DNA of 64,000 nucleotides from Deltaproteobacteria bacterium HGW-Deltaproteobacteria-8 (lineage in GTDB: Bacteria > Desulfobacterota > Desulfovibrionia > Desulfovibrionales > Desulfovibrionaceae). Where the stretch lies: contig PHAR01000001.1 in assembly GCA_002840405.1 (NCBI GenBank), positions 330,320 through 394,319 of the forward strand. Direction: 5' to 3'. The number at the start of each line of letters is the position of its first letter. Positions within the stretch are counted from its first letter, which is position 1. Shown piece by piece: positions 1-64,000 of the stretch. The position numbers were made by a program, and so were the translations under genes. The notes below the pieces were generated by a model. The model was given only the letters and a program-made list of their open reading frames with translations, was not told the origin of the DNA and searched no databases.

Positions 1-1127
1 CCGCCGCCCGTGGAGATGAAGCTGAAGCGCTCGCCCAGGTGGGCCTGGTGCACCACGGCGTCGGTGTCGCCGCCGCCCACGATGCTCACGGCGCCGCAGG
101 CCACAATGGCCTTGGCCACGCCGATGGAGCCCGCAGCAAAGGCCGGATTCTCAAACGCGCCCATGGGGCCGTTCCAGACCACGGTTTTCGCGCCCGTGAG
201 CACTGCGGCGAAGGCCACAACACTCTTGGGGCCGATGTCCAGGGCCATCAGCCCAGCAGGCACCGGGCCGGTGTGCGAGGCCACGGCAGGAGCAGCGTCC
301 TTGAGGCCCTTGGCGAGCACGAAGTCCACCGGCAGGTGGATGTGCGTGTGGTTGTCGGCCGCGGCGTCCAGGATGCTCCGGGCCTCGTCCAAGAGCTCTC
401 GCTCCACGAGCGAGTCGCCCATGTCGATGCCCTGGGCCAGCCTGAAGGTGTTGGCCATGGCCCCGCCGATGATCAGGTGGTCGACCTTGCCGAGCAGATT
501 CCGCAGGAGGACGAGCTTGCTCGAAACCTTGGACCCGCCGGACACGGCCACATAGGGCCGCGCTGGGTTCGTCAGGTGGCCGTGCAGGTACTGCCATTCT
601 TTTTCCATGAGAAAGCCCGCGCAGGCGATGGGCGCGAACTTCGGGACCTCGGTGACCGAGGCGTTGGGCCGGTGGGCCACGCCAAAGGCGTCGCTCACGT
701 AGACGTCCAGGCCCGCCACAAGCTCGCTGGCGAAGGCCTCGCGCTCGGCCACGTCCTTGGAGGTCTCGGCATTGTGGAAGCGCAGGTTCTCCAGCATGAG
801 CACATGGCCGGGCTCAAGGTTCGCGATGAGCCCCTTGACTTCCGCACCCACGCAGTCGACGGCGAGCGGCACGCTCTGGCCGAGGAGTCCAGCCAGATGC
901 GCGGCCACGGGCGCAAGCGAGAACTCTGGATTCACCTCGCCCTTGGGCCGGCCCAGGTGGCAGCAGATGACCGCAGCGCCGCCGCCGGAAAGGATATGGC
1001 GCAAGGTGGGCAGGCTCTCGCGGATGCGCGTGTCGTCGGTCACCCGCGTGCCGTCCAGGGGAACGTTGTAGTCCACCCGGATGAGCACCTTCTTGCCCTT
1101 GATGTCGATGTCCTTGAGGTAACGCAT
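1..1127 (-). CDS. pgk: Phosphoglycerate kinase, 3' end outside window
   Basis: Catalyses 1,3-bisphosphoglycerate + ADP to 3-phosphoglycerate + ATP in cytosolic glycolysis. The first 375 codons are present and the C-terminal tip lies beyond position 1. Visible family signatures are the N-terminal RVDYNVPL segment, the CHLGRPKG substrate loop, LENLRFH, the SGGSKVSSK hinge region, and the nucleotide-site WNGPMGAFE and GGGDT motifs. The ATG at 1127 follows a strong GGGAGG ribosome site. The upstream gap gene ends 15 bases away on the same strand, so the two consecutive glycolytic steps are probably cotranscribed. Identity is certain; only the C-terminus cannot be judged. Confidence 0.96.
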   Translation of the reverse strand, partial: MRYLKDIDIKGKKVLIRVDYNVPLDGTRVTDDTRIRESLPTLRHILSGGGAAVICCHLGRPKGEVNPEFSLAPVAAHLAGLLGQSVPLAVDCVGAEVKGLIANLEPGHVLMLENLRFHNAETSKDVAEREAFASELVAGLDVYVSDAFGVAHRPNASVTEVPKFAPIACAGFLMEKEWQYLHGHLTNPARPYVAVSGGSKVSSKLVLLRNLLGKVDHLIIGGAMANTFRLAQGIDMGDSLVERELLDEARSILDAAADNHTHIHLPVDFVLAKGLKDAAPAVASHTGPVPAGLMALDIGPKSVVAFAAVLTGAKTVVWNGPMGAFENPAFAAGSIGVAKAIVACGAVSIVGGGDTDAVVHQAHLGERFSFISTGG

Positions 1128-1142
1128 GGTACCTCCCCCCCT

Positions 1143-2159
1143 TTACAGACCCTTATCGGCCATGAGCTTGATGAGATCCGCCACGCGGCAGGAATAGCCC
1201 CATTCATTGTCGTACCAGGCCACGATCTTGGCCAGACCGGAGCCGGAGACCACTGTGTACTCTTCGTCGATGATGCTGGAGCGCGAGTCGCCCCGGAAGT
1301 CCACAGACACCAGCGGGCGGCTGGAAAAACCCAGAATGCCCTTGAGAGGGCCTTCGCTGGCGGCCTTGAGCTTGGCGCGCAAGGTTGCGGTGTCCGTGGG
1401 GTTCTTGAGGGTGCAGGCGAAATCCACGATGGAGACTGTAGGCGTGGGCACGCGCAGGGAATAGCCGTCCACCTTGCCCTTGAGCTCCGGGATGACCAGG
1501 GCCACGGCCTTGGCCGCGCCGGTGGAGGTGGGCACGATGCTCAGGGCTGCGGCCCGGGCACGCCTCAGGTCCTTGTGCGGTTGATCCAGGATGCGCTGGT
1601 CATTGGTGTAGCTGTGGATGGTGCACATGAGCCCGTTGAGCACGCCAAAGGCGTCGTTGACGACCTTTACTGCCGGGGCCAGGCAGTTGGTGGTGCAGGA
1701 GGCGTTGGACACGATGTTGTGCTTCTGCGGATCATACAGGTGCTCGTTGACGCCAAGCACGATGGTGATGTCCTCTTCCTTGGCCGGGGCGGAGATGATG
1801 ACCTTCCTGGCCCCGGCGTCGATGTGCGCCCGGGCCTTGGGGCCGGTGGTGAACAGGCCCGTGGATTCGATGACGATGTCCACGCCGAGCTCGCCCCAGG
1901 CCAGGTTGCGCGGGTCGCGCTCGGCAAAGCAGGCGACGTCCCAGTCGCCATACTTGATGCCCCCGGATTCGTTGACGGATACATGGTGGGGGGATCTGCC
2001 GTAGGTGGAGTCGAACTCCAGCAGGTGCGCGCTGGTGTTCACGTCGTAGAGGTCGTTTAAGGCCACGACGCTGCACACGTCCTTGTGGTTGTCATAGATG
2101 GCCTTGAGGACCTGTCTGCCGATGCGGCCGAAGCCGTTGATGCCGATGCGCAGGCTCAT
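1143..2159 (-). CDS. gap: Glyceraldehyde-3-phosphate dehydrogenase, NAD-type (type I)
   Basis: Oxidises glyceraldehyde-3-phosphate to 1,3-bisphosphoglycerate. It is 338 aa, normal for the family. It shows the INGFGRIGR Rossmann start, the catalytic SNASCTTNC cysteine, and the C-terminal WYDNEWGYS motif. The acidic residue typical of NAD enzymes is present after strand 2 (ALNDLYD), and a proline stands in LDQPHKD, both signs of NAD specificity. An ATG six bases upstream (2165) abuts the G-run ribosome site, so the internal ATG at 2159 with about 6 bases of spacing is preferred. It lies between the GAF gene and pgk in a tight operon. A second, divergent GAPDH lies 0.8 kb upstream. Confidence 0.96.
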
Positions 2160-2170
2160 ACACATCCCCC

Positions 2171-2743
2171 CTAGTCTTCGAAGATGCGGTGCTCATAGGA
2201 GGCCAGCATCTCGTAGTCAATTTTCAGGGACTGGTGCAGACGGGCATTTTCGATGGCCACGGCGCTCAAGGCTGCCACAGCCTCAAGGAGGTCCTTCTCC
2301 AGGTCATCGAAATCGCGGTGCGAGTCGGTGTAGATGCGCAAGAGGCCGATGGACTTCCCCTCGACCATGAGAGGCGTCACCAGCACGGAGACGATGCCCT
2401 CCTTCTTGGCCGCTTCGCCATACTGGAAGCGCGGGTCGTTCTGGGCGTTGGAGATGAAGATGGTCTTGCCGGCAATGACCTCGCGGTCCACCTCACTGTG
2501 CTCCAGATCCACAACCCCCTTGCGGAAATATTCCTTGGAAAGTCCGTAGGAGGCGCTTGAGAGGAGCCGCTTGCCGGACCTGTCCAGCAAGCGCAGGGTG
2601 CAGCCTTTGGCGTCCAGGGCAGAAGCGATCTGCTCCGTTACGGAAGCGAGAACAGTGCTGGGCTCAAGGCTGGAGTTCACTGCCTGGGCCACAGCTGCCA
2701 GAGTGCGGAAATACCGTTCAAACCTGTCTGGTATTGTGCTCAT
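2171..2743 (-). CDS. GAF-domain protein in the gap-pgk operon
   Basis: A 190-aa cytosolic protein that is almost entirely one GAF domain (about residues 15-170). It ends in a helical tail ([11 protein letters not shown]) of the kind that links GAF domains to output modules, but no output domain follows. I chose the ATG at 2743 because GGAGG lies 7 bases upstream; the longer reading frame has no ribosome site. Its stop is 11 bases before gap, so the three genes are probably one transcript. GAF domains bind small ligands or sense redox state. A role in sensing a metabolite for glycolysis is inference from position only. Confidence 0.85.
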
Positions 2744-2875
2744 AGATCCTCCATATTTAATAACGAGAATATACCCACGAGTACCAGATAGCCAGCAGAA
2801 AGGATTCCTGGGAAAACACTTTGCTCCCCCGAACGAAGGGAAGCCCCCAAGGCGCGAGACCAGCGCCCCCAAGGC

Positions 2876-2913
2876 AAAGCAAGGGGAGGGCCATGCACCC
2901 TCCCCCTTGCTTT
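2876..2913 (-). terminator. Stem-loop terminator after second GAPDH
   Basis: The arms AAAGCAAGGGGAGGG and CCCTCCCCCTTGCTTT pair with a single bulge around a 7-base loop. The structure lies 21 bases past the stop of the gap2 gene (2934) and upstream of the GAF gene. It separates the fba-gap2 unit from the GAF-gap-pgk unit. The U-run on the minus strand is short. Confidence 0.6.
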
Positions 2914-2933
2914 ACCTTGAAATTGGCTGAGAA

Positions 2934-3917
<984 letters not shown>

Positions 3918-3944
3918 GTTCTCTCTCCTTGCGGTGTTGCGCGC

Positions 3945-4868
3945 CTAGGCCTTGCCGGAGCAGCCGAGCACGTTCTTGATCTTGCGCTGGACCATTTCCT
4001 TGACCGCCGTGCGGGCCGGGGCCAGATACTGCCTGGGGTCGAAGTCCGCCGGGTTCTCCACGAAATGCTTGCGGATGGTGGCGGTCATGGCCAGGCGGAT
4101 GTCCGTGTCGATGTTGATCTTGCACACGGCCATGCTGGCCGCCTTGCGCAGCAGGTCCTCGGGCACGCCGCGCGCGCCGGGGATGTTGCCGCCGTACTTG
4201 TTGGCCATCTCCACGAACTCCTGGGGCACGCTGGACGCGCCGTGCAGCACGATGGGCAGGCCGGGCAAAAGCTTGCTGACCTTTTCCAGACGGTCGAAAT
4301 CGAGCTTGGCCTCGCCCTTGAACTTGTACGCGCCGTGGCTGGTGCCAATGGCGATGGCCAGCGAGTCGCAGCCGGTGCGGGTCACGAAGTCCTTGGCCTG
4401 CTCCGGGTCGGTGTAGATGTGCTCGTCTGAGTGGACGTCGTCCTCCACGCCGGCCAGGCGGCCCAGCTCGGCCTCGACCCAGACGCCCCGGGCGTGGGCG
4501 TATTCCACGACCTTCTTGGTCTCGGCGATGTTCTCCTCGTAGGGCAGGTGCGAACCGTCGTACATGACCGAGGTGAAGCCGCCGTCGATGACGTCGCGGC
4601 ACAGCTCGAAGTTCGGGCCGTGGTCCAGGTGCAGCACCACGGGCAGGTCGGCCAGCATCAGCGCGGCCTCCATAAGCTTCATGATGTAGACCTGGCCCGC
4701 GTATTTGCGCGCCCCGGCGGACACCTGCAGTATGAGCGGCGCGTTCTCCGCCTTGCCCGCCTCCATGATGCCCTGGACGATCTCCATGTTGTTCACGTTG
4801 AAGGCGCCGATGGCATAGCCCCCGGCATAGGCTTTCTGGAACATTTCCTTGGGTGATACGAGTGGCAT
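3945..4868 (-). CDS. fba: Fructose-bisphosphate aldolase, class II
   Basis: Zinc-dependent cleavage of fructose-1,6-bisphosphate to two triose phosphates in the cytosol. It is 307 aa. The HLDHGPN motif supplies zinc and catalytic residues, ELGRLAGVED carries the conserved glutamate, and GTSHGAYK and VLHGASSVP bind zinc and phosphate. The ATG at 4868 follows AAGGAGGA; a longer reading frame to 4940 runs through the promoter region and has no ribosome site. It is followed 27 bases later by the GapB-like GAPDH, so adjacent steps are probably cotranscribed. Confidence 0.95.
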   Translation of the reverse strand: MPLVSPKEMFQKAYAGGYAIGAFNVNNMEIVQGIMEAGKAENAPLILQVSAGARKYAGQVYIMKLMEAALMLADLPVVLHLDHGPNFELCRDVIDGGFTSVMYDGSHLPYEENIAETKKVVEYAHARGVWVEAELGRLAGVEDDVHSDEHIYTDPEQAKDFVTRTGCDSLAIAIGTSHGAYKFKGEAKLDFDRLEKVSKLLPGLPIVLHGASSVPQEFVEMANKYGGNIPGARGVPEDLLRKAASMAVCKINIDTDIRLAMTATIRKHFVENPADFDPRQYLAPARTAVKEMVQRKIKNVLGCSGKA

Positions 4869-4929
4869 GGACTCCTCCTTGGGGGGCTCGATAGGACGTG
4901 GTGTGATTTTACTCGTGCAATCAGTACAT

Positions 4930-4959
4930 ATTCTTGGCACGCAGGGCCATTTCTGTCAA
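4930..4959 (-). promoter_or_regulatory. Putative sigma-70 promoter of fba
   Basis: Read on the minus strand: a perfect -35 TTGACA (4959-4954), an 18-base spacer, then AAGAAT (4935-4930), which matches 4 of 6 -10 positions. It lies 62 bases upstream of the fba start and directly after the surE stop. Confidence 0.45.
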
Positions 4960-4965
4960 TGCGCC

Positions 4966-5718
4966 CTACAAGATTTTAGACTCCAACAGGGCCAAGGTCT
5001 CGTGGTCCGTGAAGTCGAAGCGCAGGGGCGTCAGGGTGATGAAGCCCTCGGACAAGAGCCTGCGGTCACGTCCTTGGCTGATGCCCTCGGGCTTCAGCTC
5101 CCCGCACATCCAGTAATACTTGCGGCCGCGCGGGTCCAGGCGTTCCTCGTACCAGTCCGTGTAGGCCACGCGGGTGTGCGCGCAAACACGCAGCTCCCTG
5201 GCCTGGGCGATGGGCAGGTTGGGGAAGTTCAGGTTGAGCACGCACTTCCCCGGCAGGCTGGCAAAAGGAAGTCGGGGCAGGAGTTCGGCGGCATAGGCGG
5301 CCTGGCCGGAAAGCTCCGTTGGGTTGTGGTCGTCCATGGACACGGCCAGCGCCGGAAAGCCCATGAGCGCGCCCTCAGTGGCGGCGGAGACCGTGCCGGA
5401 GTACATGATGTCCACGCCCACGTTGGCCCCGGCGTTGATGCCAGAGACGACCAGCTCCGGCGCGGGCTTGATCAAGGTAGAGATGGCCAGCTTCACGCAG
5501 TCGGCCGGGGTTCCGGAGATCCCCAGGCCGAAGAAGCCCTCCTCGCGGAACTCCTTCACCCGCAGCGGCGAGGAGAGGGTGATGGCATGCCCCACGGCAG
5601 ACTGCTCGGTGATGGGCGCCACCACCTGAACGTCGTGGCCACACGCGACCAGCGCCTTGTGCATGGCCCGCAGGCCAACGGCTTGGATGCCGTCGTCGTT
5701 GGTGAGGAGGATGCGCAT
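4966..5718 (-). CDS. surE: 5'/3'-nucleotidase SurE
   Basis: Metal-dependent phosphatase that hydrolyses 5'- and 3'-nucleoside monophosphates; a survival and stationary-phase protein in the cytosol. It is 250 aa, typical length. Metal-binding residues lie in LTNDDGI at the N-terminus, with SGTPADCV and VSGINAGANVG downstream. GGGAG lies 5 bases before the ATG at 5718. It is divergent from the exoribonuclease gene across 143 bases, and 97 bases upstream of fba on the same strand. Confidence 0.95.
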   Translation of the reverse strand: MRILLTNDDGIQAVGLRAMHKALVACGHDVQVVAPITEQSAVGHAITLSSPLRVKEFREEGFFGLGISGTPADCVKLAISTLIKPAPELVVSGINAGANVGVDIMYSGTVSAATEGALMGFPALAVSMDDHNPTELSGQAAYAAELLPRLPFASLPGKCVLNLNFPNLPIAQARELRVCAHTRVAYTDWYEERLDPRGRKYYWMCGELKPEGISQGRDRRLLSEGFITLTPLRFDFTDHETLALLESKIL

Positions 5719-5754
5719 AGAGACTCCCTGGCGGGCGGTATTCCACCCTACGGT

Positions 5755-5784
5755 TTGACAATCCTGGCCGTCGGGGGCAATGAA
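5755..5784 (+). promoter_or_regulatory. Possible promoter for the exoribonuclease gene
   Basis: A perfect TTGACA at 5755-5760 lies in the divergent surE/exoribonuclease gap. The -10 is poor: AATGAA after 18 bases. It is supported mainly by its position and the -35 match. Confidence 0.3.
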
Positions 5785-5861
5785 TTCTGTTTAGAGCAAA
5801 CCCGACGCCGCCTGGATGCGGTAGGTTGGAACTACCCCAACACGAGGGAGAAGGCAAGGCC

Positions 5862-6911
5862 GTGATTGCGAAAGCCGTGTACATACGGGACATTAGCCCA
5901 GGCCAGACGATACAGGACACCTTTCTCCTGGCCGACGCCCGCACCGGCCAATCGCGCAACGGCCCGTACTGGAGCCTGGTTTTGCAGGACGCAAGCGGGC
6001 AGATGGACGCCAAGGTCTGGAGCCCGCTGTCACAGCAGCATCCAACCCTCGCGGCCGGGCAGTTCGTCACGGTGCGCGGCCTGGCCGCCAACTATCGCGA
6101 CAAGTGCCAGTTGACCATCGACCAGCTGACCCTGGTGCCAGAGGCCGAGGTCGACCCGGCAGAGTTCCTGCCGCCGAGCCCGGTGAAGCCCGCCGAGCTG
6201 CTGGCCGAGATTGAGAATCTGTGCCGCCGTGAGCTGACGCACAAGCCCTGGCGCAGCCTGATGAAGAAGATCCTGAGCGACGAGGAGATCCGCGCGCGCC
6301 TGCTGCCCGCCACCGGGGCCAAGACCGTGCACCACGCCTATGTCGGCGGGTTGCTTGAGCACACGCTCTGCGTGGCCCGCACCTGCATGGCCCTGTGCGG
6401 CCTCTACCCGCGCCTGGATCGCCAGGTGCTGCTGGTGGCGGCCATCCTGCACGACCTGGGCAAGGCCTGGGAACTCACAAGCGGCCTGACCACGGACTAC
6501 ACCGACGAGGGCCGCCTGCTGGGCCACATCCAGCTCGGCCTGGAGCGCGTGGAAGGCTTTCTGGCCAAGGCCCGCGATCTCGACCCGGCGCTCGTCCTGC
6601 ACCTGAAACACCTGATCATCAGCCACCACGGCGAGTACGAGTTCGGCGCGCCCAGGCGTCCCAAGACAGCGGAGGCGTTCATCCTGCACTTCGCAGACAA
6701 CATCGACGCCAAGATGAACACCATCAGCGGGGCCTACGGCGACATCGAGGGAGATTCACCGGCCTGGACCCCCTTCCAGCGCTACCTGGACCGCTTCCTC
6801 TACCGTCCCGCGCACACCCCTGCGGCCTTGGAGAACCAAGGCGCACAGGCCAGAACCGAAGCGCACAAGCCCGATGCCCGCATCCTGCTCCTGCCTCTGG
6901 GTTCGGAATAG
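5862..6911 (+). CDS. YhaM-type 3'-5' exoribonuclease (OB + HD domains)
   Basis: About 349 aa. An OB-fold nucleic-acid-binding domain (residues about 1-90, with the segment GPYWSLVLQDASG) is followed by a metal-dependent HD domain (about 150-310) with HHAYVGGLLEHT and ILHDLGKAWEL and a further SHHGEYEFG metal-ligand region. This matches the Bacillus YhaM/Cbf1 family of 3'-5' exonucleases that act on RNA and single-stranded DNA. I prefer the GTG start at 5862, after purine-rich GAGGGAGAAGG; a TTG 36 bases earlier is possible. Its function in this organism is inferred from the family. Confidence 0.88.
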   Translation: MIAKAVYIRDISPGQTIQDTFLLADARTGQSRNGPYWSLVLQDASGQMDAKVWSPLSQQHPTLAAGQFVTVRGLAANYRDKCQLTIDQLTLVPEAEVDPAEFLPPSPVKPAELLAEIENLCRRELTHKPWRSLMKKILSDEEIRARLLPATGAKTVHHAYVGGLLEHTLCVARTCMALCGLYPRLDRQVLLVAAILHDLGKAWELTSGLTTDYTDEGRLLGHIQLGLERVEGFLAKARDLDPALVLHLKHLIISHHGEYEFGAPRRPKTAEAFILHFADNIDAKMNTISGAYGDIEGDSPAWTPFQRYLDRFLYRPAHTPAALENQGAQARTEAHKPDARILLLPLGSE

Positions 6912-6959
6912 AACCAACCGCCCGGGGCCCGCAGGCCCCATGTTTTCAAAGGTAGACCC

Positions 6960-8813
6960 ATGGATGACGCCTCAACCCCCGGACCGAAGATGACCGCCAC
7001 AAGGCTGGCCAAACGACTTTATTCAACCTTCACCGGCCTTCACACGAGCGACGCCCTGCGCATCATCGTCCTGGGCTGCGTCATCGGCGTCATTTCCGGA
7101 CTTCTGGCCGTTGGCTTCTATGGCGCCCTGAACTACCTGCAGGAGCTGCTGCTGGGCCGCATCGCTGGCACCCCCATGCCCAGCCACGGGCTCTCCGCGC
7201 TCACCGCCTCGACCTCCTCTCCACTGTACATCCCGCTGATGACCACGGCCACCGGCGCGCTCATCGGCCTGTGCATGCACTACATGCTGCCGGACAGCCC
7301 GGACCTTGGCACCGACGGCACGGACATCATGATCCGCGCCTTCCACGGGCCCACCGGCCGCGTCAACACGAGCATCACCGCCGTGCGCGGTGCGGGCGCC
7401 ATCCTGACCATCGCCAGCGGCGCCAGCGCGGGCCAGGAAGGCCCAATCTCGCTCATCGGAGCCGGGGCGGCGTCCTGGCTGGCCGACAGGCTGAAGCTTA
7501 CCGCCCGGGAACGCCGGACCCTGCTCCTGGCCGGCGCGGCAGGCGGTCTCGGGGCCATCTTCCGCGCGCCCCTCGGCGGCGCGCTCACGGCCATCGAGGT
7601 CATCTACCGCGAGGACTTCGAGGCCGACTCCCTGCTGGCGGCCCTGTTCTCCTCCACCACGGCCTATTCCGTGTTCACCATCTTCTACGGCACGGACCCC
7701 ATCTTCCATGTGCCGGACCTGAAGCTCAGCAGCGTGAGCGAGCTACCCTTCTACGCGCTGCTCGCCGTGGCCTGCTCCATGGCGGCCTGGGCCTTTGTCT
7801 GGTGCTTCCGCCGGGCCAAGTACCACTTCTTCGCCCCCTTGCGGCAACGCATCGGCGTTGTCGGCACCACCGCCCTGGGCGGCTTCATGGCCGGAATTGT
7901 GGGCATGCTCTTCCCGCAGCTGCTCGGCGGCGGCCTGGAGTGGGTGGAGCTGGCCCTGCGCGGCGACCTGCCCCTGCTGGCCCTGTGCCTGCTGGCCCTG
8001 GGCAAGACCGTGGACACGGCCCTGACCATCGGCTCGGGCATGAGCGGCGGCATGTTCGCCCCCTCGCTCTACGTGGGCGGCATGACCGGCACCGCCGTGG
8101 GCACCCTGTTCCAGACCTATTTCCCGGACATCATCACCAAGCCGGCCGCCTTCGGCATCGTGGGCATGTCGGTGTTTTTCTCCTGCGCCACCGGGGCCTC
8201 GCTCGGCCCGCTGGTCATGACCTGCGAGATCACCGGCACCTACGGCCTGCTGGTGCCGCTCATGCTGGCCACGGGCTGCGGGCTGCTGCTCTCCCGCAAC
8301 ATTTCTCTCTACAACAACCAGTTGCCCAACAAGCTGGCCTCCCACGCGCACACACACGAGGCCGCCGTGAATCTGCTCAAGGGCCGCAAGGTGGCACAGC
8401 TGCCCCTGGCCCCGCCCCCGCCGGTGCTTCTGGAGTCCACCAAGCTGGGCGACCTGCGCGGGCTGGTGACCAGCTCCCGCGCCCTGTGCTACCCTGTGTT
8501 CAACGCCCAGGGCGCCATGACCGGCATCGCCACCCTCTCCGACCTGCGCGATGTGCTCTACGAGAACTGCCTGTTCGACCTCGTGGTGGTAAAGGAGGTT
8601 GCGCGCCCCCCTGTCTTTGTGGCACCCGATGCTGACGGCTACGAAGCCCTGCTGACCATGCTCGACACCGGGCTGGACGAGCTGCCGGTGCTGGACCCGG
8701 TCACGGGCACCATCCTCGGGATGCTCGACCGCAAGGCCCTGCTCGGCATGTACCGCCCGACGCACCCCATGGCCACCAACGCTCCGGAAACATCAGGGCT
8801 CTCATGTTCATAA
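6960..8813 (+). CDS. ClC-family chloride channel/transporter with C-terminal CBS domains
   Basis: A 617-aa inner-membrane protein. The ClC core (about residues 35-450) contains GQEGP with the gating glutamate, the RAPLGGAL segment, and [13 protein letters not shown] for the anion filter. The C-terminal 150 residues are a CBS pair, known in this family to sense adenine nucleotides. At the internal proton-glutamate position of E. coli ClC (IIEEM) this protein has AIEVI, so the second glutamate is valine. The N-terminal GSGIPE filter motif is replaced by GTDGTD. AAAGGTAG lies upstream of the ATG. Its stop overlaps the tmk start by 10 bases. Confidence 0.92.
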
Positions 8814-9439
8814 CTTTTGAAGGCATCGAAGGCACGGGCAAGTCCACCCAGATCGCCCTGCTCAAAGAGCATATGCTGGCCCAGGGCAAGCGCGTGATGG
8901 TGACCCTGGAGCCGGGCGGCAGCCGCATCGGCGCGGAGCTGCGGCGCGTGCTTTTGTCCCTGGACAACCGCGACCTGACGCCCCAGGCCGAGCTCTTCCT
9001 GTATCTGGCCGACCGCGCCCAGCACGTGGCCCAGGTGGTGCGCCCGGCCCTTGAAACCGGGGCCGTCGTGCTCTGCGACCGCTTCGCCGACTCCACCGTG
9101 GCCTACCAGGGCTTTGGCCGCGGCATGGACCCGGAACTGCTGCACCGGCTCAATGAGGTGGCCGTGGACGGACTCTGGCCGGAGCTGACCGTCCTGCTGG
9201 ACCTGGACCCGGTCATCGGGCTTAAGCGCGCCGTGGCGCGGAACCACAGCGAGGGCAAGACCAACGCCGAGGGCCGCTTCGAGGCCGAGAGCCTGGCCTT
9301 CCACAACCGCGTGCGCCAGGGCTTCCTGAAGCTCGCCGCAGCCAAACCCGAGCGCATCAGCATCGTGGACGCCACAGGCACGCCGGAGGACATCGCCCGC
9401 AAGGTCAAGGCCCTGGTGGAGGCCCGGCTCCATGCCTGA
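8804..9439 (+). CDS. tmk: Thymidylate kinase
   Basis: Phosphorylates dTMP to dTDP for DNA synthesis. It is 211 aa. Walker A is [11 protein letters not shown], the DRF motif appears in [11 protein letters not shown], and a LID-like segment with arginines follows near residue 145. It starts within the ClC gene (10-base overlap) and overlaps the next permease gene by 8 bases, so translational coupling in one operon is likely. Confidence 0.96.
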
Positions 9440-10253
9440 GCACCCAGCCAGGCCCGCACACGCTTTATTCTCCCACCTCAGGCTCGCCGTCCTGAACGAC
9501 TGGCTGCTGTTCCTGCTTTTGTCCGGCGGCCTCGTCTGGCTCGGCTTGCGCGGGGCCGAGGGCCTGGGCTACAACTGGCAGTGGTACCAGGTTCCGCGCG
9601 CGCTCATGACCAGCCACGACGGGGCGCTCTCGCCCGGGCCGCTGCTCCAGGGCCTTTTCGTGACGCTCAAGCTCACGGCCTGGAGCTTCGCCGGGGCCTT
9701 TGCCGTGGGCCTGACCACGGCGCTGCTCAGGCTGTCCGGGTCGTGGTCCGGCCGCGTCCTGGCCCGGTGCTACCTGGAGCTGGTGCGCAACACGCCGCTT
9801 TTGATCCAGCTCTTCTTCCTCTACTTCGTGCTCTCGCCGGTGCTGAACATGGACGCCTTCGCCACCGCCGTGCTCGGCCTGTCGCTCTTTGAGGGCGCGT
9901 ACGTGTCGGAGATCCTGCGCGCCGGGGTGCGCTCCGTTGACCCTGGCCAGTGGGACGCCGCCCGCAGCCTGGGCATGGGCCGCGCCAGGACCTATGTCTC
10001 CGTGATCCTGCCCCAGGCCATGCGCCGCGTACTGCCGCCCCTGGCCGGCCAGGGCGTGTCGCTCATCAAGGACTCGTCGCTGGCCAGCGTCATCGCCATC
10101 AGCGAGCTGACCCTGCGCGGACAGAATATTGTCTCCGAGACCTTCCTCAGCTTCGAAATTTGGTTTACGGTGGCGGCAATATACTGGATCGTCACCACAG
10201 CGCTCTCCGGCGCGGCGGATGCGCTTGAACGCCGCCTGGCCTACCCCGCCTAA
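9432..10253 (+). CDS. Polar amino acid ABC transporter permease (HisMQ family)
   Basis: A 273-aa inner-membrane permease. Several hydrophobic segments include an N-terminal one near residues 17-36. The EAA loop reads [25 protein letters not shown], the site that docks the ATPase. [14 protein letters not shown] is the hallmark of the glutamine/glutamate/arginine permeases. It forms a transporter with the binding protein at 10280 and the second permease at 11129. No ATPase gene accompanies them. The start overlaps tmk. Confidence 0.93.
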
Positions 10254-10279
10254 GCCCAACCAGCCAAAGGAGGCACCCC

Positions 10280-11119
10280 ATGCCCAAATCATTCCTGCCC
10301 CGGCTCACCCTGCCCCTTGCCGCCCTAGGCCTCGTGATCCTGCTCTGCGCCAGCGCCGCAACCGCGGCCACGCGCGTTGACCTGGCCAAGGAAAGCACCC
10401 TTGAGCAGGTGCTCCAGCGCGGCGTGCTGCGCGTGGGCTTCAGCACCTTCGTGCCCTGGGCCATGCAGGACAAGAAGGGCGAGTTCGTCGGCTTCGAGAT
10501 CGACGTGGCGCGCAGGCTGGCCCAGGACATGGGCGTGAAGGTGCAGTTCGAGCCCACCCAGTGGTCGGGCATCATCCCGGCGCTTCTGTCCGGCAAGTTC
10601 GACGTCATCATCGGCGGCATGGGCATCCAGCCCCAGCGGGGCTTGAAGGTCAACTTCACCATCCCCTACGAGTATTCGGGCATGTCCCTTGTCGCCAGCA
10701 AGAAGCTCGCGGGCAAGCTCAAGACCCTTGCCGAATTCAACCAGCCCGGCATCATCCTGGCCATCCGCCAGGGCACCACCGCTGTTGAGGCCGCCAAGAA
10801 GCACCTGCCCAAGGCCCAGGTGAAGTACTTCGACAACGAGGCCCAGACCATCCAGGAAGTGCTGAACGGCCGCGCCCACGCTGTCGTGGCCTCGGAGCCC
10901 TTCCCCGCTTTCCAGGCCCTGCGCAGCCCGGACAAGCTCTTTCTGCCGGTGCCCAAGGCCTTCACCAGGGAGCCCATCGCCTTTGCCGTGCGCAAGGGCG
11001 ACCCGGACTTCGTGAACTTCCTCGACGGCTGGATCCGCGTGGTCTCCGACGAGGGCTGGCTCACCGAGCGCCACGACTACTGGTTCCGCAGCAACGCCTG
11101 GAAAGGCATGGTGGAGTAG
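10280..11119 (+). CDS. Periplasmic amino acid-binding protein (family 3)
   Basis: A 279-aa solute-binding protein with a Sec signal peptide (cleavage near ATAA, residue about 30). The mature part begins with the family 3 pattern GVLRVGFSTFVPW, followed by KGEFVGFEIDVARRLA and a type II two-lobe fold. It delivers a polar amino acid to the flanking permeases; the exact ligand cannot be read from sequence. AAAGGAGG lies ahead of the ATG. It sits between the two permease genes. Confidence 0.93.
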   Translation: MPKSFLPRLTLPLAALGLVILLCASAATAATRVDLAKESTLEQVLQRGVLRVGFSTFVPWAMQDKKGEFVGFEIDVARRLAQDMGVKVQFEPTQWSGIIPALLSGKFDVIIGGMGIQPQRGLKVNFTIPYEYSGMSLVASKKLAGKLKTLAEFNQPGIILAIRQGTTAVEAAKKHLPKAQVKYFDNEAQTIQEVLNGRAHAVVASEPFPAFQALRSPDKLFLPVPKAFTREPIAFAVRKGDPDFVNFLDGWIRVVSDEGWLTERHDYWFRSNAWKGMVE

Positions 11120-11128
11120 CAGCCACCA

Positions 11129-12079
11129 ATGACGCCCCCGTCCGACCCAGATCCAGGCACGGCTCCGGGAACAGCCACGGCCCAGGCCACGGTACTCGTG
11201 CCGAAGCTCGCGCCGGTGCTCCTGGTCGACCTGGCCGTGCTGCTGCTTGCAGGCGCGGGCGCGTCCTGGCTGGTGCTGCAGGCCAGGGCCAATTTGCCCT
11301 ACACCTGGGACTGGTCAATGATCCCGCAGTTCCTTGTCTACACCGGCGCGGACGGCTCCTGGCACGCCGGGCGCATCCTCACCGGCCTGGCCGCCACCAT
11401 CCGCCTGAGCCTCTGGGCCGGGCTGCTGGCGCTCCTGCTCGGCACCTGCGCCGGGCTCATGCGCGTGAGCCTGCGCCTGTTCTGGCGGCTCTGCGGCGGC
11501 GCGTACGTACTCTTCGTGCGCAACACGCCGCCCTTGGTGCTCATCTTCCTGTTCTCCTACTTCCTAAGCGGCCAGCTCATCACCGCCCTTGGGCTGGACA
11601 TGGCCGTGGCCGCAATGCCCCAGAGCCTGCAGCCCTTGGCCGAGGCGCTCTTCGGCCCCCTGCGGCAGATGCCCGGCTTCATCACCGCCATCGTCACCCT
11701 GGCGCTCATCGAGGGCGCCTACATGGCCGAGATCGTGCGCGCGGGCGTGCAGTCCGTCGAGCAGGGCCAGTGGGACGCGGCCTCTGCGCTGGGGCTCTCG
11801 CGCTGGCAGACCCTTGCCTCGGTCATCCTGCCCCAGGCCTTCCGGGGCATGCTGCCGCCGCTCACCAGCCAGTTCGTGTCCACGGTCAAGGACTCGGCCA
11901 TCGTGTCCGTCATCTCCATCCCGGAGCTGACCTTCCAGGCCCAGGAGCTGGTGAGCGCCACGTACCGCAGCTTCGAAGTATGGACGCTGGTGCTGGCGCT
12001 GTACCTGGCGCTGAACCTGCCCTGCTCGCTGGCCGCGCGCTGTCTGGAGCTGCGGCTGCGCCGGTCGGATAGAGGATAA
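11129..12079 (+). CDS. Polar amino acid ABC transporter permease, second subunit
   Basis: A 316-aa inner-membrane protein with a hydrophilic N-terminal tail of about 25 residues and then transmembrane segments. VRNTPPLVLIFLFSYF and the EAA loop WDAASALGLSRWQTLASVILPQAFR identify the HisMQ family. It ends the transporter gene set; the following gene is a glutaredoxin, 147 bases on. The missing ATP-binding subunit must be encoded elsewhere. Confidence 0.93.
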   Translation: MTPPSDPDPGTAPGTATAQATVLVPKLAPVLLVDLAVLLLAGAGASWLVLQARANLPYTWDWSMIPQFLVYTGADGSWHAGRILTGLAATIRLSLWAGLLALLLGTCAGLMRVSLRLFWRLCGGAYVLFVRNTPPLVLIFLFSYFLSGQLITALGLDMAVAAMPQSLQPLAEALFGPLRQMPGFITAIVTLALIEGAYMAEIVRAGVQSVEQGQWDAASALGLSRWQTLASVILPQAFRGMLPPLTSQFVSTVKDSAIVSVISIPELTFQAQELVSATYRSFEVWTLVLALYLALNLPCSLAARCLELRLRRSDRG

Positions 12080-12226
12080 GGCAGGGAGACAGAAGGCCAC
12101 GCCTAGGGCTGATCGCCGAGAAAGCTGCGCAGGGCTTTGACACTGGGCCTGTTTTCAAGCATCAGGAATAAAGTCGGAAAGAACAACGCGCCGCTTGGCG
12201 CTCATGAAACCACCAAGGAGATCAGC

Positions 12227-12481
12227 ATGGCCCCGGAAGTGAAGGTCTACGCCCTGTCCACCTGCATCCACTGCAAAAACGCCAAGGAGTATCTGGACCA
12301 GTGCGGGGTCAAGTATGACTGCGTGCATGTGGACCAGCTCACCGGCGACGAGCGCAAGGCCACCATCGAGGAGATCAAGAAGATCAACCCGTCCGTGTCC
12401 TTCCCCACCATCGTCATCGACGGGAAGCCCCTGGTTGGCTTCAACAAGGACAAGGTTGACGAGGCGCTGGGCAAGAAATGA
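12227..12481 (+). CDS. Glutaredoxin-like protein with CIHC active site
   Basis: An 84-aa thioredoxin-fold protein. The redox motif is STCIHCK near residue 13. The cis-proline segment VSFPTIVIDGK and the GF preceding the last helix are typical of glutaredoxins. I chose the ATG at 12227 because AAGGAG lies 7 bases ahead; the frame extends upstream without support. A small GCGCC/GGCGC hairpin lies in the leader at 12188-12201. It overlaps the next gene by 4 bases (ATGA), so the pair is probably one redox unit. Confidence 0.9.
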   Translation: MAPEVKVYALSTCIHCKNAKEYLDQCGVKYDCVHVDQLTGDERKATIEEIKKINPSVSFPTIVIDGKPLVGFNKDKVDEALGKK

Positions 12482-12786
12482 ATGCGCAGCAACTCTATGA
12501 TGCCCTGAAAAAGATCCAGGAGCCCAAGGGCTGCTACTTCAACGCGGACCTCTCCATGACCATGGCGCTCATGGAGAGCCTGCTGGTGAACAAGGAGCGG
12601 CTGGGCTACATGGCCTGCCCGTGCAGGCTGTCCAACGGCACGCTTGAGGCCGACCGGGACATCGTGTGCCCCTGCGAGTACCGCGAGGCGGACATGGCCG
12701 AGTTCGGGACCAAGGACTGGAACGAGGGCAAGCGGGAGCGGGTGTACGTGCCGGAGCGTAGGCCGGTGGAGAAGATATTAGGGTGA
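12478..12786 (+). CDS. Ferredoxin:thioredoxin reductase catalytic-subunit-like protein, variant cysteine set
   Basis: A 102-aa protein related to the FTR catalytic (beta) chain, which reduces a disulfide partner through a 4Fe-4S centre. It has two CPC motifs (Cys47/49 and Cys64/66) separated by 14 residues. The third CxC pair of classical FTR is absent: no cysteine occurs after residue 66. An extra cysteine stands at residue 19 (KGCYFN). It is coupled to the glutaredoxin gene by an ATGA overlap, so that glutaredoxin is the probable partner. Whether it holds a cluster is uncertain. Confidence 0.82.
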   Translation: MNAQQLYDALKKIQEPKGCYFNADLSMTMALMESLLVNKERLGYMACPCRLSNGTLEADRDIVCPCEYREADMAEFGTKDWNEGKRERVYVPERRPVEKILG

Positions 12787-12842
12787 TAAGGCTTTCGGCT
12801 CCGTAGAGTTGCACTTGCACACCAAAGGGAATCGGTAACACG

Positions 12843-13721
12843 ATGAAATTTGGATGGTTTCCAGAAAATCGCCAGTACAGCACGATTGATCTAATGATAC
12901 GGCCACTGCCTGAATTCGAACAAGCGATTACAACAATCACTGATTCTGAAAACATACATGACGATTGGTTCTACCCACCAATACAACTGCTAAACAATTC
13001 TAACAAAACAACCCCGGCAATTCCCACTCCCTGGTTCGCCTTACCTGCAACCCATTCTTTAGACTACACTGGGCCGAACGGCTCAGCCAAACTCAAAGAG
13101 TTCCTGATACTTATTCTTGGCTGGTTGAAAGGCTTAAAGCTACAGCCTGAAGGCTGGGGACACTTTTACAAAGTAGCAGTAAAACCAAGAAAGCTGATAG
13201 ATTTTTTCATTTCAGAAAAGGACATCCCAGCTTTGCTTAACCTTACCGTAAAGTTCTACCATAAACATGAGTCTAACGGCGCTGCAGCTACAATGTTTGG
13301 CGCTGTACACTGGTATTTGTTTTCACAATCTTACAGCCAGTACTTTGAGAAGCTTATGATGCAGTACACAGTTTTCGACACAATATATAATATTAACACA
13401 ACAATAACGAAGCCTAAATCCAAGCACACACACGCTGACCGCCTGCAATACATCTCCGACATTCTTAGCGTACCTCTCCCTAAATGGGGAGTTGTCCATG
13501 CTGGAAAGTCTGAACTTTCAACCCTACGAAATGAGCTTATCCACGAAGCAAAATTTTGTGGTGAACCAATAGGCTTCGCCGTCCCGTCTGCTAAATCCAA
13601 CATTCTACTAGAGCTAGAAGCATTCAATTGCAGACTAATTGCAGCAACACTTGGTGCTGTAGGTTCATACACACGCTCGTCCAGCGAGACGAGACAAATT
13701 CATTCTTTTGAAATTGATTAG
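12843..13721 (+). CDS. AT-rich orphan protein with HEPN-like RNxxxH motif
   Basis: A 292-aa protein that I do not recognise from overall sequence. Base composition is clearly AT-rich and codon use differs from every neighbour, which suggests horizontal acquisition. No signal peptide or clear membrane span is seen. Residues 226-236 contain RNELIH (Arg229, His234), the Rx4H pattern of HEPN ribonuclease domains, in a predicted helix. HEPN domains occur in toxin, abortive-infection and CRISPR-associated RNases, and also in inactive forms. The ribosome site (AAGGGAA) is weak. No antitoxin gene is adjacent. An RNase role is inference. Confidence 0.75.
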   Translation: MKFGWFPENRQYSTIDLMIRPLPEFEQAITTITDSENIHDDWFYPPIQLLNNSNKTTPAIPTPWFALPATHSLDYTGPNGSAKLKEFLILILGWLKGLKLQPEGWGHFYKVAVKPRKLIDFFISEKDIPALLNLTVKFYHKHESNGAAATMFGAVHWYLFSQSYSQYFEKLMMQYTVFDTIYNINTTITKPKSKHTHADRLQYISDILSVPLPKWGVVHAGKSELSTLRNELIHEAKFCGEPIGFAVPSAKSNILLELEAFNCRLIAATLGAVGSYTRSSSETRQIHSFEID

Positions 13722-13753
13722 ATTGCGGAATCACCCCTAGCCCCTCCCCCAAA

Positions 13754-13790
13754 CGAAAAAGCCCCGGTCCGCTTTCGCAGACCGGGGCTT
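13754..13790 (-). terminator. Rho-independent terminator of the RRM gene
   Basis: The 11-bp arms AAGCCCCGGTC and GACCGGGGCTT flank a 10-base loop. On the minus strand the stem is followed by a T-run (CTTTTTCG), so it terminates the RRM gene that ends at 13811. It may also stop the convergent orphan gene. Confidence 0.9.
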
Positions 13791-13810
13791 CGTAAGGTGC
13801 TTAGTTTTAA

Positions 13811-14080
13811 TTAGTACTGACGGGGCGGACGGGACTCGCGTTCCTGGGCCTCGTTGACCTTCAGGGCGCGGCCGCCGACTTCCTTGCCGTTCAGGGCCTG
13901 CACGGCCTCGCGGGCAGCGTTGTCGTCCATCTCCACGAAGCCGAAGCCGCGGAAACGACCAGTCTCACGGTCGCTGATGAACTTGACGGAGTTGACTTCG
14001 CCAAACTGGGAGAACAGGTTGCGGATGTCATCCTCGGAGGTGCTGAACGCGATGTTGCCGACATAGATAGACTTAGGCAT
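13811..14080 (-). CDS. Small RRM RNA-binding protein
   Basis: An 89-aa protein consisting of one RNA recognition motif. RNP2 is IYVGNIAF at residues 5-12 and RNP1 is RGFGFVEM near residue 45. A short basic tail (RESRPPRQY) follows. Such single-RRM proteins are common in cyanobacteria and sulfate reducers, where they bind RNA and often respond to cold. AGGAG precedes the ATG. A promoter is visible about 110 bases upstream, giving a long AT-rich leader. A strong terminator follows, so it is monocistronic. Confidence 0.93.
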   Translation of the reverse strand: MPKSIYVGNIAFSTSEDDIRNLFSQFGEVNSVKFISDRETGRFRGFGFVEMDDNAAREAVQALNGKEVGGRALKVNEAQERESRPPRQY

Positions 14081-14187
14081 GTGATAAAACTCCTAAAATA
14101 AACTGCTAAAAGGGTCGCCCATTACGCCTGAGCAAAAAGCCTCCAGAACTCAAATCCAGATGTTGTTAAATAGGCCCACTTCTCACG

Positions 14188-14216
14188 GTTGTAAAGGCCT
14201 AAATCGCAGAAATCAA
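14188..14216 (-). promoter_or_regulatory. Putative promoter of the RRM gene with long leader
   Basis: On the minus strand: -35 TTGATT (14216-14211), a 17-base spacer, -10 TACAAC (14193-14188). Transcription would begin near 14180 and leave a leader of about 100 bases before the RRM start. The whole gap 14081-14305 is AT-rich and holds no other gene. Confidence 0.5.
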
Positions 14217-14305
14217 AATTATTTTCATGTCCACTAAAACTGCGATAAAGCCGTCTGCATCCATGCGATTTACCGTGCTTCCGCTACTGGCAGTAGCTCT
14301 TGCTG

Positions 14306-15742
14306 CTACGCCAACTCGCCAAGGCTTGCCATTTTCCACTCCGCAAAGCTGTCCCGAGCCCGCTGGCTGTACAATTCCTTGCGAATTTTCTTGCCCGCGC
14401 GGCGGTTCAAATCCGGCGTGAGCCCGAAGTGCGCGTTGGACGGCTGGAAGGTCTTGGCCGGGGGCGTGCGCAGGTGGCCGAGGAGCGCGCCCAGCGCCGT
14501 GGTGGTGGGCGGCAGGGGCAGAGCACGGCCGCCCAGCTTGGCGCCAAGCATCAGCCCCACCCACAACCCGCAGGCCGCGCTCTCCAGGTAGCCCTCCACC
14601 CCGGTGATCTGTCCGGCCAGGTAGAAGCCGGGCCGGGCCTTGAGCTCCAGCTCTTCGGTCAACACCTCGGGCGCGTCCACAAAGGTGTTGCGGTGGATGC
14701 TGCCCAGGCGCAGGAACTCGGCCTTTTCCAGGCCGGGGATCATGCGGAACACGCGCTCCTGCTCGCCGTACTTGAGCTTGGTCTGAAACCCCACGAGGTT
14801 GAACGCGGTCTTTTCCTTGTTCTCCGCGCGCAGCTGGACCACGGCAAAGGCCTCCTCGCCGGTGCGCGGATTGGGCAGGCCCACGGGCTTGAGCGGCCCA
14901 AAGGCCAGGGTCAGCCGCCCGCGCTCGGCCATCTCCTCCACCGGCAGGCAGCCCTCGAAGTGGATGTGCTGCTCGAACTCGCGCGGGGCGACCTTTTCCC
15001 CGGCGATGAGCGCCGCAAGGAAGGCGTCGTACTGCTCCTCGGTCATGGGGCAGTTCAGGTAGTCGTCCTCTTCCGGCCGGTAGCGGCTGCCCCAGAAGGC
15101 GATGTCCATGTTCACGCTCTGGCGGCTGACGATGGGCGCGATGGCGTCGTAGAAATACAGGCGCTTGCCGCCGTCCTCCACTGCCGTGGCCTCGGCCAGG
15201 CTGTTGGCCAGGCTGTCGCTGACGAGCGGCCCGGCGGCCACTACCACGGCGTCAAAGCCCTTGAGCAGCGGCGAGTCCAGGCTGTCGATTTCGGCGCGCA
15301 CCACCTCGATGTTCGGGTCGTGCTCCATGATGGCGGTGACGTAGTCGGCAAAGAGCTTGCGGTCCACGGCCAGGGCCTTGCCCGCGGGGATGCGCGTCTC
15401 GTCGGCCACCTTCATGACCAGGCTGCCCAGCTCGCGCATCTCGGCCTTCAGCACGCCGATGGCCGTGGTCAGCTCCTCGGAGCGCAGGGAGTTGGAGCAG
15501 ACCAGCTCGGCCAGCTTGTCCGTCTCGTGGGCCGGGGAGGTCTTGTCCGGGCGCATCTCGAACAGGCGCACGCCAAAGCCCGCCCGGACCAGGGCCATGG
15601 TGCACTCGCACCCGGCCAGCCCGCCGCCGATGACCGCCACGCGCTCAACGGCATGGGTCTGCGGAACGTTGACCTGAGGTTCATCGGCCTGAAGCTCGTC
15701 GGTCCGTAACTCGTCGCCCTGGGACTCGTTGTTATCCGGCAT
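14306..15742 (-). CDS. trmFO: Methylenetetrahydrofolate-tRNA-(uracil-5-)-methyltransferase
   Basis: FAD- and folate-dependent enzyme that makes ribothymidine at tRNA position 54. About 478 aa. The FAD-binding VIGGGLAGCE starts near residue 35. The conserved cysteines lie in LVCSNSLRSEE and YLNCPMTEEQY. The C-terminal GQITGVEGYLESAA motif is typical of TrmFO. The ATG at 15742 adds an unusual hydrophilic N-terminal extension of about 30 residues built of five-residue repeats (GDELR, TDELQ, ADEPQ). A later start would remove it, but no ATG is available. It is divergent from dppD across 53 bases. Confidence 0.94.
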   Translation of the reverse strand: MPDNNESQGDELRTDELQADEPQVNVPQTHAVERVAVIGGGLAGCECTMALVRAGFGVRLFEMRPDKTSPAHETDKLAELVCSNSLRSEELTTAIGVLKAEMRELGSLVMKVADETRIPAGKALAVDRKLFADYVTAIMEHDPNIEVVRAEIDSLDSPLLKGFDAVVVAAGPLVSDSLANSLAEATAVEDGGKRLYFYDAIAPIVSRQSVNMDIAFWGSRYRPEEDDYLNCPMTEEQYDAFLAALIAGEKVAPREFEQHIHFEGCLPVEEMAERGRLTLAFGPLKPVGLPNPRTGEEAFAVVQLRAENKEKTAFNLVGFQTKLKYGEQERVFRMIPGLEKAEFLRLGSIHRNTFVDAPEVLTEELELKARPGFYLAGQITGVEGYLESAACGLWVGLMLGAKLGGRALPLPPTTTALGALLGHLRTPPAKTFQPSNAHFGLTPDLNRRAGKKIRKELYSQRARDSFAEWKMASLGELA

Positions 15743-15795
15743 GATTTCAGCTATCCTTACAGAAGATTTCCAATGGAGCAAAACAGGCACGGCCC

Positions 15796-16814
<1,019 letters not shown>

Positions 16815-16818
<4 letters not shown>

Positions 16819-17789
16819 CCGCCCTGCTGGAACTCGAGGCCGTGGCCCGGCACTACCGCGTCAGCGGCGGGCTGCTGGGGCTCACGCGCGGGCTGGTGCG
16901 CGCCGTGGACGGCGTCAGCCTCACCCTCGCGCCCGGCGAAAGCCTGGGCCTGGTGGGCGAGAGCGGCTGCGGCAAGTCCACGCTCGCCCGCTGCATCCTC
17001 GGGCTGGAGCCGCTGGACGCCGGGACCATCCGCTTCCAGGGCCGGGACATCAATGACTGGCCCCAGACCGAGCTGCGCCGCCAGATGCAGATGGTCTTCC
17101 AGGACCCCTACTCTTCGCTCAACCCGCGCATGAGCGTGGGCAGCATCGTGGCCGAGCCCCTGGTGATCCATTCCATCGGCAGCGCGGCCGAGCGCAAGGC
17201 CAAGACCCTGTCCTTGCTGCGTACCGTCGGCCTGGACGCGGACATGGCCAAGCGCTACCCGCACCAGCTCTCCGGCGGCCAGCGCCAGCGCGTGGCCGTG
17301 GCGCGCGCCCTGGCCCTGGGCCCGGCGCTGGTGGTCTGCGACGAGCCCGTGAGCGCGCTGGACGTGTCCATCCAGGCCCAGGTGCTGCTGCTTTTGCAGG
17401 ACCTGCGGACGCGCCTGGGCCTGACCTACCTGTTCATCTCCCACGACCTGGCCGTGGTGGGCCAGGTCTGCGACCGCATCGCAGTGATGTACCTGGGCCG
17501 CCTGGTGGAGCTGGCCCCGGCCGAAGCGCTCATCCGCGAGCCCAGGCACCCGTACACCCGCGCACTGCTCTCCGCCGTGCCCGTGCCCGACCCCGGCCAC
17601 GCGCGCAGCCGCGAGCATCTTGTCGGGGAGCTGCCGAGCGCGCTTGATCCGCCTGCAGGCTGCCCGTTCCATCCGCGCTGCCCCGAGGTCATGGACATCT
17701 GCCGCAGCGAATTTCCGCCCGCCTTTGCTCCTGGCGAGGCGCGTCTGGCCCACTGCTGGCTGCACGCGCCCGGCCAAAAGGGCATGTAG
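16815..17789 (+). CDS. Oligopeptide/dipeptide ABC transporter ATP-binding protein (DppF/OppF type)
   Basis: A 324-aa partner ATPase of the preceding gene. Walker A is GESGCGKST, the signature is [15 protein letters not shown], Walker B is [12 protein letters not shown], and the H-loop is ISHDLAVVG. The C-terminal [15 protein letters not shown] is the second oligo_HPY cysteine region. The pair forms the heterodimeric motor of a peptide or nickel importer; the substrate cannot be told without the binding protein. The start overlaps the dppD-type stop. Confidence 0.94.
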
Positions 17790-17818
17790 GCGCAACCCCA
17801 CGCGACAAGGAGCAAACC

Positions 17819-18412
17819 GTGCGCGTTTCCGTCATCCTGGGCCACCCGGACCCAAGCAGCCTCAACCACGCCATCGCCCGCACCTGCGTGGACACCCTGC
17901 GCGGCATGGGCCATGAGGTGCGCTTCCACGACCTCCAGGCCGAGGGCTTCGACCCGGTGCTGCCTGCGGCCGAAACGGCCCGCGACGCCAAGCTGCCGCC
18001 GCTTGTGGCCCGGCACTGCGCGGAGATCGCCGAGGCCGACGGGCTCGTCCTGGTGCACCCCAACTGGTGGGGCCAGCCGCCCGCCGTGCTCAAAGGCTGG
18101 GTGGACCGCGTGCTGCGGCCCGGCGTGGCCTATGAATTTCTGCCAAGCGACGGCGGCGAGGGCGTGCCCGTGGGGCTGCTCAAGCCCATGACCGCCCTGG
18201 TGCTGAACACCTCCAACACGCCCGCCGTGCGCGAACTGGCTGTGTTCGGAGATCCGCTGGAGCGGCTCTGGGCCGACTGCATCCTGTCCTTCTGCGGGGT
18301 CAAAAATGACGTCCGGCGCATGTTCGGCGTGGTCTGCACCAGCACAGAGGAGCAGCGCCAGGCCTGGCTGCTTGAGGTCGCCGGGCTGGTGCGCCGGGAG
18401 TTCGCGGCCTGA
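17819..18412 (+). CDS. Flavodoxin-fold NAD(P)H oxidoreductase (KefF/NQO family)
   Basis: A 197-aa flavoprotein-like quinone reductase. The N-terminal [16 protein letters not shown] forms the FMN phosphate loop, and [20 protein letters not shown] is the family signature that contacts flavin and the dimer mate. The likely role is two-electron reduction of quinones or electrophiles. The start is GTG, with AAGGAG 8 bases ahead. It follows the ABC ATPase pair by 29 bases and may share its transcript. Confidence 0.9.
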
Positions 18413-18457
18413 CGGCCAAGGCTAAATTTCGCAATAGCAACCAAGGAGATCCGCCCC

Positions 18458-19012
18458 ATGCTGACCCGCGACCAAGCCTTCACCCTGCTGACCAAACACG
18501 TGCCTGACCCCCAGCTCATCAGCCACAGCCTGGAATCAGAAGCCGTGCTGGCCGCCCTGGCCCGCCGCCTGGGCAAGGACGAGACCCTCTGGGGCCTCAC
18601 CGGCCTGCTGCACGACCTGGACTACGCCACCACCAAGGACCACCCCGAACGCCATGGCCTGGACTCCGCCGGGCTGCTGGCTGGCCTGCTGCCGGAGGAA
18701 GCGCTCACCGCCATCCGCGCGCACAACTTCGAGCACACCGGCGCGGCCCCGGCCACGGACCTGGACTTCGCCCTGCGCTGCGGCGAAACCGTCACCGGGC
18801 TGATCCACACCAACGCCCTGGTGCGCCCGGCGCGCATGGACGGCATGGACGCCAAGAGCCTGAAGAAGAAGATGAAGGACAAGGCCTTTGCCGCCAGCGT
18901 CTGCCGCGAGACCATCGGCGAATGCCAGAAGCTGGGCCTGGAGCAGGCGGAGTTCTTCACCATCGCCATTGCCGCGGTGGCGGGCATCGCCGGCCAGGTG
19001 GGCCTGGCCTGA
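18458..19012 (+). CDS. HD-domain hydrolase-like protein
   Basis: A 184-aa cytosolic protein. The HD signature LLHDLDYA lies near residue 52, with an upstream histidine (SHSLE, residue 28) and a downstream HNFEH segment, consistent with the metal site of small HD phosphohydrolases. The substrate is unknown. AAGGAG lies ahead of the ATG at 18458. A promoter for the next gene lies just downstream, so this probably ends the transcript. Confidence 0.85.
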   Translation: MLTRDQAFTLLTKHVPDPQLISHSLESEAVLAALARRLGKDETLWGLTGLLHDLDYATTKDHPERHGLDSAGLLAGLLPEEALTAIRAHNFEHTGAAPATDLDFALRCGETVTGLIHTNALVRPARMDGMDAKSLKKKMKDKAFAASVCRETIGECQKLGLEQAEFFTIAIAAVAGIAGQVGLA

Positions 19013-19040
19013 GGCGGAGTTCGGGACAAGCGCCCGGCCC

Positions 19041-19069
19041 TTGCAATCGGGCCGCAGTTCCAGCAGAAT
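19041..19069 (+). promoter_or_regulatory. Putative promoter of the SH3/M48 gene pair
   Basis: TTGCAA (19041-19046), a 17-base spacer, and CAGAAT (19064-19069), each matching most consensus bases. It lies 41 bases upstream of the SH3-protein start. A CGGCCC/GGGCCG hairpin overlaps the -35 region. Confidence 0.42.
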
Positions 19070-19109
19070 GCCTAGGACTTGAATCAACCCTTTCAACAGG
19101 GAGAAACAC

Positions 19110-19640
19110 ATGAAGCGCCGCACTAAATCGGTGACAACACTCCTCGCCAGCCTGGCCTGCGTGGCGCTCTTCGCCCTGCCCGCCCTGGCCCAGGACAAGC
19201 TCTTCGTGGCCTCCGAGGGGGCCAAGCTCAAGGCCGACAAGAGCGCCAGCTCCGACACCGTGGCCGAGCTGCCCGTGGGCACGGAGCTCAAGGTCGCGGG
19301 CCAGGAGGAGAGTTGGTACAAGGTTTCGGCCAACGGCCGCTCCGGCTGGATCTATCGCGGCAAGGTGTCCGCCACACCGCCCGAGCCCTCCAAGCAGGGT
19401 GGCGACAACCTCTTCAGCGGCGCGGGCTCGAGCACCATCATGGTCAGCGAGGCCGACAGCGCGCGCAGCATGCGCGGCCTGAACGAGAGCGAGCAGGCTG
19501 CGGCCAAGGCCGCAGGACGCCCGGCGCGCCCCTTGTCCGATTACAAGAACGCCCTGGACAAGATCCTGGCCGAGAAGGTGGACAAGAAGGAGATCGAGAA
19601 CTTCCTCAAGACCGGCCACATCGGCGAGTACGCGAAGTAG
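19110..19640 (+). CDS. Exported bacterial SH3-domain protein
   Basis: A 176-aa secreted protein. It has a Sec signal peptide ending at ALPALAQ (residue about 27). One SH3b domain (about 30-92) carries the alternating pattern KLKADKSASSDTVAELPVGT and a WIYRGKV end. SH3b domains usually bind peptidoglycan or peptide stems. A helical charged tail follows. It sits 10 bases ahead of the M48 protease gene, so the two probably act together in the periplasm. Confidence 0.88.
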   Translation: MKRRTKSVTTLLASLACVALFALPALAQDKLFVASEGAKLKADKSASSDTVAELPVGTELKVAGQEESWYKVSANGRSGWIYRGKVSATPPEPSKQGGDNLFSGAGSSTIMVSEADSARSMRGLNESEQAAAKAAGRPARPLSDYKNALDKILAEKVDKKEIENFLKTGHIGEYAK

Positions 19641-19650
19641 GGGGCCATAC

Positions 19651-20517
19651 ATGAACGCAAAACGCATCCTCACCGTACTCATCCTGTGCTGCCTCGTGGC
19701 CCTGCCCGCCCTGGCCGCCGCCGGGTTCCTGGACAACCTCCTGGACCCCAACTCCAAAGAGCGCAAGATGTTCTCCGGCGCGCAGAGCGTGCTCAGCAGC
19801 TCGCAGCAGATGGACTACAAGAGCGAGCGCACCATCGGCGAGCGCCTGGCCGTGGAAGGCCTGCGCCGCTATGGCATGCCCACGACCAACCAGAAGCTGC
19901 AGCACTACGTGAACCTCGTGGGCATGTCCGTGGCCATGAACTCTCCCAGGCCGGACATCCCCTACCGCTTCGTGGTGGTGGAGAGCCCGGTGCAGAACGC
20001 CTTCGCCTGCCCCGGCGGCATCATCTTCGTCACCTCCGCGCTGGTGCACACCATCCAGTCCGAAACGCAGCTGGCGGGCATCCTGGCCCATGAGGTGGGG
20101 CATGTGGCCCTGCGCCACGCGCTGAAGAGCATTCAGCGCGCGCAGTTCTTCTCCGGCGTCGGACAGATCACCGCCGCCACCATGAAGGGCGACAAGGGCG
20201 CACAGTTCGAGAGCATGATCGGCGACCTCCAGAACGTGCTCTTCGACAAGGGCCTGGACCAGAACATGGAGTACGAGGCCGATGCCTCGGCCATGGAGAC
20301 CGCCTACCGCACGGGCTACAACCCGGCAGGCCTCATGGAGGTCCTCCAGGAGCTCAAGCGCATCGAGGCCAGCTCGCCCGACAAGAAGGGGTCGTGGTTC
20401 TCCACCCACCCGCCGCTCAACTCACGCATCGCCAAGAACCAGGCGCAGATGAAGCAGTACCCGGACGCGGCCAAGCTGGCCGTCCTGGCCGACCGTTTCA
20501 AGTCCCAAGCCCGCTGA
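19651..20517 (+). CDS. Periplasmic M48-family metalloprotease
   Basis: A 288-aa zinc protease. A signal peptide spans about residues 1-22. The catalytic motif is ILAHEVGHVALRH near residue 150, and the third zinc ligand lies in MEYEADASAME. The C-terminal FSTHPPLNSRIAKN is typical of the BepA/LoiP group that degrades misfolded outer-membrane proteins. It is linked to the SH3 gene by a 10-base gap, and a hairpin terminator follows. Confidence 0.92.
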   Translation: MNAKRILTVLILCCLVALPALAAAGFLDNLLDPNSKERKMFSGAQSVLSSSQQMDYKSERTIGERLAVEGLRRYGMPTTNQKLQHYVNLVGMSVAMNSPRPDIPYRFVVVESPVQNAFACPGGIIFVTSALVHTIQSETQLAGILAHEVGHVALRHALKSIQRAQFFSGVGQITAATMKGDKGAQFESMIGDLQNVLFDKGLDQNMEYEADASAMETAYRTGYNPAGLMEVLQELKRIEASSPDKKGSWFSTHPPLNSRIAKNQAQMKQYPDAAKLAVLADRFKSQAR

Positions 20518-20542
20518 TAAGCGGCATATTCCGCACGCCAAA

Positions 20543-20574
20543 GGCGGGGGCTCACGGGCCTCCGCCATTTTTCT
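20543..20574 (+). terminator. Terminator after the M48 protease gene
   Basis: GGCGGGGG pairs with CCTCCGCC (one G-T) around a short loop, followed by ATTTTTC. It lies 26 bases after the protease stop. Confidence 0.75.
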
Positions 20575-20610
20575 GTCCACGCCGCCAGGCTCCAGAATCC
20601 CCAAGGCCCC

Positions 20611-20638
20611 TAAAGATTGCAATTGCCTGGGCCGATAA
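20611..20638 (+). promoter_or_regulatory. Sigma-28 (FliA)-like promoter
   Basis: TAAA at 20611, a 16-base spacer, and GCCGATAA at 20631, matching the flagellar sigma-28 consensus (TAAA, 15 bases, GCCGATAA). The ATG of the zinc-ribbon protein follows 40 bases later. A second copy with the same spacing and flanks (CTAAAGA and GCCGATAAGAG) stands at 44692, which supports both. Confidence 0.65.
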
Positions 20639-20678
20639 GAGTGGTGTCAACGACCTTAACGTCATCATGGAGAGGCCC

Positions 20679-21107
20679 ATGTCGAAGAAACTGCTCCACG
20701 CCACGGGATTCGGCAGGATACACCAGCTCATCACCGAGGGCCGGGATGACGAGGCCCGTGAACTGCTCAAGGCCTTGCAGGACGAGTACATCGGCCTGGT
20801 TGAAGAGAACGATGCCCTGAAGAACCAGATCATCGAAGTGGCCCAGGTCCTGGACATGGCCGAGTGCATGGAGTTCGACGGCCAGAAGTACTGGCTCACG
20901 GACGACCTGCGCCACACAGGCCCCTACTGCCAGCTCTGCTACGACCGCGACGGCCTGCTCATGCGCCTGCAGAAGCAGCAGCGCCACTGGAAGTGCCAGT
21001 GCTGCGGCAACGTCTTTGTGGACACCAAGGCCGTGAAGGAGACTGCCGTCAAACGCTCCTTCCCCGTGGCCGTTCCCCGGCCGCCCATCCCGCTGTTCAT
21101 GAAATAG
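20679..21107 (+). CDS. Zinc-ribbon protein of unknown function, sigma-28-like promoter
   Basis: A 142-aa protein that I do not recognise by name. The N-terminal half (residues 1-60) is helical and probably coiled (EARELLKALQDEYIGLVEEN). The C-terminal half has two CxxC pairs (YCQLCY and CQCCGN) about 25 residues apart, a likely zinc ribbon. No signal peptide. I prefer the ATG at 20679, close to GGAGAGG; an ATG at 20667 is possible. Its promoter suggests membership of the motility regulon, which is inference. A strong terminator follows. Confidence 0.8.
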   Translation: MSKKLLHATGFGRIHQLITEGRDDEARELLKALQDEYIGLVEENDALKNQIIEVAQVLDMAECMEFDGQKYWLTDDLRHTGPYCQLCYDRDGLLMRLQKQQRHWKCQCCGNVFVDTKAVKETAVKRSFPVAVPRPPIPLFMK

Positions 21108-21130
21108 CCGCCACAGCCAGAAAAAGACAA

Positions 21131-21158
21131 GGGCCGCAGAGTTATCTGCGGCCCTTTT
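21131..21158 (+). terminator. Rho-independent terminator
   Basis: Perfect 9-bp stem GGGCCGCAG/CTGCGGCCC with a short loop and a TTTT tail on the plus strand. It ends the zinc-ribbon gene and faces the convergent SH3 gene; the A-run on the left may let it work in both directions. Confidence 0.88.
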
Positions 21159-21201
21159 GCTTGTGCGCGAGGCAAAGTCGGCGTTTCGTGCGCAGCACGC
21201 T

Positions 21202-22242
21202 CTAACGCTTGGTGCGCAGCACCACCTCGCGCCACCAGAATTCCTTGAGCCTGCCGTCGTCGTGGAAACGGGCCACGGCAAAGGCCAGGCCGTCCTTCTC
21301 CATGCCGGGCAGCAGCACCTCCACCTGGAGATCCTCATTCTTGCGGCGCTCGGCCTTCCAGATCTCCCGCACAATCTTGCGCAGGGCCTCGGGCGCGGGC
21401 GGCGCGGGCATGTCCAGGCGCACGCGCAGCACCACCGGCGCCAGCGGCCGCAGGAGGTCGGCCTGGCGACTCAGCACGGCATAGGCTACGGCATCGCCGT
21501 TCTTCTGCTTCTGCGCGCCTTTGGCCGGGGCTTCCTTGCCCGCAGGCTCCGTGGCCTCAGGCAGGGGCTGCCCGGCATAGTCCTTCTCCGGCACCAGAAA
21601 CTTGTCGCGACCATAGCCCCATGCGCGGGACAGGTCGCGCACCTTCTCCTCCGGGTCGAACACGGCGAACCAGCCGTCCTCCAGGAAATCCACACGCACG
21701 CGCTTTCCGGCCGGGAGCAGGCGCTTGAACTCCGTGTCCTTGTCACGTCCGGCGCGCACGGCCATCTTTCGGTCGGCCACGCGGATCTCGCCGAAGGGCT
21801 GGGGCGGCGCCTGCTTTTTGGCCCCGGTCTTTTTGGCCTGATCGGCCGCAGGGGGCTTGGCGGGCTTTTCAGGCTTGGCGGGCTTTTCGGAGCGCGGCAA
21901 GGCCTCGGGCTTGGCCCCTGGGCTGGCCTCGGCGTGCAGCTCGGCCAGGCGAACGTAGCCCTGGGCGCGCGTCTCGGCGCGCACCATCTCCGCTGGATCA
22001 AACACCGCAGCCCAGCCATCATCCACAAAATCCACGCGAACCTTCTGTCCGCTTTTCAGCACGCGCACAGTAAGCGCGTCCAGGGCCGGATTCTCGCGCA
22101 CCGCGACCTTGCCGCTGACCGTGTACACGCGGCCCCAGCCCGGCTGCCTGGCCAGTTCCTTGGCTGTTTCTTTGGACAAGGCAGTGGCGGCGCAGACCAG
22201 GGCCAGCAGGGCCGCGACAATGCAGGCAATGAGGCTGCGCAT
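21202..22242 (-). CDS. Exported protein with two SH3-like domains
   Basis: A 346-aa protein with a signal peptide (residues 1-22, ALS). Two SH3-like repeats are visible, around residues 38-100 (GKVAVRENPALDALTVRVLKSG) and 150-215 (DRKMAVRAGRDKDTEFKRLLPAG). Both share the VRVDF-DDGW-AVFDP pattern. A Lys/Pro/Ala-rich linker (about 108-145) separates them. The C-terminal 100 residues resemble no domain I can name. It lies 3 bases after the Skp-like gene, so a periplasmic envelope role is likely. Confidence 0.82.
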   Translation of the reverse strand: MRSLIACIVAALLALVCAATALSKETAKELARQPGWGRVYTVSGKVAVRENPALDALTVRVLKSGQKVRVDFVDDGWAAVFDPAEMVRAETRAQGYVRLAELHAEASPGAKPEALPRSEKPAKPEKPAKPPAADQAKKTGAKKQAPPQPFGEIRVADRKMAVRAGRDKDTEFKRLLPAGKRVRVDFLEDGWFAVFDPEEKVRDLSRAWGYGRDKFLVPEKDYAGQPLPEATEPAGKEAPAKGAQKQKNGDAVAYAVLSRQADLLRPLAPVVLRVRLDMPAPPAPEALRKIVREIWKAERRKNEDLQVEVLLPGMEKDGLAFAVARFHDDGRLKEFWWREVVLRTKR

Positions 22243-22245
22243 GGC

Positions 22246-22788
22246 CTACTTGCCGCGCCCGTCGAGCTCTTGGGCCACGCGCTCGGTCAAATCCACCGAG
22301 GCCTTGTCCACATAGCCCACGGCAGCGGGGTCGGTGAAGATGATGGCGTAACCGCCCTTCTTGCCCAGGTCCTCGAGCACGGCCTCGGCCCGGCGCATGA
22401 CGTACTGCAGCAGCCGGGTCTCCTCGGCCTTGATGTCGCGCGCGTTCTCGGAGAGCAGCTGCTCGTGCTGGGCGGCCTTGCGGCGCAGCAGCTCCTCGCG
22501 CCGGGTGCGGTCCTGGGCCGAGAGGCCAGGGGCCTCGGCCTCTTTGCGCAAGGTCTCGATCTGGACCGCGCTCGCCTTGGCCAGGCGGTCCTTTTCAGCC
22601 ACGTAACGCGCCAGATCAGCCTTGGCCGTCTTGCCCAGGCGCGTCTCGTTGACCACACGCTGGGGGTTCACGAAGCCGATCTTCTGCTCGGCCAGCGCAG
22701 GCCACGGCGCAAGAAGAAGCATAAGAATTACAGCAGAGAAGAAGGGGTGTCGCAGAAGGATGGAGCGGCTCATTGGGGTTTGATACAT
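22246..22788 (-). CDS. OmpH/Skp-family periplasmic chaperone
   Basis: A 180-aa protein. It has a signal peptide (about residues 6-33, ending WPALA), then the family start EQKIGFVNPQRVVNET. A long charged coiled coil (about 50-140) forms the tentacle, and a final small beta segment is YAIIFTDPAAVGYVD. Skp captures unfolded outer-membrane proteins in the periplasm. An internal ATG at 22773 could also be the start; neither has a clear ribosome site. It is cotranscribed with priA upstream and the SH3 gene downstream. Confidence 0.88.
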   Translation of the reverse strand: MYQTPMSRSILLRHPFFSAVILMLLLAPWPALAEQKIGFVNPQRVVNETRLGKTAKADLARYVAEKDRLAKASAVQIETLRKEAEAPGLSAQDRTRREELLRRKAAQHEQLLSENARDIKAEETRLLQYVMRRAEAVLEDLGKKGGYAIIFTDPAAVGYVDKASVDLTERVAQELDGRGK

Positions 22789-22839
22789 GCGCGGGGCCGT
22801 CTTGTCGAGGGCCTCTGGAACACCGCCAGGGTCTTCATC

Positions 22840-25233
22840 TCAAAGCATGTTCACCGGGTCCAGGTCCAGCTCCAGACGGAAGGCTCCGGGCGCGGCTCCG
22901 GGCATGGCCTCCGGCCGCGAGAGCGCGGCATAGAGCGAGCGGATAGGCTGCCAGTCGGCGCATTTGAGCAGGCAGTTGAAACGCTTGCGGCCGCGCAGAT
23001 GGGCCATGGGCGCGGGCGCCGGGCCGAGCACGTCCACGCCGAGGGACTTGGCGGTTTCGCGCAGGGCCTTGGCAAAGGCGAGCATGGCCTCGTGCAGATG
23101 CTCCTGGTCCGCCGGACAGGAGAGGCGCAGGAGTGCCAGCTTGGTGAAGGGCGGATAGCGGAAGCGCTGACGCTGCGCGATCTCGCGATTGTAAAAGCCC
23201 TGGTAGTCGGCCCGCAGCACGAAATCCCAGAAGGGATGCGCCGGGTTGCGCGTCTGCACCAGCACGCGTCCAGGTTTGTCCCCGCGCCCGGCCCGGCCCG
23301 AGACCTGGACAAGAAGCTGATAGGTGCGCTCGGCCGCGCGGTAGTCCGGCAGGTACAGGCCCATGTCCGCGTTGGCCACCACGACCAGAGTCACGCCGGG
23401 AAAGTGGTGGCCCTTGGAAAGCATCTGCGTGCCCACCAGCACCTGGGCCTCGCCCTCACGGAAGCGGCGCAGGATCTCCTCCATGCGCTCCTGGCGGCGG
23501 GCGCTGTCGCGGTCCATGCGCAGCACCTTGACCTCATGGCCCAGGGTGCGCAGGAAATATTCCTCCAGGCGTTCGGTGCCCTCGCCCATGGGCACGAAGG
23601 TCACGCCGCCGCACTTGGCGCAGGGGATGGGGTACGGGTGCGACAGTCCGCAGTAGTGGCAGACCAGGCGCTCGCGCAGCTTATGGTAGGTCAGGCCCAC
23701 CTGGCAGTCCGGGCACTGGACCACCTCCTCGCAGGCCATGCAGTACATCACCGGGGCATAGCCGCGCCGGTTGAGCATGACGATGATCTGGTCGCCCGCG
23801 TCGAGCGCGGTCTGGATGGCCTCAAGCGTCTCCGGGGCAAAGGGCTCGTCCGGGTTCTTCAGCCCCGCGATGTCAATCAGCCGGACCTCGGGCATGGCCC
23901 GGCTGCCCACTCGGCTTCCCAGCGTCTGCACGGGCAACTGGCCGCTCTGTCCGGCGTGAAAAGTCTTGATGTCCGGCGTGGCCGAGCCCAGCACCAAGAG
24001 GCCCCCGGAGCGCTGGATGCGCGAATAGGCCAGCTCCTTGGCGTGGTAGGCCAGGCGCTCCTCCTGCTTGTAGGATTCGTCGTGCTCCTCGTCGAGCACG
24101 ATGAGCCCCAGGTCGCGGATGGGCAGGAACAGGGCCGAACGCGTGCCCACCACGAGCACCGGGCCTCTATTCATGCTGGCAGCCGCACCGATGCGCGAAA
24201 AGGTCTGCTCGCGGCGGCTCGGGCTCTGGTAGCCGTGGGAGAAATAGGCCTCGGCCGCTGGCAGGGCCGCCTTCGTCTGCCGCCACAGGTGGCAGGCAAG
24301 GGCCACCTCCGGTGCCAGCAAAAGCACCGAGCGCCCAAGCTCCAGGCAACGCTTGGCCAGCTCCAGGTAGACGTGGGTCTTGCCGCTGCCCGTGACCCCA
24401 TGCATGAGCGACATGCGCGCGGAGGCGGACTCCAGGGCGGGCAGGAGCTCGGCCAGGGCGGCCCGCTGCTCCGGGGTGGCGGAAAGGGCCTCGGCTTCTT
24501 CGCCCGGAAGGGGAATGCAGACCGGCACCTCGTCGGCGCCTTCCTCGGCATCCAGCGGCTCGCCCAGGCGCACGATGCCCGCCGTGGCCAGGCGCTTCAT
24601 GGCCTGGATGCCGGAGTCGCCGAACACGGCGCGCACCGCGCCCAGGCTCATGGCCCCGGCGTCGAACAGGCGCTCCAGCAGGCGGATCTGGTTCACGGCG
24701 TTGGGCCGCACAGCCCAGGGCGGATCCTTGGCAAGTATGACGAAAAGCTCCTCGTCGCGCCTGCGCGGGGCCAGGCGCACGCGCATGCGGCCCTCGGCCC
24801 AGAGCCCGGCCAGGACCGCCAGCTGTTCCGGGGTCATGGTCTGCAGGGCCTTGGGGCTGAATGTGGGGCGAAAGTCCGGGTGCTCCACGGAAAAGGACAT
24901 GGCCGACGTGCGCAGGCCGCGCGGCAGGATCAGCTCCAGCACGCGCCCGGGATGGGCCATGTGCCGGGTCGAGAGCTCGCGCACCAGGTCCAGCGTGCCG
25001 GGGTCGAGCACGGGCTCGTGCTCCAGCGGCCAGACCAGGGCTTTGAGCTCAACGCCCTGGGGCGGGGCCTTGGTCGGTTCCTGCAAGATGCCCACGCGCA
25101 GTCCACGCCCCAGCGGGGCCAGCACACGCAGGCCGGGCTGCGGGGTGGGGAACCAGTCCGGACACAGGTAGGTGAGGGCCGCGTACGGCGGGCTGGCCAG
25201 CCAGACCTGCCACGCTTGCCGCGCTAGGCTCAT
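22840..25233 (-). CDS. priA: Primosomal protein N' (replication restart helicase PriA)
   Basis: A 3'-5' DNA helicase that reloads the replisome at collapsed forks. It is 797 aa. An N-terminal DNA-binding domain is followed by Walker A HGVTGSGKTHVYLE, the DEEH box VLDEEHDESYKQE, and a zinc-binding insertion with CMAC, CPDC, CHYC and CAKC pairs. Helicase motifs V and VI are seen in GTQMLSKGHHFP and QVSGRAGRGDKPG. The start at 25233 has GGGGGG about 9 bases ahead. It follows galU in the long minus-strand block, separated by a double tetraloop element. Confidence 0.96.
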   Translation of the reverse strand: MSLARQAWQVWLASPPYAALTYLCPDWFPTPQPGLRVLAPLGRGLRVGILQEPTKAPPQGVELKALVWPLEHEPVLDPGTLDLVRELSTRHMAHPGRVLELILPRGLRTSAMSFSVEHPDFRPTFSPKALQTMTPEQLAVLAGLWAEGRMRVRLAPRRRDEELFVILAKDPPWAVRPNAVNQIRLLERLFDAGAMSLGAVRAVFGDSGIQAMKRLATAGIVRLGEPLDAEEGADEVPVCIPLPGEEAEALSATPEQRAALAELLPALESASARMSLMHGVTGSGKTHVYLELAKRCLELGRSVLLLAPEVALACHLWRQTKAALPAAEAYFSHGYQSPSRREQTFSRIGAAASMNRGPVLVVGTRSALFLPIRDLGLIVLDEEHDESYKQEERLAYHAKELAYSRIQRSGGLLVLGSATPDIKTFHAGQSGQLPVQTLGSRVGSRAMPEVRLIDIAGLKNPDEPFAPETLEAIQTALDAGDQIIVMLNRRGYAPVMYCMACEEVVQCPDCQVGLTYHKLRERLVCHYCGLSHPYPIPCAKCGGVTFVPMGEGTERLEEYFLRTLGHEVKVLRMDRDSARRQERMEEILRRFREGEAQVLVGTQMLSKGHHFPGVTLVVVANADMGLYLPDYRAAERTYQLLVQVSGRAGRGDKPGRVLVQTRNPAHPFWDFVLRADYQGFYNREIAQRQRFRYPPFTKLALLRLSCPADQEHLHEAMLAFAKALRETAKSLGVDVLGPAPAPMAHLRGRKRFNCLLKCADWQPIRSLYAALSRPEAMPGAAPGAFRLELDLDPVNML

Positions 25234-25251
25234 GCACGTCCCCCCTTGAAA

Positions 25252-25275
25252 GTCCCGAAGGGACCCCGAAGGGAC
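25252..25275 (-). other. Tandem UUCG tetraloop hairpins between galU and priA
   Basis: On the minus-strand transcript an 11-base unit, GTCCCTTCGGG, occurs twice in a row. Each copy can fold into a CCC-UUCG-GGG tetraloop hairpin. The element fills the 43-base gap between the galU stop and the priA ribosome site. A role in RNA processing or in damping readthrough is possible but only inferred. Confidence 0.6.
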
Positions 25276-25276
25276 A

Positions 25277-26152
25277 CTATTTGCCCTTGCAGGGCACGAG
25301 CTCCTGGATGCGGTGCACGAGGTCGTCGTGCAGGTCCTCGTCGTGCAGGGCGAAATAGATGTTGGCCGTCAGGTACTCCACCCAGTCACCGGCGTCGAAG
25401 CGCTGTCCGCGCAGCTTCACGGCCAACAGGCGGTTCTCGTTGGCCAGGCCCTGCAGGGCGTCTGTGAGCTGCAGTTCGCCGCCCACGCCGGGTTCAAGCT
25501 TCTCCAGGTACTTGAAAATCTCCGGCACCAGGACGTAGCGGCCCACAATGGCCAGGCGCGAGGGGGCCGTGCCCAGGGGCGGCTTCTCCACCAGCTTGCG
25601 CACGCGGTACACGCCGGGCATGTACTCCTCGCCCTGGATGATGCCGTAGCGGTCGACCTTGTTCTCCGGCACCTCGATGACGCCGACCACGGCCATGTTC
25701 TCGGTCTTGGCCACGTCAAGGAGCTGCTTGATGCCGGGCTCCTTGCCGAACATCAGGTCGTCGCCGACCATGACCGCGAAGGGCTCGTTCTTGCAGACCT
25801 CGCGGGCGCAGAGCACCGCGTGGCCCAGGCCCAGCTGCACCTTCTGGCGCACGGCGATGATGTTGACCATCTCCGCCACATCGCGGATCTCCTTCAGCAG
25901 CGCAGTCTTGCCCTTGCGCTCCAGCAGGTTTTCCAGCGTCAGGTTGTGGTCGAAATGGTCCTCAATGATGGTCTTGGTCTGGCTGGTGACGAGCACCACG
26001 GTGTCGATGCCAGCGGCCTGGGCCTCTTCGACCACGTACTGGACCACCGGCTTCTTGAAGATCGGCAGCATCTCCTTGGGGATGTTCTTGGTGGCCGGGA
26101 GCGAGCGTGTACCCCAACCTGCCACCGGGATGACGACCTTGCGTACGTCCAT
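25277..26152 (-). CDS. galU: UTP-glucose-1-phosphate uridylyltransferase
   Basis: Makes UDP-glucose from UTP and glucose-1-phosphate for envelope polysaccharides. It is 291 aa. The nucleotide-binding N-terminus is VIPVAGWGTRSLPATKNIPKEMLP, with the lysine that contacts phosphate. VMVGDDLMFG and VEKPPLGTAPSRLAIVGRYVL are family signatures. The start at 26152 follows AGGAGGAAAG. It lies 39 bases downstream of glmM and next to priA. Confidence 0.95.
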   Translation of the reverse strand: MDVRKVVIPVAGWGTRSLPATKNIPKEMLPIFKKPVVQYVVEEAQAAGIDTVVLVTSQTKTIIEDHFDHNLTLENLLERKGKTALLKEIRDVAEMVNIIAVRQKVQLGLGHAVLCAREVCKNEPFAVMVGDDLMFGKEPGIKQLLDVAKTENMAVVGVIEVPENKVDRYGIIQGEEYMPGVYRVRKLVEKPPLGTAPSRLAIVGRYVLVPEIFKYLEKLEPGVGGELQLTDALQGLANENRLLAVKLRGQRFDAGDWVEYLTANIYFALHDEDLHDDLVHRIQELVPCKGK

Positions 26153-26191
26153 GTGCTTTCCTCCTCGGTCTGATGCTGTAATGGGCGCGTC

Positions 26192-27544
26192 CTAGCGCAG
26201 GGAGCGCTCCAGGACCGCCGCGATGTCGGCGGCGTATTGCTCCACGCGGGAAATGTCTTCACCCTCGACCATGACCCGGGCCTTGGGCTCGGTGCCGGAA
26301 TAACGCAGGAGCACGCGGCCCCGGCCACCCAGTTCGGCCTCCACGGCCGCCACGGCTTTGCCCACCTCGGGCAGGTCGTCGAAAGGCACCTTGCGCGCCA
26401 GCTTCACGTTGACCATGACCTGCGGGAAGGGCTCGATCAGGTGCGCCAGAAGCGACAGCGGACGATTCTTCTGGCACATGATGCGCAGCAGTTGGAGCGC
26501 GGCCAGCGTTCCATCGCCAGTGGTCGAGTGCTCCATGAAGATCATGTGGCCGGACTGCTCGCCGCCGAGCATGGCGCCCTCGCGGCGCATGGCCTCGACC
26601 ACGTAGCGGTCGCCCACGGGGGTGCGCAGAAGCTTTCCGCCCTGATCCTTCATGAACATTTCCAACGCCATGTTGCTCATGACCGTGGCCACCAGGGTGC
26701 CGCCTGGCAGGGCGCCCTGCTCCAGCAAGTCCTGGGCGCAGAGGGCCATGATCTGGTCGCCGTCGAGCAGCTTGCCCTGCTCGTCCACCACGATGAGCCG
26801 ATCGGCGTCGCCGTCCAGCGCCAGGCCGATGTCCGCGCCGACCTCGCGCACCTTGGCCGCCATGACGTCAGGATACAGCGAGCCGCAGCCCTCGTTGATG
26901 TTCACGCCGTTGGGCGAAACGCCCAGGGTGATGACCTCGGCCCCCAGCTCCTGGAAGACCAGCGGGGCGCCGCCATAAGCGGCGCCGTGGGCGCAGTCGA
27001 GGACGATCTTCATCCCGTTCAGGTTCATCTCGCGCGGGAAGGTGTTCTTCAGGTACACGATGTAGCGGCCCCAGCTGTCGACCATGCGCTTGGCGCGGCC
27101 CACGCGGTCGGGCGCGGGGAAGTCCCAGGCCGGGTTCTCGGCCAGGGCCAGCCGGGCGATCTCGTTCTCCAACTCGTCGGCCAGCTTGAAGCCGTGGCTG
27201 TCGAAGAACTTGATGCCGTTGTCGTGGAAGGGATTGTGCGAGGCCGAGATGACCACGCCCAGGTCCGCGCGCATGTTCCGCGTGAGAAAACTGATGGCCG
27301 GGGTGGGCATGGGGCCGACGAGATACACGTCGAGCCCGATGGCGCACAGGCCGGAGGTCAGCGCCGTCTCGAAGACGTAGCCCGAGAGCCGGGTGTCCTT
27401 GCCGATGATGACCTTGTGCTTGCGTCCGCCGTTGCGGAACTTTTGCCCCACGGCCATGCCCAGCTTCAGGGCGATGTCCGGGGTCATGGGATATTCGTTC
27501 ACCCGGCCCCGCAGGCCGTCGGTGCCAAACAGCTTGTCGCGCAT
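26192..27544 (-). CDS. glmM: Phosphoglucosamine mutase
   Basis: Converts glucosamine-6-phosphate to glucosamine-1-phosphate, the precursor of UDP-GlcNAc for peptidoglycan and LPS. It is 450 aa. Recognised by [11 protein letters not shown] at the N-terminus, the catalytic phosphoserine loop [14 protein letters not shown], the metal loop [13 protein letters not shown], and GEQSGHM with [12 protein letters not shown] near the end. I chose the ATG at 27544 after GGGAGAGAG; the frame has seven further codons upstream. It follows cdaR in the conserved cdaA-cdaR-glmM order, in which GlmM is known in Firmicutes to inhibit CdaA. Confidence 0.96.
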
Positions 27545-27606
27545 GCTCACTCTCTCCCGATGCAAGCGGCCGGGGCCGCTAATCTGCTTCTACTTGATGA
27601 CAGCTT

Positions 27607-28515
27607 TTACTTTCGAATGACGACAGTCACACTCTCGCCCTTGGTGGACACGACACGGACGCCCGCCGGGGCCTCCACCTCGTAAGGCAAAGCGTGGCGG
27701 CCAGGCTTGAGCCCGCCGGGCACCTTGACCAGGGCCACCAGTCCGGGGATGTCATGCCCGGCCTGGGCCTCGCGCAGCAGGGGCAGGGGGGCCTCCACCT
27801 GCACGCGGACGTTCTTCACGGAGGTTTGCGCCGTGGTGCCCAGGGTGGTGCTCAGGCGCACGGGCACGCCAACCCACATGGTCTTGACCTCCGGGCCGAA
27901 GCGCAAGGTCATCTTCACCTGTCCGGGGTTGGCCTCCACGCCGTCGGCCAGCTTGATGGGCACGTCGTCGGTCCAGATGGCCGGAGGGTCCTCGAAATCG
28001 TTTTGCAGAAGCACGCGCACCTGGGTCATGGGCTTGACCAGGCGCTCGGCCCCGCGCACCTCCACCAGCTCGGGCACGGTCTTGATCTCCAGCAGGCGGA
28101 AATCACGCGGGAGCGTGCCGCGCCATTCCGCCGCCACGGGCAATTCCTTCTTGGCCAGGCGGTCCACGGAAAGGATGAGCCGCGAAGGCTTCACCTCCAC
28201 CACCTCGTAGGCCATGGACAGGGGGATGCGCTCGCGGTCGATGTCCACCAGGTTCTCGCCGACCTTGAGGTGGCTGACGTCAAGCGAATAGGTCCACTTG
28301 CGGCGGTCGAGCGAGCGCACCAGGCCCTTGGGGCCGCGCACGCGCACCTCGATCTTGCTGATGAGGCCCTTGCGGATGATGAGGCCTTCGGGCGCGTTTG
28401 ACATCTCCACGCTCATGTCCACCCAGGCCTCGACCTTTTCCCGGCCGGTGAGCAGGTACCAGGTGAGGATGGCCAGGGCCAGGGCGATGCCGATGTCTTT
28501 CCAGTTCTTGAGCAT
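27607..28515 (-). CDS. cdaR: YbbR-domain protein, CdaA regulator
   Basis: A 302-aa membrane-anchored protein. One N-terminal transmembrane segment (about residues 8-24, IGIALALAILTWYLL) is followed by an extracytoplasmic part of tandem YbbR beta domains. These show repeated patterns such as RVRGPKGLVRSLD and EVRGAERLVKPMTQVRVLL. The gene starts 2 bases after cdaA ends. In Firmicutes CdaR modulates the diadenylate cyclase CdaA; the same role here is inferred from order and domain type. Confidence 0.9.
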   Translation of the reverse strand: MLKNWKDIGIALALAILTWYLLTGREKVEAWVDMSVEMSNAPEGLIIRKGLISKIEVRVRGPKGLVRSLDRRKWTYSLDVSHLKVGENLVDIDRERIPLSMAYEVVEVKPSRLILSVDRLAKKELPVAAEWRGTLPRDFRLLEIKTVPELVEVRGAERLVKPMTQVRVLLQNDFEDPPAIWTDDVPIKLADGVEANPGQVKMTLRFGPEVKTMWVGVPVRLSTTLGTTAQTSVKNVRVQVEAPLPLLREAQAGHDIPGLVALVKVPGGLKPGRHALPYEVEAPAGVRVVSTKGESVTVVIRK

Positions 28516-28517
28516 GG

Positions 28518-29267
28518 CTAGCGTTCCAGTGCGTTCTTGATGACCCGGCGCAGGCGCTGGTCATTCAAGGAGGTTGTGAGCCTGCCGCTCATGGCGATGG
28601 ACACGGTGCCGCGCTCCTCGGAGACCACGATGGACAGGGCGTCGGACTCCTCGCTGATGCCAAGGGCGGCGCGGTGGCGCGTGCCGAAGAGGCTCTGGGC
28701 CTTGAGCTTGGAGGACAGCGGCAGGATGCACCCGGCGGCGGCGATGCGGCCACGGCGGATAATCACAGCCCCGTCGTGCAAGGGGGTGTTGACCTGGAAA
28801 ATGGTGGTCAGAAGCGAGCCGGTGACCACGGCGTCCAGCGGCACGCCGCGCTCGATGACATCCCCCAGGGGCACGTGGCGCTCAATGATGATGAGTGCGC
28901 CCACATTGGCCTTGGCCAGCGTCATCACGGCCTGGGCGATCTCGTCCACCACGGCCTCGGACAGCTGCGGCTTCTTGAAGAACCGCCCGGCCCCCATCTG
29001 GGCCAGGGCCCGGCGCAGGTCGCCCTGGAAGAGGATGATGATGATGAGCACGATGGAACCGAGGAAATTCGTCAAAAGCCAGTTCAGCGAGTACAGCCCG
29101 AGCTCGCTCGACAGGTAGTAGACCAGGAGCACCACCACCAGGCCATAGATGACGGCCACGGCGCGCGTTCCGCGCACCAGATGGATGATGTAGGCGTAGA
29201 TGACGGCCACCAGCAGGATGTCCAGGGCCTCGCGCCAGGCTATATTCAGACTGATGAGATACTCCAT
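28518..29267 (-). CDS. cdaA: Diadenylate cyclase CdaA (c-di-AMP synthase)
   Basis: Condenses two ATP to c-di-AMP. It is 249 aa, typical. Three N-terminal transmembrane helices (about residues 15-85) precede a DAC domain. Catalytic signatures are intact: PLHDGAVIIR (DGA) and FGTRHRAALGISE (RHR). It heads the cdaA-cdaR-glmM set and follows folP by 19 bases. c-di-AMP governs potassium, osmotic and cell-wall balance in Firmicutes; its targets in sulfate reducers cannot be seen here. Confidence 0.95.
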   Translation of the reverse strand: MEYLISLNIAWREALDILLVAVIYAYIIHLVRGTRAVAVIYGLVVVLLVYYLSSELGLYSLNWLLTNFLGSIVLIIIILFQGDLRRALAQMGAGRFFKKPQLSEAVVDEIAQAVMTLAKANVGALIIIERHVPLGDVIERGVPLDAVVTGSLLTTIFQVNTPLHDGAVIIRRGRIAAAGCILPLSSKLKAQSLFGTRHRAALGISEESDALSIVVSEERGTVSIAMSGRLTTSLNDQRLRRVIKNALER

Positions 29268-29286
29268 CGCTCCCTTCTTTGGTCCT

Positions 29287-30161
29287 TCAGCTCAAGGCAA
29301 CGGCCACCAGGGCCGCCTGGCGGGCGCTTGCCACGTCGTGCACCCGGTGCACCAAAACCCCGCGCGCCACCAGCAGCCCGGTGGCCACGTCCGTGGCGGT
29401 CTGGCGCATGCCGGGCGCAAGGCCCAGGAGCTGGCCCCAGAGGCTCTTGTGGGACAGCCCCACATAGAGCGGCCGTCCCAGACCGCCGAAGCGCTCCAGG
29501 CCGCGCAGGATGGCCAGATTGTGCTCCAACAGTTTGCCGAAACCGATGCCAGGGTCAAGCACGATGTTGGCCTCGGGCAGTCCAGCCTTGGTGAGCGCGG
29601 CCAGGCGCTCCTCGAAAAAGCTCAAAATCTCGTCCACCACATCGGCGTAGCGCGGCCCCTGCTGCATGGTCCCCGGACGGCCCAGGCTGTGCATCAGAAC
29701 ATAGCCGGGCTTGTGCTGGGCCAGAACATCCACAAGGTCCGGGTCGAAGCGACAGGCCGAGATGTCGTTGACGATCACCGCCCCGGCCGCGAGGGACTCC
29801 TCGGCCACCTTGGCCTTGTAGGTGTCGACGGAGACGAGCGGTGAGCCGACGTTGTCAGGTCCTTGCCCGTCCACCCCGGAAAGGGGCAAACGCGACAGCT
29901 CGCGGACCACCGGGACGACGCGCGCCAGCTCATCGGCCTCGCTTACCGGATCGGCGCCGGGCCGGGTGCTCTCGCCGCCCACGTCCAGGATGTGCGCCCC
30001 GGCTTGCGCCAGCTCACGGCCCCGGTCAACGGCTGATGCCGGGTCCAGGTAGCTCCCGCCGTCAAAGAACGAATCCGGCGTGACGTTGACGATGCCGGCC
30101 ACAAGAAAAGGGGCAGGGCCTAGCACCCTGCCCCCGGACACATGCCATGTGTTTCCGCCGA

Positions 30162-30165
<4 letters not shown>
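29287..30165 (-). CDS. folP: Dihydropteroate synthase
   Basis: Joins para-aminobenzoate to the pterin diphosphate in folate synthesis. It is 292 aa. The signatures are GIVNVTPDSFFDGG (diphosphate loop) and LDVGGESTRPGAD, with LVSVDTYKAKVAEE and LDPGIGFGKLLEHN downstream. The ATG at 30165 overlaps the ftsH stop (ATGA), implying translational coupling. The ftsH-folP order is common in bacteria. Confidence 0.96.
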
Positions 30166-32168
<2,003 letters not shown>

Positions 32169-32265
32169 GCGGAGATCCTCCGGTGGCGGACAGGCACGTT
32201 CTTGGCCGCTGGCCTCTGGTTGTGCGGGGAAAACAGTTCCCGGCGCGGCCCCATCAATGAAATCC

Positions 32266-32293
32266 AAGATAAGGCATACTCATGAAAAAGCAA
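32266..32293 (-). promoter_or_regulatory. Putative ftsH promoter
   Basis: On the minus strand: TTGCTT (32293-32288), a 16-base spacer, TATCTT (32271-32266). It would give a leader of about 90 bases before the TTG start. The -35 is overlapped by an inverted repeat. The 329-base gap 32169-32497 holds this promoter, the repeat and the selC promoter, and no gene. Confidence 0.4.
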
Positions 32294-32321
32294 GTGCTGG
32301 CCGATGCCCTGGGGCACTTGC
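32290..32321. repeat. Inverted repeat overlapping the ftsH promoter -35
   Basis: GCAAGTGC (32290-32297) and GCACTTGC (32314-32321) are perfect 8-bp arms with a 16-base centre. On the plus strand the right arm is followed by CATTTTTCC, so the structure could also act as a terminator. No plus-strand gene precedes it, so an operator is equally possible. Confidence 0.55.
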
Positions 32322-32452
32322 CATTTTTCCCGCTCCCAGGCGCGTTTCAGCAAGTCCGGGATATCGGCCGTCGCCAGCCGCAAGGAACTCTGCCGCACGG
32401 CTCAAAGCGCCCCCGCTGCTCGCCGAACGTTGCAACCCTTGCAAAAGCGGCC

Positions 32453-32481
32453 TTGCGCAAGACCTGCAAAGCGGGTAGAGA
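32453..32481 (+). promoter_or_regulatory. Possible promoter of selC
   Basis: TTGCGC (32453-32458), a 17-base spacer, and TAGAGA (32476-32481), placing the start just ahead of the tRNA at 32498. The match is moderate. Confidence 0.35.
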
Positions 32482-32497
32482 AATCTGCCTCTGATCT

Positions 32498-32591
32498 GGA
32501 AGCGTATCGTCACCGGTGTGGCGCCTAGACTTCAAATCTAGTGGAACGTCGAGAGGCGTTCGGTAGGTTCGACCCCTATACGCTTCCGCCA
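32498..32591 (+). tRNA. selC: tRNA-Sec (anticodon TCA)
   Basis: Selenocysteine tRNA of about 94 bases with encoded CCA. The acceptor stem is 8 bp (GGAAGCGT with ACGCTTCC), the anticodon stem-loop TAGA-CTTCAAA-TCTA presents TCA, and a long variable arm follows. The T-arm contains GGTTCGACCCC. The 8-bp acceptor and the long extra arm are bacterial SelC features. It means the organism decodes UGA as selenocysteine, as expected for formate dehydrogenases and hydrogenases of sulfate reducers. It stands alone, with yaiI 58 bases downstream. Confidence 0.95.
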
Positions 32592-32648
32592 GTCCTCCTC
32601 CAATCACCCCGGAGCCCCCGTGCAGACCCCGCCCCTACAGATATTGCC

Positions 32649-33107
32649 ATGCAGATTTGGGTAGACGCCGACGCCTGTCCCACCGCCATCAAGGACATCC
32701 TGGTGCGCGCGGCCATGCGCCGAGGCGTCAGGACCACCCTGGTGGCCAACAAGACCTTGAGCGTTCCCTCCTCGCCGCACCTGGCCACCATGCGCGTGGG
32801 CCAGGGCTTCGACGTGGTGGACGAGACCATCGCCGGGCTGGTGCAGCCGGGGGACCTGGTCATCACTGCGGACATTCCCCTGGCGGCCAAGGTCATCGAG
32901 CGTGGCGGCCTTGGGCTCAACCCGCGCGGCGAGCTCTACACCACGGACAACATCGGCGCGCGGCTGACCATGCGCAACATGCTCGACGAGCTGCGCAGCA
33001 CGGGCGTGTCCACCGGCGGTCCGGCCCCCTTGAGTCTGGCCGACCGCAACGCCTTCGCCAACCAGCTGGACCGGTTCCTGAGCGCCCACGCCAAACCCGC
33101 CCCCTAA
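32649..33107 (+). CDS. YaiI/YqxD family protein (DUF188)
   Basis: A 152-aa conserved protein of unknown function in the PIN-like NYN/YaiI group. The N-terminal IWVDADACP with acidic residues and [16 protein letters not shown] with [11 protein letters not shown] are the family motifs, suggesting a nuclease-like metal site. The ATG at 32649 is the family start; the frame extends upstream through selC. No good ribosome site is visible. The biochemical role is not established. Confidence 0.88.
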
Positions 33108-33278
33108 GCCAAAACCGTCCGCCCCCCTTCGGCTCCGGCCTTCACATCCCTCCCTGTCCGCACGCGAACGGCCGCACAGCCTAGCCGCGCGACGCGGCCA
33201 AAGGCTTCTGCGGACCAAACGGCCCAGAGATGGGGGAAAGAAACGCTGCGCGCGTGGCGTTGGCCGGGCGGCCAGCGG

Positions 33279-34532
33279 CTATTGCAGGAAATTGAAAATG
33301 GCGTGCGCCCACTGCATGGATTCGGTGTAGCAGGCCGCCACCTCCACAGGGTCGACCCCGAGGGTCTCGAAGCGCGACCGGAGCTCCTTCCAGTCGGCGC
33401 GCTCGAAGCTGTGCACCAGCCCCAGCCAGGGCGCAAGCGGCGTGGGCCGCAGGCACAGGGTGTCCTTGAGCTCCTGGTCCAGCGGAAGGGAGCCCACGAT
33501 GTCCTCCATGTGCATGTCGAAGATGCTGTCCAGCAGGGAGAACAGCCCGAGCAGGAGCATGCGCTCGGAGTTCATCCGCCGCCCTCCCGTGCGCTTGGCC
33601 GCGAGTTCCAGGAAGCGTCCGCGCTGGGCCGAGAGGAAGATCAGCTCGCTGGGCTTTTGCTTGGGCTTGATCTCCGTGATGAGCACGAGCCTGAGCCAAG
33701 TGCGCATCTGGTGCCAGCCGGCCAGGATGAGGGCGACCTTGATGGAGGAGACCTCGCGGGCGAAGCCGAAATAGGGCGAGTTCAGGAACTTGAGCAGCCG
33801 GAAGCTCAGGGACACGTCCTTCTGGATGGCCTGGGCCAGGGCGTTGATGTCAGGGCTTTCCCGCTCGAGCATCTTGAGGATGCCCAGGCTTCCGGCGAGG
33901 CTGCTGGACACGACCTTGCTCGAGATGCGCTCCGGCTTCTGGAAGAAGAAGCCCTGGAACAGGGTGCAGCCCGCAGCCTTGGCCATGGCGAAAGTCCGAG
34001 CGTCCTCGACCTTCTTGGCCATGAGCTGCACGGGCCGCTGCAACCGCTGGAGCAGGGCCTCGGTGATGAGCGCGTCGCGGTTGGGGCGCTGCATGTCCAC
34101 GGCGATGATGTCCGCCATGTCCAGCACCGGGGAGCCCGCACTCTTCCCGGTGAAGTCACCCAGGGCGATGAGGTAGTTCTCCTGGCGCAACCGCACCAGG
34201 ACCTCCAGCATGCCCGGCGCGAGGAGGGTGTCCTCGCTGACGATGCACACGGACCGGCCCTTGGGCAGGTCTCCGGTGACGGCGTCGGGGTTGGACAGCG
34301 CGTCCAGGGTCACCAGGAGATAGGAGTTGGGGTTCTGCTGCCACTGGGGGTTCAGGAAGGCGCGGGTGGCAACCTCCAGCATGGCCTTGTGGTTTGTCGT
34401 CTCCTGGTCGGCGTCCGGGATCTGGTGGTAAAGAATCTCATAGCCCCAGATGCCGCGCTTGGCGTCGAACACCGCCTGCCGCGCAATGAGTCCCTGATAG
34501 AAGGACGGGTCTCTGGGAATGTCCGTGTTCAT
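33279..34532 (-). CDS. HDOD signalling protein with degenerate EAL-like domain (YuxH type)
   Basis: A 417-aa cytosolic protein. The N-terminal 200 residues align with EAL phosphodiesterases, but the catalytic EAL is replaced (WGYEILYH) and other metal ligands are missing, so c-di-GMP hydrolysis is unlikely. The C-terminal half is an HDOD domain (about 210-400, with ALAQAIQKDVSLSFRLLKFLNS). Proteins of this type join c-di-GMP-related and motility networks. It is transcribed alone; the 170 bases downstream (33108-33278) and 650 bases upstream contain no gene. Confidence 0.88.
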   Translation of the reverse strand: MNTDIPRDPSFYQGLIARQAVFDAKRGIWGYEILYHQIPDADQETTNHKAMLEVATRAFLNPQWQQNPNSYLLVTLDALSNPDAVTGDLPKGRSVCIVSEDTLLAPGMLEVLVRLRQENYLIALGDFTGKSAGSPVLDMADIIAVDMQRPNRDALITEALLQRLQRPVQLMAKKVEDARTFAMAKAAGCTLFQGFFFQKPERISSKVVSSSLAGSLGILKMLERESPDINALAQAIQKDVSLSFRLLKFLNSPYFGFAREVSSIKVALILAGWHQMRTWLRLVLITEIKPKQKPSELIFLSAQRGRFLELAAKRTGGRRMNSERMLLLGLFSLLDSIFDMHMEDIVGSLPLDQELKDTLCLRPTPLAPWLGLVHSFERADWKELRSRFETLGVDPVEVAACYTESMQWAHAIFNFLQ

Positions 34533-35140
34533 GCTGCCGCCCTACCTGTCCAGTCTCCAATACACAACGGCCGCCGCCCCTGCCCTCTGCCGCCTCTGGC
34601 CTCTCTCATCACCTGGCCGCAAGACCCATGGCACGGCGAAACCGGGTCCAGGGTGCCGCCGGCCCATTCGCCCGGGCAAAAGCCCATGTCCGGGACACGA
34701 AGCCCCTGCTTCAGACGCAAGAACAGGCCGTTGCACCATTCCGAAATACGCAAGGCGCAACAAGATGTCCAGAGCGATCCTGTCCGGGCCTGTTGTGGGC
34801 TCTCTGGCCTGCGCCCCTGGCGAACTCCAGCATTGCCCCACCCTGCACAAGGCTTCTGGGCGCTGGAACGCCACCATACCAGGGACAAGCCAGCGTCCTG
34901 ATGCAGCATAGAATATGTCTATGGCATGGTGCGCAAAAAGCAGCCCGGGTACGGCGCTGCAGCGCTTTGCATAGGCAGGGAACCTCGTCAGTCCGCGCCG
35001 GAGCGACTTGTCGTGCAGCGGGCCAACGAAGCAGACACGACGCAGCAGTGCCGAAGCCAGCGGGCCGGCCGGGAAACCGGGAGCGCGGCGGCGCCCAAAT
35101 GGCCAGACCGAATTTCCATGCGCCTGACGTCAAAAAAATC
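34533..35140. other. Intergenic region, no gene supported
   Basis: About 600 bases between the HDOD gene start and the tRNA-Val promoter. Open frames exist on both strands, but their translations are cysteine- and arginine-rich with no domain, codon bias or ribosome site. I see no repeat, terminator or mobile-element trace. Confidence 0.6.
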
Positions 35141-35170
35141 TTGCCAACGCAGGGGGGCTTGGATTAGACA
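35141..35170 (+). promoter_or_regulatory. Possible promoter of tRNA-Val
   Basis: TTGCCA (35141-35146) with TAGACA (35165-35170) 18 bases later, 11 bases before the tRNA. The -35 is good and the -10 is weak. Confidence 0.35.
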
Positions 35171-35181
35171 GTCCTTCCTGT

Positions 35182-35257
35182 GGGCGATTAACTCAGCGGT
35201 TAGAGTGCCACCTTCACACGGTGGAAGTCCCGAGTTCAAATCCCGGATCGCCCACCA
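35182..35257 (+). tRNA. tRNA-Val (anticodon CAC)
   Basis: A 76-base cloverleaf with encoded CCA. The acceptor stem is GGGCGAT/ATCGCCC, the D-arm contains AACTCAGCGGTTAGAGT, the anticodon stem-loop CCACC-TTCACAC-GGTGG reads CAC, and the T-arm contains GTTCAAATC. It decodes GUG. A hairpin terminator follows within 15 bases. Confidence 0.96.
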
Positions 35258-35269
35258 CCGGAAAAAATC

Positions 35270-35294
35270 GGCCCTGCTCAGCGGGGCCTTTTTC
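35270..35294 (+). terminator. Terminator after tRNA-Val
   Basis: GGCCCTGC/GCGGGGCC stem (one G-T pair) with a short loop and TTTTT. It lies between the tRNA and the trmL start. Confidence 0.8.
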
Positions 35295-35317
35295 GTTCCA
35301 GACCAGGGAGACAGCCT

Positions 35318-35788
35318 ATGCGCCTCGTGCTCTACCAACCGGAGATTCCGCCCAACACCGGCAACGTGGCCCGGCTCTGCGCGGCCATGCGCACCCCGCT
35401 GCACCTCATCGAGCCCCTGGGCTTCAAGATCGACGACAAGCATCTCAAACGCGCCGGGCTGGACTACTGGCCCTTTGTGGACCTCTCGGTGCATCCGGAC
35501 TGGGCCACCTTCGAGGCTGCGGTCCTCGCCCCCGCCCCAGCAGCGCGCGTGGTGCTCACCAGCGCCCGCGCGGGCACGCCTCTGCACGAATTCTCCTTCC
35601 GGCCCGGCGACGCCATCGTGCTGGGCCAGGAGACCAAAGGTTTGCCGGACTTTCTGCTTGAGCTGTATCCCGACCGCGTACGCATCCCCATTGCCAACGG
35701 CGCGGTGCGCAGCCTGAACATGTCCACTGCGGCGGGCATCCTGCTTTTTGAGGCCCTGCGGCAGACTGGCGGGCTGTCCGGCCTGTAG
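35318..35788 (+). CDS. trmL: tRNA (cytidine(34)-2'-O)-methyltransferase TrmL
   Basis: SPOUT-class enzyme that methylates the wobble ribose of tRNA-Leu using SAM. It is 156 aa, typical. The N-terminal YQPEIPPNTGNVARLCAA and the knot motifs LGQETKGLPDFLL and RSLNMSTAAGILLFEAL are all present. The ATG is preceded by GGGAG. It stands between the tRNA-Val terminator and the dTDP-sugar genes. Confidence 0.94.
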   Translation: MRLVLYQPEIPPNTGNVARLCAAMRTPLHLIEPLGFKIDDKHLKRAGLDYWPFVDLSVHPDWATFEAAVLAPAPAARVVLTSARAGTPLHEFSFRPGDAIVLGQETKGLPDFLLELYPDRVRIPIANGAVRSLNMSTAAGILLFEALRQTGGLSGL

Positions 35789-35889
35789 CGACCCCGCGAC
35801 GACCTTGCGCGACAACCTTGCGCCGCAACCTTGCGAATGCGACGCCGAGCGGGTACTAAGCCTTGAACATCAAGCCCAAGGAGCCCTCC

Positions 35890-36909
35890 ATGCGCCTGCT
35901 CGTCACCGGCGGCTGCGGATTCATCGGCGCCAACTTCCTCTACGCCATGCGCGCGCGCCACCCAAAGTGGCGGCTCGTGAACCTGGACAAGCTGACCTAC
36001 GCCGGCAACCTGGGCAACCTGCGGGCCCTCGAGGCTGAAGCTGGCGCGGCCTACACCTTTGTCCACGGCGACATCTGCGACCGCGACCTGGTGACGCGGC
36101 TGCTTGTCGAGCACCAGATCGACGCGGTGGTCAACTTCGCGGCAGAAAGCCACGTGGACCGCTCCATCGACGATCCCGCGCCCTTTGTGGTCACCAACGT
36201 CCTGGGTGCGCAGAACATCCTGGACTGCGCCCGGCGCGCGGGCACCAAACGCGTGGTCCACGTGTCCACAGACGAGGTCTACGGCAGCCTCGGGCCCGAG
36301 GGCCAGTTCTTCGAGTCCACGCCCCTTGCCCCCAACAGCCCCTACTCCGCCTCCAAGGCCGGAGCCGACCTCCTCGCCCGGGCCTATCACGAGACCTACG
36401 GCCAGGACGTGGTCGTCACCCGCTGCTCCAACAACTACGGCCCCTACCAGTTCCCGGAGAAGCTCATCCCGCTCATGTACTGCAAGGCCAGCGCGGGCGA
36501 GCCCCTGCCCGTGTACGGTGACGGCAAGAACGTTCGTGACTGGATCTTCGTGGACGACCACTGCCGGGGCGTGGAACTGGCGCTCACCCAGGGCCGCGCG
36601 GGCGCGGTGTACAACTTCGGCGGCGCGGCGGAGATGCCGAACCTTGAGGTGGTGCGCACCATCCTGCGCCTCACGGACCGCGACGAGTCGCTCATCCGCT
36701 TCGTCACCGACCGGCCCGGCCACGACCGCCGCTACGCCATGAACTTCGACCTGGCGGCGGCGGAGCTCGGCTTTGCGCCCAGCGTGAGCTTTGCCGAGGG
36801 CATGGCGCGCACCATCAAATGGTATCGGGCCAATCCGGATTGGCTCTCCGAGGTCCAGAGCGGCAACTACCTGAAGTTCATGGAATCCTGGTACAAGGAG
36901 CGCGCATGA
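35890..36909 (+). CDS. rfbB: dTDP-glucose 4,6-dehydratase
   Basis: Second step of dTDP-L-rhamnose synthesis: dTDP-glucose to dTDP-4-keto-6-deoxyglucose, NAD-dependent. It is 339 aa. The Rossmann loop is TGGCGFIGANF, STDEVYG carries the catalytic threonine, Asp and Glu, and YSASKAGAD holds the Tyr-Lys pair. AAGGAG lies ahead of the ATG at 35890. It overlaps the next gene by four bases. Confidence 0.95.
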   Translation: MRLLVTGGCGFIGANFLYAMRARHPKWRLVNLDKLTYAGNLGNLRALEAEAGAAYTFVHGDICDRDLVTRLLVEHQIDAVVNFAAESHVDRSIDDPAPFVVTNVLGAQNILDCARRAGTKRVVHVSTDEVYGSLGPEGQFFESTPLAPNSPYSASKAGADLLARAYHETYGQDVVVTRCSNNYGPYQFPEKLIPLMYCKASAGEPLPVYGDGKNVRDWIFVDDHCRGVELALTQGRAGAVYNFGGAAEMPNLEVVRTILRLTDRDESLIRFVTDRPGHDRRYAMNFDLAAAELGFAPSVSFAEGMARTIKWYRANPDWLSEVQSGNYLKFMESWYKERA

Positions 36910-37793
36910 GCCTGCCTGTGATGAAACTGCCGACGAAAGCGCTCGTCTTGGGCGGCGCAAACGGGATGCTGGGCCGGGCCATGGTTTCGGCCCTGCGCGA
37001 GGCGGGCGTGGATACCCTGGCCGCGTCCAGCGCGGACGTGGACTATTTCGACGCCGACGACCTGGACGACTTCCTGGACGAGCACGAGCCCGACTGCCTC
37101 GTCAACGCCGTGGCCTACACCCAGGTGGACCAGGCCGAAGACCAGCCAGAGGAGGCCTATCGCCTCAACGCCTCCCTGCCCGCGCTGCTTGGCGTCGCGG
37201 CCGAGGAGCGCGGCCTGCGGCTGGTGCACTTCTCCACGGACTTCGTGTTCGACGGAAAAAAGGGCGCGCCCTATCTGCCCACGGACGAGCCCAACCCGCT
37301 CTCGGTCTACGGCGCGAGCAAGCTGGCGGGCGAGCAGTCCCTGCAGGCCCTGGACCTCCCCGGCCTGCTCGTCCTGCGCACGGCCTGGCTCTTTGGGCCA
37401 GGCAAGACGAACTTCGTGCGGCGCATCCTGGAACTGGCCGCAGAGCGCAAGGAACTCAAGGTCGTGGCCGACCAGTTCGGCTCGCCCACCTTGACCACGG
37501 ACCTGGCCCGGCTCACCGTGGCCCTGCTGAAGAACGGCGCAACCGGCCTGCTCCACGCCGTCAACTCCGGCCAGGCCTCCTGGCATGAACTGGCGGCCGA
37601 GGCAGTGCGTCTGGCCGGGCTGGACTGCCGCGTGCTGCCCATCCCCACCAGCGGCTACCCCACCCGCGCCGTGCGCCCGGCCAACTCCGTGCTGGACATG
37701 AAGGACACCGTGCCCCTGGCCGGGTATACGCCCCGCCATTGGCGCGAGGCCCTTGTCGAGTACATGGAGAGCTTCCCCACCGTCACGGTCTGA
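36906..37793 (+). CDS. rfbD: dTDP-4-dehydrorhamnose reductase
   Basis: Last step of dTDP-L-rhamnose synthesis, NADPH-dependent. It is 295 aa. LGGANGMLGRAMV is the dinucleotide loop, FSTDFVFDG and YGASKLAGE the catalytic motifs (Tyr, Lys), and LRTAWLFGPGKTNFV the RmlD signature. The start overlaps rfbB (ATGA). The genes for the first and third steps (rfbA, rfbC) are not in the window. Confidence 0.93.
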   Translation: MSLPVMKLPTKALVLGGANGMLGRAMVSALREAGVDTLAASSADVDYFDADDLDDFLDEHEPDCLVNAVAYTQVDQAEDQPEEAYRLNASLPALLGVAAEERGLRLVHFSTDFVFDGKKGAPYLPTDEPNPLSVYGASKLAGEQSLQALDLPGLLVLRTAWLFGPGKTNFVRRILELAAERKELKVVADQFGSPTLTTDLARLTVALLKNGATGLLHAVNSGQASWHELAAEAVRLAGLDCRVLPIPTSGYPTRAVRPANSVLDMKDTVPLAGYTPRHWREALVEYMESFPTVTV

Positions 37794-37829
37794 CGCGACT
37801 TGCCAAAGCCTGGGGAGTGTGGTTTGCCA

Positions 37830-38885
37830 ATGTCCATGAAGACGTATTTCTTCCTGCCGCCTGTGCGCCAGGCCGCCGGAGGCATCACCGTGCTGCGGCG
37901 CCTGGCCGCGTTCCTGGCTGCAGCAGGCCGCGAGGCCTTTATCGTCCCGCGCGAGACGCAAGGGCAAGGCCCAGGCTGGAGCCCCTCGGAATCCTTCGTC
38001 GAAGCCCCCATCAAGCCCTGGGACCAGCTGGCCCTTGCACCCGGCGACCTCTGGGTGGTGCCCGAGGGCTGGGTCAACGCCCTGACCCCCGGCCTGAACG
38101 CGGGCGCACGCTGCCTGGTCTACGTGCAGAACTGGGCCTACCTGCTCTCGTCCCTGCCCGACGGCGTGTCCTGGCGCAAGCTGCCCGTGGAGTTCCTGGC
38201 CGTGTCCGACCCGGTGGCCCGTTTCGTCGCCGCCACCACCGGCCGCGAGGCCGCGATCCTGCGGCCCGGCATAGACACGGGCCTGTTCCGCGCACCGGAG
38301 AAAAAGCCCCTGGTCGCGGACGGCGGGAAGGTGCGCATCGCCTACATGCCGCGCAAAAACAAGGCCCTGGCCAAGCAGATCCGCGAGACCTACACAGCCC
38401 TGGACGAGGGATTGGCCGCGCGCACCCAGTGGGTGGAAATTTCCGGAATGACGGCCAAGGAAGTGGCCGAAGCGCTCCAGAGCGCACACCTTTTCCTGGC
38501 CACGGGCTTCCCCGAGGGCTTCTCGCTGCCGCCGCTGGAGGCCATGGCCTGCGGCTGCCTGCCCGTGGGCTACATGGGGTTTGGCGGCGCGGACTACATG
38601 CGCCAGGCCCTGAGGCAGTCCCCCTCGGAGGGGGCCGACCCCGCGCCCTTTGCGCCCTGGTGGCCCCTGCGCGAGGTGCCCTGGGGCGGAAACGGCCTGT
38701 GGAGCGCCGACGCCGACATCCTGGGCGCGGCCCTGCACCTCAAGACCGCCGCCGAGTGGTTCGTGGACGGCAGCCCGCACCTCGCACCCATCCTGGAAAA
38801 CGGGCGCGCCACAGCCGCAGCCCACACCCTGGACGCCCAGCGCGAGAGCGTGCTGGACCTCTGGCAACGCTTCGACCCCGCCTGA
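37830..38885 (+). CDS. Glycosyltransferase, group 1 (GT4-like)
   Basis: A 351-aa GT-B fold enzyme. An N-terminal glycine-rich acceptor loop (VRQAAGGITVLRRL) and the C-terminal donor-binding GFPEGFSLPPLEAMACG, with the conserved EX7E-type glutamates, are visible. The sugar and acceptor cannot be told. It follows the dTDP-rhamnose genes by 36 bases, so transfer of a deoxysugar to a surface glycan is a reasonable inference. The ATG at 37830 is preferred over an upstream frame without a ribosome site. Confidence 0.87.
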   Translation: MSMKTYFFLPPVRQAAGGITVLRRLAAFLAAAGREAFIVPRETQGQGPGWSPSESFVEAPIKPWDQLALAPGDLWVVPEGWVNALTPGLNAGARCLVYVQNWAYLLSSLPDGVSWRKLPVEFLAVSDPVARFVAATTGREAAILRPGIDTGLFRAPEKKPLVADGGKVRIAYMPRKNKALAKQIRETYTALDEGLAARTQWVEISGMTAKEVAEALQSAHLFLATGFPEGFSLPPLEAMACGCLPVGYMGFGGADYMRQALRQSPSEGADPAPFAPWWPLREVPWGGNGLWSADADILGAALHLKTAAEWFVDGSPHLAPILENGRATAAAHTLDAQRESVLDLWQRFDPA

Positions 38886-38902
38886 GCCACGCACCGGAAA
38901 CC

Positions 38903-39760
38903 ATGTCAAAAAAGAACAAGCCCCCCCGCCCAGAGCCGGAGACACTGGCTCTGCCGCCCTGCGGCGTGGACTCCCACGCGCACCTGGACCTGGTCGACTT
39001 CGACCCTGACCGCGTGGAGCTCATGGACCGCGCCCGGGCCAGCGGCGTGGCCCGCACCGGCAACGTGTTCCTCGGCCCCGAGGCCTACCGGAAAAACCGC
39101 GCCATGTTCGCGAACCGGCCGGAAGTCTTCTTCATCCTTGGCATCCACCCGGGCAACGCAGACCAGTGTTCGCCCGAGGCCCTGGAAGCCATGCGCCAGG
39201 CCTTTGCAACCGACCCGCGCCTCAGGGCCATGGGCGAGATCGGCCTGGACTACTACTGGGACGACCACCCGCGCGACGTGCAGGAGCGGGTCCTCCGCTC
39301 GCAGCTGGCCCTGGCGCGGGAGCTCGCTCTGCCGCCGGTGATCCACTGCCGCGACGCCTTCGAGGACACGCTGCGCGTGCTTCTGGACGAGGGCTTCAGC
39401 GGGCGCAAGCTCCTCTGGCACTGCTTCGGCGGCGACGAGGCCCAGGCCCGCGTCCTGCTGGACCACGGCTGGCATGTGAGCATCCCCGGCCCGGTGAGCT
39501 ACGCCAAGAACGAGGACCTGCAGCGCGCCGTGGCCATGATCCCGCTTGAGCGCATGCTGCTGGAGACCGACTGCCCGTACCTCTCGGCCGAGCCCTGGCG
39601 CGGCAAGCGCAACCACCCGGCCCTGCTTGCCTTCACGGCCCAGACCGTGGCCCGCCTTCGGGACATGCCCGTGGACGCGCTGTGGGTTGCCACGGGCCAG
39701 AACGCCTGCGCCTTTTTTGGACTGCCCGCACTCTCAATTGAACCGGAGGAACTGCCATGA
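38903..39760 (+). CDS. TatD-family metal-dependent hydrolase
   Basis: A 285-aa TIM-barrel protein of the TatD DNase family. The metal ligands are in GVDSHAHLDLV, MGEIGLDYYW, VIHCRDAF, LWHCFGGDEA and LETDCPYLSAEP. The N-terminal 20 residues (KKNKPPRPEPE) are a charged extension. Family members act as 3'-5' DNases or deacylases. It overlaps the thioesterase gene by 4 bases. Confidence 0.92.
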   Translation: MSKKNKPPRPEPETLALPPCGVDSHAHLDLVDFDPDRVELMDRARASGVARTGNVFLGPEAYRKNRAMFANRPEVFFILGIHPGNADQCSPEALEAMRQAFATDPRLRAMGEIGLDYYWDDHPRDVQERVLRSQLALARELALPPVIHCRDAFEDTLRVLLDEGFSGRKLLWHCFGGDEAQARVLLDHGWHVSIPGPVSYAKNEDLQRAVAMIPLERMLLETDCPYLSAEPWRGKRNHPALLAFTAQTVARLRDMPVDALWVATGQNACAFFGLPALSIEPEELP

Positions 39761-40200
39761 CCACCCACTTAAGCGACGCCGAACGTTTCCAGCGCCTCAA
39801 GCGCTTCTTCAACAGCCGCGACCGGCTGTGCAAGTGCTTGGGCATCGAGGTCACGGACATCGGCCACGGCACGGCCTCCACGCGCATGACCATCGAGGAC
39901 AAGCACCTGAACGGCGCGGACGTGGTCCAGGGCGGGGCCATCTTCACCCTGGCCGACCTGGCTTTTGGCGCGGCGTGCAACTCGGGCGGCACCCTGGCCC
40001 TCGGCGTCAACATGACCATCGCCTTCACCAAGCCGGGCTTGAGCGGCAGCCTCACGGCGCATGCGCGCGAGACCGCTGCGGCGGGTCCTCTGTCGACCTA
40101 TGTGGTGGAGGTGAAGGATGAAGGCGGCGAGACCATCGCCACCTTCCAGGGCACGGCCTACCGCAAGCGCGACAAGATCGACCTTTCGGCCTGGGGCTGA
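39757..40200 (+). CDS. PaaI-type hotdog thioesterase
   Basis: A 147-aa hotdog-fold acyl-CoA thioesterase. The segment NGADVVQGGAIFTLADLAFG has the catalytic Asn/Gly and Asp arrangement of PaaI, and the central helix is followed by the usual antiparallel strands. The substrate is unknown. The start overlaps tatD (ATGA), so coupled translation is likely. It converges with the SulP gene after 10 bases. Confidence 0.9.
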   Translation: MTTHLSDAERFQRLKRFFNSRDRLCKCLGIEVTDIGHGTASTRMTIEDKHLNGADVVQGGAIFTLADLAFGAACNSGGTLALGVNMTIAFTKPGLSGSLTAHARETAAAGPLSTYVVEVKDEGGETIATFQGTAYRKRDKIDLSAWG

Positions 40201-40210
40201 GGGGAAGCGT

Positions 40211-42772
40211 TTACTGCTGCGCCGCGCGGTTCTTGGCGTTTTCCTCAGCCAGGCGCTCGGCCAGCAGGGCAACGATGAAGCGGTTGACCGCTGCGGCGAG
40301 CGGCGGAGCCTTGTCCTGTATGAGCTTGAAGCGCTCTGCCGAGAGCCGGTAGACCACACATCTCTCCGTGGCGATGACCGAGGCCGAGCGCGGCGCGCTG
40401 GTGTACAGGCCCATCTCGCCGAACACCGTCCCCGACCCCATCTTCTTCAGCCGCAGGAGCTTGCCGCCCGGCATCGCCAGCTCGACCTGCACCTTGCCGG
40501 ATTGCAGGAAGTACAGGGAGTCCGACTCGTCGCCCTGGCGGATGACATGCTTCTTGTTCGGCACCTCCACCCGCTCCAGGCACTTCATGAGCGTGGGCAC
40601 CAGCCTGGGTTCCGGGAAGGTGGCCGTCAGCAGCTCCTCCAGGGAATCCTGGCGCTGCTCCAGGCCTTCTGTCTCGGCCAGGATGCGGTCCTCACAGGAC
40701 TCCAGGGCATAATCCAGGTTCAGCGAAATTTGGCACAGGCCCTCCTCGTCGCCCAGGTGGCAACCCAGGACCTCCAGATGCTCCTCCATCTCCAGCGGCA
40801 CGCTGGTGAAGAAGATGATCAGTCGCTGCTCCTCGGCCAGTTGCTGCAGCCGCCGGAGACCTTGCAGGGCCGACGCCCCCATGCCGGTAACTGAGGCCAG
40901 GTCCAGCAGCACGGCCTTGAGCCCTTCCGCTCCGGCGCTGTCGATGCGCTGGCGGATGGTCCGCAGCAGGCCATAGACCGTTCCCAGGAACAAAAAACCC
41001 TGCATGCGCACGATGAGGATCTGGCCGCCGTGCTCGCGCAGGACCCGGCGCTCCGAGGGCGAGCGGTCAACGTTGCTGTGGAACACGTCGCCGGACTGGA
41101 TGAACTTGATGCCGCCGCCATCCACGGCCCGCGCCAAGGCCACGGCAAGTCCCAGGCCCAGGCAGGAGAAAACGCCCAGCACCGGCCCCAGGATCACGAC
41201 CAGAAGGCAGGCGATCCAGGCGTTGAACTGGTCGTCCTTGCGAGTGAGCGGGTTCTTGCTGTCGCGCAAAAGCCAGCTCACGGGCAGTGTCAGTCCCGTG
41301 GCCAGCAGGATGCCGAGTGGAACGAACAGGGGGATGTGGAGCAGAACGAACTGCCCGTACAGGGCAAAGGCCAAGCAGACGAAGCCCACGGTGAACCCGG
41401 CCAGGGGACCGGTGGCGCCAAGGGTGCGCAGGCCCAGGCTGCCCGAAAGAGACAAGGTGGACGGCAACCCGCCCAAGAGTCCCGAGAGCATGCTCGCCCC
41501 GCCCACCATGCGCAGCTGCGCCTCAGGATCGGCGTCCCGAGCCAGTGCGGCTTCCAGTATGCTCGTGCGCACCAAGGTCGGGCCGATGGCCACCACAGCC
41601 ACGGCGACGAAGAACTCTTTGCGCCAGAGCAAGGCCGACCAGTCGATCCGCGTCAGGGTGCTGGCATCGAACAGGGTCAGATAGAAACTCATGTCCAACA
41701 GATTCGGCACATGCGGCAGCCGCGCCGCCCACGGGCCAAAGGTCGAGCCTCCCAGCACCATCGCCGCGTTCCAGCCCGCAATGGCCAAGAGCGCCAGCAA
41801 AAGCGACCAGAGCATGCCCTTGAACCAGATGCGCACCAGGAAATACGCGAAACCGAAAGCAACGGTCGGCCCCCAGGCCGCAGCGTGCTGCAGCAGCGCC
41901 GCGCCCATCTCCGCGACGGGCATTTGGAAAAGCCCGGCCAACTCGGGAATGCCTGCGGTCAGCACCTGGAACCAGGTATTGATCAGGAGCAGGCCAAAAC
42001 CGGCCAGCATGCCGCCGAAGACCTCGGCCGGCAAGAAGCGGATGCGTTCCACAACCCCGAAGCGCGAGGACAGGACGCAGAGCACGCCCGTCAGGGCGCT
42101 GGCCAGGGCCAGGGCCGCAAGCAGCGTGGTGGTGATGACCTGGGCTGAGGCATGGCCCTCAAGGTCGGCTCCCACCGTGGTCAGCAGGAGCAGCACGCAC
42201 AGCGTGGCCGCCGGGCCTGGCCCGGCCACGGCAACGGGCAGCCGGCCATGCAGGGCGAACAACACCGAGCCGAGCACCGCCGGAAACAGCGTCAGATACA
42301 GGGCATGCGGAAAGGCTCCGCTCAGGCTAGGCACGGAGAAAACAAGCAGGGACAGGGCCAGGCAGACCAGACTTTGCTGCACGCCGCCGGAAATGCCTGC
42401 AAGAACGTTCAGCGCCGGGTTGCCCGAAAAGAAAAGACGCAGGTGATCGAGGGTGCCCTCTGGCTTCTGGACGGCATCCAGGGCCAGGGAGTCCTGGAGG
42501 GGGAAGGGCGCCACAGGCCGAGGCAAGGCCGCAAAAGGATCGCCTTCCGCCAGGTCGTCCACGCGGACATCGCTCACGTCTGGTTCACGCGACTGGACAT
42601 GCGCCTGTACCACAAGGCCAGGTTGGTTGCACTTGGGGCACTTGGCCTGCCGCCCGATGAGCCCGGCAGGCAGGGACAGGGTGTGCCCGCAGGAGGCGCA
42701 GTGGAACACGGCCCCTTCCGGGGCTGCTGGCGGCGCGGTTGCAGTCTCTGTCTTCTTCTGCTCGTCGGACAC
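40211..42772 (-). CDS. SulP-family anion transporter fused to zinc ribbon, STAS and cyclic nucleotide-binding domains
   Basis: An 853-aa inner-membrane protein. Order: an N-terminal zinc ribbon (Cys25, Cys28, Cys45, Cys48), a linker, a SulP transport core of about 10-14 spans (about 110-560), a STAS domain (about 590-710, with LLDLASVTGMGASALQGL), and a C-terminal cNMP-binding domain (about 720-840). The last has the GEMGLYTSAPRSASVIA phosphate-cassette signature. SulP proteins move sulfate, bicarbonate or carboxylates. The added domains suggest nucleotide control. The start is GTG after GGAGGG. Confidence 0.9.
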   Translation of the reverse strand: MSDEQKKTETATAPPAAPEGAVFHCASCGHTLSLPAGLIGRQAKCPKCNQPGLVVQAHVQSREPDVSDVRVDDLAEGDPFAALPRPVAPFPLQDSLALDAVQKPEGTLDHLRLFFSGNPALNVLAGISGGVQQSLVCLALSLLVFSVPSLSGAFPHALYLTLFPAVLGSVLFALHGRLPVAVAGPGPAATLCVLLLLTTVGADLEGHASAQVITTTLLAALALASALTGVLCVLSSRFGVVERIRFLPAEVFGGMLAGFGLLLINTWFQVLTAGIPELAGLFQMPVAEMGAALLQHAAAWGPTVAFGFAYFLVRIWFKGMLWSLLLALLAIAGWNAAMVLGGSTFGPWAARLPHVPNLLDMSFYLTLFDASTLTRIDWSALLWRKEFFVAVAVVAIGPTLVRTSILEAALARDADPEAQLRMVGGASMLSGLLGGLPSTLSLSGSLGLRTLGATGPLAGFTVGFVCLAFALYGQFVLLHIPLFVPLGILLATGLTLPVSWLLRDSKNPLTRKDDQFNAWIACLLVVILGPVLGVFSCLGLGLAVALARAVDGGGIKFIQSGDVFHSNVDRSPSERRVLREHGGQILIVRMQGFLFLGTVYGLLRTIRQRIDSAGAEGLKAVLLDLASVTGMGASALQGLRRLQQLAEEQRLIIFFTSVPLEMEEHLEVLGCHLGDEEGLCQISLNLDYALESCEDRILAETEGLEQRQDSLEELLTATFPEPRLVPTLMKCLERVEVPNKKHVIRQGDESDSLYFLQSGKVQVELAMPGGKLLRLKKMGSGTVFGEMGLYTSAPRSASVIATERCVVYRLSAERFKLIQDKAPPLAAAVNRFIVALLAERLAEENAKNRAAQQ

Positions 42773-42868
42773 TCAGCCCTCCGTGCTTGGCGGGGGATAC
42801 ACACCGCCTTGCTGACTATGCCTCATTCGGCGGCAATTCTCAAGGCCACCGCGTGGAGACAATCGCGC

Positions 42869-44611
42869 TTAGGCGAAACTCTCACGCATGACGCCCAAAA
42901 GCCGCGCCAGCCGGTGCTCGTAGGTGTGGTCGGCCAGGATGCGCCGCCGGGCCGCCTGGCTGACGCGCTCACGCAGCGCGCCGTCACGCAGGGAGCGCTC
43001 GGTCAGCCCCGCGATGTCCTCCGGGGTATCATAGACCACGACCTCGCGGCCAGGCTCAAAGAGCGCTTCCAGCTGCGCGCGCCGGTCCGTGAGCACAAAC
43101 CCCCCGCAAGCCGGAACATCGAACACGCGCTGGTTCACCGCGCCCTTCATCTGCCTGCTCGTGCAGTTCAGGTTCACCGCGCCCATGGCGTAAAACGCGG
43201 GCAGGTCACGGTAATAGTCCAGGCGCGGCAGCAGGCGCACACGGCCGTCATCCTTGAACATCCGGCCCCAGCCCTCGGCATCGCCCGCCACCACGGCATC
43301 GAACCCGGCCAAGGCGCCGACACATGCCGAGCGGTACTGCCGGGTGGCCTCCCAGGTCAGCAGCGACTCGCAGGCCAGACGCTCCTCCCCGCTGCCCAGG
43401 GCCCGCAGCGCTGCGGCCAGGTCCGGGTGCGCGGCCTCAAGAAAATCCTGCACCGAATGCTGGTCCGAAGCGCCGAACCCGGCGGCCAGCTGGACATAGC
43501 CAGCGAGCAGCGCCTGCGGGGCATTGAAGGCCTTGCAGGCGGCCAGGCTGTCGGTAACGGCGTGGTGCATGGAGTCGCCCACAAAGGAGGCCTCGGCGCG
43601 CCAGTGGTCCGGGCCGGGCGGCAGGCCAGGGCGGAAGCGCGTGGCGTCCGTGGCCAAGGGCAGGTAGTGGACGTTGGCGAAGCCCTGGTCCTGGAGGCTC
43701 GGCACGTTGTCCGCGTCCCAGGTGAAGATGACCAGACCTGGGCGGGCCAGCCCGGCGTAGCGCGCGAGGATCAGGTGCGGGTTGTCCACGAACCACGAGG
43801 CCAGGGGCAGGCCAAGGCGTTCCAGCAGCTCGGCCAGACGGCCCTCGCTGTCCAGCCCGAAGTGGTTCACAGTGAGCAGGAAATCCGGCTTGAACTCCAG
43901 CACCCGGCGCAGCAGGTCCTCGATGAACCGGGTGCTGCCGAGCGGGTCCGTGCTCACGGGCAGGGCTGCCCAGGGTATGTTCAGCCGCGTGAGCGCGTCC
44001 TTGATCTCGGTTTGCAGGAAGTACGGGCGGTCGAGCAGCAGCACGCGCGGGGCGCTGTTCTGAAATTTCGGGTACGCGGACTGGTCCCAAAAATTGGCCT
44101 TGGCGCTGGCGAGCAGATCCTGCTCCAGCCGTGCATACAGCCCCGGGTCGATGCGCCGGGTTGTGGGGGCGATGAGCGGCGCAAAGGGCAGCCCTTTGTT
44201 CGCGGCCTGCCAGCGCGTCAGCTCTGCCAGCACCACGTCCGGGTCGTCCTGGTCCAGCCAGAGCACGTTCAATGCGTTGCGGTGCCTTTCCCGCGCATTG
44301 GTGACGGCCCAGACCGCAGCCTCGCGGTCCACCACCGCCAGAGGGCGGCCAGAGGCGGCCAGAATGTCCAGGCAAAGGCCCAGGCTGGGACCGAGGAGCA
44401 CCGGCAGGGAGCGCTCTGGCGCTGTGGCCGCCAGGGCCTGCTCACGGGCCACGGCGTCGCGGCCCCAGAGATGCCAGGCCTTGCCGTGCACCAGCAGGCG
44501 CAGGTCAGCCAGGTCACCGCCTGCATGCACGGCCACGGCCTCGGCCACGGCCTTGGGCCGCTCCAATCGAGCCTCGGCTCGCGCGTCAGATTTCTTGCGT
44601 TTTTGCTGCAT
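42869..44611 (-). CDS. CgeB-like glycosyltransferase family protein
   Basis: A 580-aa cytosolic protein. The C-terminal half (about 330-575) matches CgeB-type GT-B transferases: [11 protein letters not shown], a SFVGDS loop, [28 protein letters not shown], and a terminal [11 protein letters not shown]. The N-terminal half has the DUF3880-like region. The ATG at 44611 follows AGGAG; the open frame extends upstream without support. In flagellated sulfate reducers such proteins often stand in flagellin-glycosylation loci. The divergent neighbour has a sigma-28-like promoter, which fits, but this is inference. Confidence 0.85.
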
Positions 44612-44691
44612 GGCGCTCCTGTCCGCTTGAATATATGCAAGGATCGTGACAGGCAACAGCCTTGCTCTCGCCGAGATCTGGGCGTGCGGCC

Positions 44692-44719
44692 TAAAGAATC
44701 CCCTACATTTGGCCGATAA
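44692..44719 (+). promoter_or_regulatory. Sigma-28 (FliA)-like promoter
   Basis: TAAA at 44692, 16 bases, GCCGATAA at 44712. Spacing and flanks (CTAAAGA, GCCGATAAGAG) are the same as at 20611. It lies 71 bases upstream of the glycosyltransferase-like gene at 44791. Confidence 0.65.
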
Positions 44720-44790
44720 GAGCTGCGAAAGGGGCTTTTTCCGGCACACGGATCGTGCCTGCCCCAGACAATCCCAGGGAAGGGGTGCAT

Positions 44791-45651
44791 ATGAGCGCAA
44801 CGAACCGCATTCGGGTGCTGGTCCGCACACGCGGAACCGGAACAGATATTTTCAGAACCCTCGTTTCCCTGGCCTGTCAGGACATCGGCCCCAGGCGGCT
44901 GGAAATCGTCCTGGCCGCTACGGACCCGGACCTGCACACGGGCCGTGAGGCCAGGCTGCTGCATAGCGCCCTGGACTTCAGCGCCGTCGAGGTGCTGGAC
45001 GCGCGCGGCCTGACCTCAGCCCAGGCCTTGAATCTGGCCGCCTCGGATGGCGACGCCGGACACCTGGCCTTGCTCCCGGAAGGGGCCCGGCTGCACCCGC
45101 AGTTCATGAGCCGTTGCCTGACGGCCATGCGCGGCAAGAAGCGGCCCCAGGTGGTCTTTTGCGAGCACACGGCAGGAAGCGTTGAGCGCAGGCCCTTTTC
45201 CCGGCGCCCGGCCTTCCGGCCCGAGCAACTCATCCGGCGCAACGCCGCAGGCCCTGTGGCGCTCATTCAGCGCACGGCCTGGGACATCCTGGGCGGCCTG
45301 CACCCGGCCCTGGAATACAACCAGTGGGATTTCTGGCTGCGACTGGCCCTGGCGGGCGGACGGCTGACCGAGGCGCCTGGACTGCTGGCCTCGTGCCCTC
45401 CCCTGCGCAGACTTGCGCCCGAGCAGGATGGCCGGGCCAAGGCCTTGCTTGTGGTCCACACGCCGGGAGCCTTTGAGCCCGACGTCTGCCGCTGGGCCAT
45501 GGCCCTGCTGCGCGGCGACCCCTGGGCGGCGCCTTTTGAGCCAGGAGTCATACCGTCGCCCCGCGATGTGGGCGCCCTGTTCGCGGGTCTGGTCATGCCC
45601 CAGCGCCCCGGCAGCATCGGCTGGGACAACCGGCAGCGCTGGACCGCCTGA
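44791..45651 (+). CDS. Glycosyltransferase family 2-like protein
   Basis: A 286-aa protein with a GT-A-like N-terminus ([24 protein letters not shown], residues 7-30). The segment [13 protein letters not shown] stands where the DXD motif is expected but lacks a clear DXD, so activity is uncertain. [14 protein letters not shown] is typical of family 2 acceptor helices. GGGAAGGGG lies ahead of the ATG. It is divergent from the CgeB-like gene and driven by a sigma-28-like promoter, suggesting glycosylation of a flagellar component (inference). Confidence 0.78.
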
Positions 45652-45657
45652 GCCCAG

Positions 45658-46251
45658 CTATTCTTCCACCGCCTGGCCCCGCCGGGTTGTCTTCATCTGC
45701 TTGCCCACTTCCCAGCAGGGCGCCACTTCCGCGCCCAGGCTCCAGTACTTGACGCTGGACATGTCGAACAACAGCGGACGCACGCGGCCGATGTCGACCT
45801 TGCCGTCGTCGCGCAGCACGGACTCCTCGGCATGGGTAGCGACAATCTCGCCAATGAAAACGTCGTGCGTTTCAAAATCAACCACCCGCGCCAGGCGACA
45901 TTCCATGCACACCGGGCAAGCCTTGATGAGCGGGGCAAAGGCCAGCTCGCCATGGAACAGCTCGAAGACCTGGGACTTGTCGGTGTTCCTGCCGCTGACC
46001 AGGCCCACGTAGTCCGTCTGCACCACCAGCTCCTCGCCCGGAATGCAGACGCTGAACTCTTGGTGCTCCAGGATGCCCTTTCCGGTATGATGTGCCTTGT
46101 TGATGCCAAAGGACAGGTACTGCGGCTGGCCGTGGTTCATGATGCCCACGTGGGCCACGGCCAAAAAGTTCTCCTTGCCGTCCACCACGGCCCCGACAAT
46201 GGTCGTGAGCGATGGATACAGCGCGTTCACAGGTCCGATATTCCGTTTCAT
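45658..46251 (-). CDS. Flavoredoxin-like flavin reductase domain protein
   Basis: A 197-aa FMN-binding split-barrel protein of the flavin reductase/flavoredoxin family. It shows an FMN-site NHGQPQYLSFGINKAHHTG, a conserved GLVSGRNTDKS loop, and PVCMECRLARVVDFETHDVFIGEI near residue 125. In Desulfovibrio, flavoredoxins carry electrons to thiosulfate reduction or similar steps. The start at 46251 is next to a G-run. It lies downstream of marR on the same strand with a MarR-type palindrome 18 bases before the start, so control by that regulator is likely. Confidence 0.88.
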   Translation of the reverse strand: MKRNIGPVNALYPSLTTIVGAVVDGKENFLAVAHVGIMNHGQPQYLSFGINKAHHTGKGILEHQEFSVCIPGEELVVQTDYVGLVSGRNTDKSQVFELFHGELAFAPLIKACPVCMECRLARVVDFETHDVFIGEIVATHAEESVLRDDGKVDIGRVRPLLFDMSSVKYWSLGAEVAPCWEVGKQMKTTRRGQAVEE

Positions 46252-46268
46252 GGCCCCCCCATCTTTTA

Positions 46269-46284
46269 TTGCATGTACAAGCAA
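46269..46284. promoter_or_regulatory. Operator-like palindrome before the flavoredoxin gene
   Basis: TTGCATGTACAAGCAA pairs at 7 of 8 dyad positions. Its left 12 bases match a second site at 46771 at 10 of 12 positions. The location just upstream of the coding start fits a repressor site. Confidence 0.55.
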
Positions 46285-46321
46285 ATAACACCCAATAGCA
46301 TTGCATGATTCGTAAAGTCCA

Positions 46322-46759
46322 TCAGTCGTTCCCTTCCCCTTCCAACTTGCGACAAGCCGCGTCGATGTCAGCTGCCAAGCGGTCCCCTTCCGGGCCAAGG
46401 ATGCCCAAGTAGACGGTGTGCAGACGCTTCCAGGACTTTTCCACGCCCTTGAGCAGCGCCAACCCCGCCGGGGTTGCGGCCAGCCTCGCGGCCCTGCCCT
46501 CGGCCTTGCGCGTAAGCAGGCCCTTGGCCACCAGGGCGTCGACAAAACGCGTCACTGTCGATGGGGCCAAAGCCAACCGTTCGGCCAGTTCACCCGGCCC
46601 GATGCCCGGACTGCCCGCAGCGGTCATGAGCACAAAGGCGTGTGAAGGCGACAGACCTGTGGGCCGGAACGCCTCGTCAGCAAGGCGTGTGATGCTGCGC
46701 GCCAGGCTGTTGGCCGTGAAGTACAAACATTGATGCAGGAGATCACAGGGTTCAGTCAT
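46322..46759 (-). CDS. MarR-family transcriptional regulator
   Basis: A 145-aa dimeric winged-helix DNA-binding protein. The recognition region is PGELAERLALAPSTVTRFVDALVAKGLLTRK (about residues 55-85), followed by the wing EGRAARLAATPAG. N- and C-terminal helices form the dimer interface. The ATG at 46759 has GAGG ahead; the frame extends upstream into the operator. It lies 70 bases upstream of the flavoredoxin gene, and related palindromes stand before both genes, so it probably represses itself and that gene. The ligand is unknown. Confidence 0.9.
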   Translation of the reverse strand: MTEPCDLLHQCLYFTANSLARSITRLADEAFRPTGLSPSHAFVLMTAAGSPGIGPGELAERLALAPSTVTRFVDALVAKGLLTRKAEGRAARLAATPAGLALLKGVEKSWKRLHTVYLGILGPEGDRLAADIDAACRKLEGEGND

Positions 46760-46770
46760 TTCGGCCTCAC

Positions 46771-46786
46771 TTGTGTGTACAACTAA
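46771..46786. promoter_or_regulatory. Operator-like site before marR
   Basis: TTGTGTGTACAACTAA shares the core TGTACAA with the site at 46269. A wider inverted repeat, CTTGT (46770) and ACAAG (46786-46790), surrounds it. It ends 12 bases from the marR start, consistent with autoregulation. Confidence 0.5.
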
Positions 46787-46818
46787 CAAGCTTGCAACCT
46801 CCTTGTCAACAGCCAACA

Positions 46819-46852
46819 CAAAAAAGCCGCGCCCGGTTGCCCGGACGCGGCC
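46819..46852 (-). terminator. Terminator of glnS
   Basis: GCCGCGCCCGG/CCGGACGCGGC stem with one mismatch and a small loop. On the minus strand it is followed by CTTTTTTGTG. It lies 29 bases after the glnS stop. Confidence 0.88.
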
Positions 46853-46880
46853 TGATCGCCATGCTGATGGGGAAGCCTAG

Positions 46881-48602
46881 CTAGCGGCCGCCGCCCTGTT
46901 TCTTCTCGATCTTGCCCCAGGTGTCGCGCAGGGTGGCCGTGCGGTTGAACACCGGCGCACCTGGCAACGTGTCCTTGTCGTCGGCGCAAAAGTAGCCCAG
47001 GCGTTCGAACTGGCAGTGCCAGCCGGGTTCGACATTGGCCAGGGCGGGCTCCAGTTTGCCGCGCACGACCTTGAGCGAGTCCGGGTTGATGCAGGAGGTG
47101 AAGTCCTCCTCCGCGCCGGGGTTGAGCTTGGTGAACAGCAGGTCGTACAGGCGCACCTCGGCGTCGAGCGCGTGGGCCGCACTGACCCAGTGCAGGGTGC
47201 CCTTGATCTTGCGCCCGTCCGGGCTGCTGCCGCCACGGCTCTCGGGGTCATAGGTGCAGCGCAGCTCCACGACGTTGCCCGCGTCGTCCTTCACGACACC
47301 AACGCAGGTGATGTAGCAGGCGTAGCGCAGGCGCACCTCGTTGCCGGGGTACAGGCGGTGGTAGCCCTTAGGCGGCTCCTCCCGGAAGTCGTCCTGCTCG
47401 ATGTACAAAACCTTGGAGAAGGGCACCTTGCGCGAGCCCATGTCCGTCTCGGGGTGCCAGGGGAAGTCGAGCTCATCGACCTGGCCGTCCGGAAAGTTCT
47501 CGATGACCACCTTGAGCGGGTTCAAAACAGCCATGGCGCGGGGAGCGCTGGCGTTCAGGTCTTCGCGCACGCAATGCTCAAGCAGCGCGTACTCGACCAT
47601 GTTGTCGCAGCGGGCAACGCCGATGCGCTCACAGAAATCGCGCAAGGCCCCTGGGGTGTAGCCACGGCGGCGGATGCCCGAGAGCGTCGGCATGCGCGGA
47701 TCGTCCCAGCCCGAGGTGATGCCCTCGGTGACCAGCTGGATGAGCTTGCGCTTGCTGAGCACGGTATTGGTGATGTTCAGCCGCGCGAACTCGATCTGCT
47801 GCGGATGGAACACGCCGAGCTCGTCCAGGATCCAGTCGTAGAGCGGCCTGTTGTTCTCGAACTCCAGGGTGCAGATGGAGTGCGTCACGCCCTCAATCGA
47901 ATCAGACAGGCAGTGCGCAAAGTCGTACATGGGGTAGATGCACCAGGCGTCGCCGGTGCGATGGTGGTGCACATGCTTGATGCGGTAGAGCGCCGGGTCG
48001 CGCAGGACAACGTTGGGCGAGGCCATGTCTATCTTGGCGCGCAGCACCCGCGCCCCGTCCGGGAACTCGCCCGCGCGCATGCGCCGGAACAGGTCCAGGT
48101 TCTCGGCCACGCTGCGCTCGCGCCAGGGGCTGTTCGTGCCGGGCTCCTTCAGGGTGCCGCGGTGCGCGCGGATCTCCTCAGCCGACTGGTCGTCCACATA
48201 GGCCTTGCCCTTGGTGATGAGCGCCTCGGCAAAGTCGTAGAGCCGCTGAAAGTAGTCCGAGGCGTAGTAGAGGCGGTCCTCCCAGTCGAAGCCCAGCCAC
48301 TTCACGTCGCGCATGATGCTCTCGACGTACTCCGTCTCTTCCTTGGCAGGGTTGGTATCGTCGAAGCGCAGGTTCGTGACCCCGCCGAATTCCTTGGACA
48401 AGCCGAAGTTCAGGCAGATGCTCTTGGCATGGCCGAGATGCAGGTAGCCGTTGGGCTCCGGCGGGAAACGGGTCATGACGCGGCCGGCGTTCTTGCCGTT
48501 TGCGATGTCCTCGGCCACGCGGGCGCGAATGAAGTTCACGGGGGCTGACTGGCAGGTCTCGGTGCCGGAGGCCGGGGCCGAGGCGTTCTCTGGGGTGCTC
48601 AT
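46881..48602 (-). CDS. glnS: Glutaminyl-tRNA synthetase
   Basis: Charges tRNA-Gln directly with glutamine. It is 573 aa, a class I synthetase. The HIGH box appears as [10 protein letters not shown] with RFPPEPNG just ahead, and the KMSKS box as VLSKRKL. The tRNA-binding beta-barrels follow. I chose the ATG at 48602 with AAGGA ahead; the frame has 12 more codons upstream. It is monocistronic, with a strong terminator. Confidence 0.96.
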
Positions 48603-48754
48603 GCGCGTGTGTCCTTGTTGCGAAAAGTGAAGCGTCAAGTGGCGCTGCGGGCGCGTGCCAACCGCAATCTTTAAGAATATGCCAAAGCGCCCGCGCGGTC
48701 AAACGTGCAGGCACTGGGCGCGCAGGCGCACCAAAGCTCATCAAGGAAATCAGG

Positions 48755-49219
48755 CTATTGTGGCGGTGGCGGGCCAGGAGGCGGACCGGGAGGCGGGCCA
48801 AAGGGCATACCGCCGGGTGGGGGGCCGGGCGGCGGACCAAAGGGCATGGCGTTGCGGAAGGGCTTCATGCGCGCGCGCAAGTCGGCGAACTTGGCCTTCT
48901 GGCCCGGTTCAAGCCTGGCCGCGATGGCGTCGTCCAGCTGCGTGAAGATGGCCTCCAGTTCCTTGTGGACGGTCTGGTGCACCGTCCCGGCCCGCTCAAG
49001 CGCAGCCTTGATGAGCGGAAGGAACTCGGCTTTCTGGGCCTCGGTCAAGCCGACTTCTTGGTTGATGTGCGCCAAAATGTGCTCTTCAAATGGCCCCGAG
49101 GGCCGCGCCAGCAACTCCGGCAGGTGCCGAAACATGTACGCGCGCATGCCAAAGGCCCCGGCGGCGACGCCGGTTGCAAAAATCAGGGCTACAAGGAGCC
49201 ACGCCTTCCACGACTTCAT
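48755..49219 (-). CDS. Periplasmic Spy/CpxP-like (heavy-metal sensor fold) protein with PPG tail
   Basis: A 154-aa protein. An N-terminal membrane anchor or uncleaved signal (about residues 5-24, LLVALIFATGVAAGAFG) is followed by an all-helical domain (40-120). The LTEAQKAEFLPLI and LEPGQKAKFADLRARM repeats are typical of the Spy/periplasmic metal sensor fold. The last 30 residues are runs of GPPPGPPPGG, encoded by a repeated DNA segment. It is cotranscribed with a membrane protein and an ECF sigma factor, so a role in envelope-stress sensing is likely. Confidence 0.85.
   Translation of the reverse strand: MKSWKAWLLVALIFATGVAAGAFGMRAYMFRHLPELLARPSGPFEEHILAHINQEVGLTEAQKAEFLPLIKAALERAGTVHQTVHKELEAIFTQLDDAIAARLEPGQKAKFADLRARMKPFRNAMPFGPPPGPPPGGMPFGPPPGPPPGPPPPQ
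48792..48847. repeat. Direct repeat encoding the PPG tail
   Basis: GGCGGGCCAAAGGGCAT (48792-48808) and GGCGGACCAAAGGGCAT (48831-48847) recur with a 39-base period inside the C-terminus of the Spy-like gene. They encode two copies of MPFGPPPGPPPG. Such repeats can change in copy number. Confidence 0.75.
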
Positions 49220-49232
49220 GAAACCATCCTTA

Positions 49233-49544
49233 CTACGGCAGCAGCCCGGCCACAAGGTATGCGCTGCCGCTGCCGTGCAGGGACAGGGTAAGCAGGGCCT
49301 GGCTCAGCACACGCTCGGACATGATGGCATAGCCGCAGGCGGCGGTGGCGGCCAAGGCGCCCGCCGGGACAAAACGCCGGGCGGCAGAGGTGAAGAGGCT
49401 CCAAAAATCGCTGCGCCGGTCAGCTATGTCGCGCACATCGTGCATGACACTGCCGGTGAAGCCCACAGGCAGGGCAGGCGGCTTCCGGTGCCTGGCGCGC
49501 AGCACAAGGACCTGTTCAAGTTGTTCGAGTCTGCCATCATCCAT
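49233..49544 (-). CDS. Small membrane protein in ECF sigma operon, possible anti-sigma factor
   Basis: A 103-aa protein that I do not recognise by sequence. The N-terminal 55 residues are cytosolic and charged (MDDGRLEQLEQVL). One or two hydrophobic segments follow (about 60-100, FVPAGALAATAACGYAIM). It sits 27 bases after the sigma factor gene and 14 bases before the Spy-like gene. Position and topology fit a membrane anti-sigma factor, but no anti-sigma zinc motif is seen, so the role is inference. Confidence 0.7.
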   Translation of the reverse strand: MDDGRLEQLEQVLVLRARHRKPPALPVGFTGSVMHDVRDIADRRSDFWSLFTSAARRFVPAGALAATAACGYAIMSERVLSQALLTLSLHGSGSAYLVAGLLP

Positions 49545-49571
49545 GATTGCAACCTCCGTTAATTGTATTCG

Positions 49572-50141
49572 TCAACGGTCCAGCAAATGCCCGAGGACTC
49601 CACGCAGCTTGCGCCGCGCCCGGAACGAACGGACCTTGACCTTGGACACGCTCCAGCCCATCAAGTCGGCCACATCAGCCAGGGTCTGCCCGTCCATGTG
49701 CGTCAGGGTCAGCACCACCCGGTCGTCCGGGGCCAGCTGCCCAAGAGCCCAATCCAGGAGCATTCCTGCCTCGTTCTCCTCGGCCAGGGCCTCCAGCCCG
49801 CCCGTAGGGGCCTCGGACGGGATGCTCTCGATCCAGTCCATGGTCTCCGGCCCCAGGGCGCTGAACACCGTCTCGCGCCGCCGGGCCTTTTCACGCCAGA
49901 AATCCGCGCAGCGCCGCAGCGCGATGCGCACCAGCCAGTGCCCGAAGGGGCTCTCGGCACGGTAGGTGCCAAGTTTCTCAAAGGCCCGAATGAATGTCTC
50001 GTGCGCCACCTCGGCGGCGCGGTCCGGCGGCACGTGGCGTGAGATGATCCCCAGCATACGCGTGCCATGTCCATCGACCAGGAGCGCATAGGCGTTCACA
50101 TCACCCGCCAGCACGCGGCGCACGATCTCGGCGTCGTTCAT
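49572..50141 (-). CDS. ECF-type RNA polymerase sigma factor
   Basis: A 189-aa sigma-70 family protein with only regions 2 and 4. Region 2 (about 10-85) includes AEVAHETFIRAFEKLGTYR, and region 4 (about 125-180) includes LAPDDRVVLTLTHMDGQTLADVADLMGWSVSKVKVR with the helix-turn-helix. It leads a three-gene unit with a membrane protein and a Spy-like protein, the usual layout of an extracytoplasmic stress system. Confidence 0.92.
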   Translation of the reverse strand: MNDAEIVRRVLAGDVNAYALLVDGHGTRMLGIISRHVPPDRAAEVAHETFIRAFEKLGTYRAESPFGHWLVRIALRRCADFWREKARRRETVFSALGPETMDWIESIPSEAPTGGLEALAEENEAGMLLDWALGQLAPDDRVVLTLTHMDGQTLADVADLMGWSVSKVKVRSFRARRKLRGVLGHLLDR

Positions 50142-50229
50142 TCCCGCATCTCTTGCTGCCGCCCTTGTCTCTGGCCGTAGATACTCCCGGCGTCTTCAGT
50201 CTATGCCTTGCGACCTGCCCCGTCAAAGC

Positions 50230-50256
50230 GGGGGGCGGTTGACCAGACCGCCCCCC
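50230..50256 (-). terminator. Strong hairpin after the EF-hand gene
   Basis: Perfect 10-bp stem GGGGGGCGGT/ACCGCCCCCC with a 7-base loop, 36 bases past the EF-hand gene stop. The U-run is short (GCTTT on the minus strand), so termination may be partial. Confidence 0.55.
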
Positions 50257-50291
50257 AAGGGAGGGAGGGGCGCACTTGCCCGTCAATGCCC

Positions 50292-51119
50292 TTAGACACT
50301 CACGGACACCGACTGCGCCGACTGTTCGCTGTTTGCAAACAGGCTGGAGATGAGGGTGTCTATGTTCTGGTACGAGCTGGAGGCCTTCTGGCGCAGCATG
50401 TAGTCTGCCAGTCTTCCGGTCAGGGACGAAGAGTCACTGTCAGAAGAACTGGTCGTGCCCGTGGTGCTGCTGGTGTTGCTGAACAGCCCGCTGATGAGGT
50501 TGTCCAGGTTCGTCGTGCTCTGGGCACCGCTCTGGCTCTGCACGCTGTCGGAAGTCGGCGGAGCCGGCATGCTTCCGCCATTCTCGGCCATCATTTCCTC
50601 ACGGTGGGCCTTGAGCGAGGCGGTGAGCTCAGACTCGTTGACGCTGCCGTCGCCGTCGGTGTCAACCGCTGACAGGTCGTCCGCGCTCGCGCCCAGTTCC
50701 TCGGCCGAGAGCACGCCATCCTTGTTCGTGTCCTTCTCGGAGATGATGCTCTTGGACATCTTGGTGTCCAAGGCGGACAAGTCCATGCCCTGGCCCATGG
50801 CGGCCTGGAGCATGCCCATCTGCCCGTCCTGGGACATCTGGTTCTGCATCTGGGCCTGCATCTGCTCGCGCTTGGCCTTGAGTCCAGCGGCCAGTTCGGC
50901 CGCGCTGACGACGCCGTCGCCGTCTGTGTCATACTCGGCCACGTTGCTCTGGCTGACGCCAAGCTCCGAGGCCGTAAGCGTGCCGCTCCCGTCCGTGTCC
51001 TTGGCCTTGAGGATCTCGTCGGCCAGCTTGCTGTCCATGTCATCCGTATTCTGCGACCCATAGGCCGAACTCACGGCGCTGTAGCCGCTGATACTGCTCA
51101 AAGAAGAGCTGATCTCCAT
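50292..51119 (-). CDS. Protein with four EF-hand calcium-binding loops
   Basis: A 275-aa acidic, serine-rich protein. Four canonical EF loops start at residues 41 (DTDGSGTLTASE), 64 (DTDGDGVVSAAE), 130 (DTNKDGVLSAEE) and 153 (DTDGDGSVNESE). All have Asp/Asn at positions 1, 3 and 5 and Glu at 12. The C-terminal third is Ser/Thr-rich and carries two similar segments, NLDNLISGLFSN and NIDTLISSLFAN. No Sec signal; the N-terminus MEISSSLSSISG is serine-rich. CAGGAG precedes the ATG. The function is unknown; calcium binding is very likely. Confidence 0.88.
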   Translation of the reverse strand: MEISSSLSSISGYSAVSSAYGSQNTDDMDSKLADEILKAKDTDGSGTLTASELGVSQSNVAEYDTDGDGVVSAAELAAGLKAKREQMQAQMQNQMSQDGQMGMLQAAMGQGMDLSALDTKMSKSIISEKDTNKDGVLSAEELGASADDLSAVDTDGDGSVNESELTASLKAHREEMMAENGGSMPAPPTSDSVQSQSGAQSTTNLDNLISGLFSNTSSTTGTTSSSDSDSSSLTGRLADYMLRQKASSSYQNIDTLISSLFANSEQSAQSVSVSV

Positions 51120-51464
51120 AGTCCACTCCTGAAGACCGCCGCTGCGTTGCCGCAAGGCGGGATGTCGATCTGCCTGAAAAACATTACCTGTGACGGAACG
51201 TCTCGAACAGGCGGCCCTTGGCCGTCGCAGCATTATGGCATCGCATCCTCCATCGCCTCCCCTCCCGAGGGACACGGTGGAGTCCTTCACAACAATGACG
51301 CCTGGGACTTTAGGGTGGTTACGCAATTTTCCGAAATATATACCATCAACAGCCAAGCGCCGCCGGCACGCAGGCTTGCCTGACGCCGCGCGCTGGTGCT
51401 ACCATATAAAATGGCAGGGACACGCGCCCTGCCCCGGCTCAATCCATCAGCTTCAGGAGCGGAC
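51120..51464. other. Divergent intergenic region between EF-hand and FAD genes
   Basis: 345 bases without a gene. It contains an AT-rich core (51335-51350) and, towards the FAD gene, TTGCCT (51376-51381) with TACCAT 18 bases later and TATAAAAT just after. A leader hairpin follows at 51413. A promoter for each direction is expected; I cannot fix the minus-strand one. Confidence 0.5.
51413..51433 (+). other. Leader hairpin before the FAD oxidoreductase
   Basis: GGCAGGG and CCCTGCC form a perfect 7-bp stem with a 7-base loop, directly after the TATAAAAT box and 31 bases before the start codon. It would lie at the 5' end of the transcript and may protect the mRNA or bind a regulator. Confidence 0.5.
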
Positions 51465-52868
51465 ATGCCCCCGACCAAGCCCCTTCGCACCGACTTCGAC
51501 GTCATCATCGTGGGCGGCGGCCCGGCCGGGCTTTTCGCCTCGGTCTGGCTGGGCGAGAACACCAGCCTCTCCGTGCTCGTCATCGAGCGCGGCAAGCCCG
51601 CGCCCAAGCGCGACTGCCCGGTGGGGCGCTCCGGCTGCATCCACTGCAAGCCCTGCAACATCCTCTCAGGCATCGGCGGGGCCGGGCTGTTCTCCGACGG
51701 CAAACTCAACTTCATCCACAAGCTCGGCAAGACCGACCTGACCCAGTTCATGGGCGAATGCGAGGCGCGCGCCCTCATCGACGAGACCGAGGCCATGTTC
51801 AACCGCTTCGGCATGGACGGCCCCGTATACCCCACGGACATGGAGCAGGCCCTGCGCGTGCGCACCCAGGCCAAGAAGTGTGGCATCGACCTCTTGATCA
51901 TCCGCCAGAAGCACCTGGGCAGCGACAAACTGCCCACCCTCATCGCGGACATGACCGAGTACGTGAAGAGCCGCGGGGTCACCATCCACACCTCCGAGGA
52001 GGTCAAGGATGTGCTGGTGGAGAATGGGGAGCTCCGGGGCGTGGTCACGGGCCGAGCCGAGTACACCGCCCGCGCAGTGATCCTGGCCCCTGGCCGGGTG
52101 GGCGCGGAGTGGATGGGCAACCAGGCCCGCGCGTTGGGCCTCGGCCTGTCACAGCGCGGCATTGAGGTGGGCGTGCGCGTGGAGGTGCCGCGCGAGGTCA
52201 TGCAGGAGCTCTGCGAGATCATCTACGACCCGACGTTTTTCATCCGCACCAGCAAGTACGACGACCAGACGCGCACGTTCTGCACCAACGACGGCGGCTA
52301 CGTGGCCCTGGAGAACTACCAGGACTTCGTCTGCGTCAACGGGCATGCCTACCTGGACAGGAAGAGCCCCAACACCAACTTCGCCTTTTTGTCCAAGGTG
52401 GTGCTGAACGACCCGGTGACCAACAACCAGGCCTACGGCGAGCACATCGGGCGGCTGGCCTCGCTCATCGGCGACGGCAAGCCCATCCTGCAGCGCTTCG
52501 GTGACCTGAAGCGCGGCCGCCGCAGCACCTGGTCGCGCATCAAGAACAGCTCCATTGAGCCGACGCTGAAGAACGTGGTCTGCGGCGACATCGCCATGGC
52601 CCTGCCCGAGCGCATCCTGACCAACATCGTGGAGGGGCTGGAGAAGCTCGGCCAGGTGGTGCCGGGCGTGGCCAACGACGAGACCCTGCTCTACGCACCC
52701 GAGATCAAGTTCTTCGCCACCCAGGTGGAGACTGACAGCAACCTGGAGACCGCCGTTTCCGGGCTCTTCGTGGCCGGAGACGGGCCTGGCGTGGCAGGCA
52801 ACATCGTCTCCGCCGCAGCCACGGGCCTCATCCCGAGCAAGGAAATCGCCAGAAGACTGGCCGGTTAG
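51465..52868 (+). CDS. FAD-dependent dehydrogenase (NAD(P)/FAD oxidoreductase)
   Basis: A 467-aa flavoprotein. The FAD-binding loop is DVIIVGGGPAGLFAS with the acidic VIERGK end of strand 2. A cysteine-rich GCIHCKPCNILSGIGGAGLFSDGKLN segment follows near residue 55, and VAGDGPGVAGNIVSAAATG closes the FAD site. This is the family annotated as FAD-dependent dehydrogenase; the substrate is unknown. CAGGAG stands ahead of the ATG at 51465. The SLC23 permease gene follows after 93 bases. Confidence 0.88.
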   Translation: MPPTKPLRTDFDVIIVGGGPAGLFASVWLGENTSLSVLVIERGKPAPKRDCPVGRSGCIHCKPCNILSGIGGAGLFSDGKLNFIHKLGKTDLTQFMGECEARALIDETEAMFNRFGMDGPVYPTDMEQALRVRTQAKKCGIDLLIIRQKHLGSDKLPTLIADMTEYVKSRGVTIHTSEEVKDVLVENGELRGVVTGRAEYTARAVILAPGRVGAEWMGNQARALGLGLSQRGIEVGVRVEVPREVMQELCEIIYDPTFFIRTSKYDDQTRTFCTNDGGYVALENYQDFVCVNGHAYLDRKSPNTNFAFLSKVVLNDPVTNNQAYGEHIGRLASLIGDGKPILQRFGDLKRGRRSTWSRIKNSSIEPTLKNVVCGDIAMALPERILTNIVEGLEKLGQVVPGVANDETLLYAPEIKFFATQVETDSNLETAVSGLFVAGDGPGVAGNIVSAAATGLIPSKEIARRLAG

Positions 52869-52961
52869 CCGGACAGACAGCGCAGCTGACCCCGCCGGAG
52901 CCCCTGACCGGCAGGGCCTTGCGCAACAGCCACGCGCATCAAGCACCCAGAAAGGACAATC

Positions 52962-54566
52962 ATGCTGCGAGACACATTAAAATACGACGCGACCCAGTCG
53001 CCTCCCCTGCATCTGGCGATCTGCCTCGCCTTCATGCATGTCCTGCTGGTTTTCGACGCCATCATCTTCATCCCCAACGTGCTGAACAAGACCGTTGGCC
53101 TGGCCCCCCAGTCCCTTGCCTTCATCACCTTCAGCACCATCGTCATCTCGGCCCTGTTCACCTTTCTGCAAAGCAGAACCAGGCTTGGCATCGGCTCGGG
53201 CTTCCTGCTGTTCAGCGGCTCCTACAGCGCCTTCATGCTCTGCTCCGTGGACGCGGTGAGGATGGGAGGGCTGCCCCTGCTTGCGACCGTGTCCCTGCTC
53301 ACTGTGCCCATCGTGTTTCTGTACACCTTCTTCATCCGCTTCTTCCGGCACATCATCACCCCGGCCGTTGGCGGGGTGGTGGTGCTGCTCATCGCCATGT
53401 CCATGGTGCCCATCGGCCTTGAGCTGTGGGCGGGCGATCTGGCGTCCGGCGCAACCGTTTCCCTGGCCCGCATAGGCACAGGCGCGGTGACCGTGCTCAG
53501 TCTGGCGCTGCTCATGCTCTTCGGTCGGCCCGGCCTGCGCCTGTGGAGCCCGCTCATCGCCATGGGCTGCGGCTACGCCACGGCCTTCATTTTCGGAGTG
53601 GCCACCTTCGAGCACTCCACGCGCGGGGCCTGGTTCGGCCTGCCAGAAATGAGCGCCTGGCCGGGACTGGAGATGAACATCAAGAGCTTCCACCTGCCCC
53701 TTCTCCTCACCTTTGGCATGGGCATGATCGCCAGCATGATCGAGAGCACCGGCAACATCATGCTTGTGCAGCAGATCTCCACGCGCGACTTCCGCCGCGT
53801 GTCCTACGACCAGGTGCAAAGCGGCCTCTACTGCGACGGATTGAGCAAGGTCGCCGCCGGACTGATGGGCACCGCAGTGCCCTCCACCTACTGCGACAAC
53901 CTGCCGCTCATCGAGATGACGGGCGTGGCGTCCCGGCGCATCGGCAGCATCGGGGCCTGCATCCTGCTCGTCCTGGCCTTCATGCCCAAGGTCAGCGGCG
54001 TGATTCTGGACATGCCCGGCCCGGTCATCGGGGGGTTTCTTATCGTCATCGCCGCCCTGCTGTTCCATGCGGGCTTCGGCCTCGTCGCCATGACCAAGCT
54101 CAGCAACCAGCACGGGCTCATCCTGGGCCTGTCGCTGGTGGTGGGCCTGGTCGCCGGAGGCAAGTCATTCTTCCCGGGCGTCATTCCTGCGAGTCTGAGC
54201 CCGCTTTTGCAGAACAGCGTGGCTGTCGGCGGCTTCACGGCCTTTTTGCTGAGCATTCTGGCGTACATCGCTCCCAGAAGTGGCATCAGCGGTGTGTTCC
54301 GGGCGAAAGCATCCGAGCTGGCTGGGCTGCAACGCCTGCTGGCCTCTGGCCAGGAAAAGCTGAAGCTCTCCGGAGAGCGGCTCAACATTTTATCCCTCTG
54401 CTGCGAGGAGATCTTCACCCACATGGTGACCGCAGCTTCCGTGAACAGCGAACACATGCTGACAATACGCGTTTCGCTCACGGAGGATGGCTGCTTCACG
54501 GAAATGGTCTGCGGGCACAAGATGGACGACATCAACAATTTCGCCCTGCCGGAATCCCTCATCTAG
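52962..54566 (+). CDS. SLC23-type nucleobase permease with HATPase-like tail, cut by in-frame TAG
   Basis: A 534-aa protein up to the TAG stop. The core (about residues 15-445) has the 12-14 spans of the uracil/xanthine (NCS2, SLC23) family, with MIESTGNIMLVQQIS and GTAVPSTYCDN at the substrate site. After it comes a soluble region (about 455-534, LNILSLCCEEIFTHMVTAA) resembling RsbW-type HATPase domains. The reading frame continues for 36 clean codons after TAG to a TGA at 54677 and completes that domain. Either a recent nonsense change, readthrough or a sequence error explains this. Confidence 0.87.
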   Translation: MLRDTLKYDATQSPPLHLAICLAFMHVLLVFDAIIFIPNVLNKTVGLAPQSLAFITFSTIVISALFTFLQSRTRLGIGSGFLLFSGSYSAFMLCSVDAVRMGGLPLLATVSLLTVPIVFLYTFFIRFFRHIITPAVGGVVVLLIAMSMVPIGLELWAGDLASGATVSLARIGTGAVTVLSLALLMLFGRPGLRLWSPLIAMGCGYATAFIFGVATFEHSTRGAWFGLPEMSAWPGLEMNIKSFHLPLLLTFGMGMIASMIESTGNIMLVQQISTRDFRRVSYDQVQSGLYCDGLSKVAAGLMGTAVPSTYCDNLPLIEMTGVASRRIGSIGACILLVLAFMPKVSGVILDMPGPVIGGFLIVIAALLFHAGFGLVAMTKLSNQHGLILGLSLVVGLVAGGKSFFPGVIPASLSPLLQNSVAVGGFTAFLLSILAYIAPRSGISGVFRAKASELAGLQRLLASGQEKLKLSGERLNILSLCCEEIFTHMVTAASVNSEHMLTIRVSLTEDGCFTEMVCGHKMDDINNFALPESLI

Positions 54567-54677
54567 GCCAACCCCGACGAACTGGACCAGATCGGACTGA
54601 TGCTGTTCTCGCAGTATGCCCACAACGTGAAACACCTGGAGATCTCCGGATACTCCTACATCTCCTTCGTGATCTGA
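54564..54677 (+). other. In-frame amber codon and coding continuation of the SLC23 gene
   Basis: TAG at 54564-54566 is followed in frame by codons for ANPDELDQIGLMLF and, further on, HLEISGYSYISFVI, then TGA. The segment has the G-L helix and last strand of an HATPase fold and normal codon use. No ribosome site or ATG suggests a separate gene. Confidence 0.75.
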
Positions 54678-54740
54678 GCCCACTGCACCGCGCGAAACGT
54701 CTTATTCCGCGCTGTGTATATATTTTCTCTAGAAAACGGT

Positions 54741-54753
54741 TGACATCATGTCA
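54741..54753. promoter_or_regulatory. Palindrome upstream of the sigma-54 activator gene
   Basis: TGACAT-C-ATGTCA is a perfect 6-1-6 dyad. Its left half overlaps a TTGACA hexamer, and a second TTGACA stands at 54760. It lies 83 bases before the activator start, so it may be an operator. The regulator is unknown. Confidence 0.4.
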
Positions 54754-54835
54754 TTTCATTGACAGTAGGTGAAGCACGCCTTGCGGGCGTCTTCAGGTGC
54801 GCCCGCGATCTGGGCAGGCTATCCGGGGAGGAGCA

Positions 54836-55864
<1,029 letters not shown>

Positions 55865-55867
55865 TGG

Positions 55868-55884
55868 CCCGCCAGGCGGGTTTT
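55868..55884 (+). terminator. Short hairpin terminator after the sigma-54 activator
   Basis: CCCGC/GCGGG stem with a 3-base loop and TTTT, directly after the activator stop. It is short, so readthrough into the TPR gene is likely. Confidence 0.45.
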
Positions 55885-55913
55885 CAAACGCGGGGACCAA
55901 GCAGGCCCATGCC

Positions 55914-58900
55914 ATGACCTGGAGACGACTGACAGCGCCCCTCTGGCTCGTGGCGGCCCTGGCCGCCGGGGCAGTCCTGTGCCCATTGCCGGGCCAGGCC
56001 CTGCAGACCGGCTTCCAGGCCGGGGCAAACTCGGACACCCTCACGGTCTCCGCCGAATCCGGAACGCTTCCCAAATACTCCGTGCAGCGCACCGGCCCCC
56101 AGGAAATCACCGTACTCATCCAGGCTGCGCCCGGCGAAAAGGCCGCCGCAGCGCCCCGGGTGGGCGGCTCCAAGCTCGTCAGCTCCGTGCGCGCCATCCC
56201 CGGCGGCTTCAAGATCCAGCTGCGCAGCAGCGGCTTCGGCTACGTGCATTCCGCGCCTTCCGGCAGGCTCCAGATCCAGGTGTTCGCCGATCCCATCGGC
56301 GCACGCTGGAGCGCCGGCCCGGCCAAGGCTGAAACCAAGCCAAGCCCGAAGGCCGAAGCCAAGGTTCAGCCCGCAGTGGAAAAGAAGGCTCCGCCCGCGA
56401 CGGACAAAAAGCCAGAGACCGCACCGGAGAAAAAGCCCGAAACCGCGAAAAAAACCGCAAAAGAGATCAAGGCGGAAAAGCTGGCCGAAAAGAAGCGCCA
56501 GCAGGAAGCCAAGGTCGATGAGGCCGCGCGCAAGAAGGCCGATGCCGAGACCAGGCGGGTGCAAGAGGCCGCCGCGAAGCATGAGAAGGAAGCTGCGGCC
56601 AAACAGGCCAAGGCTCCAGTCCCGCCTCCTGCTCCGATGCCTGCGCCAGCCCCGATTCCGGCACCGGCTCCGGCCGCAGCCACGGCTCCGGTCCCCCAGG
56701 CCTCCATTCCCGCCCAGCCAGCCCAGGTCGCCCCGGCCAAGCACGATGCGGCCAAGCCCGGTGCGGCCACGGGCCAGCCCTATTTTTCCGTTCCCTATTC
56801 CATGCGCGCGCCGGTGAACAAGACCGTGCTCGGCTTGCCCAGCGGCACCACCACGACCCTGCCCCAGGTGGCCGGGCAGCCCGCTGCGCCCCAGGCCCCG
56901 GGCAAGCAGCCCCAGGCCAAGGCCGTGGGCGGCAAGCTGCCCACAGGCGTGCAGGAAAAGCCCATCTTGCAGGACCAGCTGACTCCGCAGCAGAACGCCT
57001 CGCAGCCCCCGCGCCAACCCGAGGCCGCCCTGCCCGCTCCGGTGCGCTCCGAGCCTGTGGACGTACATCCGGAAAAGGGCAAGGCCGACGTGCGCTTCCG
57101 GGCGGACCACCGCAGCCCGGAGGAATCCCGCCTGGCCGAGATCGTCTCCGGCGCGGCCGCTGTGCACAAGGCTCCGGCCAGCGCCCCGGCCAGCACAGGC
57201 CCGGCCCGGGCCCAGGGCGCGCGGCCGTGGGAGCTGCGCCAGCAGGTGCAGAAGCCCCTGCCGCCCAGCGAAGCGGCTTCCAACGCCACTCTGCCGCCCA
57301 TTGCCCAGGCACCCGTTGCAGAGCATTCCCCTGCTCCGCCTGAGGCCAACGCATCGCAACATTCGCCCGCTCCGGCCCCGGCCAAAGCCACGGCCAACGC
57401 CACGGCCAACGCCTCGGCCAACGCCTCGGACCACGGCCAGCCCAAGGAGGACGCCAAGGACGCCCATGCCGCGCCGGGCAAGGCAGGCGGCAAGGACAAG
57501 CCTGAAGAGCCGCATACGGAACAGCAGCTCAAGGACAAGCTGCTCCAGGCCCAGTCCAGCATGTCCAGCGGCCAGTGGCCCCAGGCCATCACCGCGCTTC
57601 AGGAGCTCCTGCGCGAGCCGAACCTCAAGGGCGACCTGCGCGAGGACGTGCTCTACTCCCTTGGGGACGCCTACATGCAGGGTTACAAAGACAGCATGGT
57701 CGGCAACTTCGACAAGATCGCCGGGGCGCAGCAGACGGCCATGAACGCCAACCAGAAGTCCAGGCGCGTGCCCCGCGCCCTGCTGAACCTCGGCCTCTTG
57801 AACCTCAAGGTGGGCAACCTGAAAGAGGCCCAGGCCTATTTCAACATCATCAAGAGAAAGTACAAGCTCGACCAGACCGCGTCCATGGTGCCCTTCTCCC
57901 TGGGCGAATACTACCGCAACAAAGGGGACCTGAAGAAGGCCGCGGACCAGTACCAGGAGCTCATCAAGGACTACCCGGACAGCAAGCTGGCCAAGGACAC
58001 CGCCTACATCCTGGCCCAGACCCTGCGCAGGCTCGGCGACTTCGAGAAGGCCTTCAAGATCGTCGACTACATCGACAAGCGCTGGCCGCTCTTCTACATG
58101 GAGGCTCAGGACTTCCTCCGGCTGGCGGCCGAGGTCGAGGAAAAGGTCGGCAAGCTGGACCTGGCCAAGGATCACTACTGGACCTATTTCAACCTGAATC
58201 CAGCGGCCGAGTTCGCGGACGTCACCCTGGTGCGCATCGGCGACATCTACCTGCGCCAGGACAAGCGCAACGCGGCCAAAGAAGTCTACCAGAAGGCCGT
58301 GCACGACTTCCCCGGCAGCGAAGGCGGGCTCGTGGCGCGCATGCGCATCGCCGAAGAGGGCGTGTACGACGACCCGACCATGTCCGACATGGTCTCCGTG
58401 TTCGGCAAGCCCACGGCCCTCAAGCCCAACGAGACCTACGAGCTCATCATCACCAAGTACCCGCAGAGCCCGCTCGCGCCGCTCGCCCTGATCAAGCTCG
58501 GCATGTGGCAGTTCTTCAGCAAGTCCTACCTCGACGCCATCAAAACGGCCAGCTCCTTCCTGGAGAAGTACCCCAAGAGCCCGCTCATCGGAAAGGCCAA
58601 GGAGCTGGGCTTCCAGTCCTTCATTCAGGCCCTGCCGCAGCTCGTGCGCGAGGGCAACTACCAGCGCGTGATGCAGCTCTTCGACTCCGCCCCCTTCATC
58701 AAGGAGAACCAGGACAAGATCGGCGACGAGGCGCGCATGGCCATCGCCGTCAGCGCCTGGAAGCGCGGCGATCCGGAGCGCGCGCTCACGTTCGCGGCCA
58801 AGTTCCTGGGCAAGACCCAGGTGCCAAAGTATTCGGAGATGGCCCTTGACCTGGCCATGAACATCTTCCTGGAGCGCAAGGAGTGGAACCGCATCGCCGA

Positions 58901-59492
58901 CCTGGCGGCCAAGGCCTCCAAGGCCTGGAAGCTCTCGCCCCGGCAGCTGGTCCAGTTCGAGCAGGCCCGCGCCATGGCCCTGGAGAACCAGGGCTTGACC
59001 GAGAAGAGCATCCCCCTGTGGACGCGCATCGCCTCGGACCCGAACACGGACCTGCCCACCCGCGCGTTCGCCACCTACACCCTGGCCAAGGACGCGGCCC
59101 GCAAACAGGACATGCACCGCCTCTTCGCCCTGTCGCAGGAGGCGCTGGGCCTGCTCCTTGAGGCCCACGGCGACAAGGACAAGATAAAGGACTGCCTGCT
59201 CATGTCCATCAACGCCACGGAGCGCTCCGGCCGCTACAACGAGACCCTCAAGTGGGCGGGCGAGTTCGACCGCATCATTCCGGACAGCGACCCGGACTGG
59301 GCGCCCGTGCGCCTGCGCCTGGCGGAGATATACCGCCTGGGTGGCAAGCTGGACGAGTGGAAGACCCTGCTCTCCGACGTCGTGAAGAAGAAGCCGGGCA
59401 CGGTTTACGCCCGCATGGCCGCGCAGGAGCTGGAGAGCAACGCCCTGGACCAGCGGCTCCAGAAATATCTGCAGAACACGCCAGCGCGCTGA
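55914..59492 (+). CDS. Large exported TPR protein with Ala/Pro-rich linker
   Basis: A 1192-aa protein. A signal peptide ends near PGQALQ (residue 30). An AMIN-like beta domain (about 35-135) is followed by a long low-complexity region rich in Ala, Pro and Lys (about 140-540), which includes a 12-base DNA repeat. Then come tetratricopeptide-type helical repeats to the end (about 545-1190), for example LGEYYRNKGDLKKAADQYQELIKDYPDSKLA. It probably scaffolds an envelope or motility complex. The sigma-54 activator upstream may control it, though no clear GG-N10-GC promoter is seen. Confidence 0.86.
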   Translation: MTWRRLTAPLWLVAALAAGAVLCPLPGQALQTGFQAGANSDTLTVSAESGTLPKYSVQRTGPQEITVLIQAAPGEKAAAAPRVGGSKLVSSVRAIPGGFKIQLRSSGFGYVHSAPSGRLQIQVFADPIGARWSAGPAKAETKPSPKAEAKVQPAVEKKAPPATDKKPETAPEKKPETAKKTAKEIKAEKLAEKKRQQEAKVDEAARKKADAETRRVQEAAAKHEKEAAAKQAKAPVPPPAPMPAPAPIPAPAPAAATAPVPQASIPAQPAQVAPAKHDAAKPGAATGQPYFSVPYSMRAPVNKTVLGLPSGTTTTLPQVAGQPAAPQAPGKQPQAKAVGGKLPTGVQEKPILQDQLTPQQNASQPPRQPEAALPAPVRSEPVDVHPEKGKADVRFRADHRSPEESRLAEIVSGAAAVHKAPASAPASTGPARAQGARPWELRQQVQKPLPPSEAASNATLPPIAQAPVAEHSPAPPEANASQHSPAPAPAKATANATANASANASDHGQPKEDAKDAHAAPGKAGGKDKPEEPHTEQQLKDKLLQAQSSMSSGQWPQAITALQELLREPNLKGDLREDVLYSLGDAYMQGYKDSMVGNFDKIAGAQQTAMNANQKSRRVPRALLNLGLLNLKVGNLKEAQAYFNIIKRKYKLDQTASMVPFSLGEYYRNKGDLKKAADQYQELIKDYPDSKLAKDTAYILAQTLRRLGDFEKAFKIVDYIDKRWPLFYMEAQDFLRLAAEVEEKVGKLDLAKDHYWTYFNLNPAAEFADVTLVRIGDIYLRQDKRNAAKEVYQKAVHDFPGSEGGLVARMRIAEEGVYDDPTMSDMVSVFGKPTALKPNETYELIITKYPQSPLAPLALIKLGMWQFFSKSYLDAIKTASSFLEKYPKSPLIGKAKELGFQSFIQALPQLVREGNYQRVMQLFDSAPFIKENQDKIGDEARMAIAVSAWKRGDPERALTFAAKFLGKTQVPKYSEMALDLAMNIFLERKEWNRIADLAAKASKAWKLSPRQLVQFEQARAMALENQGLTEKSIPLWTRIASDPNTDLPTRAFATYTLAKDAARKQDMHRLFALSQEALGLLLEAHGDKDKIKDCLLMSINATERSGRYNETLKWAGEFDRIIPDSDPDWAPVRLRLAEIYRLGGKLDEWKTLLSDVVKKKPGTVYARMAAQELESNALDQRLQKYLQNTPAR
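57381..57428 (+). repeat. Four 12-base tandem repeats in the TPR gene
   Basis: Imperfect copies of GCCAACGCCACG encode AK/AN-A-T/S units in the linker of the TPR protein. Period 12 keeps the frame, so copy-number change would lengthen the linker without breaking the gene. Confidence 0.75.
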
Positions 59493-59519
59493 GCGCGCCA
59501 GGGAACCAGGAGAAAAGCC

Positions 59520-60353
59520 ATGCCCATGCCCTTTGTCGACAGCCAGGACCGCCCGCCTGTTGTGGCCGGCCAGTTCTACACCAACGATCCGGACGCCCTG
59601 CGGCTTGAGGTGCGCGGCTACCTGGAAGGGGCCGAGCGCAAGTCCAGCGTGCACTCCATCCTGGCCATGGCCCCGCACGCGGGCTACTACTTTTCCGGAG
59701 CCGTGGCCGGGGCCACCCTGGGCCGCGCCAACCTGGCCGAGACCGTGCTGCTGCTTGGCCCCAACCACACGGGCCTGGGCAAGCCCTTTGCCGTGTGGCC
59801 CTCGGGCCGCTGGCAGTATCCCGGCGGGGCGCTTCAGGTGGACACCGAACTCGTGGAGCACCTCTGCGCCCAGGAGAGCCGCCTCACGCCCGACACCCTG
59901 GCCCACCAGCGCGAGCACTCCCTGGAGGTCATGCTTCCCTTCCTGGCCGAGATCAATCCGGCCACGCGCATCGTGCCTGTCTGCGTTTCCCAGCCGGACC
60001 TGGTCACGCTTCTGGCCGTGGGCAAGGCCATTGGCCGCGCCCTGCGCGCCTTCAGCCGCCCGGTGAGCATGGTCGTCAGCTCGGACATGAGCCACTTCGT
60101 GACCCACGAGATGGCCCAGGAGCTGGACGCCAAGGCGCTGGACCCGGCCCTGGCCCTGAACCCGACGAAATTCTACGAGACCGTTCGCGGCGAGAGCATC
60201 AGCATGTGCGGTGTGCTGCCCATGACCCTGGCCCTGTCCGCCGCGTGCGAACTGGGCGCGAGCCAGAGCGAGATCACGGCCTACGCCACATCCGGCGAGA
60301 TCAACGGTGAAACGCGCCGCGTGGTGGGCTACGCCGGGATGATCGCCAGCTAA
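59520..60353 (+). CDS. amrB: AmmeMemoRadiSam system protein B (MEMO1 family)
   Basis: A 277-aa MEMO-fold protein. The signatures are PPVVAGQFYTNDP, MAPHAGYYFSG, LLGPNHTGLG, HQREHSLEVMLPFL and SSDMSHFVTHEMA, with histidines placed as in extradiol dioxygenase-like metal sites. In many bacteria it is grouped with an AMMECR1 protein and a radical SAM enzyme, but those partners are not here. AGGAG precedes the ATG. It follows the TPR gene by 27 bases and may share its transcript. Confidence 0.92.
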   Translation: MPMPFVDSQDRPPVVAGQFYTNDPDALRLEVRGYLEGAERKSSVHSILAMAPHAGYYFSGAVAGATLGRANLAETVLLLGPNHTGLGKPFAVWPSGRWQYPGGALQVDTELVEHLCAQESRLTPDTLAHQREHSLEVMLPFLAEINPATRIVPVCVSQPDLVTLLAVGKAIGRALRAFSRPVSMVVSSDMSHFVTHEMAQELDAKALDPALALNPTKFYETVRGESISMCGVLPMTLALSAACELGASQSEITAYATSGEINGETRRVVGYAGMIAS

Positions 60354-60378
60354 CTCTCCCCTTTCCCACAACGCAAAA

Positions 60379-60411
60379 AAGGCCCACAGCGGACTGCTGC
60401 GGGCCTTTTCT
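60379..60411. terminator. Bidirectional terminator between amrB and the caspase-like gene
   Basis: AAGGCCC/GGGCCTT with an inner CAGC/GCTG pair, flanked by A-run on the left and TTTTC on the right. It suits both convergent genes. Confidence 0.82.
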
Positions 60412-60439
60412 TTCGCGGTCGCGACGGCTGGAACGCGGG

Positions 60440-62059
60440 CTAATAGCCTCTCTGGCCGTCAGCCCGGAACATGCGCCCAGTCTGCTTGCGGGCCGCACCC
60501 TGGATCTTGGCCGCGTCGTCCACACGCCCGCAGACCAGCGGGATCTCTCCGCCCTGGGAGCCGCCCAGGTTGCCCACGCACTCCACGGTCCTGACCGGCA
60601 CCGGCCCGCGCGAGCGCGCCTGGCCCCGGCCGCTCAAGAGGTCGCGCAGGCGGCGCAGCTCGGGCTGGTCCTGCTCCGGGCGCTTGAGGTCCAGGCGCAC
60701 ATGCAGGTTGCCATCCTCCACGGCCAGGCCGGTGAGCTCCACGCGGTTCACGATGCGCTCCTCGCCCACCAGGGTGCCGTAGAGGGTGTCGCCGCCGGGC
60801 TTGAGCTGGAGCATGGGAAAATTCCAGTTGCTGTCGGTCTCAAACCGCCAGACCCCGGCCAGGCGGTTGAGCACCATGGCCCGGTCGTCCGCGCGGGGAG
60901 CCGGGCGTGGTTTCGGCGATGCCTGCTGCGGCGGAACCTGCCAGGGCATGGGCGTGTCCACCGAGGCCTGCTGGCCCGCAGAGGCGGAAGGCTGCTTGGC
61001 CTGGGCGGTCTTCTGACGTTCGGACTCGCGGCGCGCGGCCTCCAGGGCCAGGCGTTCCTGCTCCAGCTTGCGGCGCTCGGCATCCAGGATGGCCGCCTGC
61101 TCCCGCAGGCGCTGCTCCTGCGGGGCCTGGGCCTCGGCCAGCTTCTTGGCGGCCTCCTGGTCCAGCTGGCGCCTGCGGCGCTCAAGCTCGGCGCGGTCCT
61201 GCTCCACCTGGCGCTTTTCGGCCTCCAGCCCGGCGATGTACTCCTTGAGCTGCTGCTCCTGCTGGCGCTGTGCGGCCGTGGACTGCGAGGAGCTGATGGC
61301 CATGGCCTGCTGCGGCTGCCCGGCCACGTAAAAATATCCGGCTATGGACGAGGACTCCCAGGGCACCTGCTTCTTGCCGGTCTCGCTCATGACGCCGATG
61401 CGCACGCGCTTGAAGACCTCCTCGATGGGGATGCCCGGGGTGCTGATGTTCTGCAACAGGTACTTGGTGTACATGCCGTTGGCGCCCTTGCCGTCCGAGG
61501 CCACGGAGTTGGGGGCCGTGGCGTAGGCCACGATGGAGCCCGTGGGCGCGTCCATGCGCGCTAGGCCGGACTCCGCGCTGCGGAAGCTGCGCGCAAAGGG
61601 GTTGTTGCGGCAGGCGTCGAGGATGACGATGTTCAACTCGTTGCCCGCGTCCTCCATCTTGCCAAGCACCCGGCCCGCGTCCACGCACTCGAACTTGGCG
61701 TCGGATTCGCTGGAGATCCTGGCGCCCACGGGCACCAGGTAGTTCACGCCCTGCACCTGCACCCCGTGCCCGGCGAAGTAGAACAGGCCGACACCGCCGC
61801 GCTTGAGGCGCAGGCCGAATTCGCGGATGGCCTCCTCCATGTCGCGCTGGGCGACGTCGGTCTTGAGCTGCACCTCGAACCCCAGCCGTTGCAGGGCCTT
61901 GGCCATGTCCTTGGCGTCATTGGCCGGGTTCTTGAGGGGCTTGTCCTTGTAGGCCGAGTTGCCGATGACCAGGGCATAGCGCCCTCCGCTGGCCAGGGCC
62001 GGGGAGGTGAGCAAAAAAAGCGCAGCGAGCGCAAGAATGAGTCTGGTGGTGGTGCGCAT
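60440..62059 (-). CDS. Caspase-like (C14) peptidase with coiled coil
   Basis: A 539-aa exported protein. The signal peptide ends at SPALA (residue about 23). A p20 caspase domain (about 25-260) begins RYALVIGNSAYKD and holds the catalytic histidine in YFAGHGVQVQG and the cysteine in ILDACRNNPF. A charged coiled coil (about 285-400, rich in Glu, Arg and Gln) and a C-terminal beta domain follow. Prokaryotic metacaspase relatives cleave after basic residues; the target here is unknown. GGGAG lies ahead of the ATG at 62059. The longer frame upstream lacks support. Confidence 0.9.
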   Translation of the reverse strand: MRTTTRLILALAALFLLTSPALASGGRYALVIGNSAYKDKPLKNPANDAKDMAKALQRLGFEVQLKTDVAQRDMEEAIREFGLRLKRGGVGLFYFAGHGVQVQGVNYLVPVGARISSESDAKFECVDAGRVLGKMEDAGNELNIVILDACRNNPFARSFRSAESGLARMDAPTGSIVAYATAPNSVASDGKGANGMYTKYLLQNISTPGIPIEEVFKRVRIGVMSETGKKQVPWESSSIAGYFYVAGQPQQAMAISSSQSTAAQRQQEQQLKEYIAGLEAEKRQVEQDRAELERRRRQLDQEAAKKLAEAQAPQEQRLREQAAILDAERRKLEQERLALEAARRESERQKTAQAKQPSASAGQQASVDTPMPWQVPPQQASPKPRPAPRADDRAMVLNRLAGVWRFETDSNWNFPMLQLKPGGDTLYGTLVGEERIVNRVELTGLAVEDGNLHVRLDLKRPEQDQPELRRLRDLLSGRGQARSRGPVPVRTVECVGNLGGSQGGEIPLVCGRVDDAAKIQGAARKQTGRMFRADGQRGY

Positions 62060-62091
62060 ACATAGCTCCCGAACTCGGCTTATTGCATCCC

Positions 62092-62120
62092 ATGCTATCC
62101 AACAACGCCCCTGCTGGCAA
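62092..62120 (-). promoter_or_regulatory. Putative promoter of the caspase-like gene
   Basis: On the minus strand: TTGCCA (62120-62115), 17 bases, TAGCAT (62097-62092). It lies 33 bases upstream of the start at 62059. Confidence 0.45.
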
Positions 62121-62147
62121 CGACTGGTGCGGCAAATGCCCCGCGTC

Positions 62148-62175
62148 TGGACAACCACCGGGCGGTAGGTATAGA
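62148..62175 (+). promoter_or_regulatory. Putative promoter of the Nramp gene
   Basis: TGGACA (62148-62153), 16 bases, TATAGA (62170-62175). It overlaps the ATG at 62175, which supports the downstream GTG at 62226 as the real start. Confidence 0.45.
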
Positions 62176-62225
62176 TGTGCGGACATGGCGTCCTGTGTCC
62201 TTTCAGCAAAATCGAGGCCAACAGC

Positions 62226-63494
62226 GTGATCGCAAAACGCATCCAGGGCTGGTTCCGCGACCACCAGAGGCCACACTTCACGGGCCTGGAGATCCTCAAG
62301 TACATCGGGCCGGGCATGCTGGTCACGGTCGGCTTCATTGACCCCGGCAACTGGGCCGCCAACGTGGCCGCCGGGGCCGGGTTCGGCTACTCGCTCTTGT
62401 GGATGGTCACGCTGTCCACCCTCATGCTCATCGTGCTCCAGCACAACGCCGCGCACCTGGGAATAGCCACGGGCCTGTGCCTGTCCGAGGCCGCGGTGAA
62501 GCACATGCGCCCGGCCACCTCGCGCACGCTGCTGGGCTCGGCCATGATCGCCGCCGTGGCCACGGCCCTGGCCGAGCTGCTCGGCGCGGCCATCGCGCTC
62601 AACATGCTCTTCGGCCTGCCCATCTGGCTGGGCACGCTTTTGACCACAGCCTTCGTAGCCTGGATGCTTTACTCCAACGCCTACAGGCGCATTGAGAAAA
62701 TCATCATCGCCTTTGTGTCGCTCATCGGCCTCTCCTTCATCTACGAGCTGACCCTGGTGAAGATACCCTGGGGCGAGGCCGCCGTGGCCTGGGTCACGCC
62801 GAGCTTCCCGCACGGCTCCATCCCCATCATCATGAGCGTGCTCGGCGCGGTGGTCATGCCGCACAACCTGTTCCTGCACTCCGAGATCATCCAGAGCCGC
62901 CAGTGGAACCTCCAGGACAAGGACGTCATCAAGCACCAGTTGCGCTTTGAGTTCGCCGACACCCTGTTCTCCATGCTCATCGGCTGGGGCATCAACAGCG
63001 CCATGATCCTGGTGGCGGCGGCGACCTTCTTCGTCCAGGGCACCAATGTGGACCAGCTGGAGCAGGCCCAGCTCATGCTGCGGCCCATCCTGGGCGATGC
63101 CGCGGCCGTGGTCTTCGCCCTGGCCCTGCTCATGGCCGGCCTGTCCTCCAGCGTCACGGCGGGCATGGCCGGGGGCAGCATCTTCGCGGGCATCTTCTCC
63201 GAGCCCTTTGACATCAAGGACCCGCACAGCCGCCTGGGCGTGGGCCTGACCCTCGTCCCGGCGGCCCTGTGCATCCTGCTCATCACCTCGCCGTTCCAAG
63301 GGCTGGTGGTCTCGCAGATCCTGCTCAGCATCCAGCTGCCGCTGACCATCTACCTGCAGTTCCGGCTCACGGCCTCGCGCGCGGTCATGGGCGAGTTCGT
63401 CAACAGCGCCTGGCACAACATCGTCCTGGGCGCGATCTCCGTGGTGGTGGTGGGCCTGAACATGCTGCTGCTCTGGGACACCCTTCTGGGCTGA
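62226..63494 (+). CDS. Nramp-family divalent metal transporter (MntH-like)
   Basis: A 422-aa inner-membrane proton-coupled importer of Mn2+ or Fe2+. The first helix motif is GFIDPGNWAAN (metal-binding Asp and Asn of DPGN), and helix 6 has VVMPHNLFLHS with the MPH motif. About 11 hydrophobic spans follow the family pattern. I prefer the GTG at 62226 with GAGG about 8 bases ahead. It is divergent from the caspase-like gene, and no Fur or MntR box is obvious in the gap. Confidence 0.9.
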   Translation: MIAKRIQGWFRDHQRPHFTGLEILKYIGPGMLVTVGFIDPGNWAANVAAGAGFGYSLLWMVTLSTLMLIVLQHNAAHLGIATGLCLSEAAVKHMRPATSRTLLGSAMIAAVATALAELLGAAIALNMLFGLPIWLGTLLTTAFVAWMLYSNAYRRIEKIIIAFVSLIGLSFIYELTLVKIPWGEAAVAWVTPSFPHGSIPIIMSVLGAVVMPHNLFLHSEIIQSRQWNLQDKDVIKHQLRFEFADTLFSMLIGWGINSAMILVAAATFFVQGTNVDQLEQAQLMLRPILGDAAAVVFALALLMAGLSSSVTAGMAGGSIFAGIFSEPFDIKDPHSRLGVGLTLVPAALCILLITSPFQGLVVSQILLSIQLPLTIYLQFRLTASRAVMGEFVNSAWHNIVLGAISVVVVGLNMLLLWDTLLG

Positions 63495-63601
63495 TCCTTG
63501 AGGTTGGCCGGAACCATTTGGTGACAGAGCTTCACATTTCACGGCGTGGTTGATTTCCCCAGGCGGCGAGCATACCAATACGGGAGGAAAAGAGAGGTTC
63601 C

Positions 63602-64000
63602 ATGCCCGAGTCCTTCCCCTTCGAAATTACAGAATACGGTCCCAACGGCCCGGAACAGAAGCACATCGAGGCCATCCGCGAGGTGCCGCTGACCATCTAC
63701 CTCAACGACCACGAGGTGGTGACCCTGCTCTGCACCGGGAAATACCCCCGGCACCTGGCCGTGGGCTTCCTCAAGTCCGATGCACTCTTGACCGACCCGG
63801 ACCAGCTGCTCGATGTGGACGTGCGCGACGAGGACGGGCGCATCACCGCGCGCGTGCGCGTGAAGCACGATCCCTTTGCCGGGGGCCGGGAGATCCAGCG
63901 TTCCATCACCTCGGGCTGCGGCAAGGGCACCAACTTCGACCGCAACGTGGCCACCATCTCAAAACGCCGCGTGTCATCAAACCTCAAGGTGACCCCGGCG
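63602..64000 (+). CDS. fdhD: Formate dehydrogenase accessory sulfurtransferase FdhD, 5' part
   Basis: Sulfurtransferase that passes sulfur from a cysteine desulfurase to the molybdenum or tungsten cofactor of formate dehydrogenase. The first 133 codons are present; the rest lies beyond 64000. VPLTIYLNDHEVVTLLCTG and LAVGFLKSDALL match the FdhD N-terminus, and TSGCGKGT carries the cysteine region. GGGAGGAAAAG precedes the ATG. A weak promoter (TTGATT at 63550, TACCAA at 63573) stands upstream. It fits with selC, as formate dehydrogenases here are usually selenoproteins. Confidence 0.92.
   Translation, partial: MPESFPFEITEYGPNGPEQKHIEAIREVPLTIYLNDHEVVTLLCTGKYPRHLAVGFLKSDALLTDPDQLLDVDVRDEDGRITARVRVKHDPFAGGREIQRSITSGCGKGTNFDRNVATISKRRVSSNLKVTPA

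Follow-up and report, generated by a model that had tools for sequence, protein, structure and literature searches.

The window, meaning the whole 64,000-nucleotide stretch of DNA analyzed here, comes from a sulfate-reducing bacterium of the phylum Desulfobacterota and contains a gene for an SLC23/NCS2-type permease whose reading frame is closed by an in-frame TAG and then stays open for a further 36 codons, intact on both sides of the stop (Table 1). Immediately upstream lies a gene for an FAD-dependent protein, which adjoins the permease gene in two close relatives as well (L133 and L134), and upstream of that a gene for an EF-hand repeat protein. In two close relatives, matches to the EF-hand protein (56%–59% identity) likewise adjoin these genes.

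Table 1. Features of the permease locus and related elements (positions are those of the window)
Feature	Position	Strand	Basis or remark
Shortened ORF, SLC23/NCS2 permease, 534 aa, closed by in-frame TAG	52962..54566	+	ORF, Pfam Xan_ur_permease
Xan_ur_permease domain, residues 20–397, complete, upstream of stop	53019..54152	+	profile positions 4–382 of 389
Predicted RsbW/SpoIIAB-fold domain, residues 436–571 of read-through frame, broken by TAG	54267..54674	+	AlphaFold2, Foldseek
Premature TAG, codon 535	54564..54566	+	sense codon in 23/23 distinct orthologues
Orphaned tail, 36 codons: final two short helices and two strands (modeled), conserved KHLEISGYSYISF stretch	54567..54674	+	
TGA closing read-through frame	54675..54677	+	end codon position of nearest orthologues
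SLC23 permease fused to probably degenerate RsbW-fold domain	52962–54677; also loci L017–L038, L104–L108, L110		
FAD-dependent protein, upstream of permease gene	51396–52868		
EF-hand repeat protein, upstream of FAD-dependent protein	50292–51356	-	
tRNA-Sec gene, anticodon tca	32498–32591		

The permease assignment is secure at the level of the domain (Pfam Xan_ur_permease, 140.7 bits against a cut-off of 27), and two NCBIfam families, TIGR03173 and TIGR00801, also match, both under their cut-offs. By family, the gene product is predicted to be a nucleobase-type SLC23/NCS2 permease with a presumed role in transport. It shares the Xan_ur_permease domain with UraA and PbuX and differs from them in carrying an additional C-terminal domain of ~130 residues with an RsbW-like fold. 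A structure model of the full-length protein (mean pLDDT 36) was set aside.

The original prediction saw a HATPase or RsbW-type resemblance in this C-terminal region. At the level of profiles the resemblance falls short, as HATPase_c_2 scores 18.9 bits with the domain alone and 15 with the whole read-through protein, against a Pfam cut-off of 27.4, and even this weak match requires the frame to be extended past the stop; by fold, however, the resemblance is clear. The best of five AlphaFold2 models of the domain, built with 12 sequences, has a mean pLDDT of 82.1 and a pTM of 0.79 (the other four range from 80.1 down to 64.9 in mean pLDDT), with weaker blocks on the two sides of the stop (pLDDT 56 and 65). 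Foldseek returned 18 matches at E <= 0.001, every one an anti-sigma factor structure chain (UsfX, SpoIIAB or RsbW), with a best E-value of 5.9e-6 and TM-scores of 0.57–0.74, and RsbV/RsbW and SpoIIAA/SpoIIAB complexes are among these matches. When PDB sequences were searched with a profile made from the tail-domain alignment, three matches came up, all with unrelated names and the best at E 0.22. In the model, the TAG stands at domain residue 100, and the part beyond it would comprise two short helices, the last two strands, and the KHLEISGYSYISF stretch. The original prediction expected a last helix and strand in the tail; the model instead places there two short helices and a terminal strand pair. 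Half of the invariant columns of a 19-row domain alignment (6 of 12) lie after the TAG.

The domain has the same fold as the anti-sigma factor kinases RsbW, SpoIIAB, and UsfX; it differs from them in its attachment to a transporter and in the absence of two motif residues. Motif positions were aligned to a single RsbW-like protein encoded in this genome (L150), and we take them to be those of the N-box and G1-box. At the position of the N-box Asn there is His in 13 of the 19 rows and Tyr in the other 6, the N-box Glu is kept in all 19, and the position of the G1-box Asp is a gap in all 19. As neither the Asn nor the Asp is present in any row, kinase activity is probably absent, and the C-terminal domain is probably a degenerate, non-catalytic relative of RsbW.

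The fusion is real and is found in several families of the phylum. It had been called rare; it turns out to be a trait shared across the clade. Of 59 genomes searched, 58 of them from relatives and one the window's own, 22 of the relatives' contain a match over the full length, in 24 loci. These 24 loci contain no internal stops, and the window copy, in the same search, contains one internal TAG. Within the genus of the window organism, the fusion occurs in ten of 14 relatives. It was not found in G012 and G013 (completeness 100 and 99), nor in the less complete G006 and G011; given the near completeness of the first two, loss of the fused gene seems tolerable. A search of 395 genomes drawn from the phylum with the tail domain gave strong matches (E < 1e-20) in nine and weak ones in 25 others. 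Seven of the strong matches were new to the set, six of them with Xan_ur_permease in the same ORF and the seventh a 264-residue frame with no Pfam match, and no permease domain was present in any of the three weaker matches tested. Weaker matches L111–L130, from other genomes of the phylum, are open frames of ~440–490 residues; L111 and L114, the two of these tested, have no permease domain, and one of them has a weak HATPase_c_2 match at residues 66–163. Ten neighbors of seven more distant fused members were scanned, and no family was common between loci (three neighbors had no Pfam match).

What stands at the site of the TAG in relatives was read in 23 distinct sequences, namely the 22 loci L017–L038 and L013; the alignment itself has 25 rows because it includes the duplicates L005 (identical to L019) and L014 (identical to L028). 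The codon count leaves out L003, L004, and L006–L011, whose genes are identical to loci among L017–L026, the two full-length matches in G048 and G051 to which no loci were assigned, and two loci of a single MAG, L012 (cut by a contig end and containing an internal TAA) and L015 (a fragment). A sense codon stands here in each of the 23 distinct fused orthologues, which had been proposed as the sign of a mutation or a sequencing error. The original prediction had named as the case against it relatives that all end at this position; the orthologues instead extend to a matching C-terminus. The residue encoded is Gln in seven, Cys in five, Ser in four, Leu, Lys, and His in two each, and Arg in one. 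All seven Gln codons are CAG, one transition away from TAG, and they include those of the three orthologues closest to the window gene (L017, L018, and L019, at 86.8%, 84.0%, and 83.2% identity). In the fourth closest, L020 (80.0%), the codon is one for Leu, and CAG returns in L022 (79.3%). Because the residue varies among orthologues, this is not a conserved recoded position. Four partial matches without the tail, at 24%–47% identity (in G015, G017, G051, and G054), each have a stop inside, two of them TAG, one TGA, and one TAA.

Sequence beyond the stop is coding in character, and the claim that coding continues past the TAG for 36 codons with no frameshift holds. The tail has a GC content of 0.53/0.25/0.86 at the three codon positions, and 30 of its 36 residues (83%) are identical to those of the nearest relative, compared with 82% over the 104 codons before the stop. 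Counted by codon against that relative, the tail has 22 identical, eight synonymous, and six amino acid–changing positions, and the 104 preceding codons have 62, 23, and 19. Synonymous differences outnumber amino acid differences in the tail in four of five distinct pairs, the exception being the comparison with L019 (four synonymous, 11 amino acid). The mean share of the majority residue is 0.71 after the stop, 0.57 for residues 431–534, and 0.71 for residues 1–430 (25 rows, two of them duplicates). Amino acid changes polarized with outgroups number five (residues 1–430), four (431–534), and one (tail) on the window branch, and eight, five, and zero on the branch of the nearest relative. With no excess of changes on the window branch and a conserved tail, the stop is either very young or an error. 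A long-standing pseudogene is ruled out, as the window branch lacks the excess of changes. A constrained tail fits a very recent mutation, but it would fit an error or a functional readthrough too.

We consider it probable, at roughly 80%, that the TAG is a real and recent single-base nonsense mutation in the permease gene, seen only in this genome. A Gln codon CAG, as in the three nearest relatives, would have become TAG by one substitution very recently, and normal RF1 termination there would give the 534-residue protein. The last 36 residues would be removed, with the permease domain left whole. The membrane part would presumably still insert, and the C-terminal domain, deprived of its last two strands, would be expected not to fold properly; the product would then be either a permease that lacks its presumed regulatory tail or one that is unstable. 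Amber alleles and young bacterial pseudogenes show the same single substitution, intact relatives, and a frame kept beyond the stop, and the only difference here is the unusual host protein. As to how the base changed, the site reads CCAGG in five of the 23 distinct orthologues (L017, L018, L019, L022, and L023) and CTAGG in the window. Deamination at a Dcm-type site would turn CCAGG into CTAGG. The genome encodes at least two C5-methyltransferases that score above the dcm superfamily cut-off and may or may not act on CCWGG, and CCWGG occurs 628 times in the window against 281 expected, i.e., it is not depleted. An origin of the TAG at a methylation hotspot is therefore a guess.

Of the four readings of the stop offered in the original prediction, a nonsense mutation and a read error both fit the relatives. 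In the latter case the TAG would come from a mistake in the consensus or the assembly, or from a minor variant within the culture that was sequenced, and the real gene would be intact; we regard this as unlikely. It would account for a single altered base in surroundings that are intact and constrained, and a similar case exists in the MAG relative mentioned above, in which codon 511 of L012, on a low-coverage contig, is an in-frame TAA and L015, on another contig, has a Tyr codon (either two strains or an error). However, the window comes from a high-rated, long-contig assembly (13 contigs totaling 3.51 Mb, with completeness 100 and contamination 0), and the change is a substitution and not an indel.

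The nonsense mutation might also have been selected. On this rather improbable account, the RsbW-like pseudo-kinase would gate the SLC23 permease from the cytoplasm, as a brake or sensor that works by binding STAS proteins, and the mutation would have removed the brake. Elsewhere the genome encodes several STAS domains along with further HATPase_c_2 proteins, and so offers possible partners for the fused domain, although their binding to it is a guess. If true, this would be the mirror image of the SLC26–STAS transporters and would imply an unregulated transporter in this strain. SLC26/SulP transporters likewise join a transporter to a cytoplasmic domain of the partner-switching toolkit; their C-terminal domain is STAS, whereas the one here has the RsbW-like fold, which pairs with STAS proteins. 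A transporter architecture common to SLC26, SLC4, and SLC23 has been described (PMC6497670). A search covering part of the literature found no paper that names the SLC23 permease–RsbW-fold architecture. If borne out, the architecture would suggest that the partner-switching toolkit has contributed domains to transporters of this fold on more than one occasion. This conserved combination of a UraA-type permease with an RsbW fold may merit a later look and is more interesting than the stop, which is minor: one private, recent stop, with no sign of recoding in the tests.

Programmed readthrough, giving short and long isoforms, would explain why the tail is coding and constrained, but has nothing else in its favor and is very unlikely. 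The TAG is shared by none of the 23 distinct orthologues, and the 120 bases from the stop onward fold no better than shuffled sequence (z = -0.32; 72 of 200 shuffles were at least as good), i.e., no stable structure lies downstream. No other of the window's 23 TAG-terminated ORFs (this gene included) is followed by an in-frame, ORF-free, gene-like tail of at least 20 codons.

Amber as a sense codon, through pyrrolysine or a suppressor tRNA, has in its favor the open frame beyond the TAG and nothing else. Among the Desulfovibrionaceae, pyl genes do occur in some relatives, Bilophila for one, and pylT and pylS had been suggested as genes to look for. The best score in a PylS search of this genome was 22.3 bits against a cut-off of 178, so that none passes; one of 14 control genomes scored above the cut-off. 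There is no CUA anticodon among the 46 tRNA genes detected with RF00005 (which a very divergent tRNA could escape) or in the tRNA-Sec. ARAGORN assigned a sense anticodon to 45 of the 46; in the one it missed, the anticodon loop shows CGC when read by eye. RF1 is intact (533 bits against a cut-off of 423), and TAG is the commonest stop among 53 crude ORFs of the window (23 TAG, this gene included, 20 TGA, and ten TAA). With these results and a variable residue at the site, amber recoding fails and can be given almost no weight. Given the tRNA-Sec gene, some UGA codons of this organism are probably translated as selenocysteine.

Two further features of the window lie apart from the permease locus. 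One, at 60440–62362 on the minus strand, encodes a protein (~640 residues) in which a caspase-like Peptidase_C14 domain scores 143 bits. The other, at 21157–25227 on the plus strand, is an open frame of 1,356 codons whose composition is odd (GC 0.87/0.46/0.73 at the three codon positions); it may be a wrong frame or encode a repetitive protein.
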